From NCBI RefSeq assembly GCF_029633965.1, contig NZ_CP091277.1, positions 496,001-560,000 of the forward strand: 64,000 nt of DNA, in the 5' to 3' direction. The translations under genes and the position numbers were made by a program. Shown here piece by piece: positions 1-64,000 of this stretch; position 1 is the first letter of the stretch, and the number at the start of each line of letters is the position of its first letter. Source of the stretch: Methanogenium sp. S4BF (GTDB lineage: Archaea; Halobacteriota; Methanomicrobia; Methanomicrobiales; Methanomicrobiaceae). The notes beneath the pieces were generated by a model, which saw only the letters and a program-made list of their open reading frames with translations, was not told where the DNA came from and made no database searches.

Positions 1-132
1 CCTGCGGTGTACCGTCTTCATGTCAGCAGATCGTTTACGGTGTTTTATATTATTGTTACAGATGAAATGGTCGTAAAAATCGAGAAAATCAGGACGATTG
101 AACGGGCTCATAAGGATTATTCCCGCAGATAG
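1..132 (+). CDS. RelE/ParE-family toxin, C-terminal part (5' end outside window)
   Basis: The reading frame is open from the first base to TAG at 130-132 and encodes 43 residues. The segment YRLHVSRSFTVFYII is the central strand of RelE-fold mRNA interferases, followed by KIRTIERAHKDY at the end. It aligns well with the complete RelE-like protein at 36637-36942 (FRLHIGRSFTAFYTI ... ILTIEQAHKKYG), so the two are paralogues. RelE toxins cleave ribosome-bound mRNA and are held inactive by an antitoxin usually encoded just upstream, which here would lie outside the window. Family assignment rests on this paralogy and the motif; activity cannot be judged from a fragment. Confidence 0.7.
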   Translation, partial: PAVYRLHVSRSFTVFYIIVTDEMVVKIEKIRTIERAHKDYSRR

Positions 133-1064
133 GTGCCTGTGTTTTTTCTGGTGCGGTATTTAATGGTGTGATTTTATTCTGATGTATTTTTCGTTTTTTG
201 CCGGTTTGTTTTTCGTATGAGTTCTGAATTTTGAGTTCATTTATTTTTTCACAGGAGCAGCTGTCCGTCCGATGACGCTGCAATGGAATGGTCTCTTTGT
301 TTTTTACATTTGTGTTCGCCATGCACCTGCATGGATCCTGACTGGTAAAGGTTGATATATCACATCCCTGTCCATTGCAGACAACCGTGTTTCCTGCATT
401 CTCTTCCACACAACCGGATTTGTATGTAACAAAAGCCTGTTGGTACTATGATTCCACCAATCCAATAACGAATACCCGAGATATTTACCGGGACCATTCT
501 GCGAAAAGCCATTTTATTAAAGGTGTCAAAAAGACGAATTTATTCTTATCCCATGCTAAAACCCCTGTTCTCCACAGAAAAATCGCATATATGTATCTAA
601 ATACCTGTTTTGTTCCTCAAAATCCCCAATAGCTGTGATGAACTTCAGATATCTGCATTTGCGATAATTATCCATTTATTGTCCGTTTTGATTGGAATTC
701 TGCTGCCTCACAGAATCCGCTGTGCGCTATTGAATGCGGCATCGCATGGAAAATGAGCCTCGCATAGCGTTAATGTGCACGAAATAAATAGGCGGTGCTA
801 ATCGCGTGGGAGGGTGTCACTGAATCCCTCCTGAATGGGGTGGACATCTGGATTTTGCAGGGATGGAGTTCCTGCATTTCTTAACGGTGGGATGAAGAAT
901 GCCGATCGCCGGCAGGAAGGAAAACTGAAAAAACCATGAAAATGTTTGTTATGCCTGCTCTGGTGCTGGTTTCCCTGGTGATGGTACCGGGCAAGATGGC
1001 TGATGATTCTGGCAGTGGTGGTACGATAGAGATCTAATCTCATTCTATAGAACTCTGAATTCCT
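133..1064. other. Long intergenic region, no convincing gene
   Basis: About 930 bases between the RelE tail and the mannose-1-phosphate guanylyltransferase gene. It is AT-rich up to about 700. Several short inverted repeats occur near 805-865, for example GGGAGGG followed by CCCTCC and GCAGG followed by CCTGC. Open frames on both strands show no recognisable motif. The only one with a protein-like feature is the 33-codon frame at 936-1037, listed separately. The last part presumably carries the promoter of the gene at 1065. Confidence 0.5.
936..1037 (+). CDS. Possible 33-residue signal-peptide-like small ORF
   Basis: ATG at 936 follows a purine-rich stretch (GGAAGG at 915-920, rather far upstream) and ends at TAA 1035-1037. 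The product starts MKMFVMPALVLVSLVMV and continues with a short acidic, Gly/Ser-rich tail, so it looks like a signal peptide or single membrane helix with almost no mature part. It lies 27 bases upstream of the guanylyltransferase gene. It may be a remnant of a secreted protein or pure chance; there is no homology evidence. Confidence 0.2.
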   Translation: MKMFVMPALVLVSLVMVPGKMADDSGSGGTIEI

Positions 1065-2417
1065 ATGAAAACCCTCATCCTTGCAGGCGGTTCCGGCACC
1101 CGGCTCTTTCCTCTGAGTCGTGCCTGCTATCCGAAACAGTTTATTCCCCTGATTGATGCTGATTCTCTCTTTCAGAAATCGGTGAAGCGGGCTCTTCTTT
1201 TTTCAGAACCGGATGAAATAACAATCGTAACCAATAAGCTGCACCGGTTTCTCGTGGCAGATCAGCTCGAAGAGATGCATACCCCCTGCCGGATTCTTTC
1301 TGAACCGCAGGGGAAAAACACCCTCCCTGCCATTACCTATGGCATTACGTCTATTCTGAAGGAGGATACGGATGCACGGGTTGCCATCATGTCATCAGAC
1401 CAGCTCATCAACCCTGATGATTCATACAAAGCGGCATTTCTGGCAGCAGAAAAACTTGCAGAGAAGTATCTGGTCACCTTTGGCATTACACCGGACTCTC
1501 CCCACACCGGCTATGGCTATATCCGTCCGGGTGCCTGCCTCGATGGGGGTTTTGCCGTAGACGCCTTTGTTGAAAAGCCGGATCTGCAAACGGCAGAATC
1601 CTATCTGCGTGACGGATACCTGTGGAATGCCGGGATGTTTCTGTTTTCTGCATCCCTGTTCATGACTGAATGTAAAAAACATGCTCCTGAGGTTGCTGAA
1701 GCGTTCACCCTTCCAAAGGAAGGGGCATTTGAACAGACCCCGAAGATCTCGGTTGATTATGGCATCATGGAGAAGACTGACAAGGCTGCGGTGGTCCCCC
1801 TCTCTGTTCCCTGGAGTGATGTCGGAAGTTTTGGAGCGCTCTATGCTGTCCACTCCAGGGGGGAGGATGGGAATGCCGTTCGTGGCGAATATCTTGGCAT
1901 TGAGAGCCATGATAACCTGATTATTTCAGACCGGCTTGTTGCAACCATTGGTATCAACGATCTTGCAATCATCGACTCTCCGGATGCTCTTCTCGTCTGT
2001 CCCCGGTCCGAGTCGCAGAGAGTCGGGGAAATCTCAGACCTTCTCAGGAAGCGGGGGGATGAACGTTGCGAGCTCCACACAACCGTCCACCGGCCATGGG
2101 GGACATACAGCGTTCTTCAGCGGGGGGATACATTTCAGATCAAACGGATAACTGTCACGCCGGGCCGCCGCATCAGTCTGCAGCTCCATCACCACCGGAG
2201 CGAGCACTGGGTGGTTGTCAAGGGAACGGCCCTTGTGGCAAACAACGGGAACGAATTCTTTGTCCGGCCAGGTGAGAGCACCTTCGTCCCCGCCGGCGTC
2301 CGGCACCGGCTGGAAAACCCGGGACTCCTCCCTCTGGAGGTGATTGAGGTGCAGAATGGGGAATATGTGGGTGAGGATGATATTGTACGGTTTGATGATG
2401 ATTTTGAGAGGGAGTGA
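1065..2417 (+). CDS. manC: Mannose-1-phosphate guanylyltransferase / mannose-6-phosphate isomerase (bifunctional, ManC/AlgA type)
   Basis: A 450-residue protein of the usual length for type II bifunctional enzymes. Residues 1-280 are the nucleotidyltransferase domain, with the signature GGSGTRLFPLSR near residue 8, the pyrophosphorylase lysine region FVEKPD near 167 and WNAGMF near 186. The C-terminal 110 residues are a cupin with the type II phosphomannose isomerase signature (QLHHHRSEHWVVVKGTA). It converts fructose-6-phosphate to mannose-6-phosphate and mannose-1-phosphate plus GTP to GDP-mannose in the cytoplasm, feeding mannosyl glycans. It stands alone as a transcription unit, but lies 2.7 kb from the glycan island, which fits that role. 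A T-run at about 2439-2446 may end transcription. Confidence 0.93.
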   Translation: MKTLILAGGSGTRLFPLSRACYPKQFIPLIDADSLFQKSVKRALLFSEPDEITIVTNKLHRFLVADQLEEMHTPCRILSEPQGKNTLPAITYGITSILKEDTDARVAIMSSDQLINPDDSYKAAFLAAEKLAEKYLVTFGITPDSPHTGYGYIRPGACLDGGFAVDAFVEKPDLQTAESYLRDGYLWNAGMFLFSASLFMTECKKHAPEVAEAFTLPKEGAFEQTPKISVDYGIMEKTDKAAVVPLSVPWSDVGSFGALYAVHSRGEDGNAVRGEYLGIESHDNLIISDRLVATIGINDLAIIDSPDALLVCPRSESQRVGEISDLLRKRGDERCELHTTVHRPWGTYSVLQRGDTFQIKRITVTPGRRISLQLHHHRSEHWVVVKGTALVANNGNEFFVRPGESTFVPAGVRHRLENPGLLPLEVIEVQNGEYVGEDDIVRFDDDFERE

Positions 2418-2576
2418 ATCTCGGTTTAATTTCCGTAGTCTTTTTTGATGGTCAGTCAGAACAAAAATAGATAAATGGTTCTCTTTTCTGTTTGGTTTCA
2501 ACAGTAGCCCGTTATGTAAGAGCGTAGACTGTCCGCTATCCCCCACCGGAGCATCTCTCCTTGCTTTTGATTTGTA

Positions 2577-2910
2577 TTATTCAGTAATAATGTGGACAAG
2601 CATATCTTCAACGTCTTTCATCTTTTCCGGTGTTACTTTCCCGGCCCGGTATAATATGAGTGATGCATCAGCGGTAAAAATTCTGTTGGGACGAACACAA
2701 CTGTCCACCCGTAATCTGCCACATTTTAAAATCCTGGTCGGTAAGGTTTATCGAATATCTGTCATGCCGGTTTTTACTCGTTATCTGGCAGAGGATATTA
2801 TCATCACCTCCCGGAGTTGCAACTACAAGAACCGGTCTTTTCTTAGAATCAGAGAGGTCTTAAAAAGGGAACGGGACGACAAGTACATCGCCCTTTACAA
2901 ATTTTTCCAT
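2577..2910 (-). pseudogene. PemK/MazF-family toxin, disrupted by a stop codon and a frameshift
   Basis: Reading from ATG at 2910 on the minus strand gives MEKFVKGDVLVVPFPF, an in-frame TAA, then DLSDSKKRPVLVVA and QITSKNRHDRYSINLTDQDF. After the A-run near 2714-2720 the frame shifts by one base and continues as GRLRVDSCVRPNRIFTADAS and a C-terminal helix to TAA at 2577-2579. Placed together, the pieces give a full PemK-fold protein of about 110 residues, including the KRPVLVV and RPNRIFT motifs of this endoribonuclease family. With two lesions it is almost certainly dead. The AbrB-type partner lies just upstream on the same strand, and an insertion sequence adjoins the pair, which fits decay after transposition. 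Confidence 0.8.
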
Positions 2911-2981
2911 GCCCCATCTTCTTCTTTTGACAACTAGTCTTATTTTAGGGTCTTTTCAGATGTATATGCACATGAGAGTGC

Positions 2982-3221
2982 CTAATCCAATGTTCCGAGA
3001 GGTCTGAGTTCAATTCTGTCATTATATGCGAGTATTGCGACCTTTTCTCCCGGAAGAAATGTTTCCCTGACAGATCGTGGAATTACGATTTGGCCTTTTT
3101 GCCTTGTTTGGACTATAAATGGTTTGGATGTGCTTGTATTTGGATTCAGTACTTCTCTAACAGAACTCCAATAGAAAATTCGAAATACGGTTCCCCTCCT
3201 TAAAATTTCAAACAGACGCCA
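2982..3221 (-). pseudogene. SpoVT/AbrB-domain antitoxin remnant lacking a start codon
   Basis: The minus-strand frame ending at TAG 2982-2984 encodes a typical swapped-hairpin AbrB domain: KPFIVQTRQKGQIVIPRSVR, then FLPGEKVAILAYNDRIELRPL. No ATG, GTG or TTG start lies in frame before the stop codon of the neighbouring transposase at 3222-3224, so the original 5' end is gone or was replaced by the insertion sequence. The order antitoxin then toxin on the same strand, with a gap of about 70 bases to the PemK remnant, is that of a type II toxin-antitoxin operon. Confidence 0.7.
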
Positions 3222-4360
3222 TTAATACAGGAATTTCGGGACCGGTCTCAACACCTTCCTGATACCCTCCCAGACCAGCATACGAAACTGATCACACCGG
3301 AACATATCTTCTTCAACCGTTCTCGGCCCTCTCTTTACGGGAGAAAAGTAGATCCGCTGCAAAATGATCCAGATATTCTTGAGCAGCAGAGAAATTATCG
3401 CATACAGATACCGAATCGTCATATTTTTGGACGATGTTTTACATTTCACGCTGTTTCTGATGCGATAGGAGGCTTCAATTGCAAACCTCATTTTGTAGGT
3501 ATTGTAGATCCTCCTTTTCGTCCAGTTCAAGCCATGAACAACATATCCCAAGTTGGGATTTCCATACTCATCCATCTTTCCCTGCTGATACTGGACATCT
3601 ATAGCAATATCCATTTCTAGGGGTTAAACCTTGCCTTTATTTGTATATTGGGCAAATCTAGCCATTTTTCCTTTAAGGAGTGTCTTCATTTCTATGCTGT
3701 GTTTCTTCACTGGCACAATGTGTGAAATCCCTTCGCCCTGAAGAAATGCAAATACTTCCTTCGAATAAAATCCCCTGTCCAAGCAAAGGACCTCGACATT
3801 TATATCCAGTTGTTGGACGGTCTCCATACATTTCCTGACATATTCGACCATCTTGACGCCTTTTTTCACTGGGAACACAGCTACTGTAAGTCGTTCTCCT
3901 TTCCGGATGGTGTACAGGGATACATACGAATAGAAATATGTCGTGGATTTCTTCATTTTGCTGCGGATAATGTAATCTGCTTTTGTATCGTCGATGTTCC
4001 CATAATATGGATCGTTTGTCAAATCAATTGCAAACTGGTATTTTTTACCCTTCTTCAGAATGGAATCCGCAGGATTCATGAGAATCTGAGAATTAGCGCT
4101 CTCCAGAGTTGGCAGATCAAGTTTGGCCAAATGATATTTGATAGATGTCTCACACGGTCCTTTCTGAACAAAGTTCCCAATTGAATGAATTGATATACGA
4201 TTCACTGCCATTCCAATGATAGTCTGAAAAGAGTCTTTTGGCTCAATTTTACGTTTATTGGAATATTGAGATTATGATTCAGGGCGTTGACAGCAGGATC
4301 AGAACATTCTTTTGACTTTAGGGAGTGTACTGTAGTGCGGGCGTGATGATGTTTGGCCAT
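3222..4360 (-). pseudogene. ISH3-family (DDE) transposase, broken by a frameshift and a nonsense codon
   Basis: Three pieces make up one transposase of about 379 codons. ATG at 4360 begins MAKHHHARTTVHSLKSKE and continues to KLSQKTLF. A one-base shift near 4230 leads into IIGMAVNRISIHSIGNF. That frame runs through the catalytic-core motifs AIDLTNDPYYGNID and CLDRGFYS to TAA at 3624-3626. Beyond the stop the same frame continues, with GYVVHGLNWTKRRIYNTYK and FAIEASYRIRN (the expected region of the catalytic glutamate), to TAA at 3222-3224. The motifs and length match archaeal ISH3-family transposases. With two lesions it is inactive. Confidence 0.75.
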
Positions 4361-4472
4361 ATCGGACGCCCGCAGAGTATATAGATCATTTCTTTTGCTG
4401 TCGTTAATTTCTTAAATTCAGATTTGAAGGAAATAATGTCACATTCACAATTGAATTCCAGGCCATTTTTAG

Positions 4473-4709
4473 TCAAGTACTGGGATCCGACAAACCATGC
4501 CATTGTTGCAGAATAAGCATCTTTAACATCAGAATTTCGTCAAGATTAGGGCGACCACCCTTTTCGGTGTTATTCGAATTGAGACCTGTAAGGAAGGGGC
4601 GGAACGCTTCCCAGTCGATCAATTTCTCAACTTCTCCTAGCTTATCACCCAATTCAGCAATACGCTCGTATTCATACCTAATTGCAAAATTAGTGAAATT
4701 ACTCATCAA
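4473..4709 (-). pseudogene. IS5-family transposase, N-terminal fragment
   Basis: The frame gives MMSNFTNFAIRYEYERIAEL, then LIDWEAFRPFL, GGRPNLDEILMLKMLILQQW and HGLSDP, after which it runs into a stop. This is the N-terminal helical domain of IS5/IS1182-type transposases, in which LSDPELE normally follows. The catalytic DDE domain is missing. The break coincides with the upstream side of the ISH3-like element, so the fragment is probably a victim of that insertion or of a later deletion. Confidence 0.65.
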
Positions 4710-5097
4710 TTAGTGATCGAAAGAGGTGTATAAAGTACTTCTGGTTGGGTGGGGTTTTTAGAAATTCTCTTTAATTTCCATTTAGTATGTGATGAGCTAA
4801 CGAATTAATCAAAAATTTAGTGAAAAGATCCGTCGAATAAATGGTTTTGTTAGTCCTCCTATATTGTATCCAATTATTTTTATACGCATACTACAAATTA
4901 TACTTCAAGTAACTATATATGCAATGATTAATTGTCAAACATCTGTGTATGGAGGATTGTGGGTAAAAATTTGGGGTTGAATCTCTCTTATAATAAGTAT
5001 TGGAGAGTTTAATCCTTAATTGTCTGGTGGGATATCTAAAAGACAATTGAGATCAATTCGATAACTATTCTTATTAATAACGCAAATTTATTAGAAT
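4710..5097. other. AT-rich intergenic region before the glycan island, with an inverted repeat
   Basis: No gene is visible. The stretch is strongly AT-rich. It carries an 8-bp inverted repeat, AATTGTCT at 5018-5025 and AGACAATT at 5041-5048, separated by 15 bases. This lies just ahead of the likely core promoter of the epimerase gene at 5098 and could be an operator or a transcript hairpin. Both readings are inference. Confidence 0.45.
5068..5078 (+). promoter_or_regulatory. Probable TATA box of the epimerase/dehydrogenase operon
   Basis: TTCTTATTAATA-like sequence centred about 25 bases before the ATG at 5098. In archaea transcription starts about 22-27 bases after the TATA centre, so the mRNA would be leaderless or nearly so, which fits the absence of a Shine-Dalgarno sequence before this gene. 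Confidence 0.4.
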
Positions 5098-6024
5098 ATG
5101 CATTACGTGGTCACAGGGGGTTCTGGCTTTATTGGCTCGAATCTCACTGAAGCATTGTCAGTAAACCATGACGTTACAATAATTGATGATTTATCAACCG
5201 GACGAAGAAAGAATCTGAATGGTCTTGTTGATTTAGAAAATGTCACCTTTGTTGAAGGAAGTATCACTGATCTGGATCTTCTTTTGGATGTGTTCAGAAA
5301 TAAAGACGGCATCTTTCATCAGGGGGCAATCCCTTCTGTTCCCCGTTCTATTGCAGACCCAATTGCGACAAACCAGGCAGGAATTGACGGCACCCTGAAT
5401 GTGCTCGTCGCAGCAAAAGAGTGTGGTGTCAGGAAGGTTGTCTATGCATCGTCCTCATCGGTGTATGGCGACACACCGACCCTTCCCAAACACGAAGGCA
5501 TGATACCAAATCCCATGTCTCCGTATGCGGTGACAAAAATCACCGGTGAATATTATTGCTCTGTATTTTCCCGTCTCTATGATATCCAGACGGTTTGTCT
5601 GCGCTACTTCAATGTGTTTGGCCCGCGTCAGGACCCTGCTTCCACGTATGCTGCAGTTATTCCAAAATTTGTTAACCGTCTTCTTGCCGGAGAAGCCCCG
5701 GTTATCTATGGGGATGGTGAGCAGACGCGCGACTTTACGTATATCAAAAATGTCATTCAGGCGAATGTGAAGGCGATGGAAAGTGATGAATGTGGTGTCT
5801 TTAATGTCGCCTGCGGTGACCGTATCTCACTGAATGAACTTGCCACAACAATAATGGAAATACTCGATATTGAGATTGAACCGGTATACGAAGCGTCACG
5901 GCCCGGCGATGTTCGGGATTCACTTGCGGATATCTCCGCTGCAAGCTCAGCATTTGGTTACGAACCTGAATATACAATGAAACAGGGACTCGAGGAGACA
6001 ATCGCATGGTACAAAAATCAGTAA
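5098..6024 (+). CDS. NAD-dependent nucleotide-sugar epimerase (UDP-GlcNAc/UDP-glucose 4-epimerase family)
   Basis: A 308-residue extended short-chain dehydrogenase/reductase. The NAD-binding motif TGGSGFIGSNL is near residue 6, the catalytic serine region YASSSSVYGD near 118, the YxxxK pair in SPYAVTK near 141-148, and the substrate-loop motif RYFNVFGPRQDP follows. It resembles WbpP/TviC-type UDP-N-acetylhexosamine 4-epimerases more than hexose-specific GalE because it is paired with a TviB-like dehydrogenase that overlaps its 3' end by 19 bases. Together they would make a UDP-N-acetyl-hexosaminuronic acid in the cytoplasm for surface glycans. The exact sugar is inferred, not shown. Confidence 0.82.
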   Translation: MHYVVTGGSGFIGSNLTEALSVNHDVTIIDDLSTGRRKNLNGLVDLENVTFVEGSITDLDLLLDVFRNKDGIFHQGAIPSVPRSIADPIATNQAGIDGTLNVLVAAKECGVRKVVYASSSSVYGDTPTLPKHEGMIPNPMSPYAVTKITGEYYCSVFSRLYDIQTVCLRYFNVFGPRQDPASTYAAVIPKFVNRLLAGEAPVIYGDGEQTRDFTYIKNVIQANVKAMESDECGVFNVACGDRISLNELATTIMEILDIEIEPVYEASRPGDVRDSLADISAASSAFGYEPEYTMKQGLEETIAWYKNQ

Positions 6025-7265
6025 AACCAGTAACAGAGATGACGGCCTGCGTGGTGGGCCTTGGCTATGTGGGTCTGCCACTTGCAGAAGCATTTGCAGA
6101 AAAAATACGAACAATCGGTTATGAAATTGTCGAAGCCAAAGCGAAGGAGATTGCAGCAGCGACCACAACACCACTCATTGTTACATCAGACCCGGCTCAG
6201 ATACGGGAAGCAGATTTCGTTGCCATCTGTGTTCCAACACCCGTAATGAAAACAAAGGAGCCGGATCTCTCCTATGTGAGATCTGCTGCCACAACCGTTG
6301 GTCAGAACCTAAAGCCCGGTGCAATCGTTGTCCTTGAGTCAACCGTCTATCCCGGGGCTACCGAAGAGATTGTCATCCCGACCCTTGAGAAAGAATCTGG
6401 TCTCATATGTGGAAAAGACTTCAAGGTCGGCTACTCCCCTGAGCGGATTAATCCTGGTGATGAGGCTCATGAACTTGCTAAGATCACTAAGATCGTTGCC
6501 GGGATGGATGCAGAATCCGGCGACATACTTTCTGAACTCTACAGCCTTGTCACTACTGTCTACCGTGCACCTGACATTAAAACCGCCGAAGCGGCGAAGG
6601 TCATAGAGAACATCCAGCGTGACCTGAACATCGCCCTGATGAATGAACTCGCCCTGATCTTCCACAAGATGGGTATTGACACACAGGAAGTCATCAAGGC
6701 TGCAGGCACGAAATGGAACTTCCATCAGTACCGGCCCGGCCTTGTCGGCGGTCACTGCATCCCTGTTGATCCCTACTACCTTGTCTACAAGGCGCAGGAG
6801 CTCGGCTACCACCCACAGGTGATTCTCGCAGGCCGTGCGATCAACGACTCCATGCCTAAGCATGTGGCAGATATGGCGATTAAAGGGATGATTGAAGCCG
6901 GAAAAGTCGTTAAAAATGCAAAAGTCCTCATAATGGGTCTTACCTATAAGGAAAATGTCGCTGATATCAGAGAAAGTCCTGTTGAAGATATGATTCAGGA
7001 ACTCAAGGAGTGGGGAGTTGAGGTGTATGGGTATGATCCATTAATCAGTGCCTCTGCAATCGAGCATTTTGGAGCAATTCCGGTCGACAGCCATAAGATC
7101 AGAGCAGATTGCATTATTCTAACCGTTGCTCATGACGAGTTTATCAAGATTGGAATGGATAATTTTTTGGATTCTATGGATTCAGATCCAGTAATTATTG
7201 ATGTGAGAGGATTTCTTAAAAATATTGAGATCCTTGAAAAGAAGGTTCTTTACCGTACAATCTGA
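6006..7265 (+). CDS. UDP-N-acetylhexosamine 6-dehydrogenase (TviB/WbpA-like nucleotide-sugar dehydrogenase)
   Basis: A 419-residue UDP-glucose/GDP-mannose dehydrogenase family protein. The N-terminal Rossmann motif VVGLGYVGLPLAEAF is near residue 16, followed by CVPTPV, ESTVYPG, GYSPERINPGD and the catalytic cysteine in GGHCIPVDPYYL near residue 250. The C-terminal UDP-binding domain contains GLTYKENVADIRESP. It oxidises the C6 alcohol of a UDP-HexNAc to the uronic acid with two NAD. Just after the first beta strand the protein looks shortened: the helix and loop between IGYEIVEAKAKEIA and TSDPAQI lack the roughly 15 residues usual there. The gene overlaps the epimerase gene, so the two are probably translated together. 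Confidence 0.85.
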   Translation: MVQKSVKPVTEMTACVVGLGYVGLPLAEAFAEKIRTIGYEIVEAKAKEIAAATTTPLIVTSDPAQIREADFVAICVPTPVMKTKEPDLSYVRSAATTVGQNLKPGAIVVLESTVYPGATEEIVIPTLEKESGLICGKDFKVGYSPERINPGDEAHELAKITKIVAGMDAESGDILSELYSLVTTVYRAPDIKTAEAAKVIENIQRDLNIALMNELALIFHKMGIDTQEVIKAAGTKWNFHQYRPGLVGGHCIPVDPYYLVYKAQELGYHPQVILAGRAINDSMPKHVADMAIKGMIEAGKVVKNAKVLIMGLTYKENVADIRESPVEDMIQELKEWGVEVYGYDPLISASAIEHFGAIPVDSHKIRADCIILTVAHDEFIKIGMDNFLDSMDSDPVIIDVRGFLKNIEILEKKVLYRTI

Positions 7266-7339
7266 TTCTGTGGATTATGGTGAAAAAGAAATGTATCTTT
7301 TTTGAAGAATCCAAACAGAAATCAGTGGTGTGAATTAAT

Positions 7340-7573
7340 ATGAAAATTTTAGTTATCGGTTCAGGTTATGTTGGCATTGTAAAAGGCATGTGTTTTGCTG
7401 AGCTTGGAAGTGAACCTCTTGTCAGATCCATTGAAACGCAGAAGGGTTCTGTGAATGATACTTGTTCAGATGCAAAAAAAGCTGCAAAATTACTTGGATG
7501 GAATGCAAAAACGAATATAGAAACCTGTATTTTAAATTATATAAACCGGATACAAAATAGGAATTGTTTATGA
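7340..7573 (+). pseudogene. Chimeric remnant: start of a UDP-glucose dehydrogenase fused to the end of a sugar epimerase
   Basis: The 77-codon frame begins MKILVIGSGYVGIVKGMCFA, the N-terminus of UDP-glucose 6-dehydrogenases. After about residue 30 it switches to KGSVNDTCSDAKKAAKLLGW, the C-terminal segment of UDP-glucose 4-epimerase-type proteins. Neither enzyme can function from these pieces. The join is in frame, so a single deletion between two neighbouring genes of an ancestral cluster explains it. The scar lies at the left edge of the AT-rich part of the island and marks a past rearrangement. Confidence 0.75.
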
Positions 7574-7601
7574 GTTTTAAAAAACAAAATTTAGGATTCT
7601 A

Positions 7602-7610
7602 TTTTTATAA
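7602..7610 (+). promoter_or_regulatory. Probable TATA box of the ABC exporter gene
   Basis: TTTTTATAA lies about 30 bases before the GTG start at 7638, the spacing expected for a leaderless archaeal transcript. There is no well-placed Shine-Dalgarno sequence (GGGAG is 12 bases away). Confidence 0.4.
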
Positions 7611-7637
7611 TATGCATTATGGGAGTGTGTAATTTTA

Positions 7638-9446
7638 GTGGCCAATTTTAAAAATTCATTTAAGATGCTTTATTATTTCTTTAAGCCATACAAGAAATTA
7701 TTAAGCGTTTATCTTATGAGCCTGATTTTATTCAGTGCTTTGGATGTATTCAGAGTAGCCCTCATATATCCAATTATTAATTATGGACTTGATGTAAATG
7801 TTAATCAGTCCATTTTTGACACCCTATTCCAGTTTGTCCTTCCTGGAAATATCAATCCATTTGTTGCATCCGGGATTTTCCTTGCAGTTATTACTATTAT
7901 TATGGCATTTTTCGAGATTATTGTAGCATATCTTGGAAGTATTACATATTCTAAAGTTAGGGACACTACCGATCGCTCAGTATTTAATACCATAAAAAAT
8001 CAGCCATATGAATATTTTGCCAAGCATAAACAGGGAGATTTACTTTATATTGGACAAGTGGCAGTAGATCAAACAGGAACCGCTGTAAGATATTTCATTG
8101 CATTTCTTCAAAATTTATTCTTATGTTTGTTTTACCTTTCTTTTATTTTCATATTGTCTTTTGAGATCAGTATTATTGTGCTTATTCTGGGAATCATATT
8201 TGTGTTTTTTGTAAAGAATACTATTTTTGTAAGGATTTACAAACATGGTTCAATTCTGAATACGGCAGCAAAAACAAAATCTGTCGTATATAATGAATTT
8301 ATATCTGGTATAAAATCAATATTTATTACCGATTCTGTAGATTTTTGGACAGTTAAATATGAAGTTGCTGTTAAAAAACTTCTTAATAGTTACACAAGAG
8401 TTCAGGTTCTTCAACGCATTCCAAGCATTATCAATAATTTTATATTATTTATGATAATAGGGCTTGGTGCTATAGGTCTGTATTTTTATACTGATGGAAA
8501 TTTTCTTCAGTATATTGGGATATTTGGTACATTTTTACTCGCACTTTACAGAATGATACCTGCCTTAAATGGCTGCCAGACACAATATGGTGCTATAATG
8601 CAGCAACTTCCTGCGATTGAAGCTGTTTACAGTGTTCTGAAAGATGAAACAAATGAATATGAAAGAAATATTGATAAAAAGAATATTCCTAAAAAAGTTT
8701 TCCAGTTTCAGAAGTTGATTACTTTCAAAAATGTTACCTTTAAGTATAGTGGTGGTTTGGATAAAACAATTAAAAATCTGTCTTTTGATATCCGAAAAAA
8801 TACACGAGTCGCTATTGTGGGCAATTCCGGTGCAGGCAAAACCACTATTGCCAATCTTCTGGCATTATTATACAAACCAACATCCGGTGATATCCTTATT
8901 GACGGGACAAATCTCAATGAATTTAACCATTCTGATTATTTGAAAACACTTGGATATCTGGGACAGGAAACATTTGTTTACCATGATACAATTAAAGAAA
9001 ATATCCGGTTTGGTCTTGATTGTAATGATGATGATATAATTGTGGCAGCAAAACTTGCGGATGCACATGATTTTATTTTAGCTACCACTGATGGTTATGA
9101 TACAATTATTGGTGATCAGGGAATAAAACTTTCCGGAGGTCAGCGCCAGAGAATTGCAATTGCAAGAATAATGCTGAGGAAACCTGAAATCCTGCTTCTT
9201 GATGAAGCAACAAGTGCACTTGATAATAGATCTGAACAACGTGTAATGGAGGCAGTTGATCGCATCTCAAAGAATATGACTGTAATTACTATTGCCCACC
9301 GTTTATCGACAGTTCAGAATGCTGATGTTATCTATGTTATGAAAGATGGTCAGATTTGTGAAAGCGGAAGCCACGAAGAATTGATTAAAACGCATGGAGA
9401 ATATTATAATCTCTACACAAAACAGGGAAATGCGAATGAAAAATAA
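7638..9446 (+). CDS. ABC-type exporter, fused membrane and ATPase domains (MsbA/lipid-linked glycan flippase type)
   Basis: A 602-residue half-transporter starting at GTG. Residues 1-330 hold about six hydrophobic helices (the first around 18-40). Residues 360-600 are the nucleotide-binding domain with Walker A GNSGAGKTT, the ABC signature LSGGQRQRIAIAR, Walker B ILLLDEATSALD and the switch histidine in TIAHRLSTV. It would act as a homodimer in the cytoplasmic membrane. Lying between nucleotide-sugar genes and the nonulosonic-acid cluster, it is the likely flippase for a lipid-linked oligosaccharide; that substrate is inferred from position. The gene is much more AT-rich than the dehydrogenase gene upstream. 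Confidence 0.88.
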   Translation: MANFKNSFKMLYYFFKPYKKLLSVYLMSLILFSALDVFRVALIYPIINYGLDVNVNQSIFDTLFQFVLPGNINPFVASGIFLAVITIIMAFFEIIVAYLGSITYSKVRDTTDRSVFNTIKNQPYEYFAKHKQGDLLYIGQVAVDQTGTAVRYFIAFLQNLFLCLFYLSFIFILSFEISIIVLILGIIFVFFVKNTIFVRIYKHGSILNTAAKTKSVVYNEFISGIKSIFITDSVDFWTVKYEVAVKKLLNSYTRVQVLQRIPSIINNFILFMIIGLGAIGLYFYTDGNFLQYIGIFGTFLLALYRMIPALNGCQTQYGAIMQQLPAIEAVYSVLKDETNEYERNIDKKNIPKKVFQFQKLITFKNVTFKYSGGLDKTIKNLSFDIRKNTRVAIVGNSGAGKTTIANLLALLYKPTSGDILIDGTNLNEFNHSDYLKTLGYLGQETFVYHDTIKENIRFGLDCNDDDIIVAAKLADAHDFILATTDGYDTIIGDQGIKLSGGQRQRIAIARIMLRKPEILLLDEATSALDNRSEQRVMEAVDRISKNMTVITIAHRLSTVQNADVIYVMKDGQICESGSHEELIKTHGEYYNLYTKQGNANEK

Positions 9447-9684
9447 TTGAGCATTACAATATGTGATAATTCGCAGGGGGTGGGTAGGCATCCACTTCCT
9501 AAGGTTGTAGTTTTTAACGCGACAAAAGATGGTGGAATTTAGTGGTCAGAAATTTGAAGTATTGTCAATATTTTTTACCAAGATTTCGTCACACAAATAA
9601 AATATGGAAAGAGTCATTCTTATTTTAAGACAGACATTAGAAAATTCAGAGATAGTTTTTCATATCCAGAAGGATACTCTATTC

Positions 9685-10368
9685 ATGGTTAAATCAATTA
9701 TTGCAATAATCCCTGCCCGTGGAGGGAGCAAGGGCATTCCACAAAAAAATATCAAAATGTTGGGAGATAAACCTTTAATCGCATATACAATAGAAGAATC
9801 TTTAAAATCAAAATATTTGGATCATGTTTTTGTCTCCACTGAAGATCCTGAAATCGGTGAAATCTCAAAAACATTTGGCTCAGAGGTGATTGAACGCCCG
9901 ACTGCCCTATCCGAAGATACCTCAAAAAGTGTGGATGCAATATTGCATGCAATTGAATATTTAGAAAAGAAAAATATTCAGACCCAAATTGTCGTTCTGC
10001 TACAACCGACATCACCATTACGAAACACAGAAGATATCGATGCGGCAATAAAATTATTCCTGGATAACGAGTGTGATTCGGTTATAAGTGTCTGTGAACC
10101 GGATCACTCTCCCTTTTGGTGCTTTACATTCAATGGGGAGTATCTTCAACCCCTTTTTAATGAAAAATATGATAATAAACGAAGACAGGATCTTCCAAGA
10201 GTATTTATGCCGAATGGCGCAATCTATGTTTCTAGTCCTGAATCAATTAGGAGGTTAACTGGTTTTATTGGAAACAAAGTAATTCCCTATTGTATGCCCC
10301 CAGAAAGAAGCATAGATATTGACACACCACTAGACTTTACTATTGCAGAAGTTTTAATTAATAAGTAA
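9685..10368 (+). CDS. neuA: CMP-nonulosonic acid cytidylyltransferase (NeuA/LegF type)
   Basis: A 228-residue cytidylyltransferase with the N-terminal CTP-binding signature IIPARGGSKGIPQKN, then VSTEDPEI, LLQPTSPLR and the metal-binding IDIDTPLDF near the end. It activates a nonulosonic acid (sialic, legionaminic or similar) with CTP. The frame is open 27 codons further upstream, but ATG at 9685 is preferred: it follows AGAAGGAT by about 9 bases and matches the family start. It is the first gene of a six-gene set that follows in the same direction. The neighbours suggest CMP-legionaminic acid rather than CMP-sialic acid as product; that is inference. Confidence 0.87.
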   Translation: MVKSIIAIIPARGGSKGIPQKNIKMLGDKPLIAYTIEESLKSKYLDHVFVSTEDPEIGEISKTFGSEVIERPTALSEDTSKSVDAILHAIEYLEKKNIQTQIVVLLQPTSPLRNTEDIDAAIKLFLDNECDSVISVCEPDHSPFWCFTFNGEYLQPLFNEKYDNKRRQDLPRVFMPNGAIYVSSPESIRRLTGFIGNKVIPYCMPPERSIDIDTPLDFTIAEVLINK

Positions 10369-10401
10369 ATTATCCTAATTTTATTTTCAGGAGAAATGAC
10401 A

Positions 10402-11454
10402 ATGCAACAACAAATAAAAATTGAAAACAATATAATTGGACCACAAAATCCCTGTTTCATTATCGCTGAGGCAGGTGTCAACCATAACGGAGATGTCGCT
10501 TTGGCAAAAAAACTCATCGATGCCGCATTTGAAGCGGGTGCTGATGCAGTTAAATTCCAGACATTTAAAGCCGAAAACATTGTCACCCCCACTGCTGAGA
10601 AGGCAGAATACCAGAAAATGAGAACAGGAACAAGTGAATCCCAATATGAGATGATAAAGAAACTTGAACTTTCTGAAGCTGATTTCTGGGATCTCTCGGA
10701 ATATGCAAAGAATGCAGGTATTCTCTTTTTGTCTACTCCATTTGACGAAGAGAGTGTTGATCTCCTGGATGAGATAGGTGTGCCTGCATTCAAGATACCT
10801 TCTGGAGAGATTACAAACTTCCCACTCCTAAAAAAAATTGCACAAAAGTCCATACCCATTATTTTGTCAACAGGAATGGCCACACTTGGTGAAGTTGAGG
10901 AATCGGTAAACTATCTTAAGAAATATGGTGCAGAAGAAATCATTCTTCTTCACTGCACCACCAGTTATCCTGCCCCAGTGAAATCTGTGAATCTGCGTGC
11001 AATGGATACATTGCGCTGTGCATTTCAGATCCAGGTCGGATACTCCGATCACACGGAGGGGATCACAGTTCCTATTGCAGCTGTTGCCAAGGGTGCATGT
11101 GTCATTGAGAAACATTTTACTCTTGACAAGACTCTCCCCGGCCCAGATCATAAAGCCTCTCTTGATCCTCAAGAACTTACCATGATGGTGAAGGCGATAC
11201 GGGATGTGGAACATGCCCTTGGTAACGGGATAAAGGGTCCAAATGATGAGGAAAAATCAATAAAAACGGTTTCCCGGAGAAGTATCGTCGCAAAACGGGA
11301 TCTAAAAGAAGGAGATATTCTGACCGAGGAGGATTTGACAATAAAAAGACCTGGAACCGGAATTGAACCAAAGTATGTTGATTCAATCGTGCAAAAGAAG
11401 ACAAGGATTTTGATTCGAAAAGATCAAGTGATTACATGGGATATGATTGAATGA
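10402..11454 (+). CDS. neuB: Nonulosonic acid synthase (NeuB/LegI family)
   Basis: A 350-residue TIM-barrel synthase with a C-terminal SAF (antifreeze-like) domain from about residue 285. Family motifs are AEAGVNHNGD, AVKFQTFKAEN, GVPAFKIPSGEI and LSTGMATLGEVE, with SRRSIVAKRDLKEGDILTEE in the SAF domain. It condenses a 2,4-diacetamido-2,4,6-trideoxy-mannose or ManNAc with phosphoenolpyruvate to a nine-carbon sugar acid. ATG at 10402 is chosen over ATG 10396 because CAGGAG at 10388-10393 is 8 bases away from it. The last four bases overlap the next gene (ATGA), indicating coupled translation. Confidence 0.9.
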   Translation: MQQQIKIENNIIGPQNPCFIIAEAGVNHNGDVALAKKLIDAAFEAGADAVKFQTFKAENIVTPTAEKAEYQKMRTGTSESQYEMIKKLELSEADFWDLSEYAKNAGILFLSTPFDEESVDLLDEIGVPAFKIPSGEITNFPLLKKIAQKSIPIILSTGMATLGEVEESVNYLKKYGAEEIILLHCTTSYPAPVKSVNLRAMDTLRCAFQIQVGYSDHTEGITVPIAAVAKGACVIEKHFTLDKTLPGPDHKASLDPQELTMMVKAIRDVEHALGNGIKGPNDEEKSIKTVSRRSIVAKRDLKEGDILTEEDLTIKRPGTGIEPKYVDSIVQKKTRILIRKDQVITWDMIE

Positions 11455-12590
11455 AACGTAAAATACTATATATTAGCGGTACTCGGGCAGATTATGGTCT
11501 GATGCGGTCGGTTTTACATCAAATTCATAATCATGAGTCTCTTTCCCTTGATATTGCTGTCACCGGCATGCATCTGATGGATGAATTCGGGACGACAGTT
11601 GATGAAATAAAAAAAGATGGATTCAATTATCATATTGTCGATGTTCGGTATGATGCCGATACGAAAGAATCTATGGTCCAATTTATTGGAAAATTTATTC
11701 AGCATCTCACACCACTTATTCAAAAAATTAAACCGGATATTATTCTTGTTCTCGGGGATAGAGGAGAGATGCTTGGTGGAGCTATTGTCGGAGCATACCT
11801 GAGCATTCCCGTTGCCCATATACATGGGGGAGAGGTCACGTCCACTGTTGATGACCTTGCACGACATGCAATAACGAAATTATCCCAGATTCATTTCCCT
11901 GCCACTGAAGAAAGTGCACAGCGAATTCACCATATGGGAGAGGACCCGTCACAAATATTTGTTGTCGGTGCCCCGGGTCTGGATCAAATTCTCCATGAAC
12001 CACTACTGCAGCCTGAAGAAATTGAGAAAAAATACCATCTGAATTTTTCGGATAAGGTACTACTTGTCGTTCAGCATCCTGTAACACTTGAAACCGATCA
12101 AGCCCCAGAACAAATGAGAGAGACATTGGAGGCAGTATCAGTATTTCAATACCAGACGGTCATCATATATCCAAATGCTGATGCAGGAGGGAGAGGGATG
12201 ATCGATGTGATCAAAGAATATGAGCATCTACCCTTTATCCAGACATACAAAAGCATCTCACACAAGGATTACCTCAGTTTAATGCAGCATTCATCTGTTT
12301 TAATTGGAAATTCAAGCAGTGGCATCATCGAAGCCCCTTCGTTTGGACTTCCTGTAATTAATATTGGGTCTCGACAAGAGGGAAGAGAGAGAGGGGATAA
12401 TATTGTAGAGGCTGAATACAACCGGAATTCAATAGTATCGGCAATAAAATATGTATTAAATGATCAATCATTTATATACAAGGTCAATTTGAAAATAAAT
12501 CCCTATGGTGATGGTTGCTCTGGTAAAAAAATTACGAACATCCTGAATTCAGTAACGATAAACAATCAATTATTGCAGAAACGGAGATAA
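11451..12590 (+). CDS. neuC: Hydrolysing UDP-sugar 2-epimerase (NeuC/LegG family)
   Basis: A 379-residue GT-B-fold epimerase of the NeuC branch. N-terminal SGTRADYGLMRSVL, LGDRGEMLGGA and HIHGGEVT, and C-terminal GNSSSGIIEAPSFGLPVINI, are the family signatures. It removes UDP and inverts C2: UDP-GlcNAc to ManNAc in the sialic pathway, or UDP-2,4-diacetamido-trideoxyglucose to the free trideoxymannose in the legionaminic pathway. Because a dehydratase, an aminotransferase and an acetyltransferase follow in the same operon, the LegG role is more likely. It overlaps the neuB-like gene by 4 bases. Confidence 0.88.
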   Translation: MKRKILYISGTRADYGLMRSVLHQIHNHESLSLDIAVTGMHLMDEFGTTVDEIKKDGFNYHIVDVRYDADTKESMVQFIGKFIQHLTPLIQKIKPDIILVLGDRGEMLGGAIVGAYLSIPVAHIHGGEVTSTVDDLARHAITKLSQIHFPATEESAQRIHHMGEDPSQIFVVGAPGLDQILHEPLLQPEEIEKKYHLNFSDKVLLVVQHPVTLETDQAPEQMRETLEAVSVFQYQTVIIYPNADAGGRGMIDVIKEYEHLPFIQTYKSISHKDYLSLMQHSSVLIGNSSSGIIEAPSFGLPVINIGSRQEGRERGDNIVEAEYNRNSIVSAIKYVLNDQSFIYKVNLKINPYGDGCSGKKITNILNSVTINNQLLQKRR

Positions 12591-12593
12591 AGA

Positions 12594-13022
12594 ATGAGAT
12601 TTAAAAATTGGGAATATCCAATAATTGAAGATGGAAAACCTACTAAGTACAATTGGATAGTTCAACACACAGAAAAACTGAAACTCGGCCATATGACTGA
12701 CATTGGAGCATTTACATATGTTAATGCACAATATGGTGTAGATATTGAAGATAATGTCCAGATAGGTTCACATTGCTCAATATATTCACTTTCCACAATT
12801 GACAATAAAACAGGTCGGATTGTCTTGAAGAAAAATTGCAAAATCGGGACCCACTCTGTAGTGATGCCTGGTGTCACCATTGGAGAAAATTCAATCATTG
12901 GGGCTTTTAGTTTTGTAAATCAAGATATTCCTGATAATGTGATTGCATATGGCGTGCCTGCCCGAATAATTAAAATGATTGAATCGGATAACAAAAATCT
13001 TGACTCTGAAGTTACTGATTGA
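12594..13022 (+). CDS. Left-handed beta-helix acetyltransferase (candidate for C4 amino-sugar N-acetylation)
   Basis: A 142-residue hexapeptide-repeat protein. Imperfect repeats run through most of its length (IEDNVQIGSHCSIYS, KKNCKIGTHSVVMPGVTIGE, NSIIGAFSFVNQDIP) and it ends with AYGVPARIIK, typical of trimeric acyltransferases. It lacks the N-terminal nucleotide-sugar-binding domain of PglD/NeuD proteins. Sitting 3 bases after the neuC-like gene and 3 before the aminotransferase gene, it is the natural candidate for acetyl-CoA-dependent acetylation of the 4-amino sugar (LegH step). The substrate is inferred from context. Confidence 0.8.
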   Translation: MRFKNWEYPIIEDGKPTKYNWIVQHTEKLKLGHMTDIGAFTYVNAQYGVDIEDNVQIGSHCSIYSLSTIDNKTGRIVLKKNCKIGTHSVVMPGVTIGENSIIGAFSFVNQDIPDNVIAYGVPARIIKMIESDNKNLDSEVTD

Positions 13023-13025
13023 TAT

Positions 13026-14153
13026 ATGACATGGAAAATACCTCTCTTTAAAATGTACTGGGACGAAGAAGACGTCAGTGCGGTTAGTGAAACAATTCGC
13101 TCAGGAATGAACTGGGCAGTTGGAGCAAATGTTTCTAAATTTGAAGAAGATATCGCAAATTATAATGGAACAAAATACTGTCTCACGTTCAATTCCGGAA
13201 CCTCAGCACTCCACGCCGCCCTCATTGCCCACGGAATATCCACAGGTGATGAGGTAATTGTACCCTCGTTCACCTTCATCGCAACTGCAAACGCACCTCA
13301 ATTCGTCGGAGCAAAACCAGTCTTTGCAGACATCGAAGAAACAACCTATGGGTTAGACCCTGAAGATGTGATCGAACGTATCACTCCCAGAACAAAAGCT
13401 ATTATGCCGGTTCATTATGGGGGGTGCCCCTGTAGAATTCAGGAGCTGCGGGAAATCGCTGAGGACCATAATCTGATCCTCATCGAGGACGCTGCAGAAG
13501 CCTTTGGAGCTTCTGTCGGTGGCAAGAAAGTTGGAACCTTCGGCGATTCAGCGATGATGAGTTTTTGCCAGAATAAAATCATAACAACAGGAGAAGGAGG
13601 TGCGATCGTGACCGATTCACGAGATGTATATGAAAAAATGAAACTCATCCATTCGCATGGTCGCCTGGAAACTTCAGATTATTTTTCAACAACCGCGGTA
13701 ATGGACTATATCTCTCTTGGGTATAACTTCAGGTTGTCAAATATTACAGCTGCATTGGGAATATCTCAACTAAACAAGGTAGAAGATATTATCGGGATGC
13801 GACGTGCTGATGCTGCATACTATATACAGCAGTTGGAGGCTGAAGTGCCTGATTGTGTTATTCCAAGACTCCCTGAGGATTACTATCATGTCTATCAGTT
13901 GTTTTCAATCCGGGTAAAAAACAGGGACGCTCTGATAAAACACCTTGAGAGAAAAGGCATCATGTCAAAAATATACTTTTCACCGGTTCATCAGACAGAC
14001 TTTTATCAGAAAAAAATGAAAAATTCAAGTACATTGCCTGTGACGCAAGAGATATCTGATGATATCATAAGTCTGCCTTTCTATCCAGGGATTTCACGGG
14101 ACGATATTGATTTTGTAGTTGCCAATATTAAAGAATTTTATGAGGCGATGTAA
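13026..14153 (+). CDS. PLP-dependent sugar aminotransferase (DegT/DnrJ/EryC1 family, LegC-like)
   Basis: A 375-residue aminotransferase. FNSGTSALHAALIAHGI near residue 56 and PSFTFIATANAP bind the cofactor phosphate, IEDAAEAFGA carries the aspartate for the pyridine ring, and FCQNKIITTGEGGA holds the Schiff-base lysine. It would transfer an amino group to C4 of a UDP-4-keto-6-deoxy sugar in nonulosonic acid synthesis. The start overlaps nothing; the stop overlaps the next start by one base (TAATG). LegC rather than PseC is inferred from the companion genes. Confidence 0.86.
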   Translation: MTWKIPLFKMYWDEEDVSAVSETIRSGMNWAVGANVSKFEEDIANYNGTKYCLTFNSGTSALHAALIAHGISTGDEVIVPSFTFIATANAPQFVGAKPVFADIEETTYGLDPEDVIERITPRTKAIMPVHYGGCPCRIQELREIAEDHNLILIEDAAEAFGASVGGKKVGTFGDSAMMSFCQNKIITTGEGGAIVTDSRDVYEKMKLIHSHGRLETSDYFSTTAVMDYISLGYNFRLSNITAALGISQLNKVEDIIGMRRADAAYYIQQLEAEVPDCVIPRLPEDYYHVYQLFSIRVKNRDALIKHLERKGIMSKIYFSPVHQTDFYQKKMKNSSTLPVTQEISDDIISLPFYPGISRDDIDFVVANIKEFYEAM

Positions 14154-15184
14154 TGGTTTCAGATTACTATAGAGATAAAACAATTCTGGTCACCGGAGGG
14201 GCAGGGAGTATAGGGAGTGAGATTGTAAGGAAACTTTCTTTATTAGGTCCTTCTGTATTACGTGTTCTCGATAATGATGAAACCGCCTTGTTTAATCTTA
14301 CATCACAAATTGATTCTCAGCAGCAGATCGTTCGGCCACTCTATGGCGATATAGGTGATGAAAACCGACTTGAAATGGCAATGGAAGGTGTGGATATTGT
14401 ATTTCATGCAGCAGCAATGAAGCATGTGCCAATTTGTGAGTACAATCCATTTGAAGCTGTTAAAACAAATGTTATCGGTACTCAAAATGTAATTAGGGCT
14501 GCTCTAAACCAGAATGTTGATAAATTCATTCTGATCAGCACAGACAAGGCGGTCAATCCTTTAAATGTAATGGGAACTACCAAACAACTTGCTGAAAAGC
14601 TTACCATATCGTCCAATCATTACCGTGGATCGAAACGCACGAAATTATCCTGTGTCAGGTTTGGAAATGTAATGAATTCACGTGGTTCTGTTGTTCCAAT
14701 TTTTCATGAACAGATAAAAAGAGGCGATCCTGTAACTGTTACAAATCCGAATATGACCCGGTTTATGATGACAATTCCGGAAGCAGTGGATTTTATTCTT
14801 CATTCAGCTATAATATGTATGGGCAGAGAAATTTTTGTTAAAAAAATGAAGTCAGTTAAAATCTGTGACTTGGCTGAGTCAATGATTGAATATTTCGCTC
14901 CAAAATATGGTTACAACGCTGATGAAATAAAAATTAAGGTAGTTGGAGACAGGGATGGAGAAAAAATGGATGAAGAATTATTTTCTGCTGATGAATTAAA
15001 ATATGTATACGAAAATAATGAGATATATGTCGTTTTGCCCCAGTTCAGTTATTCAAAAAATTATGGAAATGGTGTTGCTGATGATGGTTCTTTTTCTAAG
15101 GTTGAAGATAAGGTTTATTCTTCAAATAACACAGGATATTTGGATAAAAAAGAGATCTTTGAGTTATTAAAAGAGGTTGAGTGA
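14153..15184 (+). CDS. UDP-N-acetylglucosamine 4,6-dehydratase (CapD/PseB/LegB-like)
   Basis: A 343-residue short-chain dehydrogenase of the polysaccharide-synthesis (Polysacc_synt_2) type. TGGAGSIGSEIVRKL near residue 14 binds NAD(P), followed by AAAMKHVPICEYNP and STDKAVNPLNVMGTTKQLAE. In this last segment methionine replaces the usual catalytic tyrosine, as in dehydratases of this subfamily, and RFGNVMNSRGSVVPIF follows. It makes UDP-4-keto-6-deoxy-GlcNAc, the first committed step of the pathway. There is no membrane segment, so it is a soluble form. It is the last gene of the six-gene set, although its reaction comes first. Confidence 0.86.
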   Translation: MVSDYYRDKTILVTGGAGSIGSEIVRKLSLLGPSVLRVLDNDETALFNLTSQIDSQQQIVRPLYGDIGDENRLEMAMEGVDIVFHAAAMKHVPICEYNPFEAVKTNVIGTQNVIRAALNQNVDKFILISTDKAVNPLNVMGTTKQLAEKLTISSNHYRGSKRTKLSCVRFGNVMNSRGSVVPIFHEQIKRGDPVTVTNPNMTRFMMTIPEAVDFILHSAIICMGREIFVKKMKSVKICDLAESMIEYFAPKYGYNADEIKIKVVGDRDGEKMDEELFSADELKYVYENNEIYVVLPQFSYSKNYGNGVADDGSFSKVEDKVYSSNNTGYLDKKEIFELLKEVE

Positions 15185-15226
15185 TTTTAATTTATGTGTC
15201 TAATTCTTGTACCTTAAATCAGATAG

Positions 15227-15236
15227 TTTATATATC
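15227..15236 (+). promoter_or_regulatory. TATA box upstream of the surface-carbohydrate gene at 15318
   Basis: TTTATATATC is close to the archaeal TATA consensus and stands alone in a 133-base gap. It predicts a start near 15262 and a leader of about 55 bases ending in AAGGAG at 15306-15311. The gene at 15318 is therefore probably a separate transcription unit from the nonulosonic acid operon. Confidence 0.5.
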
Positions 15237-15317
15237 CTTAAAAATCCAGACATCTATAAAATAAATAAGAAATTAATGTGATTAACTCAATCATATAATT
15301 ATTTCAAGGAGTTTTAA

Positions 15318-16643
15318 ATGAAGAAACGTAAATACCTGTATTTGCCTATTGAAACTAAATCTAGAGAATTTGAGGCCAAAATGCTTCTTGCTCTTGAAGC
15401 AGTTAATCGTGGGTATGCTGTAATTATTGGAAATAAATCAATGAATAATTTATTAAAAATAATGCCTACTGGCGTATATTTTTATATGAATTCAACATCC
15501 CCTATGCAAAAGATATTTGCTAAATTTAAATCACAAGGTCATATTATTGTTGTACATGATGAAGAAGGTCTAGTTCAATCCAGTGACCAAAGATATATGG
15601 ACGGAAGACTTAGGTTCGACACTATTAATGAAGTGGATTCATATTTTTGTTGGGGAAAACACCAGAAAGAATTAGTTTCTAAAGTTGTAGAAGAATATTC
15701 AGCGAATACAAAAGTAGTGAATACCGGTCATCCAAGAATTGATCTACTTAGATCTCCAATCTCCCTTTATGAAAATCCTCAAAAAACTGAAAAGTCAACA
15801 ATATTAATTAACACAAAACATGCCGAATATAACCATAATAAGGGGGAAAATGGCTGGATTGAAATAATGAAAATTCACAATATGATTAATTCTCAAGAAG
15901 AAATGGATTTAAGATTAGATCAGGTGAAATATAAAAAAGCACTTTTTTCTGAATATAAAACATTAATTGAAGAATTAAGTTCTGAATTTTCAAATTCTAA
16001 TATTATTGTACGACCTCACCCAAGTGAAAATGGAAATGTTTGGAAAATATTTGCAGAAGATTTTCCAAATGTTGTAGTAGATAGATCTAAATCAGTAGGT
16101 TATTGGATAAAAAAATCTGATGTTGTAATACATACAAGTTGTACAACAGGAATTGAAGCATTTTTTCTTGGTAAATTGCCAATAACCTATAAACCCATCC
16201 CTGAATATAGATTTGGAGAAGCATTACCGGATTTAGTTAGTTTTGAAACTGACAATGTGAAAGAAGTTGTTGATGTAATTCATTCTGTTATAGATGATAA
16301 ATTTAATATTGATGAACATTTTGATAAAAATGTGGCAAAATTAGAACCATACATCTCTAACATTTCTGGGCCATTTTCTTATCAGTTAATTATGGATGAA
16401 ATAGATAAAATTCCTCTAATTCAGTATAATATTTCATATTTTAATCATATTTCTTTATCTATGAAAATATTTGTGAGTCATCTGAGTAATATAAAAAACA
16501 ATCTACTGAATGTAGAGACAAGAAGCATTAGTCTTGAAGAAATGAATGATGTTGTTGATAAATTTGTTCCAATTTTGAAACTTAGGAAAAGACCTAAGAT
16601 AAAAAAATTGATAAATAATGTCTATCTGATCCAAAACGGTTGA
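15318..16643 (+). CDS. Surface-carbohydrate biosynthesis protein, putative GT-B glycosyltransferase
   Basis: A 441-residue protein starting with KYLYLPIETKSREFEAKMLL and containing IIVRPHPSENG near residue 230 and VIHTSCTTGIEAFFLGKLPI near 270. These histidine-proline and serine/threonine-rich nucleotide-binding motifs are those of capsule-type and CDP-glycerol or sialyl transferases and of the protein family annotated as surface carbohydrate biosynthesis. No transmembrane segment is evident. Coming directly after the CMP-sugar operon, it is the best candidate in the window for the transferase that uses the CMP-activated sugar, but this is inference from position. Confidence 0.6.
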   Translation: MKKRKYLYLPIETKSREFEAKMLLALEAVNRGYAVIIGNKSMNNLLKIMPTGVYFYMNSTSPMQKIFAKFKSQGHIIVVHDEEGLVQSSDQRYMDGRLRFDTINEVDSYFCWGKHQKELVSKVVEEYSANTKVVNTGHPRIDLLRSPISLYENPQKTEKSTILINTKHAEYNHNKGENGWIEIMKIHNMINSQEEMDLRLDQVKYKKALFSEYKTLIEELSSEFSNSNIIVRPHPSENGNVWKIFAEDFPNVVVDRSKSVGYWIKKSDVVIHTSCTTGIEAFFLGKLPITYKPIPEYRFGEALPDLVSFETDNVKEVVDVIHSVIDDKFNIDEHFDKNVAKLEPYISNISGPFSYQLIMDEIDKIPLIQYNISYFNHISLSMKIFVSHLSNIKNNLLNVETRSISLEEMNDVVDKFVPILKLRKRPKIKKLINNVYLIQNG

Positions 16644-16647
16644 TTTT

Positions 16648-16785
16648 ATGAAAATTATGAAGCAATATTTAGTTTGTGAAATTGATAAAATAGTAGAAGT
16701 TAATAGAATTGATCACAATAAATCTGTTGTATCACTTTCTAATGTATATTACTTGTCAATAATGAGTTATTTTATAAAGATGTAG
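16648..16785 (+). CDS. Doubtful 45-residue ORF
   Basis: ATG at 16648 to TAG 16783-16785, five bases after the preceding gene. The product (starting MKIMKQYLVCEIDKIVEVN) has no recognisable motif and no Shine-Dalgarno sequence. It might be the ruined start of an older gene, or chance in AT-rich DNA. Confidence 0.15.
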   Translation: MKIMKQYLVCEIDKIVEVNRIDHNKSVVSLSNVYYLSIMSYFIKM

Positions 16786-16931
16786 TGAAATATCCAGTTA
16801 TTTAGTGACATTAATTGAAAATTGTGTTAATATTAAATGAAATTTGGGGCTGCGCAAATACCTTTGTTTTAGCCAATTTAAATATTAGGTAATGGTTCCA
16901 TAAGTAGAATTATTATTAAAAGAGGTAATGA

Positions 16932-18203
16932 ATGAACACAAATCTTGATCAAATTAACAAATATCTTTGGTGTGGCTATCTCCCTCCAAATGAATTTCCT
17001 ACATGGCTTTCTGAATGTATTACTCCAGATATTGCTGGTAAGACATATTCACCCCACGAAGCTGCAAAAAAATTTGATTTATTGTTTGATAACCTTGTAG
17101 ATCAGTCCTCATCCGGGCACCATGTCATCCCCCTCAGTGGTGGTTGGGATAGCCGGACAATTTTAGGTGCTTTGCTGGAACGTGTTGACGCTAATCAGAT
17201 AATGACCGTTACTTTTGGTGTACCGGGCCAATTGGACTATGATTTAGGAAAAATGGTTGCTGAATCAGCAGGTGTTAAAAATTATGCAATTGACTTAAGG
17301 ACAATTGACTTTACTTGGGAGGCTATCAAGGAATCTGTAGCAAAATCCCCTTGGACTTCCGTACCCGATGGGATGTTCAATGCTATTTGTCGGAATATCT
17401 CTAATAAAGATGATACAATATGGAGTGGTTTTATTGGCGATGCAATAAATGGTGGTCATCTATCAGATTTATCAATGGATCCTGAAATCCAAATATCTGC
17501 ATTTTCAAAAAAGGAACGACGGGTTAAAAATTGTTTTCTCTGTCAGTCTGGTTTTTCTTTCCAAGATGTTTTACCAGTTCCTGATATAAATTCAAAAAAT
17601 TATTATGAAGACGCGCTACTTCTTGGATTGCATTGCACCACTTGTACCGCACCAATTAATCTTCCCGTAAAGAGGTGGGAGGGCTGGGGTGCTGTGTTTA
17701 AGAAGGAGATGAATGGAATTCAGGTGATTGCTCCTTTTGTAGATGCTGAATGGGCGGGCTACTGGCTCTCTGCACCACGCGAAGTGCGTAAAGGGCAGAA
17801 GCTTTACCTCGATATGCTCAACCTAAAATTTCCAGAACTATTTTCTTTGCCGGGAAAATCGAATTATGGATCCAATTGGAGCCATGGGGTGTGTCCTGTA
17901 ATCAAACGAGGAAACCATATTATCCGCATGCAAATTCAGCGGAGATTACCATGGCTTAGGATTAGGTCATCGCTAAATGCAAACTATCTGGATTATGACG
18001 AAATGTTCCGCAAAAGGGATGATTATCATGAAACACTTATGGCTGCTCTTGATTATTTAAAAGAGAATAAAGTTGTACCATGGTTGGATTTAGATGCACT
18101 TTGTGAGGAGCATATGAAGCGAAGAAAAGATCATGGGGATGCGTTTCTTGTGCTGATTGGGCTGGCTGCAAATTTAATAGAAAATCCTTTAAATGATAAT
18201 TAG
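16932..18203 (+). CDS. Asparagine-synthase-like ATP-pyrophosphatase domain protein
   Basis: A 423-residue protein with the PP-loop ATP-binding motif LSGGWDSR at residues 69-75 and the downstream SGFIGDAINGGH of asparagine synthase C-terminal domains. It has no N-terminal glutaminase domain with catalytic Cys2, so it either uses free ammonia or a partner, or adenylates a carboxyl group for another acceptor. Such proteins in glycan clusters are thought to amidate uronic acids. The uronic-acid genes at 5.1-7.3 kb and 30-32.6 kb offer substrates, but this is inference. Several cysteines in the middle (CFLCQ, CTTCT) are unusual. A purine-rich AGAGGTAATGA precedes the start. Confidence 0.65.
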   Translation: MNTNLDQINKYLWCGYLPPNEFPTWLSECITPDIAGKTYSPHEAAKKFDLLFDNLVDQSSSGHHVIPLSGGWDSRTILGALLERVDANQIMTVTFGVPGQLDYDLGKMVAESAGVKNYAIDLRTIDFTWEAIKESVAKSPWTSVPDGMFNAICRNISNKDDTIWSGFIGDAINGGHLSDLSMDPEIQISAFSKKERRVKNCFLCQSGFSFQDVLPVPDINSKNYYEDALLLGLHCTTCTAPINLPVKRWEGWGAVFKKEMNGIQVIAPFVDAEWAGYWLSAPREVRKGQKLYLDMLNLKFPELFSLPGKSNYGSNWSHGVCPVIKRGNHIIRMQIQRRLPWLRIRSSLNANYLDYDEMFRKRDDYHETLMAALDYLKENKVVPWLDLDALCEEHMKRRKDHGDAFLVLIGLAANLIENPLNDN

Positions 18204-18213
18204 GCATCTAATG

Positions 18214-19326
18214 ATGAAAATAGTATATATTGCAACTTCAATTATCCCATCCCGCACAGCAAATAGTATCCATGTAATGAAGATGTGCCAGGCGTTTGCT
18301 CAGAATGGGCATGAGGTATTTCTCTTGGTGCCAGATAGGTATAAGGAGTGTGAGCTAGGGATTGTGGATGTCTTTTCTTTTTATGGTGTGGAGAGGTGTT
18401 TTGAGATTGTCTATATACCATTACTTCCAATTAAGGGCAAAAATTTAGTATTTGGATTTCAGGCAGCACAAAATGCGAAACAGTTTAAACCAGATCTTGT
18501 TTATGGGAGAGATCTTGCAGGTTGTTTTTTTATTTCATTGATGAAATATCAAACCATTTTTGAATCTCATGCACCAGTTGGTAACTTTATTTATGTGAGA
18601 ATGATTAAAAAACTTATCAAAAGCTCGACCCTCAAGAAATTTGTTGTTATTACTTATGCGCTAAAGAATTATTATATAGAGCAATATCCCTTCCTCGAAG
18701 ATAAAATATTTGTTGCCCCTGATGGAGCTGATTCCATACCAAATACCATATTGCCCGTTACATTTCCTAACAAAGGTAAAAAGTTGCAGGTTGGATATGT
18801 AGGGCATTTATATCCTGGGCGAGGTATTGAGGTAATTGAACAACTAGCAAAGCGGTGTCCTTGGGCAGATTTTCATATAATTGGAGGTACAGATGATGAT
18901 ATTAATTCCTGTATGCAGCTTATTAAGCCTTCAAATAATCTTATTTTTCAAGGATATAAACCATCTTTCGAAGCTGAAAAATATAGACTTGGTTGTGATA
19001 TTCTTTTAGCACCCTATCAAAACAAGGTTTCAGTTGCAGGTGGTGGAAATACAGTAAAATGGATGTCTCCGTTGAAAGTGTTTGAGTATATGGCCTCAGG
19101 AAAAGCAATTATATGTTCAGATATCCCTGTATTGAAGGAAGTATTGGATCATGGAAGGAATGCTATTCTATGTGATCCTGAAGATATAGATTCATGGGAA
19201 AATGCATTATTGTATTTATATGAAAATGAAACTGAGCGAATTAGGATTGGTGATAATGCAAAAAGTGATTTAATTAGTAATTACACTTGGTATTCACGAG
19301 TCCAAAAGATTTTAGATAAAATATGA
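18214..19326 (+). CDS. Glycosyltransferase family 4 (GT-B)
   Basis: A protein of 370 residues from ATG 18214, with the short GT4 N-terminus MKIVYIATSIIPSRTANSIH and C-terminal donor-site motifs VGYVGHLYPGRGIEVIEQL and SPLKVFEYMASGKAIICSD. The frame is open from ATG 18193, which would overlap the previous gene, but the core starts at 18214. It would add one sugar to a lipid-linked oligosaccharide at the cytoplasmic face of the membrane. It ends 25 bases from the convergent gene at 19352. Confidence 0.8.
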   Translation: MKIVYIATSIIPSRTANSIHVMKMCQAFAQNGHEVFLLVPDRYKECELGIVDVFSFYGVERCFEIVYIPLLPIKGKNLVFGFQAAQNAKQFKPDLVYGRDLAGCFFISLMKYQTIFESHAPVGNFIYVRMIKKLIKSSTLKKFVVITYALKNYYIEQYPFLEDKIFVAPDGADSIPNTILPVTFPNKGKKLQVGYVGHLYPGRGIEVIEQLAKRCPWADFHIIGGTDDDINSCMQLIKPSNNLIFQGYKPSFEAEKYRLGCDILLAPYQNKVSVAGGGNTVKWMSPLKVFEYMASGKAIICSDIPVLKEVLDHGRNAILCDPEDIDSWENALLYLYENETERIRIGDNAKSDLISNYTWYSRVQKILDKI

Positions 19327-19351
19327 TACATTTTTGTGACACAATATCAAA

Positions 19352-21484
19352 TTAAATATAGAATATGTTGGCATATTTATTTGTAAATATTTTATTTGGT
19401 CTTTTTATGTAATTTTCCTTAATATATGCGCCATAATTACCTTCTATTGTCTCATAGTTTCCAAAATATACATAGGATTTTTCATATTTAGGGTATGTTA
19501 TTAATTTATAGTCAAATCTACCTGCACTTATTAATTCTTTTGTACCAGATCTAGGCCTTATAACATTAGTATTTTGTTCATACTTGTCCTTTAACCATAA
19601 TGCAGCAAACTTTTCATTTGTATTTATATTTCCCTTCATATACGTCGTTGACTCTTGACTTAACATATATTGGTGTATTCCAAAAATTTGATATGGCAGA
19701 CCCAAAGAGAAAAGATAGAAACCAATTATTAAAAATAATAATAGACATTTTGATATTTTTTCTACTTTGATAGGTATAATATATGGAAGAAATATACGTG
19801 TTATACATCTTGTGATACTAATTACACCAATTACTAAAAATGGGGATAAAAAAATTGCTGTCAAAGAAAAAATCCTACTACCGTCATATGCCTGGTTTAT
19901 TGATGGCATGGTTATAAATGCGATTAATATTAAAACACATGCAACAGCACAAGTAGTATACTCAATTCCAATTTTTGGAATCACATCTTTTAGAGAACCA
20001 ACTTTGGTTTTAACAAATTTATGTTTTTCTTGTATTTGTAATAATATACTAAAACACACACCTAATCCAATACAAATAATACTGCCAATATAAAAAAAGT
20101 AGTTGAAAAATGTTAGATAGCCATATTCTAATTTTGGATTTAACAAAAGTTCTTTTTCAGTTAGAGTTTCAACCGTTTCCGGTTGAACGTTAAATAATAA
20201 TTCCATAATTGAGGACCCCACTGAATCAATTCCAGAAATTAATGATCCTCCTCCTAATAGAAGAAATGTCCATGCTATAAGCAAGACAATATAAAATAAT
20301 ATTAAATTATAACTGAAATGATTAGGTGGGTTATTAGTAAAATATTTGTTATTTTTAACAATTGTCAAAAATATTAAAATAAACAAGAATATATATGCTG
20401 TCGAATAATGAGAGAAGATAATCGACGCAACAAAAAGTAATAATAATATAACCTTAGATTTTTCCTTTATGCGACCATTAATTGCGACATAAAATACCAA
20501 TGTACAAAAAAAGATTGCAATACTTGTTCGAGGTGATCCTGCTGTCTGTAAAAAGGCTGTTTGTAAAATAAAATAGAGGGAGGCAAAAAAAGCCAAAAAA
20601 GGGGCAAAGTACTCTTTTAACGTGTAATATACTGCCAATGAAGTAAAAGAACAAATGAAAACAAATATAAATTTAAATAACATCTCCAGATTTTCAACTT
20701 TACAAACAGAACTAATAATTGCTGGAAGTAAAGTAATGGACAAAGCAGTACCCAAATTGAGTCCTAAATATATCCAATTGAGATTATCAAAAGTAGTTAA
20801 GAAAAATTGCCCATACTCAATGTGAACATCAGCACCCCAAATATATTGAAAGCGAAGCATGAGAATTGATAAGAGAGAAAACGATATTGATAGAACAGAT
20901 AATGGAAATATATTCTCATTTATATTCTCTCTATAAAAAGTTAGAAACAATAGATAAACAGGTATTGCCAATAATGTTGCAATAAGAAATAAATTGGTTT
21001 CATAGACATTTGATATATGCATTGATACAATAATTGCAGCAGGTAGAGTCAAAATGAAAGTAAGGGCCAATTTTTCGATTTTGGAAAATTGAACTGATAT
21101 AATAGCATTTACAGTATAATGGGAATTGTTACGGCCCAAAATTATTAAAATAACATAGGCAATATTAAAAGTTATTAGGAGAGATATTGTTGATAAAGGT
21201 TCTTTATATCCAATAAATAGTGACAATTGATTAATAAAAAGCCCATAAATGTAAATGAAACTTACACTAATCCCAATAATTAAAAGACAATTTTCAAAAA
21301 AACTGATATTATGAATATTTATCAAAGGAAGAATTAAGAGACCGGGCAGGATAAGTAAGAAGCAAAATCCAAAAATAGAGTGTAGATATGGGATATTTAG
21401 GATAATGGATATGTCGGAAACATATATAAATAATAATATACATAATAAATAAATTATTTTCTTATTAATATTTATCATTTTCAT
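19352..21484 (-). CDS. Large multi-pass membrane protein, DUF2206-like (possible GT-C glycosyltransferase)
   Basis: A 710-residue protein with roughly 14 or more hydrophobic helices and a hydrophilic C-terminal part of about 90 residues. Near residues 216-223 a loop carries WGADVHIEY, an acidic motif like the catalytic loop of GT-C enzymes that use polyprenyl-phosphate sugars on the outer face. SHYSTAYIF is in a later loop. It resembles the archaeal membrane proteins called DUF2206 found in glycan clusters. It could also be a polymerase. It is very AT-rich. A probable TATA (ATAATATATAG on the minus strand, near 21570-21580) lies upstream. Function is not established. Confidence 0.6.
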   Translation of the reverse strand: MKMININKKIIYLLCILLFIYVSDISIILNIPYLHSIFGFCFLLILPGLLILPLINIHNISFFENCLLIIGISVSFIYIYGLFINQLSLFIGYKEPLSTISLLITFNIAYVILIILGRNNSHYTVNAIISVQFSKIEKLALTFILTLPAAIIVSMHISNVYETNLFLIATLLAIPVYLLFLTFYRENINENIFPLSVLSISFSLLSILMLRFQYIWGADVHIEYGQFFLTTFDNLNWIYLGLNLGTALSITLLPAIISSVCKVENLEMLFKFIFVFICSFTSLAVYYTLKEYFAPFLAFFASLYFILQTAFLQTAGSPRTSIAIFFCTLVFYVAINGRIKEKSKVILLLLFVASIIFSHYSTAYIFLFILIFLTIVKNNKYFTNNPPNHFSYNLILFYIVLLIAWTFLLLGGGSLISGIDSVGSSIMELLFNVQPETVETLTEKELLLNPKLEYGYLTFFNYFFYIGSIICIGLGVCFSILLQIQEKHKFVKTKVGSLKDVIPKIGIEYTTCAVACVLILIAFITMPSINQAYDGSRIFSLTAIFLSPFLVIGVISITRCITRIFLPYIIPIKVEKISKCLLLFLIIGFYLFSLGLPYQIFGIHQYMLSQESTTYMKGNINTNEKFAALWLKDKYEQNTNVIRPRSGTKELISAGRFDYKLITYPKYEKSYVYFGNYETIEGNYGAYIKENYIKRPNKIFTNKYANIFYI

Positions 21485-21725
21485 AGACTATGTACCATTA
21501 CTGTATACGGATCTATAACTAAATTTGATATCACCAAGTGAGTATCCAGAACTAGCTCAAATATTCTATATATTATTACCATCGCTCCTATATTTTAATT
21601 ACTGTTCGAAATACTAATAACACATTTAGATACCATTGTAATCTGAATTATTCATGTGTAGAATACTTGTACATACATTATTGTTCAATGATTATATTAG
21701 CTCCTGCCTTTGGCCCCAAATAGAT
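21485..21725. other. AT-rich intergenic region
   Basis: No gene is visible in this 240-base gap between two minus-strand genes. It holds the probable TATA of the membrane-protein gene (minus strand, near 21570-21580). No other structure was recognised. Confidence 0.4.
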
Positions 21726-22925
21726 CTATTCAAGAACTTCCTTCCACCGGGCAACCTCACGATCAAACGTAAAATTCGTTTGCACAAACTGCCTTCCATT
21801 TTCTGCAATCTGCTCCAAGTCCAGAGAATTAAGCACTCGCATTACATTTTTTGCAATGCACTCCGGAGAATTATTCGACATAATAAATCCGGTCTTCCCA
21901 TCAATTATAACATCCGGTATCGCTCCAACTGGTGTCGCGAGCACTGGCGTTCCACATGCCATGGCTTCAAGCATGATATTGGGGAGGCCTTCTGTGTGGG
22001 ATGGGAGGACGAGAAGGCGCAATTGATTTAGGTATTGTGGGAGTTCATCATGGGGTATCCAAGCAAGGAGTTCAACACGATCAGTGAGATCTTCTTCTTG
22101 CAGGTATGTTTCGATTGTTTTTTCCAATTGTCCGTCCCCACAGATGAACACGCGAATATCCTGGTTATTGCTGAGAATGGCTGGAAGGGCTTGGGTAAAG
22201 TGCTGGATACCTTTTTCTGGACTAAAACGACCAATGTATCCGATGATAGGGGCCCTTTTGGACATGGGGGGGGAGGTGATAGTGAAGAGATTTAAATCAA
22301 GAAAGTGTCGGTGGGCAATAACAATTTTTTTTTGGTAATTTTCGAGATTCCATTCTTTGATTAGGTTTTGAGAGTATATTATGAGGCTATTTGCGAAAAA
22401 AAAGTTTACTTGATCGATAAATCCTAGAATACTTAATAAGCAATCATTTTTTGATTGACCCATTTTGGAATCAGAAGCGCCAAGAATGAGTATTACTTTT
22501 TTTCCTAATAATCTGAGTACAATAATTGGCACAGTCAATGATTGGGCAAGAAAAAAAATGTAAGTGTCATAGTCTTTTGTTCTTAATAAATAAAATGTTA
22601 TGTTAAATTGGGTCTTTAAGTAGCGAATAATTCTCAAAAAATTGCAGATTGCCATATTATTAAATTTTGTGTTTGATTGATTTGTGTGGATTTCGGTGAA
22701 TTTAACATTGTAACGATTTTTAAATTTTTGAGGATTTGGAGAAATTGTTGTAACAACCTCTACATTTTTTGTTGTGATTTCAGAGAGTATTTCTAAAAAA
22801 TTTGAGAGAAATCCAAGTCTGTTGAGATCAAAACCTGATGTTATTACCATGTAGGATTTACTTTCTGGATTTTTTGGAATTTTATTACGTGAAAGAAAAT
22901 TATTCCAATTAGTTGTATCCTTCAT
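21726..22925 (-). CDS. Glycosyltransferase family 4 (GT-B)
   Basis: A 399-residue protein with a clear GT4 donor domain: IIGYIGRFSPEKGIQHF near residue 225, VFICGDGQLEKTI, and the EX7E region in PSHTEGLPNIMLEAMACGTP near residue 315, then GAIPDVIIDGKTGF. The acceptor domain (first 200 residues) is AT-rich and less conserved. It shares a 4-base overlap (ATGA) with the glycosyltransferase gene upstream on the same strand and is the last gene of the minus-strand glycan operon. Confidence 0.88.
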   Translation of the reverse strand: MKDTTNWNNFLSRNKIPKNPESKSYMVITSGFDLNRLGFLSNFLEILSEITTKNVEVVTTISPNPQKFKNRYNVKFTEIHTNQSNTKFNNMAICNFLRIIRYLKTQFNITFYLLRTKDYDTYIFFLAQSLTVPIIVLRLLGKKVILILGASDSKMGQSKNDCLLSILGFIDQVNFFFANSLIIYSQNLIKEWNLENYQKKIVIAHRHFLDLNLFTITSPPMSKRAPIIGYIGRFSPEKGIQHFTQALPAILSNNQDIRVFICGDGQLEKTIETYLQEEDLTDRVELLAWIPHDELPQYLNQLRLLVLPSHTEGLPNIMLEAMACGTPVLATPVGAIPDVIIDGKTGFIMSNNSPECIAKNVMRVLNSLDLEQIAENGRQFVQTNFTFDREVARWKEVLE

Positions 22926-24013
22926 CTTTTTTCTCCAGAAATAAATTGATAAATTTCAATTATTTTGGCAGAATTATCTTCACTTTGAGATTGGATTATA
23001 TGTGACTTGAAATCATTTAATTGTTCCAATGTATTCAAAATTTTTTCCGTTAAATCGTCAATATCTCTATTGATAAATATAATTGCACCTGTGGGTCGAT
23101 TAATAACATCACTCGTGACAACAGGAATGTCAAAGTGTAGGGCTTCACGGATTGAAACAGAATCTCCATCAGTATTTGTTGGTCGAACAAATATTTGACT
23201 TTTCATAAGTATTGGATAGAAATTATATTTTTCAGTGATGAACAGAAAGTTATTTTCTATACCCTTAGATATAATCCTGTTTTTTAGAATTTCATAATAA
23301 TTATTATCCCCAATTGTTGGAAGACAAAATACAAAACCAATATTTGGGTAATTCTGTTTCAAATTTGCGCATAAATCTATGCACATATCAATGCCATAAA
23401 GGTCTTGACCTTTGAAAAAAGTAATTTTATATGCATTTGCTGAGATAATGGGTGTATGCTGCTCAATAAATTCCCATATTTCTTGTGGGATCTCTTTAAT
23501 TTCTTTTTCTTGAATAACAGGGGGAATAAATGCAGGGATTACATCAATAAATTCTGGGTCCACACCCAGTGATAAAGCACATTCTTTAATTTTCGGGTTA
23601 ACTGCGATAATATAAGAAGTATGTTTAAGGGAATATGTGATCAATTTTTTTTTTAAGTATCCTGAATTTTTTATAGATTCATTCATACTTTCACCATGTA
23701 TGGTTATGACAATTTTTTTTCCCAATAAAGTCATTAATCCAAAAAGAATTCTGGCCCTCCAGTCGGAGTAATGAAAATGGATGATGTCTTCTTTTGCAAA
23801 AATTGAATATTTTAAAATCCACAATAATGGAAACTTTATTTTGACAACACTATCATTTAATGATACATTTTTTGCATCGAGATCATAAACCACGCACCTG
23901 AATCCATTTTCCTCAAGTTGGTCCTTTAATCTTTGTATATGAACAGAAACGCCTCCATAAGGTAGAGGATAAGGTCCAACCAATGAGATCTTTACATTAT
24001 TCTTGTCGTTCAT
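22922..24013 (-). CDS. Glycosyltransferase family 4 (GT-B)
   Basis: A 363-residue protein beginning VKISLVGPYPLPYGGVSVHI, the glycine-rich acceptor-domain loop of GT4 enzymes. ANAYKITFFKGQDLYGIDM is near residue 190, and VRPTNTDGDSVSIREALHFD carries the conserved donor-site acidic residues near residue 270. It overlaps its upstream neighbour (the CapK-like gene) and its downstream neighbour by 4 bases each, so the three are translationally coupled. Confidence 0.82.
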   Translation of the reverse strand: MNDKNNVKISLVGPYPLPYGGVSVHIQRLKDQLEENGFRCVVYDLDAKNVSLNDSVVKIKFPLLWILKYSIFAKEDIIHFHYSDWRARILFGLMTLLGKKIVITIHGESMNESIKNSGYLKKKLITYSLKHTSYIIAVNPKIKECALSLGVDPEFIDVIPAFIPPVIQEKEIKEIPQEIWEFIEQHTPIISANAYKITFFKGQDLYGIDMCIDLCANLKQNYPNIGFVFCLPTIGDNNYYEILKNRIISKGIENNFLFITEKYNFYPILMKSQIFVRPTNTDGDSVSIREALHFDIPVVTSDVINRPTGAIIFINRDIDDLTEKILNTLEQLNDFKSHIIQSQSEDNSAKIIEIYQFISGEKR

Positions 24014-25440
24014 TTAATTATTCCAGAACAGTTCCATAAAGATTTGTCATCCTTATTGCCATTCGATAATTTCTGAATTAAAAATTTATATTTCCCACTT
24101 TTTGTTCTGGGGATTTCATCAACAAACTGTAACTGCACCTGAACGTCTTCCCCCATCTTTTGGTGGAGGGCTTGTAAGATGTTTTGGGAGTCATTATCTG
24201 TGTAAGTATCTTTTCTTATGATATGCAGGACAACCTCACCTTTTTTCTCCTGATAGAATTGGAAAAGTCTTACATTTTGGAAAGCATCTGAGTGCATGTT
24301 TAACGCGGTCATTGATATTTGTGCCCCATTTTTACTTACGATCATCTCTTGAGTCCATCTGCCACGGACATCTTTTATAAGGGGATAATCTCGACCACAA
24401 TCTTTACAGCCCCATCCGGCGATGGTTGCAAAGTCTCCGGTCTTATATCTGATAAAAGGCATTACATTGTTTAAAAATCCGGTTCCGACTAATTCCCCCC
24501 TTTTGCCAACATTCTCCCAGGAGATTATTTCTCCATTGTCATCGATGATCTCTGTATACCCATACTGGGGAAAAATATGATAAATATGTGAATGTTCGCA
24601 CTCTCCGGCGAGGATCACTTTTTCACTTTGGCCATACCATGAAAAAAATCTTGTATTCAGGGCTTTTTCGATAAATTCAATCTGACCTGGATAAATATTT
24701 TCTGAACCCGCTAGGACAGCATTAATTTTTGATATGTCTGATTTCTGGTTAGTATCCAGATAGTGTGCGAGAAGATTCACCGCAGAAGGGTATCCATGAA
24801 TAAAGGACGGATGCCACTTTTTCATGGCAGATAAATAGTGGGGCAGATTTTTTTCTGACATATGGAATGGAGAAAATTCAAGAGCATTGTAGAGTGGATT
24901 CAGTTGCCAAAATTTATCTTTTGTTATATGATTGAACTCTACCCCTCGAAAAGCAGCAATACGATCACCGGGGGTATAGTTAACCCTGCCCCACATTGAG
25001 ACAATAAATGCCCATTCCTCCCCATAGGTTGAATTATCCAGGTAAAACTGTAAGGTATTACCACTTGTCCCACCAGTGGTTACTGAATATCTTTTGCTTA
25101 TAGGTATATTTTTGTTAATAAACAGATCCGGGCATTTTTGGATTGTTTCTTTATCAATTATCGGAAATTTTAAAAGATTCGAGAATGCATCCTTGGAGGA
25201 ATCCAGTTCAATATTCTTATAGTATGGGATATTTTTAACTGCGTAATTGAGTAACTTCGCTAATTCACGTTCCTGAATTTTCAACAATTCTTCTTTGGGC
25301 AATTTATCCGTTTCTTTAATTGATCTGAGTCTTCGGGAAAATGATAATCCACCCAATCTTCTCTCAATTGGTATGAGATACATCACTTTTCGTAGTGCGT
25401 CTGGACTTTGTCTAAATCTTTTGTAGACCTTTTCAAGCAT
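24010..25440 (-). CDS. CapK/phenylacetate-CoA ligase-like adenylate-forming protein
   Basis: A 476-residue protein of the ANL superfamily. The ATP-binding loop TTGGTSGNTLQFY is near residue 140, SWYGQSEKVILAGEC near 220, YGYTEI and GTGFLNNVMPFIRYKTGD near 310, and the C-terminal hinge and lysine region PRTKSGKYKFLI close the protein. CapK-like proteins occur in capsule and other polysaccharide clusters; the acid they activate is not known. It lies 11 bases after the bi-domain oxidoreductase gene, and the two are often found together. The product could adenylate a sugar acid for amide or ester formation; that is inference. Confidence 0.82.
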   Translation of the reverse strand: MLEKVYKRFRQSPDALRKVMYLIPIERRLGGLSFSRRLRSIKETDKLPKEELLKIQERELAKLLNYAVKNIPYYKNIELDSSKDAFSNLLKFPIIDKETIQKCPDLFINKNIPISKRYSVTTGGTSGNTLQFYLDNSTYGEEWAFIVSMWGRVNYTPGDRIAAFRGVEFNHITKDKFWQLNPLYNALEFSPFHMSEKNLPHYLSAMKKWHPSFIHGYPSAVNLLAHYLDTNQKSDISKINAVLAGSENIYPGQIEFIEKALNTRFFSWYGQSEKVILAGECEHSHIYHIFPQYGYTEIIDDNGEIISWENVGKRGELVGTGFLNNVMPFIRYKTGDFATIAGWGCKDCGRDYPLIKDVRGRWTQEMIVSKNGAQISMTALNMHSDAFQNVRLFQFYQEKKGEVVLHIIRKDTYTDNDSQNILQALHQKMGEDVQVQLQFVDEIPRTKSGKYKFLIQKLSNGNKDDKSLWNCSGIIK

Positions 25441-25451
25441 AACAAAGCCCC

Positions 25452-27674
25452 CTAATCTGTTATTGTATCCACGTTTATTGCAACAGGCAATCTTTTTTCA
25501 ATAGATTCTCGTGCTTTTAATGTCAATAATGTCGAAGACACAGAGTCAGGGAAATTGTCCTCAAATCCTCTCAAAAAAACGTTAAGTTCTTCAGGGAATC
25601 CCTTATCCTGGGAAAGCCATCTCTTTGTCTTCGTCTCCTTACCGTTCTTCACCAGACGCAGTTCGCGGAAATCGGTCAGGACGCCGACCATGCCGTCGCA
25701 GAAGACTTCGACCTGCTCCTTTGAGTAAGCCTTGTCGCCGAGAGTGGTATAGGTGACTGTGCCGATTGAACCGTCGTCCAGTGAGATCACGATCTGGAGG
25801 TTGGAGAACCGGTTTATTGAACCGGCGGTTGAGGGGTCGACAGACTTTGCATACACTTCAATGGGTTTTGCGACAGTCAGGCAGAGGATGTAATCGATGA
25901 AATGGCAGCACTCAGAGATGAGCATGCCGCCACCCTGCTCCTCGTCATTGACCCAGAGGTCAGCAGGAATTGGTCCGGTATTTACCCGGTAGTGGATGAC
26001 CATGGGAGAACTCCGGTTCCTGAAGAAATCGCGGAGCTGCCCGGTGAGGGAGGAGTATCTGCGGTTAAAGCCAACCTGAACGTTTTTGTCCGAATTCTTC
26101 CAGGCTTCAGCAACTACCTCCAGATCTTCCATATTTGTTGCAAGGGGTTTTTCCACAAAGACGTCTTTCCCGGCTTCAAGGGCCTCGATTGTCATCTTTG
26201 CATGGAGGTCATTTCTTGTTGCAATGATGACTGCATCAATTTCCTTGTCTTCCAGGATTTTTTTGTAGTCAGTTGTGCAGTACGAGAACCCAAACTTTTT
26301 TCCGGCGGACTGGGCACTCAGGCCAGTGGATGTGGCAAGACCTCTGAATTCTACGGGAAGTTTTGCAAGATTTGGATAGAGGGCACTCATCGCCTGAATG
26401 CCGGCACCAATGCAGCCGATAGTTTTTATTGGAGAATTCGTTTTTGTAGTTGTATTTTTATTTGAATTTTCATTTTGAATTTTATCTGGATTTGTATTTT
26501 TGTTTGCATGTGATGGTGTATCTGATTTTGAAGGGTTCAGGTATACTACTGTTGAATTGTTCTCAGAAGTATCCGGATTATATTTCAGGAGAATTCCCAG
26601 GTATGGCTCTTTTCTGGATGTGATGAGGTCGTATGCATCCGTAGCCTCTTCAATTGTAAATTCATGGGTGACAATTTTTTGAAGATTGATTTTTCCTTCT
26701 GAGATGAGTTCGAGGAAAGAATCCATATTCCTCTTCTCAGTCCAACGGACAATAATTGGATAATCAATGCCTTTTTCTTCATAAGACCGGTCATATCTCC
26801 CGGGGCCATATGACTTTGAGATAACAAATTCTGCTTCTTTTTCGTAATATTTGTCTCTTGGAATGTTGAGTCCGACAGCACCCACAGCGACAACACGACC
26901 TTTCTCCCTGACAAGATCACCGGCAACTTCTATCGGTCCATTGGAGGAGGTGGCAGCCGTAATGATGACTTTGTCTGCACCAAACGGGGAAAATGAAGCC
27001 ATTCTCTCTTCAAGTCCGTCATAATTGGATGCAATATCTGCACCAAGTTCGAGAGAGAGAGCGATCTTTTTCGGGTCAACATCAATGCCAAAAACCCGAC
27101 ACCCCGCAGCCTTTGCTATCTGAACACTCAGCAGACCGACGAGGCCAAGACCGATGACAACCACTCTCTCCCCAACGGTAACTTCGGCATTCCGGATACC
27201 CTGCATGGCAATTGACCCGACGGTAGTAAATGCGGCATCTTCAAGGCTGACGTTGTCAGGGACTTTTATCGTAAGATTCTTTGGTATGGACACATATTCC
27301 GCATGGCTGGCATATCCTGCACCTGCACACGCCACTCTATCTCCAACGCTAAATTCAGAGACATTTGAATCTGTTACAATGCCTGCACAGCTATATCCCA
27401 GAGCCTCTGGTTTTGCAAGCCTGCTTACTGCCTGCTGGTAGGCTGAAAGCACCCCATCCGTCTTTGCCTTATTGATAACCTTCTGTGCCAAATCCGGCCG
27501 TTCTCTTGCTTTCCCGAGTTTTGACTTATCTGCAAGAGAGAGAAGAGATGATTCTGTACCTGCAGATATCAGGGAAAAGTGATTTTTTACAACAACTCCT
27601 TTTTTGAGAGAAGGAACAGGCACATCTTCCACTGAAATAGCCCCTGAATTGAGATCTAATAATACTTGTTTCAT
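25452..27674 (-). CDS. Bi-domain oxidoreductase: zinc-type alcohol dehydrogenase fused to Gfo/Idh/MocA dehydrogenase
   Basis: A 740-residue fusion. Residues 1-365 are a medium-chain dehydrogenase with the NAD loop VVVIGLGLVGLLSVQIAKAA near 171-190. Residues 416-740 are a Gfo/Idh/MocA protein with IGCIGAGIQAMS near 419 and the EKPLATN motif. Between them, residues about 368-417 form a low-complexity linker rich in Asn, Thr, Ser and Lys. Fusions of this kind are common in bacterial and archaeal glycan clusters and are thought to act in sequence on one nucleotide or lipid-linked sugar; the substrate is unknown. It overlaps the toroid-protein gene upstream by 4 bases. Confidence 0.87.
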   Translation of the reverse strand: MKQVLLDLNSGAISVEDVPVPSLKKGVVVKNHFSLISAGTESSLLSLADKSKLGKARERPDLAQKVINKAKTDGVLSAYQQAVSRLAKPEALGYSCAGIVTDSNVSEFSVGDRVACAGAGYASHAEYVSIPKNLTIKVPDNVSLEDAAFTTVGSIAMQGIRNAEVTVGERVVVIGLGLVGLLSVQIAKAAGCRVFGIDVDPKKIALSLELGADIASNYDGLEERMASFSPFGADKVIITAATSSNGPIEVAGDLVREKGRVVAVGAVGLNIPRDKYYEKEAEFVISKSYGPGRYDRSYEEKGIDYPIIVRWTEKRNMDSFLELISEGKINLQKIVTHEFTIEEATDAYDLITSRKEPYLGILLKYNPDTSENNSTVVYLNPSKSDTPSHANKNTNPDKIQNENSNKNTTTKTNSPIKTIGCIGAGIQAMSALYPNLAKLPVEFRGLATSTGLSAQSAGKKFGFSYCTTDYKKILEDKEIDAVIIATRNDLHAKMTIEALEAGKDVFVEKPLATNMEDLEVVAEAWKNSDKNVQVGFNRRYSSLTGQLRDFFRNRSSPMVIHYRVNTGPIPADLWVNDEEQGGGMLISECCHFIDYILCLTVAKPIEVYAKSVDPSTAGSINRFSNLQIVISLDDGSIGTVTYTTLGDKAYSKEQVEVFCDGMVGVLTDFRELRLVKNGKETKTKRWLSQDKGFPEELNVFLRGFEDNFPDSVSSTLLTLKARESIEKRLPVAINVDTITD

Positions 27675-28858
27675 TTTTTGTCACCACGTATTGTGCTCCA
27701 GCTGAGGCAGTCCAGAACCTCTGAAGTCATGAACATATCCGGAAAATTATTGAATGGTTCCACAGTTGATGCATTGATATGAAGCAATCCGGACAGAATG
27801 GAGAACACTCTGTCATTCACTTCCGTGTCAAATCTCCGTCTCGCAGCCTGTCGGTACATGCCGTATCCATACCTGAATATTCGATGGGAATAAGGATAGG
27901 TGCCAAGGTTTGCAGTATGCATTGTACTGAGAATGGAAGGAATAAAACTCTTCCAGTTTCCATCTTCCCATCGCAGCACGATGCCCCTGATATTTGACGG
28001 TACTACCTCAAGAGAGAGGGAGGCATTTTTGGTAAATTTTGCATCCCATTGGGATACGTAATCAAACGAAGAGTATGCAAACGCAGACGCTCCTCCCAAG
28101 TAGTATGCAAACATGAGCCCGCTCTTTGACCAGTCAAAACTCCCATCGGGATTTTGCACTTCTGCCAGCCACTCTGCTGCATCAAGGAGACTCTGCTTTA
28201 GCCAGGGTTCATCAATGATTTCCTGGATTTTTGCCAGGTAATACATAGTAACTCCCTGGTAGTGGATGCACGGTATATCAAACGTGTACGGATAGTTTCC
28301 TTTATCCGTCGCATAGGGATAATACCCATTTATCTGGCTGTCACATACATTTTTGGCAGCACGCCGGGCAGCCGCTAAACATTCACCATCTGAAAATAGT
28401 TCGGCATACTCTGCCAGAAATGCTCCGCATGAAGCATCAACATTCAGGTGATCTGCATTGTAAACATCTGATTTTAGAAAATATCCGGGTTTCAGCTCTT
28501 TTGAAAGGACGTAATCCCGTGCTTTCCCGAGCGCATCATCCTGTGGACAGAACGAATGAGCTGTAAGAAGTGATTCACCAATGAATGAAGTGATAAGAGC
28601 AGATGGCTGGTTATAATTGACATGAATTTCATTCCATGATCCGTCAGCGTTCTGTGCATTCAGGATATGGGAAATAATCATAGCTGCTGTCTTCTGGTCA
28701 CCTGTCCGGATGAGTGCCTTAGCAACCTCAGCATTGACACGGTTTCTAACGATGCTGTAAACAGGATCTACAATATATGCTGTATCGCCATCGATAATCA
28801 GGCACTTTTTGACTTCATCCAAAAGCCCGTCAATGATCAGACTGCACGACTGCTTCAT
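27671..28858 (-). CDS. Alpha/alpha-toroid protein (squalene-cyclase or glycoside-lyase-like fold), glycan cluster
   Basis: A 395-residue protein with repeated helical pairs and loops of the type QNADGSWNE (near residue 90) and QNPDGSFDWSKSG (near 240). These are QW-like turns found in alpha/alpha barrels such as terpene cyclases, pectate lyases and unsaturated glucuronyl hydrolases. No signal peptide is present, so it acts in the cytoplasm. In similar clusters a heparinase-like protein often sits beside the CapK and bi-domain oxidoreductase genes; here this protein takes that place. It might process a uronic-acid-containing intermediate. I do not recognise a specific family. Confidence 0.55.
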   Translation of the reverse strand: MKQSCSLIIDGLLDEVKKCLIIDGDTAYIVDPVYSIVRNRVNAEVAKALIRTGDQKTAAMIISHILNAQNADGSWNEIHVNYNQPSALITSFIGESLLTAHSFCPQDDALGKARDYVLSKELKPGYFLKSDVYNADHLNVDASCGAFLAEYAELFSDGECLAAARRAAKNVCDSQINGYYPYATDKGNYPYTFDIPCIHYQGVTMYYLAKIQEIIDEPWLKQSLLDAAEWLAEVQNPDGSFDWSKSGLMFAYYLGGASAFAYSSFDYVSQWDAKFTKNASLSLEVVPSNIRGIVLRWEDGNWKSFIPSILSTMHTANLGTYPYSHRIFRYGYGMYRQAARRRFDTEVNDRVFSILSGLLHINASTVEPFNNFPDMFMTSEVLDCLSWSTIRGDKK

Positions 28859-30051
28859 CTGTCAGCCTCAATAATTTTGTTGAGTTTTGCTGCTATGGCA
28901 CCCCGGTCAAAATTATTTACCACATACTCCCTTCCGGACCGGGCCATTGTTTCCCTCTTTGCAGGGTCATGTACCAGATCAAGGATTGTGGTGGCAATAG
29001 CTTCCGGAGTATTATCGGCAATAATTCCGCCGCCGGAGCCGTTGGCGATTCGTGAGATCTCCCCCTTTCCGCATCCAACAAACGGTGTGCCACAGGCCAT
29101 ATACTCATACACCTTGGTTGGGGCGGCATACTCAAGTGTTGGAATGTCTTTCAGAGGTGCAACTCCAATGAGGGATTCCGCTATCAGCTGAGGAACTGCT
29201 TCCCGCGGAATGGTTCCGGGGAATAGAACAATCTCTTCTAGGCCCTCTGATTTTACAACATCTTCCAGATGTTCTTTAATATCTCCTGCACCTGCAATAA
29301 TGAATTTCAACGGGTATTTTTCGGATATAATTTTCATTGCCCGAATGACCAGTTCAAGATCCTGCGCATATCCGATATTTCCGGCATAAACAATCTGGTT
29401 TTTCTTTGGCTGGGAGGAGGGCTTAAAAAATGCAGTATTGACACCATTTGATATCCGGACAATCTTATTTTGAATTGCATTGTCAGAAGAAATTCTCTCT
29501 CCAAGTTCAGATGTTGTAACCGTAATCTGGTCTGTTTTTTCCAGGCATCTTCTCTCAAAGGCACGGCTCATCTTCTCTGCAATACTTCCCTTTTTGAGAA
29601 AACCCAGGCTGACTGAAGCATCAATCCAGAGGTCCCTGATGTCCATAATCCATTCTTTATGAAAGAGCGTCTTTGCAACCCTCCCTGGAATGTGGGTAAA
29701 AATTGGTGGAGATGACGTAATTATCAAATCAAAATTCCTAGAATGCGTTAGAATCCATAAGGATGCATGAACGGGAAATATGAGATAATAGAACATTCTG
29801 CTGACAAATCCCGGATCTTTTGCTGTAGGCTGCCAGGTCCAGAGGTGAACTGCATTCACTCCATTCACATCTTCATGGGATGAGGGCTTCCAGACACGCT
29901 CGAAGGTACCGGTGGGAAATGTTGGGTGAGGTGCAAGAACGGTAATTTCAGAACCGAACGTATGCAGATGCGTTGACATATCGGATATGCGTGACGCATT
30001 CCCTGACTTCTCCGGTGGGAAATGCTGTGAAATAATGAGGACCTGTTTCAT
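28855..30051 (-). CDS. Glycosyltransferase family 4 (WbuB-like)
   Basis: A 398-residue GT-B protein. The N-terminus QVLIISQHFPPEKSGNASRI has the loop of the WbuB-type subgroup that transfers aminodeoxy sugars. The donor domain has QIVYAGNIGYAQDLELVIRA near residue 225, and PTLEYAAPTKVYEYMACGTP supplies the conserved glutamate region. It is the first gene of the minus-strand operon that runs to 21726, with 4-base overlaps throughout the first part. A 43-base gap separates it from the wecC-like gene. Confidence 0.86.
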   Translation of the reverse strand: MKQVLIISQHFPPEKSGNASRISDMSTHLHTFGSEITVLAPHPTFPTGTFERVWKPSSHEDVNGVNAVHLWTWQPTAKDPGFVSRMFYYLIFPVHASLWILTHSRNFDLIITSSPPIFTHIPGRVAKTLFHKEWIMDIRDLWIDASVSLGFLKKGSIAEKMSRAFERRCLEKTDQITVTTSELGERISSDNAIQNKIVRISNGVNTAFFKPSSQPKKNQIVYAGNIGYAQDLELVIRAMKIISEKYPLKFIIAGAGDIKEHLEDVVKSEGLEEIVLFPGTIPREAVPQLIAESLIGVAPLKDIPTLEYAAPTKVYEYMACGTPFVGCGKGEISRIANGSGGGIIADNTPEAIATTILDLVHDPAKRETMARSGREYVVNNFDRGAIAAKLNKIIEADR

Positions 30052-30094
30052 GTATTGTGTATCCTTTCAGTTGATTCAAAAAACAAATGAGTAA

Positions 30095-31354
30095 TTAGTA
30101 GTCAGATACGTTCTCTGAACCATCACCAAGGATTTTACAGGTAAATCCCGCTGCCTTCCACGTATCGGTATCAAGAATATTTCTCGTATCATAGAGATTT
30201 TTATTCCTCATCTGAAGAGATGAGGGGTCGATATCTCTGAAGAGATCATGGTCGGTAACAAGGACGATGCAATCGCTGTCTTTGGTTGCTTCTTCTAAGC
30301 TGGTTATCGGGTATGGGAATGTGGTAACATGCGGATCATAGATTCTGACCGTATATCCTTCATTCTCTGCCAGTCGAATCAGTTTTAATGCCGGAGTTGC
30401 CCGCCAGTCATCGACATTTCCCTTATATGCCACACCAAGTATGGTAATGACTGGTTTCTGTACGCCGTGTACAATACTTCGAACCACACTATGGACATAG
30501 TTTGGCATATTGTCATTAATGGAGCGTGCCAGTGAAACCATCCGGGTTTTCGTTGACGTCTCTGTTAAAAACCACGGATCAATTGCAATGCAGTGTCCGC
30601 CAACACCGGGTCCTGGTTTGAGGATATTGACTCTTGGATGACGGTTTGCAAGTGATATCGCTTCCCAGATATTGATGCCAAATTCATCTCCCATTCGGGC
30701 AAATTCATTGGCGATGGCAATACTGACGTCCCGGTAGGTATTCTCCATCAGTTTAACAAATTCAGCGGTGCGAACCGTAGTTTCATAGAGATTGCCTTCG
30801 ACAAATGATCCATAGATATCCTTTGCAAATGCTGCTGATTCTGGATTGTTTGCTCCGACAATCCTGTCATTATGAATCATTTCATGAAGTGTTTTACCTG
30901 GTATCGCACGTTCCGGGCAATGGACATAGGAAAATTCTCCTGGGTTTAACCCATATTGTGAAAGAATAGGAAAAACAACATTCTCACTTGCTCCGGGTGA
31001 GACGGTTGATTCCAGAATGACCATATTTCCTGCTTTTAAATGTGATGCAATCATCTCTGCAGCACTTCTGACATATTTCAGGTCTGCAATTTTGAGTGCT
31101 TCTTCAAGAGGTGTGGGTACCGCAATGAGAAATACATCCGCCTCTTCAACCTCGGAAACGGCACGGAAATTACCTTTCACTTTCTCAAAAAGTTCATTCA
31201 GCCCATCCTCTTCAAAAGGAAGTTTACCATTGTTTAAAATCTGAACAATTTTCTCATTTACATCAACGCCAACGACATTATGGTGCTGTGCAAAAAGGAG
31301 AGCTGTTGGAAGGCCAATATATCCAAGGCCAAGTACGCATATCTTCACGGTCAT
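30095..31354 (-). CDS. wecC: UDP-N-acetyl-D-mannosamine dehydrogenase (WecC)
   Basis: A protein of about 419 residues from ATG 31354. VKICVLGLGYIGLPTALLFA is the NAD-binding N-terminus, followed by AVPTPLEE, ESTVSPGASENVV, HCPERAIPGKTL and the catalytic cysteine in GPGVGGHCIAIDPWFL. The C-terminal domain has ILGVAYKGNVDDWRATPAL. It oxidises UDP-ManNAc to UDP-ManNAcA. The frame is open upstream to 31405, but that would run into the wecB-like gene, and the family start is ATG 31354, one base after the wecB stop codon. A second, TviB-like dehydrogenase gene at 6006 suggests two different uronic acids. Confidence 0.9.
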   Translation of the reverse strand: MTVKICVLGLGYIGLPTALLFAQHHNVVGVDVNEKIVQILNNGKLPFEEDGLNELFEKVKGNFRAVSEVEEADVFLIAVPTPLEEALKIADLKYVRSAAEMIASHLKAGNMVILESTVSPGASENVVFPILSQYGLNPGEFSYVHCPERAIPGKTLHEMIHNDRIVGANNPESAAFAKDIYGSFVEGNLYETTVRTAEFVKLMENTYRDVSIAIANEFARMGDEFGINIWEAISLANRHPRVNILKPGPGVGGHCIAIDPWFLTETSTKTRMVSLARSINDNMPNYVHSVVRSIVHGVQKPVITILGVAYKGNVDDWRATPALKLIRLAENEGYTVRIYDPHVTTFPYPITSLEEATKDSDCIVLVTDHDLFRDIDPSSLQMRNKNLYDTRNILDTDTWKAAGFTCKILGDGSENVSDY

Positions 31355-31355
31355 T

Positions 31356-32558
31356 TTAGTCATCCATGTGTTCAATAAGGTATTCGCTGGATTTCTTCTC
31401 ACCATGTGGGTTATTCCAAGCTGTGTCTGGTTCTAACATATGTTTGGGGGAAGTTTCGATCATATTTTGAGTCGTTCCAGGAAGCACATTCGCCCCATCC
31501 AAATACATTATAATGTATTCGCTGGATTTCCCTCCACCATATGGGTTATTCCATGTTGCATATGTTTCTAATATCTGCTGGGAAGAAGTAATGATTTGAT
31601 TTCCATCTGTTCCAGCAAGCACATTCGCCCCAAAATTAACCGTTTCGGGCCGTTCTGTGTTGTCACGAAGGGTTACGCAGGGGACACCAAGAATGCATGC
31701 CTCTTCCTGGAGGCCGCCTGAGTCTGTCAGAATGAGTTTTGCATGAGCTTCCAGTTGTAGGAACTCCAGATATCCGAGCGGTTTGGTGATCGTGATGCCT
31801 TCCGGGGAGATATTGAATTCCTTCATCATCTTCTCAGTTCGTGGGTGCATCGGGAAGACGACCGGGAGCGAATATTCTTTTCCGATTGCGGTGATGCCAT
31901 TGATGATGCCCTGAAGGCGTTCTTTCACATCGACATTCTCTGCACGGTGTGCAGTGACGAGGAAATATTCTCCTGACCCGAGGTTCATTTCTTCCAGAAC
32001 ATTTGACTTCTCTCTGGAGATCTCAAGGTTCTGGTAGACTGCATCAACAACCGTGTTGCCGGTCACAAATATCTTCTCATTGGGGATGCCTTCCTTCAGA
32101 AGATAATTGCGTGATGTCTCTGTCGGTGCAAAAAGATAATCTGAGATATGGTCTGCTATAATCCGGTTTGTCTCTTCCGGCATTGTCCGGTCAAAACTTC
32201 TCAGCCCTGCTTCAACATGTCCCACCTTAATGTGAAGTTTTGATGCAGCAAGAGCTCCTGCCATAACGGTGTTAGTATCGCCTTGGACGAGAACCACATC
32301 GGGTTTTTCAGTTAGGAGGACTTTCTCAATACCTGTAAGAATTTTTGCTGTCTGTTCTCCATGTGTGCCGGAACCTACATCAAGGTTATACTTGGGCTCC
32401 GGGAGATTTAGATCTTCAAAAAACGCCCGATCCATCTCATACGAATAGTGCTGCCCGGTATGGAGAATGAAATAGTCAAGGTTTTGCCGGTCACATTCCC
32501 GGATGATCGGAGACATTTTTATGATCTCAGGCCGTGTTCCAAGGATGATTGCAATCAT
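31356..32558 (-). CDS. wecB: UDP-N-acetylglucosamine 2-epimerase (WecB), with duplicated C-terminal segment
   Basis: A 400-residue non-hydrolysing epimerase. ILGTRPEIIKMSPIIRECDR, HTGQHYSYEMD, VQGDTNTVMAGALAA, KVGHVEAGLRS and DSGGLQEEACILGVPC are the family signatures. It interconverts UDP-GlcNAc and UDP-ManNAc for WecC, whose gene follows directly. The C-terminus is odd: residues 310-354 and 355-399 are a tandem repeat of 45 residues (GANVLAGT... and GANVLPGT..., both with WNNP and KSSEY), about 25 of 45 identical. The second copy lies beyond the usual end of the enzyme. The gene lies directly beside the GT2 gene with no gap. Confidence 0.92.
   Translation of the reverse strand: MIAIILGTRPEIIKMSPIIRECDRQNLDYFILHTGQHYSYEMDRAFFEDLNLPEPKYNLDVGSGTHGEQTAKILTGIEKVLLTEKPDVVLVQGDTNTVMAGALAASKLHIKVGHVEAGLRSFDRTMPEETNRIIADHISDYLFAPTETSRNYLLKEGIPNEKIFVTGNTVVDAVYQNLEISREKSNVLEEMNLGSGEYFLVTAHRAENVDVKERLQGIINGITAIGKEYSLPVVFPMHPRTEKMMKEFNISPEGITITKPLGYLEFLQLEAHAKLILTDSGGLQEEACILGVPCVTLRDNTERPETVNFGANVLAGTDGNQIITSSQQILETYATWNNPYGGGKSSEYIIMYLDGANVLPGTTQNMIETSPKHMLEPDTAWNNPHGEKKSSEYLIEHMDD
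31362..31631 (-). repeat. 135-bp in-frame tandem duplication at the end of wecB
   Basis: Two consecutive units, 31497-31631 and 31362-31496, each encode 45 residues with GANVL at the start and WNNP then KSSEY toward the end. The copies have diverged at about 20 positions but kept length and frame, so the duplication is not recent and has been tolerated or kept. Confidence 0.85.
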
Positions 32559-33572
32559 TTAGATATTCCCTCCATCACCGGAGTAGCCTCTCATAATCTG
32601 CACCAGCGAATTTAGAATCAGCCCTGATGTAATCAGCATCAGGCCAAGAATGAGTGCTGCAACGGAGATAATGGCCATGGTATAATGGAATGTACCGTTG
32701 CGGTATAATTCTGAGAAGATATAGAGGCCCACTCCGCACCCGCTGAGAGCCAGGATGCTCCCCGGAATCCCGAAGAAGAGAAGTGGCCGCTTGTATCCGA
32801 TGACACCGACAATATCGGACATGATGTCGAATCCATGGCTCACCGGGTTCTTCTTGTGTTTGTGGGGTACTTCGTATCGCACAGAGATGGGAACCTCTGT
32901 GATTCTCATGCCATGGGAAACCATGTGGGTGATCATGTCTGTCTCAAGGCTGTAGCCGTTCGAGGTGAATTTACAGTTGCTGAGTGCACGCGGGCCTAAT
33001 GCACGGAAACCGGACTGGGAGTCTGTGCTTTTATAGGTTTTATTCACAGATGCAGATGGACTATCAGGTGCAGGTACGCCATCTGTGTTATTTCCATTCT
33101 CATTCCCATTTCCGGTGCCTTTGCTCTTTCCATTGCCGGACGCTGATGACACATTGGTTGCATAATTGAGGGTCTTCTGCCCAATCTGCCGGTAGGCAGG
33201 AATATCATTTCCTTCGCCAATGAAGCGTGAACCGATGACAAGGTCTGCCTCATCAGAAAGGATAGGGGCAGCAACGATAGGGATCTCATCCGGATTGTGC
33301 TGGCCGTCCGCGTCAATCATGACAACTGCTTCGGCTCCCATATCCTGGGCTGCCTTGAAGCCGGTTTTGATCGCCTGGGCCTTTCCCTGATTATTGATGT
33401 GCTCAATGACAGTGGCACCCGCAAGGCGTGCAATCTCAGCGGTGTCATCAGCAGACCCATCGTCAACGACAATTACCTCTCGGGAATATTTCAGGCTTCC
33501 CAATACAACACTGCCGATGGTAATGCCTTCATTGTATGCAGGAATTACAGTAACAATTGTCTTTTTTTGCAT
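32559..33572 (-). CDS. Polyprenyl-phosphate glycosyltransferase (GT2, DPM1/AglJ-like) with low-complexity insert
   Basis: A 337-residue GT2 protein. VTVIPAYNEGITIGSVVL is the N-terminus, EVIVVDDGSADDTAE and VVMIDADGQHNPDEI carry the nucleotide and metal aspartates, and two C-terminal hydrophobic segments (near 260-285 and 300-325) anchor it in the membrane. It likely charges dolichyl phosphate with the first sugar of the glycan. Between ATN (residue 140) and KSTDSQSGFRAL (181) an insert of about 38 residues rich in Gly, Asn and Ser interrupts a normally short loop. It is the first gene of the wecB-wecC direction. Confidence 0.87.
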   Translation of the reverse strand: MQKKTIVTVIPAYNEGITIGSVVLGSLKYSREVIVVDDGSADDTAEIARLAGATVIEHINNQGKAQAIKTGFKAAQDMGAEAVVMIDADGQHNPDEIPIVAAPILSDEADLVIGSRFIGEGNDIPAYRQIGQKTLNYATNVSSASGNGKSKGTGNGNENGNNTDGVPAPDSPSASVNKTYKSTDSQSGFRALGPRALSNCKFTSNGYSLETDMITHMVSHGMRITEVPISVRYEVPHKHKKNPVSHGFDIMSDIVGVIGYKRPLLFFGIPGSILALSGCGVGLYIFSELYRNGTFHYTMAIISVAALILGLMLITSGLILNSLVQIMRGYSGDGGNI

Positions 33573-34183
33573 TCGTCCTCAGGTTTATATATAAATGTAT
33601 TGCTGGTTGTTCGCGAATGATGTGCGACTGACCTTTGATTGAAAATTTATTACTTTAATGTTTCCCTGAAATTTACTTTAATGCTTTGGTTTTCCCCCTA
33701 AATCTCTCCATTTACCTTTTATAGTAGGATCATTTGGGTAGATCCTGCGTCACTGGGTTTTGGTACCGTTCATTGAGTTAATTACTGTTTTTTCCGGTTT
33801 TTCAGGAACTATTCGGGTATGAAAAAGGGGGAGGATTTTCTGAAGAAATCCTGTTTTCACTTCAGCCCCACGCATGCGGTTGACGTCTCGAAGAGTCATC
33901 TGACAATTCTTCTCTTCACCTGTCTGGCAGTATGGTGGGGTGAGTGAATCGGGAACAGATAACTGAGAACGGGAAATCGAAAACAAGGGGCAAACGTCTT
34001 GAACCCGGATTTGTGGGCGTGGGTTTGATAATTGAATGATGATTTTTATTTCACTTGATTTTATAGTATTGATTATTTCATCAACATAGATGTGACGGAG
34101 ATGAATCGCTATCCGAAAAAACTACGAAATGTAACATACTAAATTATCTAAAAAACAAAACGGGGGAAATCCCCGAAAATCGA
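33573..34183. other. Intergenic region between glycan island and tRNA-Arg
   Basis: About 610 bases with no convincing gene. There is a hairpin near 33841-33863 (AGGATTTTCTGAAGAAATCCT has complementary ends). The region near 34032-34110 is AT-rich. A minus-strand frame at 33750-33986 has no recognisable motif. The tRNA terminator occupies the right end. Promoter elements for the GT2 gene presumably lie near 33580-33640. Confidence 0.4.
34150..34175 (-). terminator. Terminator downstream of tRNA-Arg
   Basis: On the minus strand, CGGGG and CCCCG enclose a short loop and are followed by TTTTGTTTTTTAGA. A stem followed by a T-run 9 bases beyond the tRNA 3' end is consistent with transcription termination; in archaea the T-run is the main signal. 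Confidence 0.55.
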
Positions 34184-34255
34184 CGCCCCGGCCGGGACTT
34201 GAACCCGGGTCAAAAGCTCCGCAGGCTTCTAGGATATCCACTACCCTACCGGGAC
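34184..34255 (-). tRNA. tRNA-Arg (anticodon GCG)
   Basis: The 72-base minus-strand sequence folds as a cloverleaf. The acceptor is GTCCCGG with CCGGGGC (one U-G pair), the anticodon stem GAAGC with GCTTT around loop CTGCGGA, and the T arm CCGGG-TTCAAGT-CCCGG. The discriminator base is G and CCA is not encoded. Anticodon GCG reads CGC and CGU. No intron is seen. Confidence 0.93.
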
Positions 34256-34304
34256 CGGTGTCGCACTTCTACCTTGCGAGGTGCTTACATAGATAGGAGG
34301 TTCT

Positions 34305-34314
34305 GGGTATAAAG
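34305..34314 (-). promoter_or_regulatory. TATA box of tRNA-Arg
   Basis: CTTTATACCC on the minus strand lies about 50 bases before the tRNA 5' end, predicting a start near 34280 with a short leader removed by RNase P. Position and sequence fit archaeal tRNA promoters. Confidence 0.5.
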
Positions 34315-34494
34315 GCTTTGCATTTGTTTGTGTAAATGGGCGGAGAGGGATGGAATCTTGTGCATATTTGTGACGTTTTTGATGTATTTTTGATGTCTTT
34401 TGCGATATTGTGGGGGATTTGAGGTGTGTAATGAGTATTTCTTTGGGCTGGATCGTGGTACAGCGCGGGGATGATGGATGATGGATGATGTTGA

Positions 34495-34591
34495 AAGGGA
34501 GGGGGTGAGAGGGGGTCTTTTCCTCTCTCTGTGAAGTGTCCTCTGAATGATGACTGGTTGCAGGGGGGTGGGCAGGCGGGCCACTTGCTCC
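34495..34591 (+). repeat. Double-hairpin repeat, copy 1
   Basis: It starts with AAGGGAGGGGG and ends with CCACTTGCTCCG. It shares the internal order GATGA..GGT.GCAGGGGGG..GGCAGGCGG with the copies at 36.2 and 38.5 kb. The first hairpin is degenerate, with GAGAGGGGGTC facing CCTCTCTC. Confidence 0.6.
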
Positions 34592-34849
34592 GTTTGTTGT
34601 TTCGTTGTTGATTTGTTGTTGTTTCGTCGTCTCTATTGGACCGATACGGGTATGCTCAGGGCTCTGGAAAAAAGGGCCGGGTCAAATGATGGGTCAAATA
34701 CGAGATCGGAAAAACAGATGTGGGTCGGATTCCAGTGCTCTCCCTTCTGCTCTCTTCTGTGCTTTTATTGCTACTCTTTCTCTTTCTTTCTCTCTCTCTC
34801 TTTCCCTTTCTCATTCCCTTTCGCAGTTTTGATCTTCGCTAATCGTTCG

Positions 34850-35509
34850 TTAGCTCAGCGAGAATGGCTCTTCGCCATCCGCGATGTTTGCTTCCGGGAC
34901 GGATATGGAGATGCCCACATCCACGTTATTGCCGGTGACTTCAATCTGGTAAGACCCGGGGTACCGAAGCGTGATGGTGTGCTTCTCGTTTTCTCTGGTG
35001 AACTGCGCGAAGTCATATTCTTCGACGATGTCGCCGGTGTCACGGTCGATGATGGTGACGATGAGGTCGGCGTTAGGGTCCGGGTAGTACTCTTTAATGG
35101 TTATAAGGCCCTTGTCACCGAAATCGCTGTATATCTTCTTCGAATTGGTGTACATGTCCGGCTTAATATCGAGATCAATGATCATCGCAGGAATTTTCAG
35201 ATCATAGTTCAGCGCAATCACGTCATAGAGCAGGTAGACGGTGTTGGAGTAAATCTCGGTATATACCGGTGGTTCATATCCGGAGCTGGCCTGGGTCGGG
35301 GACGCAGTCACGACCGGAGCGGCGGTTCGGATGGGTGTCGCCTCCTGCACCCAGTTTGGCGTTGGTGTTGGTGGTGCGGTATTTGTCCCCCCATTTCCCC
35401 CTCCTGAACTAACTCCGCGTTCGTCCACCGGCAGTTCTGAGCACCCCGCACAGGCCAGCACAAGGACGACGGAAAGAATGGCTGCGAAAAGCAGTATCTG
35501 TCTGTTCAT
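34850..35509 (-). CDS. Secreted lipoprotein, archaeal, function unknown
   Basis: A 219-residue protein. The N-terminus is a signal peptide with a lipobox (hydrophobic ILLFAAILSVVLVLA, then CAGCSE, cysteine near residue 23), so the mature protein is probably lipid-anchored on the outside. Residues 30-75 are a Gly/Thr/Pro-rich spacer (TAPPTPTPN). Residues 80-210 form a compact beta-rich domain with KIPAMIIDLDIKPDMYT and GSYQIEVTGNNVDVGISI, resembling an immunoglobulin-like or pre-peptidase C-terminal fold. No enzyme motif is seen. No Shine-Dalgarno sequence precedes ATG 35509; a small ORF with a strong one ends 27 bases upstream. Confidence 0.75.
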   Translation of the reverse strand: MNRQILLFAAILSVVLVLACAGCSELPVDERGVSSGGGNGGTNTAPPTPTPNWVQEATPIRTAAPVVTASPTQASSGYEPPVYTEIYSNTVYLLYDVIALNYDLKIPAMIIDLDIKPDMYTNSKKIYSDFGDKGLITIKEYYPDPNADLIVTIIDRDTGDIVEEYDFAQFTRENEKHTITLRYPGSYQIEVTGNNVDVGISISVPEANIADGEEPFSLS

Positions 35510-35536
35510 TGATAACGGTATATGTATAAAAATTAT

Positions 35537-35656
35537 TTAAGCTATGGGTGGTTTCATCCGCGTAGATTCCTGCTTTTTGGGTGGTTTGGGGATTCTTTGG
35601 GGGGTGCTTTCGGGGATGGCAGGTTCTGTGACGGGCGGGCGTCTCTCCTGTTTCAT
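35537..35656 (-). CDS. Small proline-rich basic protein (39 residues)
   Basis: ATG at 35656 is preceded on the minus strand by GGAGGAG at a spacing of about 7 bases, an ideal Shine-Dalgarno sequence and stronger than that of most genes here. The product starts MKQERRPPVTEPAIPES and contains repeated Pro and Lys/Arg. It has no hydrophobic segment. It lies just upstream of the lipoprotein gene on the same strand and may be co-transcribed. There is no recognisable family. The ribosome site is the main support. Confidence 0.4.
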   Translation of the reverse strand: MKQERRPPVTEPAIPESTPQRIPKPPKKQESTRMKPPIA

Positions 35657-36039
35657 GGTGTGTCTCCTCCACAGATTCTCCGATTTCTCTGCAATTCCTG
35701 AAACAGATGCCCGGGAATGAAACAGCAGGAGAAGGAAATCTCCCGTCCTGCGGTTCTCACTCATCCTTTCAGACCTTCCATATAGATATGGCTGGTCACG
35801 GGAAGGGCAGGTGGATGTCCTTTCAGCTCCGGGTGTTTATCATGCGGCAGGAATGGAAAAAATGGATGAAACACGGATGATTTATGGGTGTAGTACGGAG
35901 AATAATTCTGCACTGAAATGTGATGGGGGAATTGCTATCCTGTTTTTGGTCTTCCGTTCTTCCGTCAGCCATGTGGTGGTTTGGCAGTGATCCGGTGGTG
36001 GAGATATCCGGTTTTTACCCAACATATATTGGCCGGATT

Positions 36040-36073
36040 GTTGAGTATAAAGTAGTATACTCATATCTCAACA
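36040..36073. repeat. GTTGAG...CTCAAC palindrome, copy 1
   Basis: The arms GTTGAGTATA and TATACTCA..CTCAAC flank AAGTAG. The outer arms match those of the copies near 36153-36186 and 37283-37317. The inner arm GAGTATA/TATACTC is a perfect 7-bp stem here. Confidence 0.6.
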
Positions 36074-36152
36074 ACTCTTTGTGGATCGGGAACAGGAACT
36101 GCAGTTTAGGTGTTAAATCCGGTTTTCCTGGGGGGCTGGGATGAGTCTTGTT

Positions 36153-36186
36153 GTTGAGAAAAACGTAGTCTACTTTGATCTCAACT
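36153..36186. repeat. GTTGAG...CTCAAC palindrome, copy 2
   Basis: GTTGAG and CTCAAC enclose GTAGTCTACTTTGAT. The double-hairpin repeat starts about 20 bases downstream, the same arrangement as at 37.3 and 38.5 kb. Confidence 0.65.
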
Positions 36187-36204
36187 CATTCTGTGTTTGC
36201 TCGG

Positions 36205-36290
36205 GAGGCAAGGGAGGGCAAGCCCTCCCTGCCGGACCCTCCCAAAAGAGGATGAGCCGCATGGGGGCGGACAGGCGCCCCCCTTGCTCC
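36205..36290 (+). repeat. Double-hairpin repeat, copy 2
   Basis: The first stem is perfect: GGGAGGGC, AA loop, GCCCTCCC at 36212-36229. After GCCGGACCCTCCC and GATGAGCCGC comes a second structured part, GGGGGCGGACAGGCGCCCCC, then TTGCTCC. It ends about 80 bases before the TATA box of the RelBE operon. Confidence 0.75.
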
Positions 36291-36370
36291 TTTGGTAATG
36301 GTGGAAGTGATCTAAGAGGAAAAGTGTCGGAGTTTCAGGTACATAGGTCACTATTTGTAAAACGAACGAC

Positions 36371-36380
36371 CTTTAATATA
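36371..36380 (+). promoter_or_regulatory. TATA box of the RelBE-type operon
   Basis: CTTTAATATA stands about 25 bases upstream of a 16-bp palindrome and 75 upstream of the antitoxin start. The spacing predicts a transcription start around 36400, inside the palindrome. Confidence 0.5.
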
Positions 36381-36396
36381 GGCAATACTTCCTATG

Positions 36397-36412
36397 TGTG
36401 CAATCATGCACA
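36397..36412. promoter_or_regulatory. Candidate operator of the RelBE-type operon
   Basis: TGTGCAATCATGCACA is a perfect inverted repeat (6-bp arms, 4-base centre) placed where transcription should start. Toxin-antitoxin operons are usually repressed by the antitoxin binding such palindromes, so this is a plausible operator. Binding is inferred. Confidence 0.45.
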
Positions 36413-36454
36413 TTCGTACAATTCTATAAATATTTGATGAACAAATATGGGAAC

Positions 36455-36640
36455 ATGACTGCCACCAAACGCATCCCCGTCTCAGAACCGGTCTGGACCT
36501 CCCTTTCGGATATGAAAAAACCAGGGCAGACATATGATGGACTCCTTTATGAGATCATTGAGCACGAAAAGGAGCGCCGCTTTATGGCAGAGATGGCTGC
36601 CATAGAGGCAGAGGGCGACTTCATGGAGTTTGCTCCGTGA
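36455..36640 (+). CDS. Antitoxin of a RelBE-type toxin-antitoxin pair
   Basis: A 61-residue protein (MTATKRIPVSEPVWTSLSDM...) with a predicted DNA-binding N-terminus followed by an acidic helical tail (EHEKERRFMAEMAAIEAEGD). This is the usual design of antitoxins that bind the operator and wrap the toxin. An ATG at 36437 is in frame but gives an unlikely extension. Its stop codon overlaps the GTG start of the toxin gene by 4 bases (GTGA), so synthesis is coupled. The specific antitoxin family is not certain. Confidence 0.7.
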   Translation: MTATKRIPVSEPVWTSLSDMKKPGQTYDGLLYEIIEHEKERRFMAEMAAIEAEGDFMEFAP

Positions 36641-36942
36641 CCTACCGGCTTCTTCTCGACAAAAAACATGCTCAGGACTTCTATGGTCATCTCCCTGAAA
36701 AGAGCCGGGCCATCGTCAGAGATCACCTGCTCCGTCTCACTGATGACCCGTACCCGGGCAGCGGCGCCGACAAAGAACAACTGATCATCCAGGGAGACGA
36801 CCGGTATTTCCGCCTCCATATCGGGAGATCTTTCACCGCCTTCTATACGATCCATGATGCAGAAGGTGAAGTCCGCGTCCTCGAAATTTTAACAATTGAA
36901 CAGGCGCATAAAAAATACGGTCGACTCGGAACACGGGGGTAA
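36637..36942 (+). CDS. RelE-family mRNA interferase toxin
   Basis: A 101-residue protein from GTG. YRLLLDKKHAQDFYGHLPEK is the N-terminal strand and helix, DDPYPGSGADKEQLI the loop, and YFRLHIGRSFTAFYTI, RVLEILTIEQAHKKYG the central and last strands with the Arg/His/Tyr residues typical for RelE active sites. It would cleave mRNA at the ribosome until neutralised by the 61-residue antitoxin. It looks intact. Its paralogue is truncated by the left window edge. Confidence 0.85.
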   Translation: MTYRLLLDKKHAQDFYGHLPEKSRAIVRDHLLRLTDDPYPGSGADKEQLIIQGDDRYFRLHIGRSFTAFYTIHDAEGEVRVLEILTIEQAHKKYGRLGTRG

Positions 36943-36958
36943 CCACCTACGGCGTTTT

Positions 36959-37156
36959 TTGAATCGATTTCTGTTTATCATTGAAAAGACTGATGGCACC
37001 TATTCCGCATATTCTCCGGACCTTCCGGGATGTGCTGCTACCGGAGCGACCCGTGAAGAGACGGAAGAGCGAATGCGTGAGTCAATCGAGCTTCATGTGC
37101 TGGATGATGAATTAAATGATAATCTTCAACATGAGGAATTCACACCATGGACCTGA
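36959..37156 (+). CDS. HicB-like antitoxin (orphan), slightly truncated
   Basis: About 65 residues. LFIIEKTDGTYSAYSPDLPG and CAATGATREETEERMRESIE are the HicB partial RNase H fold signature. No ATG is present: TTG at 36959 (aligned with the ATG of the copy at 38119) is the only sensible start. A one-base loss near 37147 (CCATGGACC against CCTCTGGACC in the other copy) brings an early stop, so the last few residues are missing. No hicA gene adjoins it. It begins 17 bases after the RelE gene. It could still fold, but without a toxin partner its role is unclear. Confidence 0.6.
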   Translation: MNRFLFIIEKTDGTYSAYSPDLPGCAATGATREETEERMRESIELHVLDDELNDNLQHEEFTPWT

Positions 37157-37282
37157 CAAAGGACTGAAATGGTGTTTGCCTGCGTAATTTTCTGAGTACA
37201 CGGGGATTGAGTTACTCTTTTTTCGTAGGTGCGATTTCATTCGTGTGGCTCAGGTCTTTTTGGTTGATTAGGGCGGGTCTGT

Positions 37283-37317
37283 TTGTTGAGGGTGAAGTAG
37301 TCTACTTTGTTCTCAAC
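37283..37317. repeat. GTTGAG...CTCAAC palindrome, copy 3
   Basis: GTTGAG and CTCAAC frame GAAGTAGTCTACTTTG, whose centre AAGTAGTCTACTT is itself a perfect inverted repeat. A related, weaker version lies near 38448-38482 in the duplicated segment. Confidence 0.65.
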
Positions 37318-37337
37318 GCACTCCGTATTCGCCCCTT

Positions 37338-37373
37338 GAGGCAAGAGAGGGGGTGCCCCCCCTCTCTGCTCCG
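37338..37373 (+). repeat. Double-hairpin repeat, copy 3 (first hairpin only)
   Basis: GAGGCAAGAGAGGGGG, a TG loop, then CCCCCCCTCTCTGC. The second half of the element is absent; the sequence changes right after the hairpin. Confidence 0.65.
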
Positions 37374-37559
37374 GTTTTGGTCCGGAACATGACATGACGG
37401 GAAATTTTACCCCGATCATAAGTCATACGAAGGGTCCCGAATGGAATATACCAGTCAAAAGGAATTTTGCTCCCATTTGTTTTGGTAGATGTTATGCGAG
37501 CTGCAGTTGTTTTCCGCTCTTAACAACGGAGAATTTTGAGGATATTCACCCACACCGGT

Positions 37560-37697
37560 GTTGGTGCAAAATTTCTGACCACAGATGATGCTCTTATCAG
37601 ACATATTAATATGAATGATGATACTATTCCCATTGCAGCAAACAATCCTTTGATGTGGCTTATGGAGGAGACAAATGGAAACGAAAACACTGAATGA
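37560..37697 (+). pseudogene. PIN-domain toxin, C-terminal remnant
   Basis: The frame ending at TGA 37695-37697 gives VGAKFLTTDDALIRHINM and then IPIAANNPLMWLMEETNG. The FLTTDD segment with its paired aspartates is the last acidic motif of PIN-domain ribonucleases. The upstream two thirds of the domain, with the first aspartate and glutamate, cannot be found. The end overlaps the start of the next gene by 23 bases, the arrangement of an intact toxin-antitoxin pair, so the locus decayed from one. Confidence 0.6.
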
Positions 37698-37878
37698 AGT
37701 CAGAATACTGGGATTCGAACTTTTGGTAAAAAATCTCGGACCTGCAGATGCAGTACGGTTCATCCAGAGTTATTCCCATGGAAAAGGGGATTATACGAAA
37801 AACCGCAAAAAATGGCTTGAAACAGATTTTGACACCGTTGTGGAAGGCATAATGGAAAAGCGAAAAAACCCTGATTAA
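37675..37878 (+). CDS. Small antitoxin-like protein paired with a PIN remnant
   Basis: A 67-residue protein, METKTLNEVRILGFELLVKN then GPADAVRFIQSYSHGKGDYT and a basic/acidic tail. I recall similar short proteins (GPxxxVRFxQ...GDYTxxR) in archaea and cyanobacteria next to PIN-domain genes. GGAGGAG precedes the ATG by 4 bases. It appears intact although its partner is not, so it may be an orphan antitoxin. Family naming is from memory and not verified. Confidence 0.6.
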   Translation: METKTLNEVRILGFELLVKNLGPADAVRFIQSYSHGKGDYTKNRKKWLETDFDTVVEGIMEKRKNPD

Positions 37879-38118
37879 TTATTCGTATCCGGCATTACGA
37901 CTCAATTAAATGAATACAAAATAGTGATTTTTCTCCTCTTTTATGATATCTGGATTCATCTGTCGGCATTGACACCGGTGAAATTGTCGATTCAGATGTG
38001 GTGAACATCAGGTAAAGCCAGGCAGAATTACCATTGGCGGACATCCGGCAGATGCTCTGGCTCCGGGAACGTGAACAGTATCTTAAAAGCAGGCTGGACG
38101 TAAAGGAAGGAATGAGTG
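37879..38118. other. Short region with a possible decayed coding frame
   Basis: The plus frame through 37957-38110 reads GIDTGEIVDSDVVNIR, a stop, then LADIRQMLWLREREQYLKSR, which looks protein-like. It may be a broken gene of the accessory region. I cannot name a family. Confidence 0.25.
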
Positions 38119-38530
38119 ATGAATCGTTTTTTGGTTATCATTGAAAATGCCGGTGATACTATTCTGCATACTCTCCGGACCTTCCGGGGTGCGTGGCTAC
38201 CGGAGCGACCCGGGAAGAGACGGAAGAGCGAATGCGTGAGGCAATTGAGCTTCATGTTCCGGATGCTGAATTGAATGATATTCTTGAACATGATGAATTC
38301 ACACCTCTGGACCTGACAAAGGATTGAAAAGGCGATCGCCTGTGTACACTTCTGTAGTACACAGGGATTGGGTTCCTCTTTTTCGTAGGTGTGATTTCAT
38401 TCGTGTGGTTCAGGTCTTTTAGGTGGGTTTAGGCTGGTCTGCTTTTTGTTGGGGGTGAAGAAGTCTACTTTGATCTCACCAAATGGTTGTATTCGCCCTG
38501 GAGGCAAGAGAGGGGGTGCCCCCCTCTCTG
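38113..38530 (+). repeat. Segmental duplication, copy B
   Basis: Second copy of 36957-37372, direct orientation. Copy B keeps the ATG of the HicB gene and its 3' end but has a frameshift inside. Copy A has the opposite pattern, with a damaged start and end but an intact middle. Confidence 0.8.
38119..38327 (+). pseudogene. HicB-like antitoxin, frameshifted second copy
   Basis: ATG at 38119 starts MNRFLVIIENAGD, then one base is missing near 38155. The other frame continues with YSAYSPDLPGCVATGATREE, AIELHVPDAELNDILEHDEF and TPLDLTKD to TGA 38325-38327. Total length 209 bases, one short of a multiple of three. It is a clear paralogue of the gene at 36959. Confidence 0.8.
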
Positions 38531-38685
38531 CCGGACTCACCCCCGGGTCTGATAGGTCGCAGGGGGACGGACGAGCTCCTCCGTGCTCCAAATTGTACGG
38601 TGAAGGCGCTATAGGATGGAAATTATTGAGAAATGTCATCGTTCTGACTCTCATGAAGTCGTGTTACGGCTCTCATTTTTTCCGT
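38328..38685. other. Intergenic region with repeats
   Basis: Rest of segmental duplication copy B and a full double-hairpin repeat (38501-38589). No gene is visible before the minus-strand antitoxin remnant. Confidence 0.4.
38501..38589 (+). repeat. Double-hairpin repeat, copy 4
   Basis: GCAAGAGAGGGGGTGCC pairs with CCCTCTCTGC. After GCCGGACTCACCC comes GATAGGTCGCAGGGGGACGG and ACGAGCTCCTCCGTGCTCC. The second part matches, in reverse complement, the copies at 44.1 and 44.6 kb. Confidence 0.7.
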
Positions 38686-38871
38686 TTATTTCTTCCAGGA
38701 CTGGATCCGGGTTTTAAGATCATCGTCGGAAATTACCCTTCCGTGCAGTGAATCATTCAGGCCTCACTCAATCATACGGCTGAATAGTAATGCACGCAGA
38801 ATCTCATCAAATAATGAATCCTCTGGCTGTGAACGGATAATCTCCGTCATCTTTTCTTTCACTGATGGCAT
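38686..38871 (-). pseudogene. Addiction-module antitoxin with an in-frame TGA
   Basis: ATG 38871 on the minus strand gives MPSVKEKMTEIIRSQPEDSL and FDEILRALLFSRMIE, then TGA at 38764-38766. The same frame continues GLNDSLHGRVISDDDLKTRI and QSWKK to TAA 38686-38688. The reading-through product of about 61 residues looks like a complete antitoxin of the small helical type that precedes ParE/RelE toxins, with arginine expected at the TGA. No toxin gene follows. The truncated 36-residue form might be made but would lack the toxin-binding tail. Confidence 0.6.
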
Positions 38872-38941
38872 AGGGCATCCCTGTTCATTTCCGGAACGTA
38901 TCTTATCCCTTGATCCTATTTGGGATACATTAATTCGTTGA

Positions 38942-39361
38942 TGTACACATATATCTTTATTAAATAATGGCAACCAGGAACTGCCGTAATTCAAACACAG
39001 GAGGGTGAATAATACTATGGCAAAACCAATTGAACTGGGTCTTGAACTGAAAGGTCAGGATGCAAAAAATTTCTCTCGGTACATGAGGAATCCCTCAAAA
39101 TATGATACTCCGGATGGTAGAAGGATACTTCGTGAAGCAGTAGCACTAGACATTAGTATCATCCGCAGATAATAAATGAAAATTCCAATAGAAGAACTAT
39201 CTTTTTTGGTTCTTCAACAAAACTCCGATTTAACTTCTTTTGAGTGCACTGAACCCGAATTGAGTGATTTTTTAAAAGAAAATGCAAAAAATTATCAAAA
39301 AACACACATGGCTATTACATATCCTGTACATTATGAAGGGAATGTAGCCGGATATTTCACT
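38942..39361 (+). repeat. Duplicated GNAT toxin-antitoxin segment, copy A
   Basis: Repeated in direct orientation at 40330-40752. Both have ATGGCAAAACC-starting antitoxin genes preceded by CAACCAGGAACTGCCG. Copy A is intact and continues through the whole acetyltransferase; copy B stops inside it. Confidence 0.85.
39017..39172 (+). CDS. Antitoxin partner of the GNAT toxin (51 residues)
   Basis: ATG 39017 to TAA 39170-39172. MAKPIELGLELKGQDAKNFS begins a small basic/acidic protein that ends RILREAVALDISIIRR. GGAGGG lies about 10 bases upstream. It is followed after 3 bases by a GNAT acetyltransferase gene and has a near-identical paralogue at 40408 followed by a broken GNAT gene, so the pair moves and duplicates as a unit. 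That linkage, more than homology, supports the antitoxin role. Confidence 0.65.
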   Translation: MAKPIELGLELKGQDAKNFSRYMRNPSKYDTPDGRRILREAVALDISIIRR

Positions 39362-39685
39362 TTGGTTAACGATAATATCTTTCACGAACATGTAGAAGAG
39401 GACGACAGGCCCCCATTCTTTATCCATACAAGATATCCCGCGATAAAAATTGCAAGATTAGCTACAAGTCAGAAGTATGAAGGACGGGGTATCGGAGAAA
39501 GTATGTTAAAAGTGGTTATCAAACTGGCTTTAAACATATCTGAAATAAGTGGATGCAGAATCCTAACGGTTGATGCAAAACCAAAAGCAGTTGGCTTTTA
39601 TGAAAAATATGGTTTTAGAAAGGTTTTAAGAAAATCCGATGACACAATTCCACTGTATCGGGATTTTCATACTGATTATCAATAA
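39176..39685 (+). CDS. GNAT-family acetyltransferase toxin (TacT/AtaT-like)
   Basis: A 169-residue protein. FECTEPELSDFLKENAKNY near residue 23 and KIARLATSQKYEGRGIGESM near 95 with the acetyl-CoA pyrophosphate loop (YEGRGIG), and VGFYEKYGFRKV near the C-terminus, are the marks of GNAT toxins that acetylate aminoacyl-tRNA. The tyrosine of FYEKYGF is the usual catalytic one. Together with the 51-residue gene just upstream it forms a toxin-antitoxin module. It looks complete. General GNAT enzymes acting on small molecules cannot be excluded, but the linkage and length favour the toxin class. Confidence 0.78.
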   Translation: MKIPIEELSFLVLQQNSDLTSFECTEPELSDFLKENAKNYQKTHMAITYPVHYEGNVAGYFTLVNDNIFHEHVEEDDRPPFFIHTRYPAIKIARLATSQKYEGRGIGESMLKVVIKLALNISEISGCRILTVDAKPKAVGFYEKYGFRKVLRKSDDTIPLYRDFHTDYQ

Positions 39686-39820
39686 ATCATATCGTTCAAA
39701 ACAAGGAGATTACCGCTAATTTTTCCACACTAATAATCTAATCACTGGAATTTCTGACAGTGCCGGATGGACAACCTCTGCAACAAGAAAATTTAAATGT
39801 AAGACACTTCATAAGGATAT

Positions 39821-40030
39821 TTGATAGCTCCAGAATCAGTTCAGATACAACAGGTACTACACAATATAGAAATCCTTTCTCTGGAAGATCAGGAATATCT
39901 AATTTCAGTTATAGAAAAAAGGTTAATAGAATCCAGACGGATGGCTTTAAAAAAAAGGGCAGAAGAAGCAATAGCAAATTATGAATCCGGGGATGTCTGT
40001 TCAGGTTCAATAGACGAACTTTTAGGATAA
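39821..40030 (+). CDS. Antitoxin of a RelE/YafQ-type pair
   Basis: A 69-residue protein from TTG 39821, preceded by AAGGA at 39813. ILSLEDQEYLISVIEKRLIE and SRRMALKKRAEEAIANYESG are the core of a small helical antitoxin family common in cyanobacteria and archaea, ending with GSIDELLG. It is followed after 2 bases by its toxin gene. The family normally forms a tight complex with a RelE-fold toxin. Confidence 0.78.
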   Translation: MIAPESVQIQQVLHNIEILSLEDQEYLISVIEKRLIESRRMALKKRAEEAIANYESGDVCSGSIDELLG

Positions 40031-40032
40031 CT

Positions 40033-40308
40033 ATGCCTGAACTATTCTGGGATCAACAATTTAAGAAAACTTGTACGAAATGGACAGGGAAACATAAAAA
40101 TCATACTGGTAGCCTGAAACAAAAATTAAACCTTCTAAAAGAAGATCCATTTCATCCACAATTAAAAACACATTCATTATCAGGAACATTATCCGGATTA
40201 TGGTCAGCAAGAATTAATTACGAATACAGACTTGTTTTTAAATTTTTAGATGACGATAAAAACAAAATTCTTCTGATTGATATTGGCAAACATGATGATG
40301 TCTATTGA
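40033..40308 (+). CDS. RelE/YafQ-type toxin
   Basis: A 91-residue protein. FWDQQFKKTCTKWTGKHKNH, LLKEDPFHPQLKTHSLSGTL and LWSARINYEYRLVFKF with a last strand LLIDIGKHDDVY match the YafQ/RelE subgroup with histidines in the loop and the terminal HDxVY. It is probably an intact mRNA interferase, regulated with its antitoxin as one operon. Confidence 0.82.
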   Translation: MPELFWDQQFKKTCTKWTGKHKNHTGSLKQKLNLLKEDPFHPQLKTHSLSGTLSGLWSARINYEYRLVFKFLDDDKNKILLIDIGKHDDVY

Positions 40309-40329
40309 TAGCTTAGCCAGATGTAAAAT

Positions 40330-40752
40330 GATGCACACATGTAACTATATGACGTAACGGCAACCAGGAACTGCCGGAACTCAAAACACAGGAGAGTGAA
40401 TAATAGTATGGCAAAACCGATTGAACCTCGTCTTGAACTGAAAGGTCAGGATACAAAAAATTTCTCCAGGTATATCAGGAATCCCTCAAAATATGATACT
40501 CCGGATGGTAAAAGAATACTTCGTGAAGCAGCAGCATTAGACATTAGTATCATTCGCAGATTATAAATGAAAATTCCAATAGAAGATCTGGTTTTTTCTG
40601 TTCTTTAACAAAATTCCGATTTAACTTCTTTTGAGTGCACTGAACCCGAATTGAATAATTTTTTAAAAGAAAATGCAAAAAATTATCAAAAAACACACAT
40701 GGCTATTACATATCCTGTACATTATGAAGGGAATGTAGCTGGATATTTCACT
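40330..40752 (+). repeat. Duplicated GNAT toxin-antitoxin segment, copy B (truncated)
   Basis: Direct repeat of 38942-39361. The match ends abruptly after GGATATTTCACT at 40752, where a sequence typical for an IS200/IS605 end begins. Confidence 0.85.
40408..40566 (+). CDS. Antitoxin of the decayed GNAT pair (52 residues)
   Basis: ATG 40408 to TAA 40564-40566. It starts MAKPIEPRLELKGQDTKNFS and ends ISIIRRL, one residue longer than its paralogue at 39017 because the TAA there reads TTA here. It appears intact while its toxin gene is broken. It could still neutralise the toxin of the intact copy, which would make it a spare antitoxin. Confidence 0.6.
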   Translation: MAKPIEPRLELKGQDTKNFSRYIRNPSKYDTPDGKRILREAAALDISIIRRL

Positions 40753-40770
40753 CCGCTTCTCTCGCCTTAA
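40567..40770 (+). pseudogene. GNAT toxin, truncated second copy
   Basis: ATG 40567 gives MKIPIEDLVFSVL, then TAA, then QNSDLTSFECTEPELNNFLK to GNVAGYFT, nearly identical to residues 1-61 of the intact toxin. Homology stops at 40752 and the frame ends at TAA 40768-40770. The acetyl-CoA-binding half is missing, so it cannot be active. Confidence 0.85.
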
Positions 40771-40817
40771 AGAGGAGAATTGGAAGGGCAAACCCACGAC
40801 TTTAGTCGTGGGTAGTT
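40753..40817. mobile_element. IS200/IS605-type right end remnant with hairpin
   Basis: CCCACGACTTTAGTCGTGGG at 40793-40812 is a perfect 8-bp stem with a TTTA loop, followed by TAGTTGAC. This is the characteristic 3' end of IS200/IS605-family (TnpB-carrying) elements. No tnpA or tnpB gene is near, so only the end survives. It lies exactly between the broken GNAT copy and the peptidase gene, whose last codons it supplies. Confidence 0.6.
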
Positions 40818-42067
40818 GACAATACATACGCACGGATGAGGGATGAGTAAACCTTTACAGCCTCTTCCAGCTGCTCTACCTGCACCCGCTCATCCTGTGC
40901 ATGCAGCAGGTGGATCTCGCCCGGGCCGTACTCCGCCGCCCGGAACCCGGCCGCCCGCAGGAACCGGGCATCGCTTGCCGCCCACTGCAGGATGGGCCGG
41001 GCCGGCTGGTCATATGTGCCTTCAATCGCATCGCAGAGGCGCCGCACCAGTGCTGAGTTCGGAGGGGTCCAGGTCGGGGCGGCGAGGCTCTCCGTGCAGA
41101 CGGCAGGCGTGGCAGGGTCTTTTTCGACCGATGCAAGCACCGCCTCCGGCGTGCAGCCCCATGGCAGGCGCATGTCCATGGCGACCGTGCACTCCTCTGC
41201 TACAATATTGGTCCCCTCGCCGCCCCTGATTTTCCCCGGGTTACAGGTGATGCGGGTCAGAAGGCGGGCCACGTCCGTGTCCGGGAAGACAGCAGAGATG
41301 GCCTCCTCGGAGTTTGTGACAAGCTCCCTCATCATCGCCTCCGGCACATACTCCTTTTCTGTCACCGTCATCATCCTATGGATAAATTCGGATGCCATCA
41401 CAATCGCATTCTCGCCGGAGAACGGATACAGGGATCCGTGCCCCGGCGTCCCCGTAAAGGTCGCCCGGAACCGGCAGAGGCCCTTCTGGCCCACGGAAGG
41501 GTTCAGGTACGGCGTCGGTTCTGCCACCAGACAGTCGCACGGAATGATCTCGTGTTCCCGCAGCAGGTGCTGAATACCATCCACCCGGCCATTCTCCTCG
41601 TCACAGACAAAGGCAACGGCCACTGGCAGGTTATCCGACTGGCTGCGTATATCCAATCTGTCTGGTATTCCCTGATCACCGGATCGGATCTGTTCATGAG
41701 GGGTGGACAATGCACCCTGCCCATCAATCACCGCCTCCAGCGCCGCTAAGATAGCCGCACACCCGCCCTTCATATCGGTCGAGCCGCGGCCCCAGACATA
41801 GCCGTCCTCAATGGCACCGGAGAAGGGGTCGTGCGTCCACCCCACATCTCCTGCCGGCACCACATCCAGATGGCCGCAGAAGAGCAGGGCAGCATCGCGC
41901 GGGCCTGCACAGACATTCCAGTGGCCGCCCGGATTTTTCGAAATGCGGGGGAGATATCCCAGACCCTCAAGTATGCCTGCGACGTACTCCACCGCCTCGT
42001 CGGTCCGTCCGGGCGGGTTTTCGGTATTCATCTGTACAAGGTCTGAACAGACCTGTGCGACATCCAT
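40802..42067 (-). CDS. M20-family metallopeptidase (ArgE/DapE-like deacylase)
   Basis: A 421-residue protein with the M20 metal ligands: the histidine in LFCGHLDVVPAGD near residue 60, the aspartate in RGSTDMKGGCAAI near 95 and the glutamates in FVCDEENGRVDG near 155. Between them and the C-terminus lies the dimerisation domain, with GTPGHGSLYPFSGENAI. It would hydrolyse an N-acyl amino acid; the substrate (N-acetylornithine, succinyl-DAP or other) cannot be told, and methanogens usually make lysine by the aminotransferase route. AGGAG precedes ATG by about 12 bases. Its stop codon lies in the loop of the IS200/IS605-type hairpin, so its original 3' end was probably replaced. Confidence 0.85.
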   Translation of the reverse strand: MDVAQVCSDLVQMNTENPPGRTDEAVEYVAGILEGLGYLPRISKNPGGHWNVCAGPRDAALLFCGHLDVVPAGDVGWTHDPFSGAIEDGYVWGRGSTDMKGGCAAILAALEAVIDGQGALSTPHEQIRSGDQGIPDRLDIRSQSDNLPVAVAFVCDEENGRVDGIQHLLREHEIIPCDCLVAEPTPYLNPSVGQKGLCRFRATFTGTPGHGSLYPFSGENAIVMASEFIHRMMTVTEKEYVPEAMMRELVTNSEEAISAVFPDTDVARLLTRITCNPGKIRGGEGTNIVAEECTVAMDMRLPWGCTPEAVLASVEKDPATPAVCTESLAAPTWTPPNSALVRRLCDAIEGTYDQPARPILQWAASDARFLRAAGFRAAEYGPGEIHLLHAQDERVQVEQLEEAVKVYSSLIRAYVLSTTHD

Positions 42068-42154
42068 CTCTCGTATGCTCCTGAATAATTACTCTCCCGT
42101 ACTCCGGGATAAATTGCTCCTCTGTACGCATGGTATAACTGGGGATTTTGGTAA

Positions 42155-42379
42155 CAAATTGAAACTCGGGGCATTATTCGTTTATGAGATCATCCCGATT
42201 TGAGATCGCAGGGTTGTTTGTGTCATGAACAGCAAGGGAGGGGGGTAAACCCCCTCCCTGCCGCCCCTCCCCCGGGTGTGATGGTCACAGGAGGGATGGA
42301 TGAACATCCCTCCTGTTCCTGAGTTTTATCGCGTGGCGATTTCGAAAAAACAGTTGTTCTTTTCAGTTCTGCTCTGCAG
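42155..42379 (+). repeat. Duplicated repeat-bearing segment, left copy (split by IS)
   Basis: It begins near AACAAATTGAAAC and ends at GCTCTGCAG. The second copy at 44303-44530 continues past GCTCTGCAG into ATTTCCTGATTTCG. In the first copy that continuation (ATTTCCTGATCTTG) is found 1.7 kb away, at 44105, on the far side of the insertion sequence. Confidence 0.85.
42231..42319 (+). repeat. Double-hairpin repeat, copy 5 (variant with second 11-bp stem)
   Basis: The first stem is GCAAGGGAGGGGGGTAAACC against CCCCTCCCTGC. The second stem is ACAGGAGGGAT against ATCCCTCCTGT around GGATGAAC, preceded by GTGTGATGGTC. The second half differs from the 36-38 kb copies but is the same as copy 7. Confidence 0.75.
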
Positions 42380-44104
42380 CTCACTTTCCGCATGTCTCCT
42401 TTCAACAATAGTATTTTTCGTACTCGCCACCCAATAACCGTAATATCTTTTTCAATTCATCATTCAGATTCGTAATCCGCTTTATTCTCCGTTCTCCCTC
42501 GACGAATGAAAACTCCCTCACCCTCCTAAACAGGAAAAAGGTCCACTTCATTGTCGGTCTCTGTGTCTGCTTCTTTGTCTGGCTGGTGACGGTTTCACCA
42601 GACTGTCCCAGCTCCCTTCTCAGCCGGAATTCAGTCATCGAGTAGATGAACAGGCACAGTACCATGATCATCGCTAATGCCTGAATACGCGATGGTTTCT
42701 TTAAAAAGACCTCTGCAACGCGGAATGATTTGTCCTTCAGGAATCGAAATCCCCGTTCAACGGATCCCTGTCCTTTGTAGTTTGCCAGCAACTCATCCGC
42801 AGACATCCCTGTATCATTCGTTGCCAGAACGAAACGCCCGAGATTTTGGCGTTCCTGCTCGACTACGCTGTCATCGTATTCAATATCTGCAGTAATCTTA
42901 TACGAATGAACCAATGGTTCACCGGCCTTCGGCCGGCCCCGTTTCTTCTCTTCTTTCCGTTGAACCGTAAGAATTTCGAGTTCGCTGAACAGATACTCTG
43001 GATGTTTGTCTAACCACTTCTCTGCTGCAATACGTGCGTCCGGTTCACAAGCGAATTCCTGTGCACAGACTTTTCGGAGAGATGTTTTCGCTCTCTCCAG
43101 ATCTTTTACCAGATTCTTTTGAAACGTTTTATTCTGCTGTTCATGCATTGGTTCAGAATGATACATGACCCATTTCTGTCTGATCCCGGCATATTCACTG
43201 AAATATTCACTATAGGAATAGCGTTCATCAACGCACGGTGTAAACTGAAAATCTGATTTTATCAGTTCTTTTACGTCTTTGATGGTAACCGGCACACGGC
43301 TGATCCAGAACATATGCCGGCCTAAGCTCTGAAGATTCTTTTCAGTATAAAATGCAGCGTCAGCCACATGGTAGACTTTCTCTTCTGATTTCAGATTGCT
43401 CTGGAGTTTTTCAATAATGATTCTGAGCGTCTCTTTATCTGATTCATTCCCGGAAAAGGTCTGAAGAAAAAGGGGCACCCCGTGCTGATTTGATGCCATG
43501 CCCAGGACAAACCGTTTGAGATCCCAGCGGCCATCCTTCGGGTGGCCATAGGTAATCTGGATTTCTTCAGTGTTGAAATCGGATTCATATTCACCGGTGA
43601 CACTGAAGTTAGTGGTATCAACGTGAACGCAATGCGAGCCAAATTCTGTCCGAAGAAGGCAGTTTGCAACGATTTCATTGAATAATTCAGTTGGACCATA
43701 CTCTGCAATGGCATCCAGTGTTCTCCCGAGCACATCGTCGTTTATCTGTTCCCGGGTAATTCCCTCCCCAAGAAGCCGTTCAACGGCGATATCGTCAAAG
43801 AATTCCGGAAACAGATAAAGGCGGCGTTCGATGAATCCCAGACCATTGAGTACCATAGCTTTCACGACCTGAGAATGGGTGAGATTATGGTTCCGGGTCT
43901 TTGGTATTGCGGTATCGATTATATTCGCGATCCCAAGAGAATCGTAGGCTCCGGCAACAATGCCGAGATGGCCGACGGAAAGGATTGATTCGTCATCAAA
44001 TCCGTCAATGAGGGGCATATTGTAGATATTTGCTTATACGTACATAGATCTTGCGGTGGATAATTGTGTTAATTGTGGATTTTAGTGCGGATGCTGGGCT
44101 GCAG
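42374..44104 (-). mobile_element. IS1634-family insertion sequence with target-site duplication, apparently intact
   Basis: The element proper spans 42380-44098 (1719 bp). Its ends CTCACTTTCCGCA and, in reverse complement, CCCAGCATCCGCA are imperfect terminal inverted repeats (9 of 13). It is flanked by the 6-bp direct repeat CTGCAG at 42374-42379 and 44099-44104. The uninterrupted sister segment at 44303-44530 has a single CTGCAG at this place, which confirms the duplication. The transposase gene is uninterrupted, so the element may still be active. Confidence 0.85.
42402..44018 (-). CDS. IS1634-family transposase
   Basis: A 538-residue DDE transposase without lesions. The catalytic triad is probably D134 in HVDTTNFSVTGEYES, D220 in HVADAAFYTEKNL and the glutamate near 418 in YKGQGSVERGFRFLKD. 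The C-terminal FLKKPSRIQALAMIMVLCLF is characteristic of the family. A basic insertion near residue 350 carries RKEEKKRGRPK. Its length is in the family range (500-600). The gene fills nearly the whole element. Confidence 0.92.
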   Translation of the reverse strand: MPLIDGFDDESILSVGHLGIVAGAYDSLGIANIIDTAIPKTRNHNLTHSQVVKAMVLNGLGFIERRLYLFPEFFDDIAVERLLGEGITREQINDDVLGRTLDAIAEYGPTELFNEIVANCLLRTEFGSHCVHVDTTNFSVTGEYESDFNTEEIQITYGHPKDGRWDLKRFVLGMASNQHGVPLFLQTFSGNESDKETLRIIIEKLQSNLKSEEKVYHVADAAFYTEKNLQSLGRHMFWISRVPVTIKDVKELIKSDFQFTPCVDERYSYSEYFSEYAGIRQKWVMYHSEPMHEQQNKTFQKNLVKDLERAKTSLRKVCAQEFACEPDARIAAEKWLDKHPEYLFSELEILTVQRKEEKKRGRPKAGEPLVHSYKITADIEYDDSVVEQERQNLGRFVLATNDTGMSADELLANYKGQGSVERGFRFLKDKSFRVAEVFLKKPSRIQALAMIMVLCLFIYSMTEFRLRRELGQSGETVTSQTKKQTQRPTMKWTFFLFRRVREFSFVEGERRIKRITNLNDELKKILRLLGGEYEKYYC

Positions 44105-44136
44105 ATTTCCTGATCTTGATTATTCCTGACGACCCT

Positions 44137-44219
44137 GAGCAAGGGGGGGGTGCCTGCCCATCTCCCTTGCGACTCCTCCTTTTTGGAGGGTCTGGCAGGG
44201 AGGGGCACCCCCCCTTGCC
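44137..44219 (-). repeat. Double-hairpin repeat, copy 6 (inverted)
   Basis: Reading the minus strand, GGCAAGGGGGGGTGCCCC and the following CCTCCCTGCC form the first hairpin. GGAGGAGTCGCAAGGGAGATG and GGCAGGCACCCCCCCTTGCTC give the second part, as in copies 2 and 4. Confidence 0.65.
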
Positions 44220-44302
44220 TTTTTCAGTCTCCTGCATTGGAGAGCGGCGGAATGGAACGATGTCCGGATTATCTGCTATGTCCGTCCGGGCCGGAGTTGA
44301 GC

Positions 44303-44530
44303 AATGGAACAAATTGAAACGGGGTTGTTTCTTTGATTATAACGATGTGCGTTCAAAATGGCATTTGTATCCTGAACAGCACGGGAGGGGGGGTAAACCC
44401 CCCTCCCTGCCGACTCTCCCCCCTAGGTGTGATGGTCACAGGAGGGATGGATGAACATCCCTCCTGTTCCTGAGTTTTTTCGGGTGGCAATTTCGGAAAA
44501 AACAGTTGTTCTTTTCAGTTCTGCTCTGCA
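44303..44530 (+). repeat. Duplicated repeat-bearing segment, right copy (uninterrupted)
   Basis: Matches 42155-42379. High similarity is clear from GAACAGCA/GAACAGCA through TGTGATGGTCACAGGAGGGA and ACAGTTGTTCTTTTCAGTTC to GCTCTGCAG. It shows the pre-insertion state of the IS1634 target. Confidence 0.85.
44378..44469 (+). repeat. Double-hairpin repeat, copy 7
   Basis: Nearly identical to copy 5: first stem GGGAGGGGGGGT with ACCCCCCTCCC, second stem ACAGGAGGGAT with ATCCCTCCTGT. Confidence 0.75.
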
Positions 44531-44563
44531 GATTTCCTGATTTCGATTTTTCCTGACAACCGG

Positions 44564-44653
44564 GAGCAAGGGGGGACGCTCGTCCGTCCCCCCAGCGACT
44601 TGTCATATTTTAGGGGGTGGGCTGCAGGGAGGGGGACTTTCCCCCTCCCTTGC
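44564..44653 (-). repeat. Double-hairpin repeat, copy 8 (inverted)
   Basis: On the minus strand it reads GCAAGGGAGGGGGAAAGTCC, CCCTCCCTGC, then GACAAGTCGCTGGGGGGACGG and ACGAGCGTCCCCCCTTGCTC. This gives the clearest version of the second half. Confidence 0.75.
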
Positions 44654-44782
44654 TTTCAAAAATGTGAGGGAAATTTTGGGAAAAAAACGAAAAACTGCTG
44701 TAGAAAAATGTGAGTCGGGATCAGGGGTTGTGACTCGTCTGAATCCACATTCACGCACCCCCTCAATCCCGTTTTGAGCTGC

Positions 44783-45283
44783 CTATTCCGCCAGAAACTC
44801 CTGATACAACTTCCCGAGAGAGGCATCTGTGTAGAGGCTCTTTAAAAATCCCTTGTCAAAGAGCTCGTCAATACAGGTGGTGAAGAACCGGGCGGGCAGT
44901 GGCTTCAGCGCCGCCGGGTCCATTGCAATCCGGAAGGAGCGGTAGGAGGCCGCACTGTCGGTGTCATAGATCTCGCGCCAGAGTGTGGGCAGCTTATCAA
45001 AGTTTTCCCGGTGGTTTGCCTTCAGCCAGTTGATGAAGGCGGGGAACCGGTCACGGCCGTCTTTCTTCTCCTCATCGATACGCCACTTCATGTACTCCAT
45101 ATTCATGACATTTCGCATGGACTGGATATTATATCCAAGAATACAGAGCGTGAAGTCAAGGTGGGCAACAGCATCCTTGAAGTAAAACCAGAATACCGGC
45201 TCAAACTCGTGCGGTGATTCGAGAATCAGTGATTTGTTGTAGAGTTTCTGAAGAACAGGGATGTATTCATTCGTTTCAAGCAT
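44783..45283 (-). CDS. Conserved hypothetical protein (166 residues)
   Basis: From ATG 45283: MLETNEYIPVLQKLYNKSLI, EFEPVFWFYFKDAVAHLDFT and NMEYMKWRIDEEKKDGRDRF. It is soluble, mostly helical and rich in aromatic residues, with no known motif. The frame is open six codons further upstream. Codon use and GC content match the core genes that follow, so it is probably real. It reads toward the repeat-filled region and away from moaA (84-base gap). No function can be given. Confidence 0.65.
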   Translation of the reverse strand: MLETNEYIPVLQKLYNKSLILESPHEFEPVFWFYFKDAVAHLDFTLCILGYNIQSMRNVMNMEYMKWRIDEEKKDGRDRFPAFINWLKANHRENFDKLPTLWREIYDTDSAASYRSFRIAMDPAALKPLPARFFTTCIDELFDKGFLKSLYTDASLGKLYQEFLAE

Positions 45284-45384
45284 AGTATCAGGTGGTGCCA
45301 CACGGGAAATAAGTATTTGGAAGGGACCAACGCGTCAGCAGTGCCGGAACATGGCCCCGTCAGCTATCCTGCAGTTCGCTGACC

Positions 45385-46266
45385 TTAGCGGCAGTATGGC
45401 TCACGAATCAGCACTGCCTCTCTGAACGCTTCTTCGAGTTCTGCGCCTCTTAGTCCGCGAATATCGACATGATTGTCGTTTCGCATCAGGCAGGGCTTTA
45501 AAAATCCGTCTGAGGTCACCCGCAGGCGGTTGCAGAAGGCACAAAATTCGCTGTTATGCATCGGGCGGACAATCTCAATCTCTGCGCCCTCGAGGCAGTA
45601 CTTCTTCCGGTGGTGCATCCGCCGGGTCACTACCGTCTTTGCCGTACGCTGCAGCTCGTCCTCAAGCCCGGTCAGCTCCATGTGGTAGGGGCAGTTCCTG
45701 AACTCATCCATCAGCTCGATGAACTGTAGAATCAGGTGCTCATGGCTTGCCGTAAACCGAATGAAGTCCGGAATCTCATCGTCATTGATGCCCTCCATTA
45801 AGACCACATTCAGTTTGATGGGTGTCAGCCCCGCCGCAATCGCTGCGTCAATCCCTGCCAGCACATCGGAGAGCATGTCCTTTCCGGCGACCTCTTTGTA
45901 GCGCTCCGGCTTCAGGGAATCCAGACTGATATTCACCCGGGAGAGCCCTGCGTCCTTCAGGTCCTGTGCCACATCCTCAAGAATCGTGCCGTTGGTGGTC
46001 ATGGATGCCTCCATGCCGTCCGGCACCATCGAGACAATCTCGACCAGATCGTCGCGCATCAGCGGTTCTCCGCCGGTGAATTTGATGCTGCGCATCTCAA
46101 AGAGCTTTGCAACACGCATAATCTCCCCGATATCCTCTGCTGACATCAGGGATTTGGGTGCCACCTCGCCTTCTGCGTGACAGTACATACAGTTCAGATT
46201 GCATTTCGGTGTGAGCGAAATGCGCAGGTTTGTGACACGTCTTCCATAATTATCCTTCAGAATCAT
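45385..46266 (-). CDS. moaA: GTP 3',8-cyclase (MoaA), molybdenum cofactor biosynthesis
   Basis: A 293-residue radical SAM enzyme. SLTPKCNLNCMYCHAEGE near residue 18 binds the first 4Fe-4S cluster, TGGEPLMRDDL the SAM glycine-rich loop, and CAFCNRLRVTSDGFLKPCLM near 250 provides the three cysteines of the second cluster. It makes cyclic 3',8-dihydro-GTP, the first step of molybdopterin synthesis needed for formylmethanofuran dehydrogenase and formate dehydrogenase. The usual C-terminal double glycine is not present, as in many archaeal forms. It overlaps the rlmE 3' end by 17 bases. Confidence 0.92.
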   Translation of the reverse strand: MILKDNYGRRVTNLRISLTPKCNLNCMYCHAEGEVAPKSLMSAEDIGEIMRVAKLFEMRSIKFTGGEPLMRDDLVEIVSMVPDGMEASMTTNGTILEDVAQDLKDAGLSRVNISLDSLKPERYKEVAGKDMLSDVLAGIDAAIAAGLTPIKLNVVLMEGINDDEIPDFIRFTASHEHLILQFIELMDEFRNCPYHMELTGLEDELQRTAKTVVTRRMHHRKKYCLEGAEIEIVRPMHNSEFCAFCNRLRVTSDGFLKPCLMRNDNHVDIRGLRGAELEEAFREAVLIREPYCR

Positions 46267-46852
46267 TCCGATGCCCTTTAAATTTCTTTCCGATTATGTA
46301 TACTTCAGTGCTTCCTTTTCGTGCCGCCTTCGAACGGTAGACCTTCACGCCAAAGAAATTCTCGCGCATTTTATCCAGGATCAGGTGAAACATGTCGCCC
46401 TGGAAGGTCTTTACCACAAAATTGCCGCCGGGTTTCAAAAAGTCCAGCGCAAAATCACACGCCTCTTCAGAGAGCCCGACCGCACGGGCCTGATCATAGC
46501 TCTTGTTCCCGGAGAGTTTCGGTGCCGCATCACAAACGATGACATTTGCGACCCCGATCAGTGACCGTATTTTCTCGTGCATATACTCGGTGGTGAAGTC
46601 GCCGGTGAGCGTCACCACGCCCTCAATCGATGGGACCGGGTTTAAGTCGACCCCTATCACCTGTCCGTCGGTGAGCTCACGCAGCACCTGCAGCCAGCTC
46701 CCCGGGGCGCACCCGAGGTCGATAACATTGTCATCATCGCGGATGACCTGAAAGCGTTTTTGTATGTCAAGAAGCTTGTAGGCCGCACGGGAACGGTAGC
46801 CTTCCGTACGCGCCTGTCGATAAAATCTGTCTCGTCCCCACTGTGAACCCAT
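46250..46852 (-). CDS. rlmE: 23S rRNA (uridine-2'-O-)-methyltransferase RlmE/FtsJ
   Basis: A 200-residue protein from ATG 46852. WGRDRFYRQARTEGYRSRAA and YKLLDIQKRF form the N-terminal substrate part, VIDLGCAPGSWLQVL the SAM motif, then VVTLTGDFT, VIVCDAAPKLSG and NFVVKTFQGDMF. The K-D-K-E catalytic tetrad is visible (K in SRAAYK, D in VCDAAP, K in VVKTFQ, E in GSTEVYI). It methylates a uridine in the peptidyl transferase region of 23S rRNA. It diverges from pcnA and shares a 101-base promoter region with it. Confidence 0.92.
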   Translation of the reverse strand: MGSQWGRDRFYRQARTEGYRSRAAYKLLDIQKRFQVIRDDDNVIDLGCAPGSWLQVLRELTDGQVIGVDLNPVPSIEGVVTLTGDFTTEYMHEKIRSLIGVANVIVCDAAPKLSGNKSYDQARAVGLSEEACDFALDFLKPGGNFVVKTFQGDMFHLILDKMRENFFGVKVYRSKAARKGSTEVYIIGKKFKGHRNDSEG

Positions 46853-46898
46853 AATCAAAAATCCTCTGCATGATGTTTTTATCACGCAAAAACCTACA

Positions 46899-46908
46899 TA
46901 TTAATAAA
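46899..46908 (+). promoter_or_regulatory. Probable TATA box of pcnA-priL
   Basis: TATTAATAAA lies about 50 bases before the ATG at 46954. It predicts a start near 46930, leaving a short leader with AAAGGGGT at 46942-46949 as ribosome site. Confidence 0.4.
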
Positions 46909-46910
46909 AA

Positions 46911-46924
46911 TTATACCGGTATAA
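46911..46924. promoter_or_regulatory. Perfect 14-bp palindrome in the pcnA promoter
   Basis: TTATACCGGTATAA is a perfect inverted repeat sitting between the probable TATA box and the transcription start of pcnA, where a bound repressor would block polymerase. It also lies within the divergent rlmE promoter region. An operator role is inferred from position and symmetry only. Confidence 0.4.
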
Positions 46925-46953
46925 CTTATAATAGACTTTGTAAAGGGGTAATA

Positions 46954-47697
46954 ATGTTAAAAGCAGCCATTGATACAGATACCTTCCGGGAGACAATAGA
47001 TGTCATTGCAGCCCTCGTCACCGAGTGCCGCATGCACGTCGGGGAAGACGGACTGAAGACGCGCGCAGTAGACACTGCCAATGTAGCCATGATCTCACTC
47101 GACCTCAGTCAGGAGGCATTTTCGTCCTTCGTTGCGACGGAGAGTGAACTCGGCATCGATATCACCAAGATGAAAAATATCATCGGCATGATGGGAAAAG
47201 GAGACGTATTGTCCCTTGAACTCCCGGAAGACGGGCACAAAATGGAGATGGTCTTCTCCGGGTACCAGTACTCGGTCACCCTCCTTGATGTCAATACCAT
47301 CCGGAAAGACCCCCAGCCGCCGACCATTGAACTGCCGGCAAAGGTCCGCATCTCCGGTGCGGCAATAAACGACGGCATCAAGGCAGCCTCGGTGGTCTCT
47401 GACAAGATTGCGCTGGGTGTCGACACCGCCACCGGGACCTTCTACATGGAGGCAGAAGGGGACTCGGATCACATCCGGCTTGAGCGCGCCGGAGACGAAC
47501 TCATCTCACTTGAGCCAGCAGACGTCCGGTCACTCTTCTCCTTAGACTACCTCCGTGATATGGGCAAAGTGATGGCGCGGGCCGATGAGGTGGAAGTCCA
47601 GATTGGAAATGACCACCCCGTCAGGGTGTCCTTTGACTTTGCAGACGGTCACGGGCATGTTGATTTCCTCCTTGCCCCCCGCATTGAGGCAGATTGA
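46954..47697 (+). CDS. pcn: DNA polymerase sliding clamp (PCNA)
   Basis: A 247-residue archaeal PCNA. LKAAIDTDTFRETIDVIAAL, FVATESELGIDITKMKNIIG and the C-terminal FADGHGHVDFLLAPRIEAD are diagnostic, and LRDMGKVMARADEVEVQIG is in the second domain. It forms the homotrimeric ring that tethers polymerase, FEN1 and ligase. ATG 46954 is chosen because GGGGT lies 5 bases upstream and the family starts MLKA/MFKA. The stop overlaps the start of priL by one base (TGATG). Confidence 0.96.
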   Translation: MLKAAIDTDTFRETIDVIAALVTECRMHVGEDGLKTRAVDTANVAMISLDLSQEAFSSFVATESELGIDITKMKNIIGMMGKGDVLSLELPEDGHKMEMVFSGYQYSVTLLDVNTIRKDPQPPTIELPAKVRISGAAINDGIKAASVVSDKIALGVDTATGTFYMEAEGDSDHIRLERAGDELISLEPADVRSLFSLDYLRDMGKVMARADEVEVQIGNDHPVRVSFDFADGHGHVDFLLAPRIEAD

Positions 47698-48701
47698 TGC
47701 GAAGGCTCGAACCAAGAGACCTTGCAAAATATCCATTTTTAAAAGGGGCAAAGGCACACGTCCAGAGCTCCGGCATATCGATTGATTCTTTAATCCGTTC
47801 TCAGTCCGGGAAAGGGGACAGCCTGATAAAGCTTGCAGCAGAACGCGTAAAGCAATCGCTGCGTCCGCCTGCATTTGATGAAACGAACACAGAAATCCAG
47901 AACCCGGATGACGAAATTTATGCATATGCCATTGCGCGAATGCTTGCGTCCTGCATGGACGACCCGTCGATGCTTGACAAGCTCGCCCGCTATGAGGCGG
48001 AGCGCTCAGCGTACTTTCTGAAGGCAGAAGATCCGGAGGTGGTCGCACATATTGCAAAAGCAGTGGACCTTGACATCACCGCGCCTGACATGAGTGTCAA
48101 ACAGTATGTGGACCTCGTCAGCCGCATGCGCGAACCCCGGTGGCGCCTGGTGAACAGGGACGTCACCAACGGCCGGGTGCGGTGCACAGCGGACGATTAT
48201 GCCGTCCTCCTCCGGGAGAAGATCCGTCAGGTGATACGCCTGCAGCTGCCGCTTTCTGTCCCCGGCCCCATCGCGGTTCGTCTCCGGACGTATGCTGAAG
48301 ACGTCTCACGCGCCTATCAGGAGCAGATCCTTGAGCAGTATGGTGATGTGGATGAGGGCTGCTTCCCGCCCTGTATCCGGGCTATCATTGCTGCTGTTAC
48401 CGACGGCACCAATATCCCCCATACTGCGCGGTTTACCCTGACAGCATTCATGCACACGATAGGGCTTGATGAGACCGCGATAGTTGAGGTATTTGCGCGG
48501 GCGCCTGACTTCGACATATCACGCACGATGTACCAGGTGGAGCACATATCCGGGTCCGGCGGGACGGAGTACACGCCGCCCGGGTGTGCCACGCTCAGGA
48601 CCTACGGTCTCTGTGTGAACCCGGACAAATACTGTAAAAATACCGCGCATCCGCTGAGCTATTATAAATACTGCAAAAAAATATCGGGAAAAAAGGCTTA
48701 A
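47697..48701 (+). CDS. priL: DNA primase large subunit PriL
   Basis: A 334-residue protein. The N-terminal RRLEPRDLAKYPFLKGAKAH and the C-terminal iron-sulfur domain with cysteines in GCFPPCIRAII, CATLRTYGLCV, CKNTAHP and YYKYCKKIS identify archaeal PriL (PriB/p58 type). It regulates the catalytic PriS subunit during RNA primer synthesis. It is coupled to pcnA by a one-base overlap, a sensible replication operon. TTG at 47694 is in frame but ATG 47697 is the likely start. Convergent with the small gene that follows. Confidence 0.94.
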   Translation: MRRLEPRDLAKYPFLKGAKAHVQSSGISIDSLIRSQSGKGDSLIKLAAERVKQSLRPPAFDETNTEIQNPDDEIYAYAIARMLASCMDDPSMLDKLARYEAERSAYFLKAEDPEVVAHIAKAVDLDITAPDMSVKQYVDLVSRMREPRWRLVNRDVTNGRVRCTADDYAVLLREKIRQVIRLQLPLSVPGPIAVRLRTYAEDVSRAYQEQILEQYGDVDEGCFPPCIRAIIAAVTDGTNIPHTARFTLTAFMHTIGLDETAIVEVFARAPDFDISRTMYQVEHISGSGGTEYTPPGCATLRTYGLCVNPDKYCKNTAHPLSYYKYCKKISGKKA

Positions 48702-48874
48702 AGTGCTTTCTGTCCGATATAAAAGCCGCCGGCGCTCATGCAGGCAATGAAGAGGATGATGGATGCGATATATGCATAGGATGCCGGGAGCACAGCAGGC
48801 AGTACAATAACAGCTGCAATCAGCACGATGAGGCTTGCGATGGCTGTTGCACTGTCGAGGGCGACGCGATTCAT
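48698..48874 (-). CDS. Small membrane protein (58 residues)
   Basis: From ATG 48874 (MNRVALDSATAIASLIVLIA). Two hydrophobic helices (about residues 10-28 and 33-52) are joined by a short turn and followed by QKAL. It overlaps the priL 3' end by 4 bases from the opposite strand. Sixteen further codons are open upstream. The clean two-helix pattern argues it is real; function unknown. Confidence 0.55.
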   Translation of the reverse strand: MNRVALDSATAIASLIVLIAAVIVLPAVLPASYAYIASIILFIACMSAGGFYIGQKAL

Positions 48875-48954
48875 TCCAGTATATTCCCTGTTCTGAGGTA
48901 AATGTCTATCCATTCCCTGCAAGCCTTAAACCCTCTGCAGTCAATTTCTATCCC

Positions 48955-49479
48955 ATGCAGACCCGGGAAGAGGTAATGGCTGCCCTGCAGGAGGCGGCAT
49001 CCGCCATCGCAGCAGGGGCAGACTCACAGCTGATCCCGAAAGAGGGCATCAGGATGGGCTATGCCATTCAGGGGGCCACAGCACAAAATGATGTATGCAG
49101 CAAGGATAGCAGGATTACGGAGAACCCATCTGTCATTCGCTTTGGTGCAGACCCGGTGGTGGCGCGGGTGATTCTCACCATCATCCGGCATGAAGGCTGC
49201 CTCCGGTCAGCAGCATCGGTGCGATGCACGCCGGAGATACTCCGGTCCATAACAGACGACCTCGCGCTGGACGCCTGCGCATATGGTACATCCCCCCCTG
49301 GGTCCGCTACTATGGACTGGGGGGTGGAGTCCTGCTGCAGGGAAGGTGTGCCGGATATAATCTATGGGCAGAAAATGGCTGGAAATGATGTCATCCTCTG
49401 GATTATCGCCGAAACTCCTGCAGATGTCGCACGTAATATTATTATGCTCTCGGGTTGCATTAGTTATACCAGTTTATAG
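48955..49479 (+). CDS. thiN: ThiN-domain protein, thiamine-phosphate synthase type
   Basis: A 174-residue single-domain ThiN protein. LIPKEGIRMGYAIQGATAQN, NPSVIRFGADPVVARVILTI and ATMDWGVESCCREGVPDIIY are the conserved blocks of the archaeal ThiN domain, normally fused to ThiD or to a DNA-binding regulator (ThiR). Alone, it would join hydroxymethylpyrimidine diphosphate to the thiazole phosphate, or act as a sensor. ATG 48955 is the first start that gives a compact domain. It is followed after 12 bases by rps17e. Confidence 0.82.
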   Translation: MQTREEVMAALQEAASAIAAGADSQLIPKEGIRMGYAIQGATAQNDVCSKDSRITENPSVIRFGADPVVARVILTIIRHEGCLRSAASVRCTPEILRSITDDLALDACAYGTSPPGSATMDWGVESCCREGVPDIIYGQKMAGNDVILWIIAETPADVARNIIMLSGCISYTSL

Positions 49480-49491
49480 TGGAGTATATGA

Positions 49492-49683
49492 ATGGGAATC
49501 AAACCATCTTACATTAAATCATTGAGCCAGGAATTGATCGTAAAGCACGGCAACCGGTTCAGCGGAGACTTTGACGAAAACAAGCTTGCCGTTTCTGAAG
49601 TTTCAGTTATCGACAGCAAACGTGTCAGAAACCGTGTGGCAGGCTACATCACGAGAAAGGTAAATAGAAGGAAAGAAATATAA
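49492..49683 (+). CDS. rps17e: 30S ribosomal protein S17e
   Basis: A 63-residue protein. GIKPSYIKSLSQELIVKHGN and FDENKLAVSEVSVIDSKRVR NRVAGYITRKV match archaeal S17e over the whole length. It is a small-subunit protein with a eukaryal counterpart. It is followed after 7 bases by dapA, and dapA overlaps dapB, so the three probably share a transcript, as in other methanogens. Confidence 0.96.
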   Translation: MGIKPSYIKSLSQELIVKHGNRFSGDFDENKLAVSEVSVIDSKRVRNRVAGYITRKVNRRKEI

Positions 49684-49690
49684 TTCTTTT

Positions 49691-50566
49691 ATGTTTGAGG
49701 GTGTTTATCCTGCACTTATCACTCCGTTCGAGGATACTTCTGATGCGGGCCTGAATCTTCCGGGTCTTCGCGCAAACATTGAGTATCTGATTGACAACGG
49801 AGTACACGGGGTCGTGCCCTGTGGTTCAACCGGTGAGTCAGCAACCCTGACATTTGAAGAGCATGAGATTGTCATTGGAGAGACAATCGATGCCGTCAAT
49901 GGCAGGGTGCCGGTCGTTGCCGGAACTGGTTCAAATAATACCGCCGAAGCCCTGCGATTTACCAAATCCGCATATGATCAGGGTGCAGACGCGGTCCTTG
50001 TTCTCTCTCCGTATTACAACAAACCGAACCGGTCCGGCCTAATTAAGCACTATACAAAACTTGCAGACGTCGGCGTCCCTGTCATCATCTACAACGTACC
50101 CTCACGCACCGGCCAGAACCTTCCTGCCGACCTCATAACCGAACTTGCCGCACACCCGGGCATTGTCGGTGTCAAAGAGGCGAGCGGCAACATCGGCCAG
50201 ATCTCACAGATCATCGAAGAGACGCGGGACGAGGACTTCTCGGTCTTCTCCGGGGATGATGCAATGACGCTGCCGGTTCTCGCACTGGGTGGTGCGGGCG
50301 CGATTGCCGTCACCGCAAACATTGAACCCGCGCGGATGGTCGCTCTCTACGAACGGTTCCGTGCAGGTGACTATGCCGGTGCACGCGAGATGCATTTTGA
50401 ACTCTCTCCTCTGATGCGTGCCATGTTCATCGACACAAATCCCATCCCTGTCAAGCAGGCAGCTGCAATGCGGGGCATGGCTGCAGGGCCGCTTCGCCTG
50501 CCGCTTGACTGCATGACGGATGCTGCAGAGGCACAACTGAGGGAGGTGTTGTCCCGCTATGATTAA
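49691..50566 (+). CDS. dapA: 4-hydroxy-tetrahydrodipicolinate synthase (DapA)
   Basis: A 291-residue aldolase-fold enzyme. FEGVYPALITPFEDTSDAGL at the start, GVVPCGSTGESATLTFEEHE near 40, VIIYNVPSRTGQNLP with the catalytic tyrosine near 132 and GVKEASGNIGQ with the Schiff-base lysine near 162. It condenses pyruvate and aspartate semialdehyde in lysine synthesis. The 3' end overlaps dapB by 8 bases. The asd gene for the substrate lies 1 kb downstream. Confidence 0.96.
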   Translation: MFEGVYPALITPFEDTSDAGLNLPGLRANIEYLIDNGVHGVVPCGSTGESATLTFEEHEIVIGETIDAVNGRVPVVAGTGSNNTAEALRFTKSAYDQGADAVLVLSPYYNKPNRSGLIKHYTKLADVGVPVIIYNVPSRTGQNLPADLITELAAHPGIVGVKEASGNIGQISQIIEETRDEDFSVFSGDDAMTLPVLALGGAGAIAVTANIEPARMVALYERFRAGDYAGAREMHFELSPLMRAMFIDTNPIPVKQAAAMRGMAAGPLRLPLDCMTDAAEAQLREVLSRYD

Positions 50567-51317
50567 GGTAGCCATCTGCGGGGCGCTTGGGCGCATGGGC
50601 ACCACCATTGCACATCTTGTAAGTGAGGAAGACGATATGACGTTTGTCGGTGGTGTGGACATCAAAGGCGGCACCCTTCTGGGCTCACCGGTGGTCCCGT
50701 CCGCTGAAATTCGTAGCTTTCTGCAGGACGTAAAACCTGACGTCCTTATTGATTTCACGATTGCGCATGCGGCGGTTGAAAATATCATCGCGGGCGCCGG
50801 GGCAGGCGTGGCCCTTGTCGTCGGCACAACGGGTTTTTCCGCTGAACAGCGCGCGAAAATAGACGCGGTCATTGAGGGCACGGTCCCTGCAGTCATCTCC
50901 AGCAATTACAGTGTCGGCATGAACATCTTCTGGAAACTCGTCCGTGAGGCAGCACAGCGCCTCGGTGACTATGACACTGAGGTCATTGAGGCCCACCATC
51001 GCTATAAGAAGGATGCGCCGTCCGGTACTGCGCGGACCATACTTGAGATCATCAGCGAGGAGACCGGCAAGACGGAGTACATGTACGGCAGAGAGGGAAT
51101 GACGGAGCGAAAGGACGAGATCGGAGTCCACGTCATTCGCGGCGGAGATATTGTCGGCGACCATACTGTTCTTTTTGCGGCAAACAACGAGACTATTGAG
51201 CTTTCCCATCGTGCCTATGATCGTGCGGTATTTGCCCATGGCGTTATCCGTGCGGCACGGTTTGTATCCGGAAAATCCCCGGGAATCTACTCGATGGACG
51301 ATGTCCTTGATCTCTGA
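50559..51317 (+). CDS. dapB: 4-hydroxy-tetrahydrodipicolinate reductase (DapB)
   Basis: A 252-residue reductase. KVAICGALGRMGTTIAHLV binds NAD(P)H, then LIDFTIAHAAVENI, VVGTTGFSAEQ, NYSVGMNIFW and the catalytic histidine motif EAHHRYKKDAPSGTA. It reduces the DapA product to tetrahydrodipicolinate, the last common intermediate before the aminotransferase (DapL) branch of methanogens. It is coupled to dapA. Confidence 0.96.
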   Translation: MIKVAICGALGRMGTTIAHLVSEEDDMTFVGGVDIKGGTLLGSPVVPSAEIRSFLQDVKPDVLIDFTIAHAAVENIIAGAGAGVALVVGTTGFSAEQRAKIDAVIEGTVPAVISSNYSVGMNIFWKLVREAAQRLGDYDTEVIEAHHRYKKDAPSGTARTILEIISEETGKTEYMYGREGMTERKDEIGVHVIRGGDIVGDHTVLFAANNETIELSHRAYDRAVFAHGVIRAARFVSGKSPGIYSMDDVLDL

Positions 51318-51381
51318 TGCTTAGCATCCAATCGAACTCTTTTTATTGCTTTTCTGATAATTAGGATAGAGAGGATTGCCT

Positions 51382-51555
51382 ATGGTAGCAATAGTTGACG
51401 AAGAAAAATGTACAGGCTGTGAAACATGTGTGGATATCTGCCCTGCAGCAGCGATTGAGATGCAGGACGGTATTGCCGTTGTTGACGCAGACCTTTGTAT
51501 TGACTGTGAATCCTGTGTGGATGAATGCCCGGCTGAAGCCATCCGCATGGAGTAA
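51382..51555 (+). CDS. Ferredoxin, 2[4Fe-4S]
   Basis: A 57-residue protein with two CxxCxxCxxxCP motifs: CTGCETCVDICP and CIDCESCVDECP. VAIVDEEKCTGCETC is the typical clostridial-type N-terminus. The two halves show internal pseudo-symmetry. It carries electrons at low potential between hydrogenase, CO dehydrogenase or other methanogenic enzymes. It is a single gene between dapB and asd. AGAGAGGATTG precedes ATG as ribosome site. Confidence 0.95.
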   Translation: MVAIVDEEKCTGCETCVDICPAAAIEMQDGIAVVDADLCIDCESCVDECPAEAIRME

Positions 51556-51561
51556 ACCAAA

Positions 51562-51570
51562 CCTTTTATA
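51562..51570 (+). promoter_or_regulatory. Probable TATA box of asd
   Basis: CCTTTTATA centred about 33 bases before the ATG at 51599, which suggests a nearly leaderless asd transcript. There is no Shine-Dalgarno sequence in the gap. Confidence 0.4.
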
Positions 51571-51598
51571 CTCCATTCAGCTATAATATAAAATATCT

Positions 51599-52615
51599 AT
51601 GATTAATGTAGGTGTGCTCGGAGCTACGGGTGCCGTTGGCCAGAGGTTTGTACAGCTTCTTGCGAATCATCCGTGGTTCAGGCTCACAACTCTTACTGCG
51701 TCGGATCGCAGTGCGGGAAAGCGGTATGAGGATGTCGTTAACTGGCGTCTTGATGTCCCGTTCCCGGAAGAGATTGCGGGCCTTGTTGTGGAACCGACGA
51801 CGGTGTCGGCAGTGTCAGACCTGGATATTGTATTCTCTGCGCTTCCCGCAGATATTGCAACCACTCTTGAGACAGATATTGCCGCTGCGGGTGTGGGTGT
51901 CTGCAGTAATGCATCTTCTCACCGGATGGACCGTGATGTGCCTCTCGTTGTCCCTGAGGTTAATCCCGACCATCTCGGGCTTATTGACGTGCAGCGTGAC
52001 AAAGGTAGGGATGGCTTCATTGTTGCAAATCCAAACTGTTCAACAATTGTGCTCTGTCTCTCCCTTGCGCCGCTCATGCCGTTTGGGTTTTCGAACCTCA
52101 CGGTGGCAACTATGCAGGCGATCTCCGGTGCAGGATTCCAGGGAATTCCCGCGATGGAGATCTATGACAATGTTGTCCCGTACATCGGTTCAGAGGAAGA
52201 GAAGATGGAGCGTGAGCCGCTGAAGATCATGGGGTCATTCGATGGGTCAGAAATTCAGAATGCACCATTCAGGGTGTCTGCGAGCTGCCACCGCGTGCCG
52301 GTCATTGACGGGCATACGATGGCTGTCTGGGCAGATACCAGAGCGCCGGTGGCCGATGTCATTGAAGCCTACAGGGCTTACACTCCACCCATCTCAGGGC
52401 TTCCTCACCTTCCGTCTGAGTCCGTTCATTATGCTGACGAACCCAACCGGCCGCAACCACGGCTGGACAGGAATCGTGGCGGGGGGATGACGGTCTCTGT
52501 CGGAAGAATGCGTGAGGGCCTGCGGTATGTGGCAATGGGACATAACACAATCCGGGGTGCAGCTGGTGCCTCTGTGCTGAATGCAGAGCTCATCGTCTCA
52601 AAGAAGTATGTATGA
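51599..52615 (+). CDS. asd: Aspartate-semialdehyde dehydrogenase
   Basis: A 338-residue archaeal/fungal-type enzyme. INVGVLGATGAVGQRFVQLL near the start binds NADP, VANPNCSTIVLCLSLAPL holds the catalytic cysteine near 146, and SCHRVPVIDGHTMAVW contains the substrate-binding residues with the catalytic histidine. It reduces aspartyl phosphate to the semialdehyde used by DapA and in threonine and methionine synthesis. It is followed after 12 bases by alba. Confidence 0.95.
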   Translation: MINVGVLGATGAVGQRFVQLLANHPWFRLTTLTASDRSAGKRYEDVVNWRLDVPFPEEIAGLVVEPTTVSAVSDLDIVFSALPADIATTLETDIAAAGVGVCSNASSHRMDRDVPLVVPEVNPDHLGLIDVQRDKGRDGFIVANPNCSTIVLCLSLAPLMPFGFSNLTVATMQAISGAGFQGIPAMEIYDNVVPYIGSEEEKMEREPLKIMGSFDGSEIQNAPFRVSASCHRVPVIDGHTMAVWADTRAPVADVIEAYRAYTPPISGLPHLPSESVHYADEPNRPQPRLDRNRGGGMTVSVGRMREGLRYVAMGHNTIRGAAGASVLNAELIVSKKYV

Positions 52616-52627
52616 GGTGAACAGCAA

Positions 52628-52903
52628 ATGATTAAGGATAACACAGTATTCGTCGGAAACAAACCAGTGATGAACTATGTCCTGGCAGTCATTACCCAGT
52701 TTAACAATGGTGCAGAGGAGGTCTCGATAAAGGCACGGGGGAAAGCCATATCGCGGGCTGTTGATACTGCAGAGATTGCGTTAAACCGGTTTCTTGAGGA
52801 TGTCTCAAAAAAAGATATCATCACATCCACTGAGATCATCGACACTGACAGCGGGCAGACTAATGTCTCAAGCATTGAGATCCTTCTCGCTCAGCAGCGG
52901 TAG
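52628..52903 (+). CDS. albA: Alba, DNA/RNA-binding chromatin protein
   Basis: A 91-residue protein. [19 protein letters not shown] with the nucleic-acid-binding lysine region, [20 protein letters not shown] and a C-terminal strand [11 protein letters not shown] match Alba over its full length. The acetylated lysine pair of crenarchaeal Alba is replaced by a single lysine in GNKP. It coats DNA or RNA as a dimer. GAGGTGA overlaps the asd stop and is 9 bases from the ATG. Confidence 0.93.
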
Positions 52904-52966
52904 ATCCTCTCCTTCTTTTTTCCATGACCATAAAGGCTATCATCATCTCCTGACAGACTGTGTACT

Positions 52967-53422
52967 ATGAAACTTTTGCCGGGCATTCTCTGCGTCCTTA
53001 TGCTCATCGCATTCATTATACCGGCAGGAGCAGCGGCACCGAACCAGTACAGCTACATCACGGTAGAGGACTGTACCATTCACCTGAATGACGAAAATGC
53101 GGTGATTGACCTCAATTACTCGATAGACGAAGGTATTGTGCTCCTGGTACATCTTCTCGGGAAGTCTGATCTGAAACGGAAACTGGGTGTTATCACCGGA
53201 TATCCGGATGCGCGGTACCAGACGATTGATATGGATCATGCGACGATTCTCGTAAGCGGTGTCTCACAGAACTATGGGGAGGGGTCATACTGGTTCCCTG
53301 CCCATACCTTTGGGATCGAGCTTCCTGAGGTCGTGCTCATCTCTCCTCAGGTGGACCGGAGCTATAATATGACGCGGACAGTTCAGGGTATGGGCTATTT
53401 TGGCTCAAAGGGCGTGCAATAA
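52967..53422 (+). CDS. Secreted protein of unknown function
   Basis: A 151-residue protein with a clear signal peptide (LLPGILCVLMLIAFIIPAGAA, cleavage near residue 24). The mature part is beta-rich, with LNDENAVIDLNYSIDEGIVL, and shows no cysteine, metal or catalytic motif. No anchor is present, so it is probably released or bound to another surface protein. I do not recognise a family. It is placed alone between alba and an unassigned region. Confidence 0.7.
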   Translation: MKLLPGILCVLMLIAFIIPAGAAAPNQYSYITVEDCTIHLNDENAVIDLNYSIDEGIVLLVHLLGKSDLKRKLGVITGYPDARYQTIDMDHATILVSGVSQNYGEGSYWFPAHTFGIELPEVVLISPQVDRSYNMTRTVQGMGYFGSKGVQ

Positions 53423-53581
53423 TCAGCTGACCTGTGCGGATGGCTGATTATTTCCTTTGTTGTATCCGGCAGTGGTGGAGGGCCTGTCCCTGGCTGTTCC
53501 CGGTCGGTAATTTCAGGACAACCTCTGAACGATGTGGGACTGCCTGCTGATGTTCGTTAATTGGGTCGGCTCACTCCCTCC

Positions 53582-53604
53582 CCGGTTCTTTGTGACAGAA
53601 CCGG
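53582..53604. repeat. Perfect 8-bp hairpin
   Basis: CCGGTTCT and AGAACCGG around a 7-base loop. It is unrelated in sequence to the double-hairpin family. Its function is unknown. Confidence 0.5.
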
Positions 53605-53846
53605 AAGAAAAATGTCATCCGGAGATTTTGGCAGAGCGTTTGTTTGGGTGAAAATTGGGGGCTCTCCGCTCATTGGTGCGGGTCAGTTATGCTAAAAATC
53701 GTCATCATGAAAAAACGGGCGCAATGGTAATTTCGGGTATTACCCGGGACTTTGGTAAAAGGGAGGAATTCAAATATCATTTTTGACATTCCAAAATAAT
53801 TCTGAATTTCACCCCATTTTTGTCAATTGGAGCACTAATGCCAGAT

Positions 53847-53930
53847 CAATGGGGGGTGCCTGCCTCCCCCCTGTTGCGACCTGTCATCGTTAGGGGGGTC
53901 CGGCAGGGGGAAACCCTTCGCCTGCCTTTC
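53847..53930 (-). repeat. Double-hairpin repeat, copy 9 (inverted, outlying)
   Basis: On the minus strand it reads GGCAGGCGAAGGGTTTCCCC, CTGCCGGACCCCCC, GATGACAGGTCGCAACAGGG and GGCAGGCACCCCCCATT. It keeps the GCCGGACCC junction and the GATGACAGGTCGCA block of the other copies, but lies 9 kb from the main group, in core DNA. Confidence 0.7.
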
Positions 53931-54054
53931 AGCCCCCAATACATAATTGCCTGTCTACTTGGAACAGAGACGGGCCAAATTGCTTTCGCTCATTGCAATA
54001 ATCAGAATGGATGCAATACGTGCCGTCCTGGATACCTGGCTGCCAAAAAATGGA

Positions 54055-55197
54055 TTAATTCCGGGTAAACCGTTTCCCGTTCTTCTCTTTTATTTCGGGT
54101 GCGTACTTCTTTATTTTCTGCAGCACCTTCTGGATGTAGACACCGACAAATGCCAGTATCAGGCCGCCGATGGTGGTAAACATCATGATGCGTATCCCGT
54201 CCACCCCGTCAATCGGGAAGTTGACTGTCGCAGAGAGGGATATGACATAGATTGAAGCGCCATAGGCGATGAGCCCGAGGCCAGTCACAAAGAACGGCAA
54301 TGTGATCACCCGGGGGAGCATCTTTGGTTCATTCTGTATCACATCAATAACCTTGCCCAGGAGGGCTATCAGGATGGCTGCAGTGATATAGCCGACGGCG
54401 CCGTAGACAAAGGAGAGTACATAAAAGAGCACTCCGGCATCTGCAGTATACCATGTGAGGAAACTCGAAAGTCCCATGATGATCCCCAGAAGGCCGATGA
54501 ATATCGAGGCGATGTAACAGACAAATGAGATTCGACCGGCAACAAAAGACTCCCGCAGACCGTGAAGGGCTAAACTGAAGTATTCGTCAATACCCAGTCC
54601 CTTAAAGAGCAGGAAGATGCCCAGCACGCCGACCACAATAAAAATTGCCACCTCTGTACTGCCGAAAAGACTGCCCAGGGCAAAGATGAGCATCACGAGC
54701 CCGACGGGCACCAGGATGGACTGTGCATGCTTTGGATCGTCAAGGATCTTTTTGATGATGTAATAGGTGCCCTCAAGGTTTGGCATCTGGTTGACAATCA
54801 CGCGCTGGACGCTGGTGACTGACACCCGGGACTGAATCACGGGGAGGATAAATTCATCCTCGGCTCCGTCTGTGACGAGTATGCACTCGGTGACTTCCAT
54901 CTCCCAGACGATTTTTCTCAGGTCTTCTGCAATCTTGCGATCCCCGTCAATTGAATTGTAATGGTCGCCTGCGATCACTGCGATACGGACATCGTCGCCC
55001 TTTTCACGGCGTTCATCGTAGAGTTTAATTCCCTGAAAAATAGCATTGACGTCGGAGTCTTCCGGGTCTTCCAGGCCGAGCCGGGTGGCGGCATCCAGGC
55101 AGTTGTCCCGCCCTGTTACCGGACTCGGGATCCCAGCCTTAAAGCCGATATCGTTATCTCTGTCAACACAGAGAATGAGCGTCCGGTCGCCTGACAT
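54055..55197 (-). CDS. DUF373 family membrane protein
   Basis: A 380-residue protein. The N-terminal 150 residues are soluble (TLILCVDRDNDIGFKAGIPS, IAVIAGDHYNSIDGDRKIAE, VTDGAEDEFILPVIQSR), followed by about six hydrophobic helices and a basic tail. This is the DUF373 family, nearly universal in euryarchaea and without a known function. The N-terminal part looks like a nucleotide- or phosphate-binding sensor. It is convergent with the region downstream and lies 60 bases from the coiled-coil gene, in the same direction. Confidence 0.85.
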   Translation of the reverse strand: MSGDRTLILCVDRDNDIGFKAGIPSPVTGRDNCLDAATRLGLEDPEDSDVNAIFQGIKLYDERREKGDDVRIAVIAGDHYNSIDGDRKIAEDLRKIVWEMEVTECILVTDGAEDEFILPVIQSRVSVTSVQRVIVNQMPNLEGTYYIIKKILDDPKHAQSILVPVGLVMLIFALGSLFGSTEVAIFIVVGVLGIFLLFKGLGIDEYFSLALHGLRESFVAGRISFVCYIASIFIGLLGIIMGLSSFLTWYTADAGVLFYVLSFVYGAVGYITAAILIALLGKVIDVIQNEPKMLPRVITLPFFVTGLGLIAYGASIYVISLSATVNFPIDGVDGIRIMMFTTIGGLILAFVGVYIQKVLQKIKKYAPEIKEKNGKRFTRN

Positions 55198-55257
55198 GTG
55201 TACTTAGAAGTCTATTCGCTTCTATAAAAGGCTGATGAAAGGCTGAATAAAAAAAGA

Positions 55258-56121
55258 TTATATGAGTCTTGCACGCTGCAGAAGCAGAATGTCGTCTGTG
55301 GTAAGTTTCTCTCCGGCCCTGAACTGCTGGAAAACCTGTTCTGCTTCCTGTCTGACGGCTTTCTGTTCTTTGTTGACCTTTGTCTTCTTGCCTTTCTTGC
55401 GGATTCCGCCGATTACCTTGTCGTAGTCACGGAGTTCCTTCTGGCATGCAATAAACTGGTTGTGCTCAGCGTCTGCAGCCTCCTGTGCCTCGACAAACTT
55501 CCGGTGTCCTTCGTCTGCTGCCTCGCGTGACTTGTCAGCATTCCGGTAGCATTCGACCATCAGATCGTGGTGCTTCTGGGCGAGCTCTGCCTTCTCGGTG
55601 ACGGTTGCGTGAAGCTCTGATGCTGCCCGGCGGAATTCCCGTGCTTCCTGGAGCTTGGTGTGGATCTCTTTGTTCTGCTCGATCTCTTCTTCCTGCTCTT
55701 TGATCTGGTGTCTGAGCTGTTTGATCTGATCGATGAGTTCCCGCTCCTTGTCGGTATTCATGACGCGGGTCTGCTGGTCCATCTCGAGCTTGTCGATTCT
55801 CTTCTGCAGCTCCTTTATGCCGCGGGAGTTATTGATGGCGCCGTGCTCTTTCTTGTATGCATCAATGTCTTCAAAGAGTGCATTTGCCTTCTCGTTGAGG
55901 AGGTTGCGCTCGTCTTTGATGGACTGTACTGCTTTGTTGTTCTCGTCACGAAGCTCTTTGTGCTTCTGTGCTTCGTCAACATATTCACGCGTCTGCGCGT
56001 TGAGCTGGTTCCGCTCACGTGCATAGGTGCTTGCAAGAGCATTCAGTTCATTTCTTTTGTCTTTGTGCTGTTCAGAATCTGTCAGCATATTCTTTCTTTT
56101 GTCAATTAGTTCGGTCAACAT
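55258..56121 (-). CDS. Archaeal coiled-coil protein (COG1340 type)
   Basis: A 287-residue protein, almost entirely heptad-repeat coiled coil (ERNQLNAQTREYVDEAQKHK, RELIDQIKQLRHQIKEQEEE) with two or three breaks and a C-terminal basic patch IRKKGKKTKVNKEQKAVRQE. Such proteins are widespread in archaea and resemble SMC-like or phosphoserine-phosphatase-linked coiled coils; their role is unknown. The lysine-rich end suggests nucleic acid or ribosome contact, which is inference. An alternative start is 33 bases downstream. Confidence 0.82.
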   Translation of the reverse strand: MLTELIDKRKNMLTDSEQHKDKRNELNALASTYARERNQLNAQTREYVDEAQKHKELRDENNKAVQSIKDERNLLNEKANALFEDIDAYKKEHGAINNSRGIKELQKRIDKLEMDQQTRVMNTDKERELIDQIKQLRHQIKEQEEEIEQNKEIHTKLQEAREFRRAASELHATVTEKAELAQKHHDLMVECYRNADKSREAADEGHRKFVEAQEAADAEHNQFIACQKELRDYDKVIGGIRKKGKKTKVNKEQKAVRQEAEQVFQQFRAGEKLTTDDILLLQRARLI

Positions 56122-56404
56122 GCTCTACCTTACCTTGTGTATTTATGGCACAACAATTCATCTTCGGTTGATTCATGAGATACAGATGTGCAGGATGATC
56201 TCCTGATGATAACCATTTCAAAAGAGTTCTTACGAAATTCGGAGAACCGACTTTGTTCATATGGCTGTTCATGATGTTCAACTCCTGTACGGCCTGTCCC
56301 GGGGGGCAGACATTCTCAGAACCAGTGAAGGATTCACTGTAGTTCTTTAATATTGCATAGTTGCCGCATATTAATGTTTCGTAAATTGGTGCAGATTCAG
56401 TCAT
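56102..56404 (-). CDS. Possible small hypothetical protein (100 residues)
   Basis: MTESAPIYETLICGNYAILK then ICPPGQ-like Cys/Pro segment and RTLLKWLSSGDHPAHLYLMN. It overlaps the coiled-coil gene start by 20 bases on the same strand and lies 168 bases after ftsZ in the same direction. Amino-acid composition is protein-like, including two adjacent cysteines near the end, but there is no family match. It could be a genuine spacer gene or chance. Confidence 0.35.
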   Translation of the reverse strand: MTESAPIYETLICGNYAILKNYSESFTGSENVCPPGQAVQELNIMNSHMNKVGSPNFVRTLLKWLSSGDHPAHLYLMNQPKMNCCAINTQGKVEHVDRTN

Positions 56405-56571
56405 GAAATGGATAAAAAGACAAAATGGTCGCCCTCCCTGTATGCAGGAAGGGTGGGTTTTCCCCTATTGTATCGTGCGGGGACGATCTGTTTGTGGGGG
56501 TGGGGATGATCTGTTTGTGGTTGGTTTGGCGAATGACTGGTAATGATGAGTTGGACGAAATACAGTCCGGC

Positions 56572-57735
56572 TTAACGGATGAAATCGATCAGTCCGCCGC
56601 TGGTCTGTTCGTGGGCCACCTGGCGCCCGGATGATCGCATCAGGCCGGAAACGTTTCCACGTCCGACAGAACGGGTCATGGGTGCTGAGGCTGAGTTTGC
56701 AATGTCATAGCTCTGGCCGAGGATCTGCGCGCTCTTCACGCCGGTCATGATGGCCATGACACGTACTCTGCCTTCAAACTCTTTCTTCACACGTGCGCCC
56801 CAGATGACATCTGCATGCGCGTCCAGTTCGTAGGTAAGTGAGCTGGCGATCTCTTCTGCATCCGAGAGTGTCAGGTCACTGCCGCCGGTAATGTGGATCA
56901 GGCTGCCGGTTGCGCCCCGGTAGTCAATGTCCAGGAGAGGGTGGTTCAGGCACTCGTGGACGACGCTTTCTGCCTTATTCTGCTGTTTGCTCTCTCCAAC
57001 AAGCATGACTGCAACGCCGCCCTTGCTCATGATGGCACGGACATCTGCGTAATCGATGTTGATGAGGGATGGTTCAGTGATGGTCTCCGAGATGCCTTTG
57101 ACGGTCTCTGCAATGAGCTGGTCCATGACGGAGAATGCCTGTCCGAGGGGCAGGTTTGGCACAAAGTTCATGAGACGGTTGTTGTCAAGGACGATGACAG
57201 AGTCTGCTGCGTTTGCGAGTGCCTCCAGTCCCTCCTCTGCCCTGAGGAGGCGTGCCTTCTCAACCTGGAAGGGGTAGCTCACCATTCCGACAACGATGGC
57301 GCCCTGTTCTTTTGCGATCTGTGCGACGACCGGTGCGACACCGGTACCTGTTCCGCCCCCCATGCCTGCTGTGACAAAGCAGAGATCTGCATCTGCAAGA
57401 AGGCCTTCCAGGGTGGTGCGGGCCATCTCTGCTGCACGCTTGCCGACGTCCGGGAATCCGCCGGCGCCAAGACCTTTGGTGAGTGATTTTCCGACAAGGA
57501 CGCGCTTGTCGGCCTGGATCATCTCGAGGTGCTGTTTATCTGTGTTGACAGCAATGGTCTCTGCACCACTGACTTTCATGTGGTAGAGTCGGTTGATGGT
57601 GTTGTTTCCTGCACCGCCGCATCCGACAATGACAATACGGGGCTGTCCGATAAAGTCATCGTCTCCAATGACTCCGCGGGTCAGCTGCTTTTCCTGTTCA
57701 GCATTCTTCAGGGCTTCCTTAATAATAGTCTGCAT
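56572..57735 (-). CDS. ftsZ: Cell division GTPase FtsZ (FtsZ2-like)
   Basis: A 387-residue tubulin homologue. [18 protein letters not shown] near residue 32, the tubulin signature [20 protein letters not shown] near 117, and [19 protein letters not shown] in the C-terminal domain. It ends GGLIDFIR, a probable hydrophobic docking peptide for membrane or division partners. ATG 57735 is chosen because AGGAGG lies 6 bases upstream. The CdrS-type gene upstream suggests it is the FtsZ2 paralogue that acts in ring constriction; a second FtsZ would be elsewhere. Confidence 0.94.
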
Positions 57736-57895
57736 CCAAAACCTCCTGGGTCTGATAGATTTTCTCGTAAGAGCGAGGAACAGTGTAGGAATGGGTATCA
57801 ATGGACTGCATCAGACTCTCAACATCCTGAAGGCCGCTCGCGATAATTCCCTCCGGGTAATAATCGTTATACCTGGCATACAGTTTTCTCTCCAT
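57719..57895 (-). CDS. 58-residue small protein between cdrS and ftsZ
   Basis: ATG at 57895 is preceded by AGGAG at a spacing of 8 bases. The product begins [20 protein letters not shown] and continues [20 protein letters not shown]; it is acidic, tyrosine-rich and has no membrane segment. Its last 17 bases overlap ftsZ, and the ftsZ ribosome site lies inside it, so translation is probably coupled. It starts 11 bases after the ribbon-helix-helix gene. Placement, ribosome site and composition together make it a likely real gene. I know no family for it. Confidence 0.65.
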
Positions 57896-57906
57896 TGTTA
57901 TCTCTC

Positions 57907-58086
57907 CTAAACCTCAAACGAGATCTGTTCGCTGTCTCTCAGAACACGGTTCGCTTTCTTTTCAATGAGTTCCCGCACCGCATATCTCACCGCTTCAGAT
58001 ACGGTCGGAAACTCCCCGGCAGCAACAAGTTTCTCAAGCATGGCAACCTGTTGTGGGGGTAAACGAATCGTGATGCGCTCCATCAT
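57907..58086 (-). CDS. cdrS: Ribbon-helix-helix regulator, CdrS-like
   Basis: A 59-residue protein. ERITIRLPPQQVAMLEKLVA is the beta strand plus first helix, and GEFPTVSEAVRYAVRELIEK the second helix of a MetJ/Arc-type dimeric DNA-binding fold. In haloarchaea the short ribbon-helix-helix protein CdrS is encoded directly before ftsZ2 and controls division genes; the same order here supports the assignment. GGAG precedes ATG 58086 by 6 bases. The start given in the longer frame (58098) lacks a ribosome site. Confidence 0.75.
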   Translation of the reverse strand: MMERITIRLPPQQVAMLEKLVAAGEFPTVSEAVRYAVRELIEKKANRVLRDSEQISFEV

Positions 58087-58283
58087 GTGAATCTCCAATG
58101 TCTGACATATGACAGCTTTATGTCATTCAATTGTCTGACGCAAAGGTGCTTTGTGACAGACTTTTTCCAGACAATCTAAACATAGAATATTACAGTATAT
58201 AATTGTTGTGCATTGGCGCTGTTCTCTCTCTGCGTCCAACATATGACCAAATGTTCAATTATTTGTAAAATAGACGATTATAT

Positions 58284-59282
58284 GTGAGATTCAGACGGAT
58301 TCGAAAAACAGAGCATGGCGGAAGGACCCATCTGGTATCGGGCAGCACTGATGCGGTTATTCTGGATTTTAGTGAAAATTTAAACCCCTTTCCGCCCTCC
58401 TTTTCATGGAATCCCGATGGAATATTAGTATCTTCCTATCCTGACAACCGGTATGCCGACCTGAAGGAGCACATTGCGCGGATAGAGGGGCGCAGTCCTG
58501 ATGAAATCTGCGTCGGAAACGGATCCGTGGAAATCATCCGTTCCTTCTGTCTTGCGTCCCTGAAACCGGGAGATTCTGTCTGTATTCCCCCTCATACCTT
58601 TGGGGAATATGCGGTTTCTGTAGAATGTGCCGGTGGCATCCCTGTAAACAGGCAGGATGGATGTGTGGCAGAATTCTTCTGCAATCCCAATAATCCGACC
58701 GGCATTCTGGTGCAGAAGAGCATAGTTCTGGAGAAGATTCATGCCCATGAGGAGGCAGGTACGCAGCTCTTTATCGATGAGGCGTTTATTGACCTCGCAG
58801 ATCCGGCTGAAAGCGTCACCGGTGTTCGCTCTGAGCATGCCTTTGTTCTCCGCTCCCTTACAAAGGCATTTTCTGTACCGGGCATTCGGTTTGGCTGGGG
58901 TGTGGGGTGTCCGGAACTGGTAACGGCTATTGAGGCAATCCGTCCCCCCTGGAGTGTGAATGCATATGCAGAGAGCTATGCCCACGCTGCCCTCGATAAT
59001 GCAGATCAGCTAACAGCGTCCCGTGAACGGATCACTGCAGAACGGTCTTTCCTTGCGGATGAACTGCAGTCACGCGATCTGTCTGTCTGTCCGTCCGCGG
59101 TGAACTTCCTTCTCTTCCGTTCTCCTGTTCCTGCATCAGATCTGAAAAAGCAGCTTCTCTCCCGTGGCATCCTGATCCGTGATTGTGCCTCGTTCGGCCT
59201 TCCTGAGTATGTGCGCATCGCGGTGCGGACGCGTGATGAAAATACCCTGCTCCTGGAGGCGCTTGATACATGCTTGCCCTGA
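58284..59282 (+). CDS. cobD: Threonine-phosphate decarboxylase / histidinol-phosphate aminotransferase-like (CobD)
   Basis: A 332-residue fold-type I PLP enzyme starting at GTG 58284. DFSENLNPFPPSFSW near residue 35, ICVGNGSVEIIRSFCLASLK near 80, FFCNPNNPTGI, FIDEAFIDLADP and SLTKAFSVPGIRFGWGVG, where the lysine binds PLP. CobD and HisC are hard to separate by sequence alone. The overlapping cobY gene indicates CobD, which makes aminopropanol phosphate for the cobamide lower loop. It overlaps cobY by 13 bases. Confidence 0.82.
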   Translation: MRFRRIRKTEHGGRTHLVSGSTDAVILDFSENLNPFPPSFSWNPDGILVSSYPDNRYADLKEHIARIEGRSPDEICVGNGSVEIIRSFCLASLKPGDSVCIPPHTFGEYAVSVECAGGIPVNRQDGCVAEFFCNPNNPTGILVQKSIVLEKIHAHEEAGTQLFIDEAFIDLADPAESVTGVRSEHAFVLRSLTKAFSVPGIRFGWGVGCPELVTAIEAIRPPWSVNAYAESYAHAALDNADQLTASRERITAERSFLADELQSRDLSVCPSAVNFLLFRSPVPASDLKKQLLSRGILIRDCASFGLPEYVRIAVRTRDENTLLLEALDTCLP

Positions 59283-59863
59283 TTGTTGCTGGCGGCAGGG
59301 GCACACGCCTGAATATGGGGGAAAAGCCGTTGGTGCGGATCTGCGACCGGCCCATGATTGAATATGTTATCGATGCCTTTTGTGCGGCAGGCATTGAGCC
59401 GGTTGCCGTTCTCTCGTCTGCTGTGCCACAGACGGGCAACTGGTGCCGGGCACACGGGATCAGCACGTTCCGGGCTGAGGGGGCAGGATATGTGGAGGAT
59501 ATCACGGAATGCATTGCGATGCTGGATATCACAGAACCGGTCTTTACCTCGGTGAGTGATATCCCGGGTCTTACTCCGGATGTCGTGGCGGCAGTACTGG
59601 ATACCTACCGGACGGCAGGCACGGATGCCTGCTCTGTCTGGGTTCCTGCCGTCCTCTGTCGGAGGAATAGTGCGGCCCCTGCCTATGTACAACAGATACA
59701 CGGGATCGATGCGGTGCCATGCGGGATTAATATCCTGAATGGTGCAAAAAACGGCGAAGAGCAGGAGGAGACTGCCGTCCTTATCGAATCCCCCCGTATC
59801 GCGGTGAATGTCAACACGCCGGAAGATATTGCGGAAGCAGAGCAGGTACTTCGCACCCGGTAA
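59270..59863 (+). CDS. cobY: Adenosylcobinamide-phosphate guanylyltransferase (CobY)
   Basis: A 197-residue archaeal nucleotidyltransferase. LALIVAGGRGTRLNMGEKPL is the GTP-binding P-loop-like start, RPMIEYVIDAFCAAGIEPVA, TSVSDIPGLTPDVVAAVL holds the metal aspartate, and VNVNTPEDIAEAEQVL ends the domain. It guanylates adenosylcobinamide phosphate, replacing the bacterial CobU. It is coupled to cobD. Cobamide supply is needed by the methyltransferases of methanogenesis. Confidence 0.9.
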   Translation: MLALIVAGGRGTRLNMGEKPLVRICDRPMIEYVIDAFCAAGIEPVAVLSSAVPQTGNWCRAHGISTFRAEGAGYVEDITECIAMLDITEPVFTSVSDIPGLTPDVVAAVLDTYRTAGTDACSVWVPAVLCRRNSAAPAYVQQIHGIDAVPCGINILNGAKNGEEQEETAVLIESPRIAVNVNTPEDIAEAEQVLRTR

Positions 59864-59935
59864 TGTTGGCCCCTCCTGCATGCTGACACCATGCATAAAG
59901 TCATTTTTATCATGAGAATTACCAATAGTAAGTGT

Positions 59936-61153
59936 ATGGAGTATTCGCGGGAGATAGAACTGAAAGGGCACATCATCGATTCCGGGATCATGACCAAGGT
60001 CTTTGACGCCATCATGGAGATGGGGGGCAATTTTGAGATCACAGTCTTTGAAATCGGGAAGAAAAAGCAGGATGAAAGCTTCGCACGTCTCCTGGTCAGT
60101 GCCGGTGATGAAACGCTGCTCAATGAGATCCTGAGTGTTCTCCACCGTCTTGGCGCACGCCCTCCGGTTGTTGAGGATATTGCACTTGCTGAAGCGGAAG
60201 CAAATCGTGTTGTCCCCAAGGGATTCTATTCCACGACCAATCACCCGACCATGGTGAAGTACGGGGGTGAATGGCTGCATGTGGAGGCAATCGAGATGGA
60301 TTGCCTGATCGTTGTTATTCCTGCAGAGAAACGGGCCATCTGTACACCGATGTCCAAACTGCAGAAGGGTGACCAGGTGGTCATGGGTGATACCGGTGTC
60401 CGTGTTGAACCGCCGGAACGCCCACGGGAGGTCAGCACCTTTGAGTTTATGCATGGCACGGTCTCTTCCGAACGGCCCAGTGAGACGGTCATCTCACAGA
60501 TTGCACAGGAGATGAAGAGCCTGAAAGCCCGCGGAGGAAAGATTGGCATCGTCGGCGGGCCTGCAATCATCCATACCCGTGCTGCCCCGGCTCTCGCTGA
60601 AATAATCCGTGGTGGGTATGTGGACGTACTCTTTGCGGGAAATGCCCTTGCCACCCATGATATTGAGTACAACCTCTTTGGGACCTCACTCGGCATGAAC
60701 CTTGATACCGGGACGCTGGCACGCGGCGGGCACAAAAACCATATCTATGCCATCAGCGAGGTGATTCGTGCAGGGTCCATCCGTAATGCAGTCGAGCAGG
60801 GGGTGATTCAAAAGGGCATCATGTATGAATGCATCAAAAACGATGTGCCCTTTGTCCTCGCAGGCTCCATCCGTGACGATGGCCCCCTTCCCGATGTCAT
60901 CACCGATGTGATGGTGGCACAGGACCGCATGCGTGAATATCTGAAGGACCTTGACATGGTCATCATGATCGGCACGCTGCTCCATTCGGTTGCCGTCGGC
61001 AACTGCCTGCCATCGTATGTGAAGACCATCTGTGTGGACATCAACCCTGCATCGGTTACCAAACTGATGGACCGCGGGACCATGCAGGCGATCGGTGTGG
61101 TCAGTGATGCCGGCACATTCCTGCCAATGCTTGCAAAATATCTGCAGGAATAA
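59936..61153 (+). CDS. Archaeal ornithine cyclodeaminase (TIGR00300 / LOR-SDH-like family)
   Basis: A protein of about 405 residues. YSREIELKGHIIDSGIMTKV is the conserved family N-terminus, followed by an N-terminal substrate domain and a Rossmann domain with GKIGIVGGPAIIHTRAAPAL, FAGNALATHDIEYNLFGTSL and MIGTLLHSVAVGNCLPSYVK. It uses bound NAD to convert ornithine to proline and ammonia, the proline route of many archaea without ProABC. Upstream ATGs at 59891 and 59912 are in frame; ATG 59936 fits the family best. No ribosome site is seen at any of them. Confidence 0.85.
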   Translation: MEYSREIELKGHIIDSGIMTKVFDAIMEMGGNFEITVFEIGKKKQDESFARLLVSAGDETLLNEILSVLHRLGARPPVVEDIALAEAEANRVVPKGFYSTTNHPTMVKYGGEWLHVEAIEMDCLIVVIPAEKRAICTPMSKLQKGDQVVMGDTGVRVEPPERPREVSTFEFMHGTVSSERPSETVISQIAQEMKSLKARGGKIGIVGGPAIIHTRAAPALAEIIRGGYVDVLFAGNALATHDIEYNLFGTSLGMNLDTGTLARGGHKNHIYAISEVIRAGSIRNAVEQGVIQKGIMYECIKNDVPFVLAGSIRDDGPLPDVITDVMVAQDRMREYLKDLDMVIMIGTLLHSVAVGNCLPSYVKTICVDINPASVTKLMDRGTMQAIGVVSDAGTFLPMLAKYLQE

Positions 61154-61344
61154 AACAGACCGGATTTCGGGGGGAAGCAACCCGGTAATGGGGAAGGATT
61201 TTTTCCCTTCTTTTCCCCCGGCAGGCAATAATTTACGTTTCTGCGAAGTGTCCCGGCAGACCTCAGGGAAAGCCGGAAATTATCTTTTTTTATGGTTAAA
61301 ATCCCGTACCGGGATTCCTCATCCTGTGTTCTGCTGCCAGCGGA

Positions 61345-62328
61345 TTATTTTGTCAGCGGCATGCACCAGGGCTCTTCGTTCTCCAGTACATATCGCCATT
61401 CGTCTACACAGGAACACCCGGCGTCCACGCAACGCCGCAGGTGGATCTGGTTTCCGGTGCTGACATACTCGTTGATGGCATCCAGAATCTCACGGTCGCA
61501 TTCCCCGCAGTTGTGCGGTCCCCGCCGTTTCCCTCCGCCGACCGGATCGCACTGCACATACGCGTCTGTCGAGAGCAGCGCATCAAGGGCACTCCAGAGG
61601 TAGGGTGGGCGGTATGAGCCCTGTTTCCAGTACTGCTCAACTTCGGTGCGGGTCTGGACGGTGCAGAGGTTCATGGAGATGATATCAGAGTAAGGGATGA
61701 CCTCGCGGATGGACTGTTTCATATCATGTAAGGCCTCCCGTTCGGTGAGAAACGGCGGCTTCATCATCAGGTAGGTCTTTACGCCAACGTCTGCCCGCCG
61801 TGCAGTCGCTGCTGCGTCTTTGAAATCCTCAAAGGTGTGTCCTTTGCGGATGCACTTCTCCCTGATGTAGTCATTGGTGGTCTCAAGGCCCATTGCCACA
61901 TAGAGTGCTGCGTCCCCGCCTGCCTCCAGTGCCTCCCGGAAGGAGATGAGCGATTCCTCCTCCACATATTCCGTACGGGTCTCTGCGATGACCACCTTGC
62001 CGGCAAAGAGCGCCGCTACGTCATCCCGGAATGCGGGAGGGACTTCCTGCGGATCAAAAAAAGAGCCGGATGTGAATATTTTCACGATGGCATATGAGTC
62101 CCGGGAGTAATTCTCCGCCACCCAGCGCAGCTGGCTTCTGAGGTCTGCGAGGAGTTCATCCGGGTTTTTCATGTGGGAGCGTTCAAACCGGTAGCCGCAC
62201 ATCAGGCACTGGTTCCAGCTGCACCCACCACTGCGGAATATTACGGTAAGACATGGAATCTCCTCATCCTGATACCTGTCCATACCTGTCCAGGATGCGA
62301 GAGGTTTTTGTATTGCGTCTGATATCAT
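61345..62328 (-). CDS. Archaeosine biosynthesis radical SAM protein RaSEA
   Basis: A 327-residue protein from ATG 62328. FRSGGCSWNQCLMCGYRFER near residue 30 carries the radical SAM cysteines in the spacing typical of this family. KIFTSGSFFDPQEVPPAFRD and VAMGLETTNDYIREKCIRKG lie in the barrel. Near the end further cysteines (NCGECD, CVDAGCSCVDEW) may bind another metal. Together with the lysine transferase ArcS it turns preQ0-modified tRNA into archaeosine at G15. The frame is open far upstream (82 codons) but that part antisense-overlaps the next gene, so ATG 62328 is used. Confidence 0.88.
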   Translation of the reverse strand: MISDAIQKPLASWTGMDRYQDEEIPCLTVIFRSGGCSWNQCLMCGYRFERSHMKNPDELLADLRSQLRWVAENYSRDSYAIVKIFTSGSFFDPQEVPPAFRDDVAALFAGKVVIAETRTEYVEEESLISFREALEAGGDAALYVAMGLETTNDYIREKCIRKGHTFEDFKDAAATARRADVGVKTYLMMKPPFLTEREALHDMKQSIREVIPYSDIISMNLCTVQTRTEVEQYWKQGSYRPPYLWSALDALLSTDAYVQCDPVGGGKRRGPHNCGECDREILDAINEYVSTGNQIHLRRCVDAGCSCVDEWRYVLENEEPWCMPLTK

Positions 62329-62355
62329 AAGTGTACAATGATTTGGCATCTGAAT

Positions 62356-63465
62356 ATGAAAAAGGTGGCATGCCTGCTCGGCCTCTGTCTGCTCTGTACG
62401 GGGGTGGTATCTGCCTATGAAATAAAATGTTTGTGTCCGAATGAGGTGTACCGTGGTGATATTGTCACCATTGAAGGTACAAGCACTCTGCCTCCCGGAT
62501 ACAGCACCTGGATGCAGCTGTATGAAGTTCAGCCAACGTCGCGGGAACTTACCTCGCAGGCTCTTGTGATACAACAGGGAGGTAACTGGTCGATTCAGCT
62601 GCAGACCCTCGCACTGGAGGAGGGGACATACAAGTTTGAAATTGTTGAGGATATCATGGATTATCCTCTCAGTTCAGGATCTGACCGGACAATGATATTC
62701 AAAGTCATAGACCGGTCCGGTGAAATCACTATCCAGTCTCCCTCTACCCAGCGTTCAGGAGATATGCTCGACATTTACGGTCGCGCCCCTGAAGTCGGGT
62801 CCGCCGGGCTGCAGATCGAGGTGACGGACAGCCGTGGCACGGTCGTATACGGTCCACTCTACATCCGGACCGATGCAGACGGTTCCTTCTCTGAGAAAGT
62901 GCGGGTTGACGGGCCAGGCCGCTACTATGTCAAGTTCTCTGACTTCAGGAATAATGAGGCCCGGTTTATCACCCGCGTAAGTTTCACGCTTGAAGGGCAG
63001 GGCACATCGGTATCATCAACAGCTACACCAACCGGCACAGTCTCCGGTCGGACGGTTTCTGCCTCTGCTGTGGCGTCCCGCGATGCGCCGGCCTACTTTA
63101 TTGCAGACACCCTGCCGGGCACGGTAACCGTTACCACGTCCACCGGTACTGACTGGCGCGTCTATCACACGGACGGGACAGGATCGCCGGTACGGGTCGA
63201 TGCGAGCGGCAGCAGTGCGCCGGAGGAGTTCTCTGTCTCCTCAACCGGGGGGCTGCTCTACCTGAAGGCTGAACCCGTGCGTGCCGGTGATGAAGGGACG
63301 GTTACCATCACGGTTGAAAATGCGGAGTCGGTCACGGCAAACCCGGCTGCCGCAACACATTTTGGAGACGTAATACCTGAATCTGAGCCCACAGAATCGC
63401 CTTTTCCCGTTGTGATGCTGATTTTTGCATTGTGTCTTATTGGATGTGCAGGAATTCGCAAATAA
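62356..63465 (+). CDS. Secreted surface protein with C-terminal anchor
   Basis: A 369-residue protein from ATG 62356. The signal peptide MKKVACLLGLCLLCTGVVSA is followed by two or three beta-rich domains (LCPNEVYRGDIVTIEGTSTL, SGEITIQSPSTQRSGDMLDI). Then come a Ser/Thr-rich segment near 225-245 (SVSSTATPTGTVSGRT), another beta domain, and a C-terminal PTESPFPVVMLIFALCLIGC helix with a basic end IRK. This is the pattern of methanogen S-layer-associated or archaeosortase-type surface proteins. It is probably glycosylated in the Ser/Thr region. It diverges from RaSEA. Confidence 0.75.
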   Translation: MKKVACLLGLCLLCTGVVSAYEIKCLCPNEVYRGDIVTIEGTSTLPPGYSTWMQLYEVQPTSRELTSQALVIQQGGNWSIQLQTLALEEGTYKFEIVEDIMDYPLSSGSDRTMIFKVIDRSGEITIQSPSTQRSGDMLDIYGRAPEVGSAGLQIEVTDSRGTVVYGPLYIRTDADGSFSEKVRVDGPGRYYVKFSDFRNNEARFITRVSFTLEGQGTSVSSTATPTGTVSGRTVSASAVASRDAPAYFIADTLPGTVTVTTSTGTDWRVYHTDGTGSPVRVDASGSSAPEEFSVSSTGGLLYLKAEPVRAGDEGTVTITVENAESVTANPAAATHFGDVIPESEPTESPFPVVMLIFALCLIGCAGIRK

Positions 63466-63502
63466 CACCATTTTTTAACCCTGAACACTGACTACTATAT
63501 GG

Positions 63503-63586
63503 GCCGGGATAGTCTAGCCCGGAAAGGCGGTGGCCTTGAAAGCCACTGGTGTTCGCACCTCAGGAGTTCAAATCTCCTTCCCGGCG
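63503..63586 (+). tRNA. tRNA-Ser (anticodon TGA)
   Basis: An 84-base class II tRNA. The acceptor is GCCGGGA with TCCCGGC, the anticodon stem GTGGC with GCCAC around loop CTTGAAA, the long variable arm is TGGTGTTCGCACCTC, and the T arm AGGAG-TTCAAAT-CTCCT. The discriminator is G and CCA is not encoded. It reads UCA codons. Confidence 0.93.
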
Positions 63587-63636
63587 CTCATGAATCATTT
63601 TTCCTATCACTACCGGTTTGTTCAGGAGGAGAACAT

Positions 63637-63861
63637 ATGTGCATAGCAGTACCGGCTGAAGTGCTCGAAATCAAAGACGGCAACATTGGCGTTGTTGACT
63701 ATGGCGACCTGAAACAGGAAGTGCGCCTCGACCTTGTTGATGTTGAAGTCGGTGAGTATGTCCTTGTTCATGTTGGATTTGCAATCCAGAAACTGAGCAG
63801 GGAAGAGGCACTGAAGACGCTCAAAGTTTTTGAAGAAGTATATGCGGCAATGGAGGAATAA
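63637..63861 (+). CDS. hypC: Hydrogenase maturation chaperone HypC
   Basis: A 74-residue protein. MCIAVPAEVLEIKDGNIGVV begins with the essential Cys2, and VGEYVLVHVGFAIQKLSREE is the conserved middle. It carries the Fe(CN)2CO unit with HypD to the large subunit of NiFe hydrogenases. AGGAGG lies 7 bases upstream of the ATG. The stop overlaps the start of hypA by one base (TAATG). Confidence 0.95.
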   Translation: MCIAVPAEVLEIKDGNIGVVDYGDLKQEVRLDLVDVEVGEYVLVHVGFAIQKLSREEALKTLKVFEEVYAAMEE

Positions 63862-64000
63862 TGCACGAGTACACGGTTGCATATGACATCTATGCAACGG
63901 CACGCCGTGCCGCACTCGAGAATGCCGCAACCCGGATTAAGAAGATCTCAGCTGATTTTGGCGAGATGAGTATGATCAACCCCGAACAGGTCGAATTTCT
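63861..64000 (+). CDS. hypA: Hydrogenase nickel incorporation protein HypA (3' part outside window)
   Basis: The first 46 residues, MHEYTVAYDIYATARRAALE then IKKISADFGEMSMINPEQVE, match archaeal HypA including the nickel-binding His2-Glu3. The zinc-ribbon half lies beyond the window. It is coupled to hypC. Confidence 0.85.
   Translation, partial: MHEYTVAYDIYATARRAALENAATRIKKISADFGEMSMINPEQVEF

Follow-up and report, generated by a model that had tools for sequence, protein, structure and literature searches.

The wecB locus and its product

The 64,000-nucleotide stretch of Methanogenium sp. S4BF analysed here (the window) carries, on its reverse strand, a wecB gene followed by a wecC-like gene (Table 1). 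The gene upstream of wecB (32559-33572, reverse strand) encodes an AglJ-like GT2 glycosyltransferase whose best NCBIfam match is split in two by a low-complexity, Gly-, Asn- and Ser-rich insert (SASGNGKSKGTGNGNENGNNTDG...). Further along the same strand, positions 25452-27674 encode an apparent fusion of 740 residues, in which an Asn/Thr/Ser-rich linker connects two halves, one resembling an alcohol dehydrogenase and the other an inositol dehydrogenase (Gfo/Idh/MocA).

Table 1. Features at the wecB locus (positions within the window).
Feature	Position	Strand	Basis
wecB, non-hydrolysing UDP-N-acetylglucosamine 2-epimerase, 400 aa	31356..32558	-	TIGR00236, PF02350, 4neq/4nes
Copy 1, 45-codon unit, residues 310-354, native C-terminus	31497..31631	-	In-frame alignment, profile score, AlphaFold
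Copy 2, 45-codon unit, residues 355-399, added tail (the more diverged copy)	31362..31496	-	Identity to copy 1, 31.0 bits, AlphaFold
18-base perfect palindrome AATACATTATAATGTATT, end of copy 1, next to the junction of the copies	31502..31519		Palindrome scan, 64 kb
wecC-like UDP-ManNAc dehydrogenase	30095..31378	-	TIGR03026, 409 bits; stretch scanned from 31378, mechanical ORF from 31405

The assignment of the protein to WecB in an earlier note on this DNA is borne out by its score of 458.5 bits against TIGR00236 (curated cut-off, 210.15 bits), where residues 2-351 align with positions 3-360 of the 366 in the profile, and by a PF02350 (Epimerase_2) match of 410 bits over residues 21-353. Both matches end at residue 351-353, that is, 47-49 residues short of the end of the protein. 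The best solved relative by sequence is the UDP-GlcNAc 2-epimerase of Methanocaldococcus jannaschii (4neq/4nes; E 5.7e-142), and a Foldseek search with the AlphaFold model of WecB (mean pLDDT 88, pTM 0.83) retrieves 4nes with probability 1.00, in agreement with a GT-B fold of two Rossmann-like domains. The M. jannaschii enzyme has fold, family and active-site motifs in common with WecB of the window, but it possesses a single C-terminal unit and lacks the tail described below.

The active site can be compared with that of the Thermus thermophilus UDP-GlcNAc3NAcA 2-epimerase (8sxv series), which comprises Arg12, Lys17, Asp98, Glu120, His208, Ser284, Glu290, Arg302, Glu306 and Trp307, the last of these occupying the place of a conserved, sugar-contacting arginine (PMC10622841). 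The contacts reported in that study map to R9, K14, D94, E116, H204, S280, E286, R298, E302 and R303 of the window protein, all of which, the TERPE arginine among them, are kept and are invariant or nearly so across the family. The two enzymes share the GT-B fold; they differ in that the T. thermophilus protein acts on another substrate, has Trp307 where WecB of the window has R303, and lacks the tail. Judged by its sequence, the window enzyme is classed as an ordinary non-hydrolysing UDP-GlcNAc 2-epimerase and, since active site and fold are intact, it presumably works as usual.

A tandem repeat at the end of wecB

The 3' end of wecB (31362-31631, reverse strand) consists of two adjacent, head-to-tail copies of 135 bases each, followed by a single codon (D400) and the stop (31356-31361). 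The copies align without gaps and are identical at 98 of 135 bases and 25 of 45 residues, the remaining 37 bases and 20 residues being different, and GANVL, WNNP and KSSEY occur in both. These results agree with the earlier description of a tandem 45-residue duplication in this interval, exact in its coordinates, with the three motifs in each copy and roughly 20 substitutions between them. Not one of 20,000 shuffles of copy 2 attained the observed identity, and Tandem Repeats Finder independently reports a period of 135 with 1.9 copies and a score of 316, by far the strongest array in the 64 kb. The repeat is hence real, and an assembly artefact is unlikely, given the 37 base differences between the copies and a genome assembled as a single contig.

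The earlier note had also placed residues of the UDP site within the duplicated unit, a claim that does not survive comparison with the T. thermophilus enzyme. All the ligand residues of the latter map to positions at or before R303, and the unit starts at G310, seven residues on. No UDP-site residue is therefore duplicated.

The native C-terminus and the added tail

The proposal that the unit corresponds to the normal end of the enzyme, with the second copy as a tail, is upheld by profile scores, family-like sites and structure prediction alike. Scored against a profile of the C-termini of relatives, copy 1 reaches 52.7 bits and copy 2 reaches 31.0 bits; genuine relatives range from 24 to 81 bits, so that copy 1 falls inside the range and copy 2 near its bottom. 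Of the sites at which the two disagree, 14 have the family-like residue in copy 1 and 5 have it in copy 2. Copy 2 lacks a glycine conserved in 96% of the family (K388, against G343 in copy 1) and has acquired three prolines (360, 371 and 377), the one at 371 lying within a stretch that forms a helix in copy 1. In the AlphaFold model, copy 1 is placed confidently and provides the native last strand and helices (a strand, helix 319-331, the W-x-N-P loop and the C-terminal helix 345-355). Residues 358-400 show no secondary structure (pLDDT 32-35), which is weak evidence given that no row of the 55-sequence alignment supplied to AlphaFold spans copy 2. The earlier note had suggested structure prediction as a check for swapping with, or capping of, the native C-terminus by the tail; the model shows no docking, with copy 2 left unplaced.

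The opposite arrangement, in which copy 2 would be the working C-terminus and copy 1 a looped-out insert, gains something from the fact that a WecB in which copy 2 replaces copy 1 still reaches 620 bits, compared with 630, and from M374, K372 and E396 of copy 2, which are more family-like than their counterparts. It is nonetheless barely credible, for copy 1 is family-like at most of the differing sites and has the higher profile score, AlphaFold picks copy 1, and the proline and lysine changes of copy 2 suit the native fold poorly. Copy 1 is the native C-terminus and copy 2 an added tail. Copy 1 would thus complete an ordinary GT-B-fold epimerase, and copy 2 would form a flexible, probably unstructured C-terminal extension with no catalytic or ligand residues; we infer that this tail is disordered and dispensable.

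Distribution among relatives

As the earlier note had advised, the protein was aligned with WecB of related species, and the tail was found in no relative. Among 232 genomes of the order, only the window genome aligns over both copies, all other stop-free matches ending inside or shortly past copy 1; among 393 genomes of the phylum (202 with homologues), it is again the only one, in the matches listed, to cover the whole 164-residue query. A second C-terminal unit was likewise sought in about 110 relatives read individually, each of which has a single C-terminus. The tail is hence absent from the sister lineages covered by these three sets, and the repeat is restricted to the window genome among the genomes searched. 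In L055 and L068, alignments reaching residues 386 and 383 had suggested traces of a second unit after wecB, but the stretches concerned lie past the stop and hold no such unit.

No close wecB orthologue was found in six other species of the genus. A precedent for a duplicated tail in UDP-GlcNAc 2-epimerase was found neither in the genomes searched nor in the literature on intragenic and partial gene duplication, and the sequence of the copy junction has no match in viral contigs. The nearest relatives, L002 and L003 (match of about 72-77%), and also L008, have unrelated inserts, about 8-20 residues long (e.g. FVDCRETDDSAKPESPDNK), just ahead of the W-x-N-P loop; changes of length are therefore tolerated in the C-terminal region of WecB.

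Probable origin of the repeat by duplication

The two copies are nearer to each other (98 bases, 25 residues) than to any fetched relative, the most that any relative shares being 90 bases and 21 residues with copy 1, and 89 bases and 18 residues with copy 2. The most economical account is therefore that 135 bases from the 3' end of wecB were copied, head to tail and in frame, within this lineage of the Methanomicrobiales. The repeat has the properties of an in-frame partial (intragenic) tandem duplication, namely adjacent, direct and diverged copies made of whole codons, closer to each other than to their homologues, with one copy supernumerary, and it differs from known cases of this mutation class by its place in wecB alone.

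Alternatively, copy 2 might stem from another, diverged allele of wecB whose 3' end was joined on by recombination. The 27% nucleotide divergence between the copies could be older than their joining, and wecB, to which no close orthologue is known from other species of the genus searched, lies within a variable glycan cluster. Against this origin, which we consider improbable, stand the greater mutual similarity of the copies and the presence in both of the family-rare K-S-S-E-Y and of the first N of W-N-N-P. Moreover, no other source of the unit was found within the genome, where the search returned only a weak 26-base chance match and a self-palindrome. The perfect palindrome at the end of copy 1 (Table 1) is the only one of at least 16 bases in the window; it is missing from copy 2 and is possibly due to chance.

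Outside the window, the same chromosome contains two wecB-like fragments (L032 and L034, at G000:C1:844731-845051 and 861423-861842), one of which spans residues 3-109 only and the other of which is a weak match with six internal stops.

Reading frame and divergence of the tail

The end of wecB is also the beginning of wecC, as the likely ATG starts of the latter overlap or directly follow the wecB stop. Across this junction (GATGACTAAAATGACC), the TAA stop overlaps one candidate wecC start, ATGACTAAA, and lies 1 base before a second, ATGACC. The adjacency of the two genes, often with overlap, is kept in Methanoculleus and other relatives, and a scan for sigma-70-type promoters and terminators, a model that is not archaeal, yielded none within wecB. 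Translation of the two genes is presumably coupled, in which case a frame-breaking change or a premature stop in wecB would uncouple wecC. Because a frame break would shift the stop off the wecC start, the frame of wecB is probably kept, at least in part, on account of wecC.

This bears on the argument, made in the earlier note, that a tail conserved in length and frame is tolerated or useful. In neutral simulations, 29-48% of tails are stop-free, so that an intact frame does not prove a function, and the overlap with the wecC start offers a further reason for its retention; the argument therefore does not speak for use. Under the neutral indel rates assumed, 135 bases would stay free of indels with a probability of about 0.03-0.26, and the absence of indels is mild evidence.

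The same note had regarded the tail as a neutral accident should close relatives lack it and the copies show no constraint. The first part holds. As for the second, comparison of the copies by the method of Nei and Gojobori (NG86) gives a dS of 0.47, a dN of 0.31 and a ratio of 0.65, which does not differ from 1 (Fisher P = 0.47). The outcome falls on the neutral side, but 45 codons afford little power and weak constraint may exist. Neutral simulation with 37 differences leads to an expectation of 22.1 +/- 2.2 identical residues, compared with 25 observed (P = 0.14). Positive selection, considered because the codon differs at only 3 of the 25 identical residues, finds no support in either NG86 or simulation. 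The divergence of the copies is indistinguishable from neutral, and substitutions in copy 2 would be accumulating at a near-neutral rate, within the low statistical power of these data.

The most probable of the alternatives is a functional tail, kept by selection. Copy 2 would then dock on the enzyme, where it could act as a cap, exchange with the native C-terminal helix (of its own or of the partner subunit) or damp the closure of the domains. In this respect, the three longest identical blocks between the copies fall on GANVL, WNNP and KSSEY and add up to 43 bases against 29.7 expected, making them more clustered than under a uniform neutral model (P = 0.0135, one of several tests and uncorrected); such clustering could reflect constraint or local gene conversion. 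Of the 9 sites with a conservation of at least 90% across the family, copy 2 retains 7; it is also still matched by the family profile and has suffered no indels. However, differences between the copies are not significantly rarer at family-conserved than at variable sites (P = 0.09 and 0.24), dN/dS is not below 1, the equivalent of G343 is lost and prolines have been gained, one of them in what is a helix in copy 1, AlphaFold shows no docking and the tail is missing from all relatives examined. A functional tail is possible but unsupported, the clustered blocks and the lack of indels being weak hints of constraint, and on balance we regard it as unlikely. Less likely still would be a regulatory role, in which the added tail competes with the native C-terminal helix or takes its place, and thereby adjusts domain closure or dimer contacts in WecB.

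We favour, with a probability of roughly three in four, a lineage-specific, in-frame partial tandem duplication whose second copy is a tail that is tolerated rather than used and probably near neutral. So read, the locus would offer a clean single case of partial gene duplication in frame, with native and drifting copies adjoining, set in an operon where the start of the next gene constrains the reading frame. It would also serve as a warning that a repeated C-terminus which has stayed in frame is not necessarily functional, and it would bring nothing new for the enzyme itself unless the tail proves active.

The glycan region to which wecB belongs contains a second 2-epimerase gene (11451-12590, forward strand), the product of which is of the hydrolysing NeuC/NnaA type (TIGR03568, 441 bits) and suggests the synthesis of nonulosonic (sialic-like) acids.
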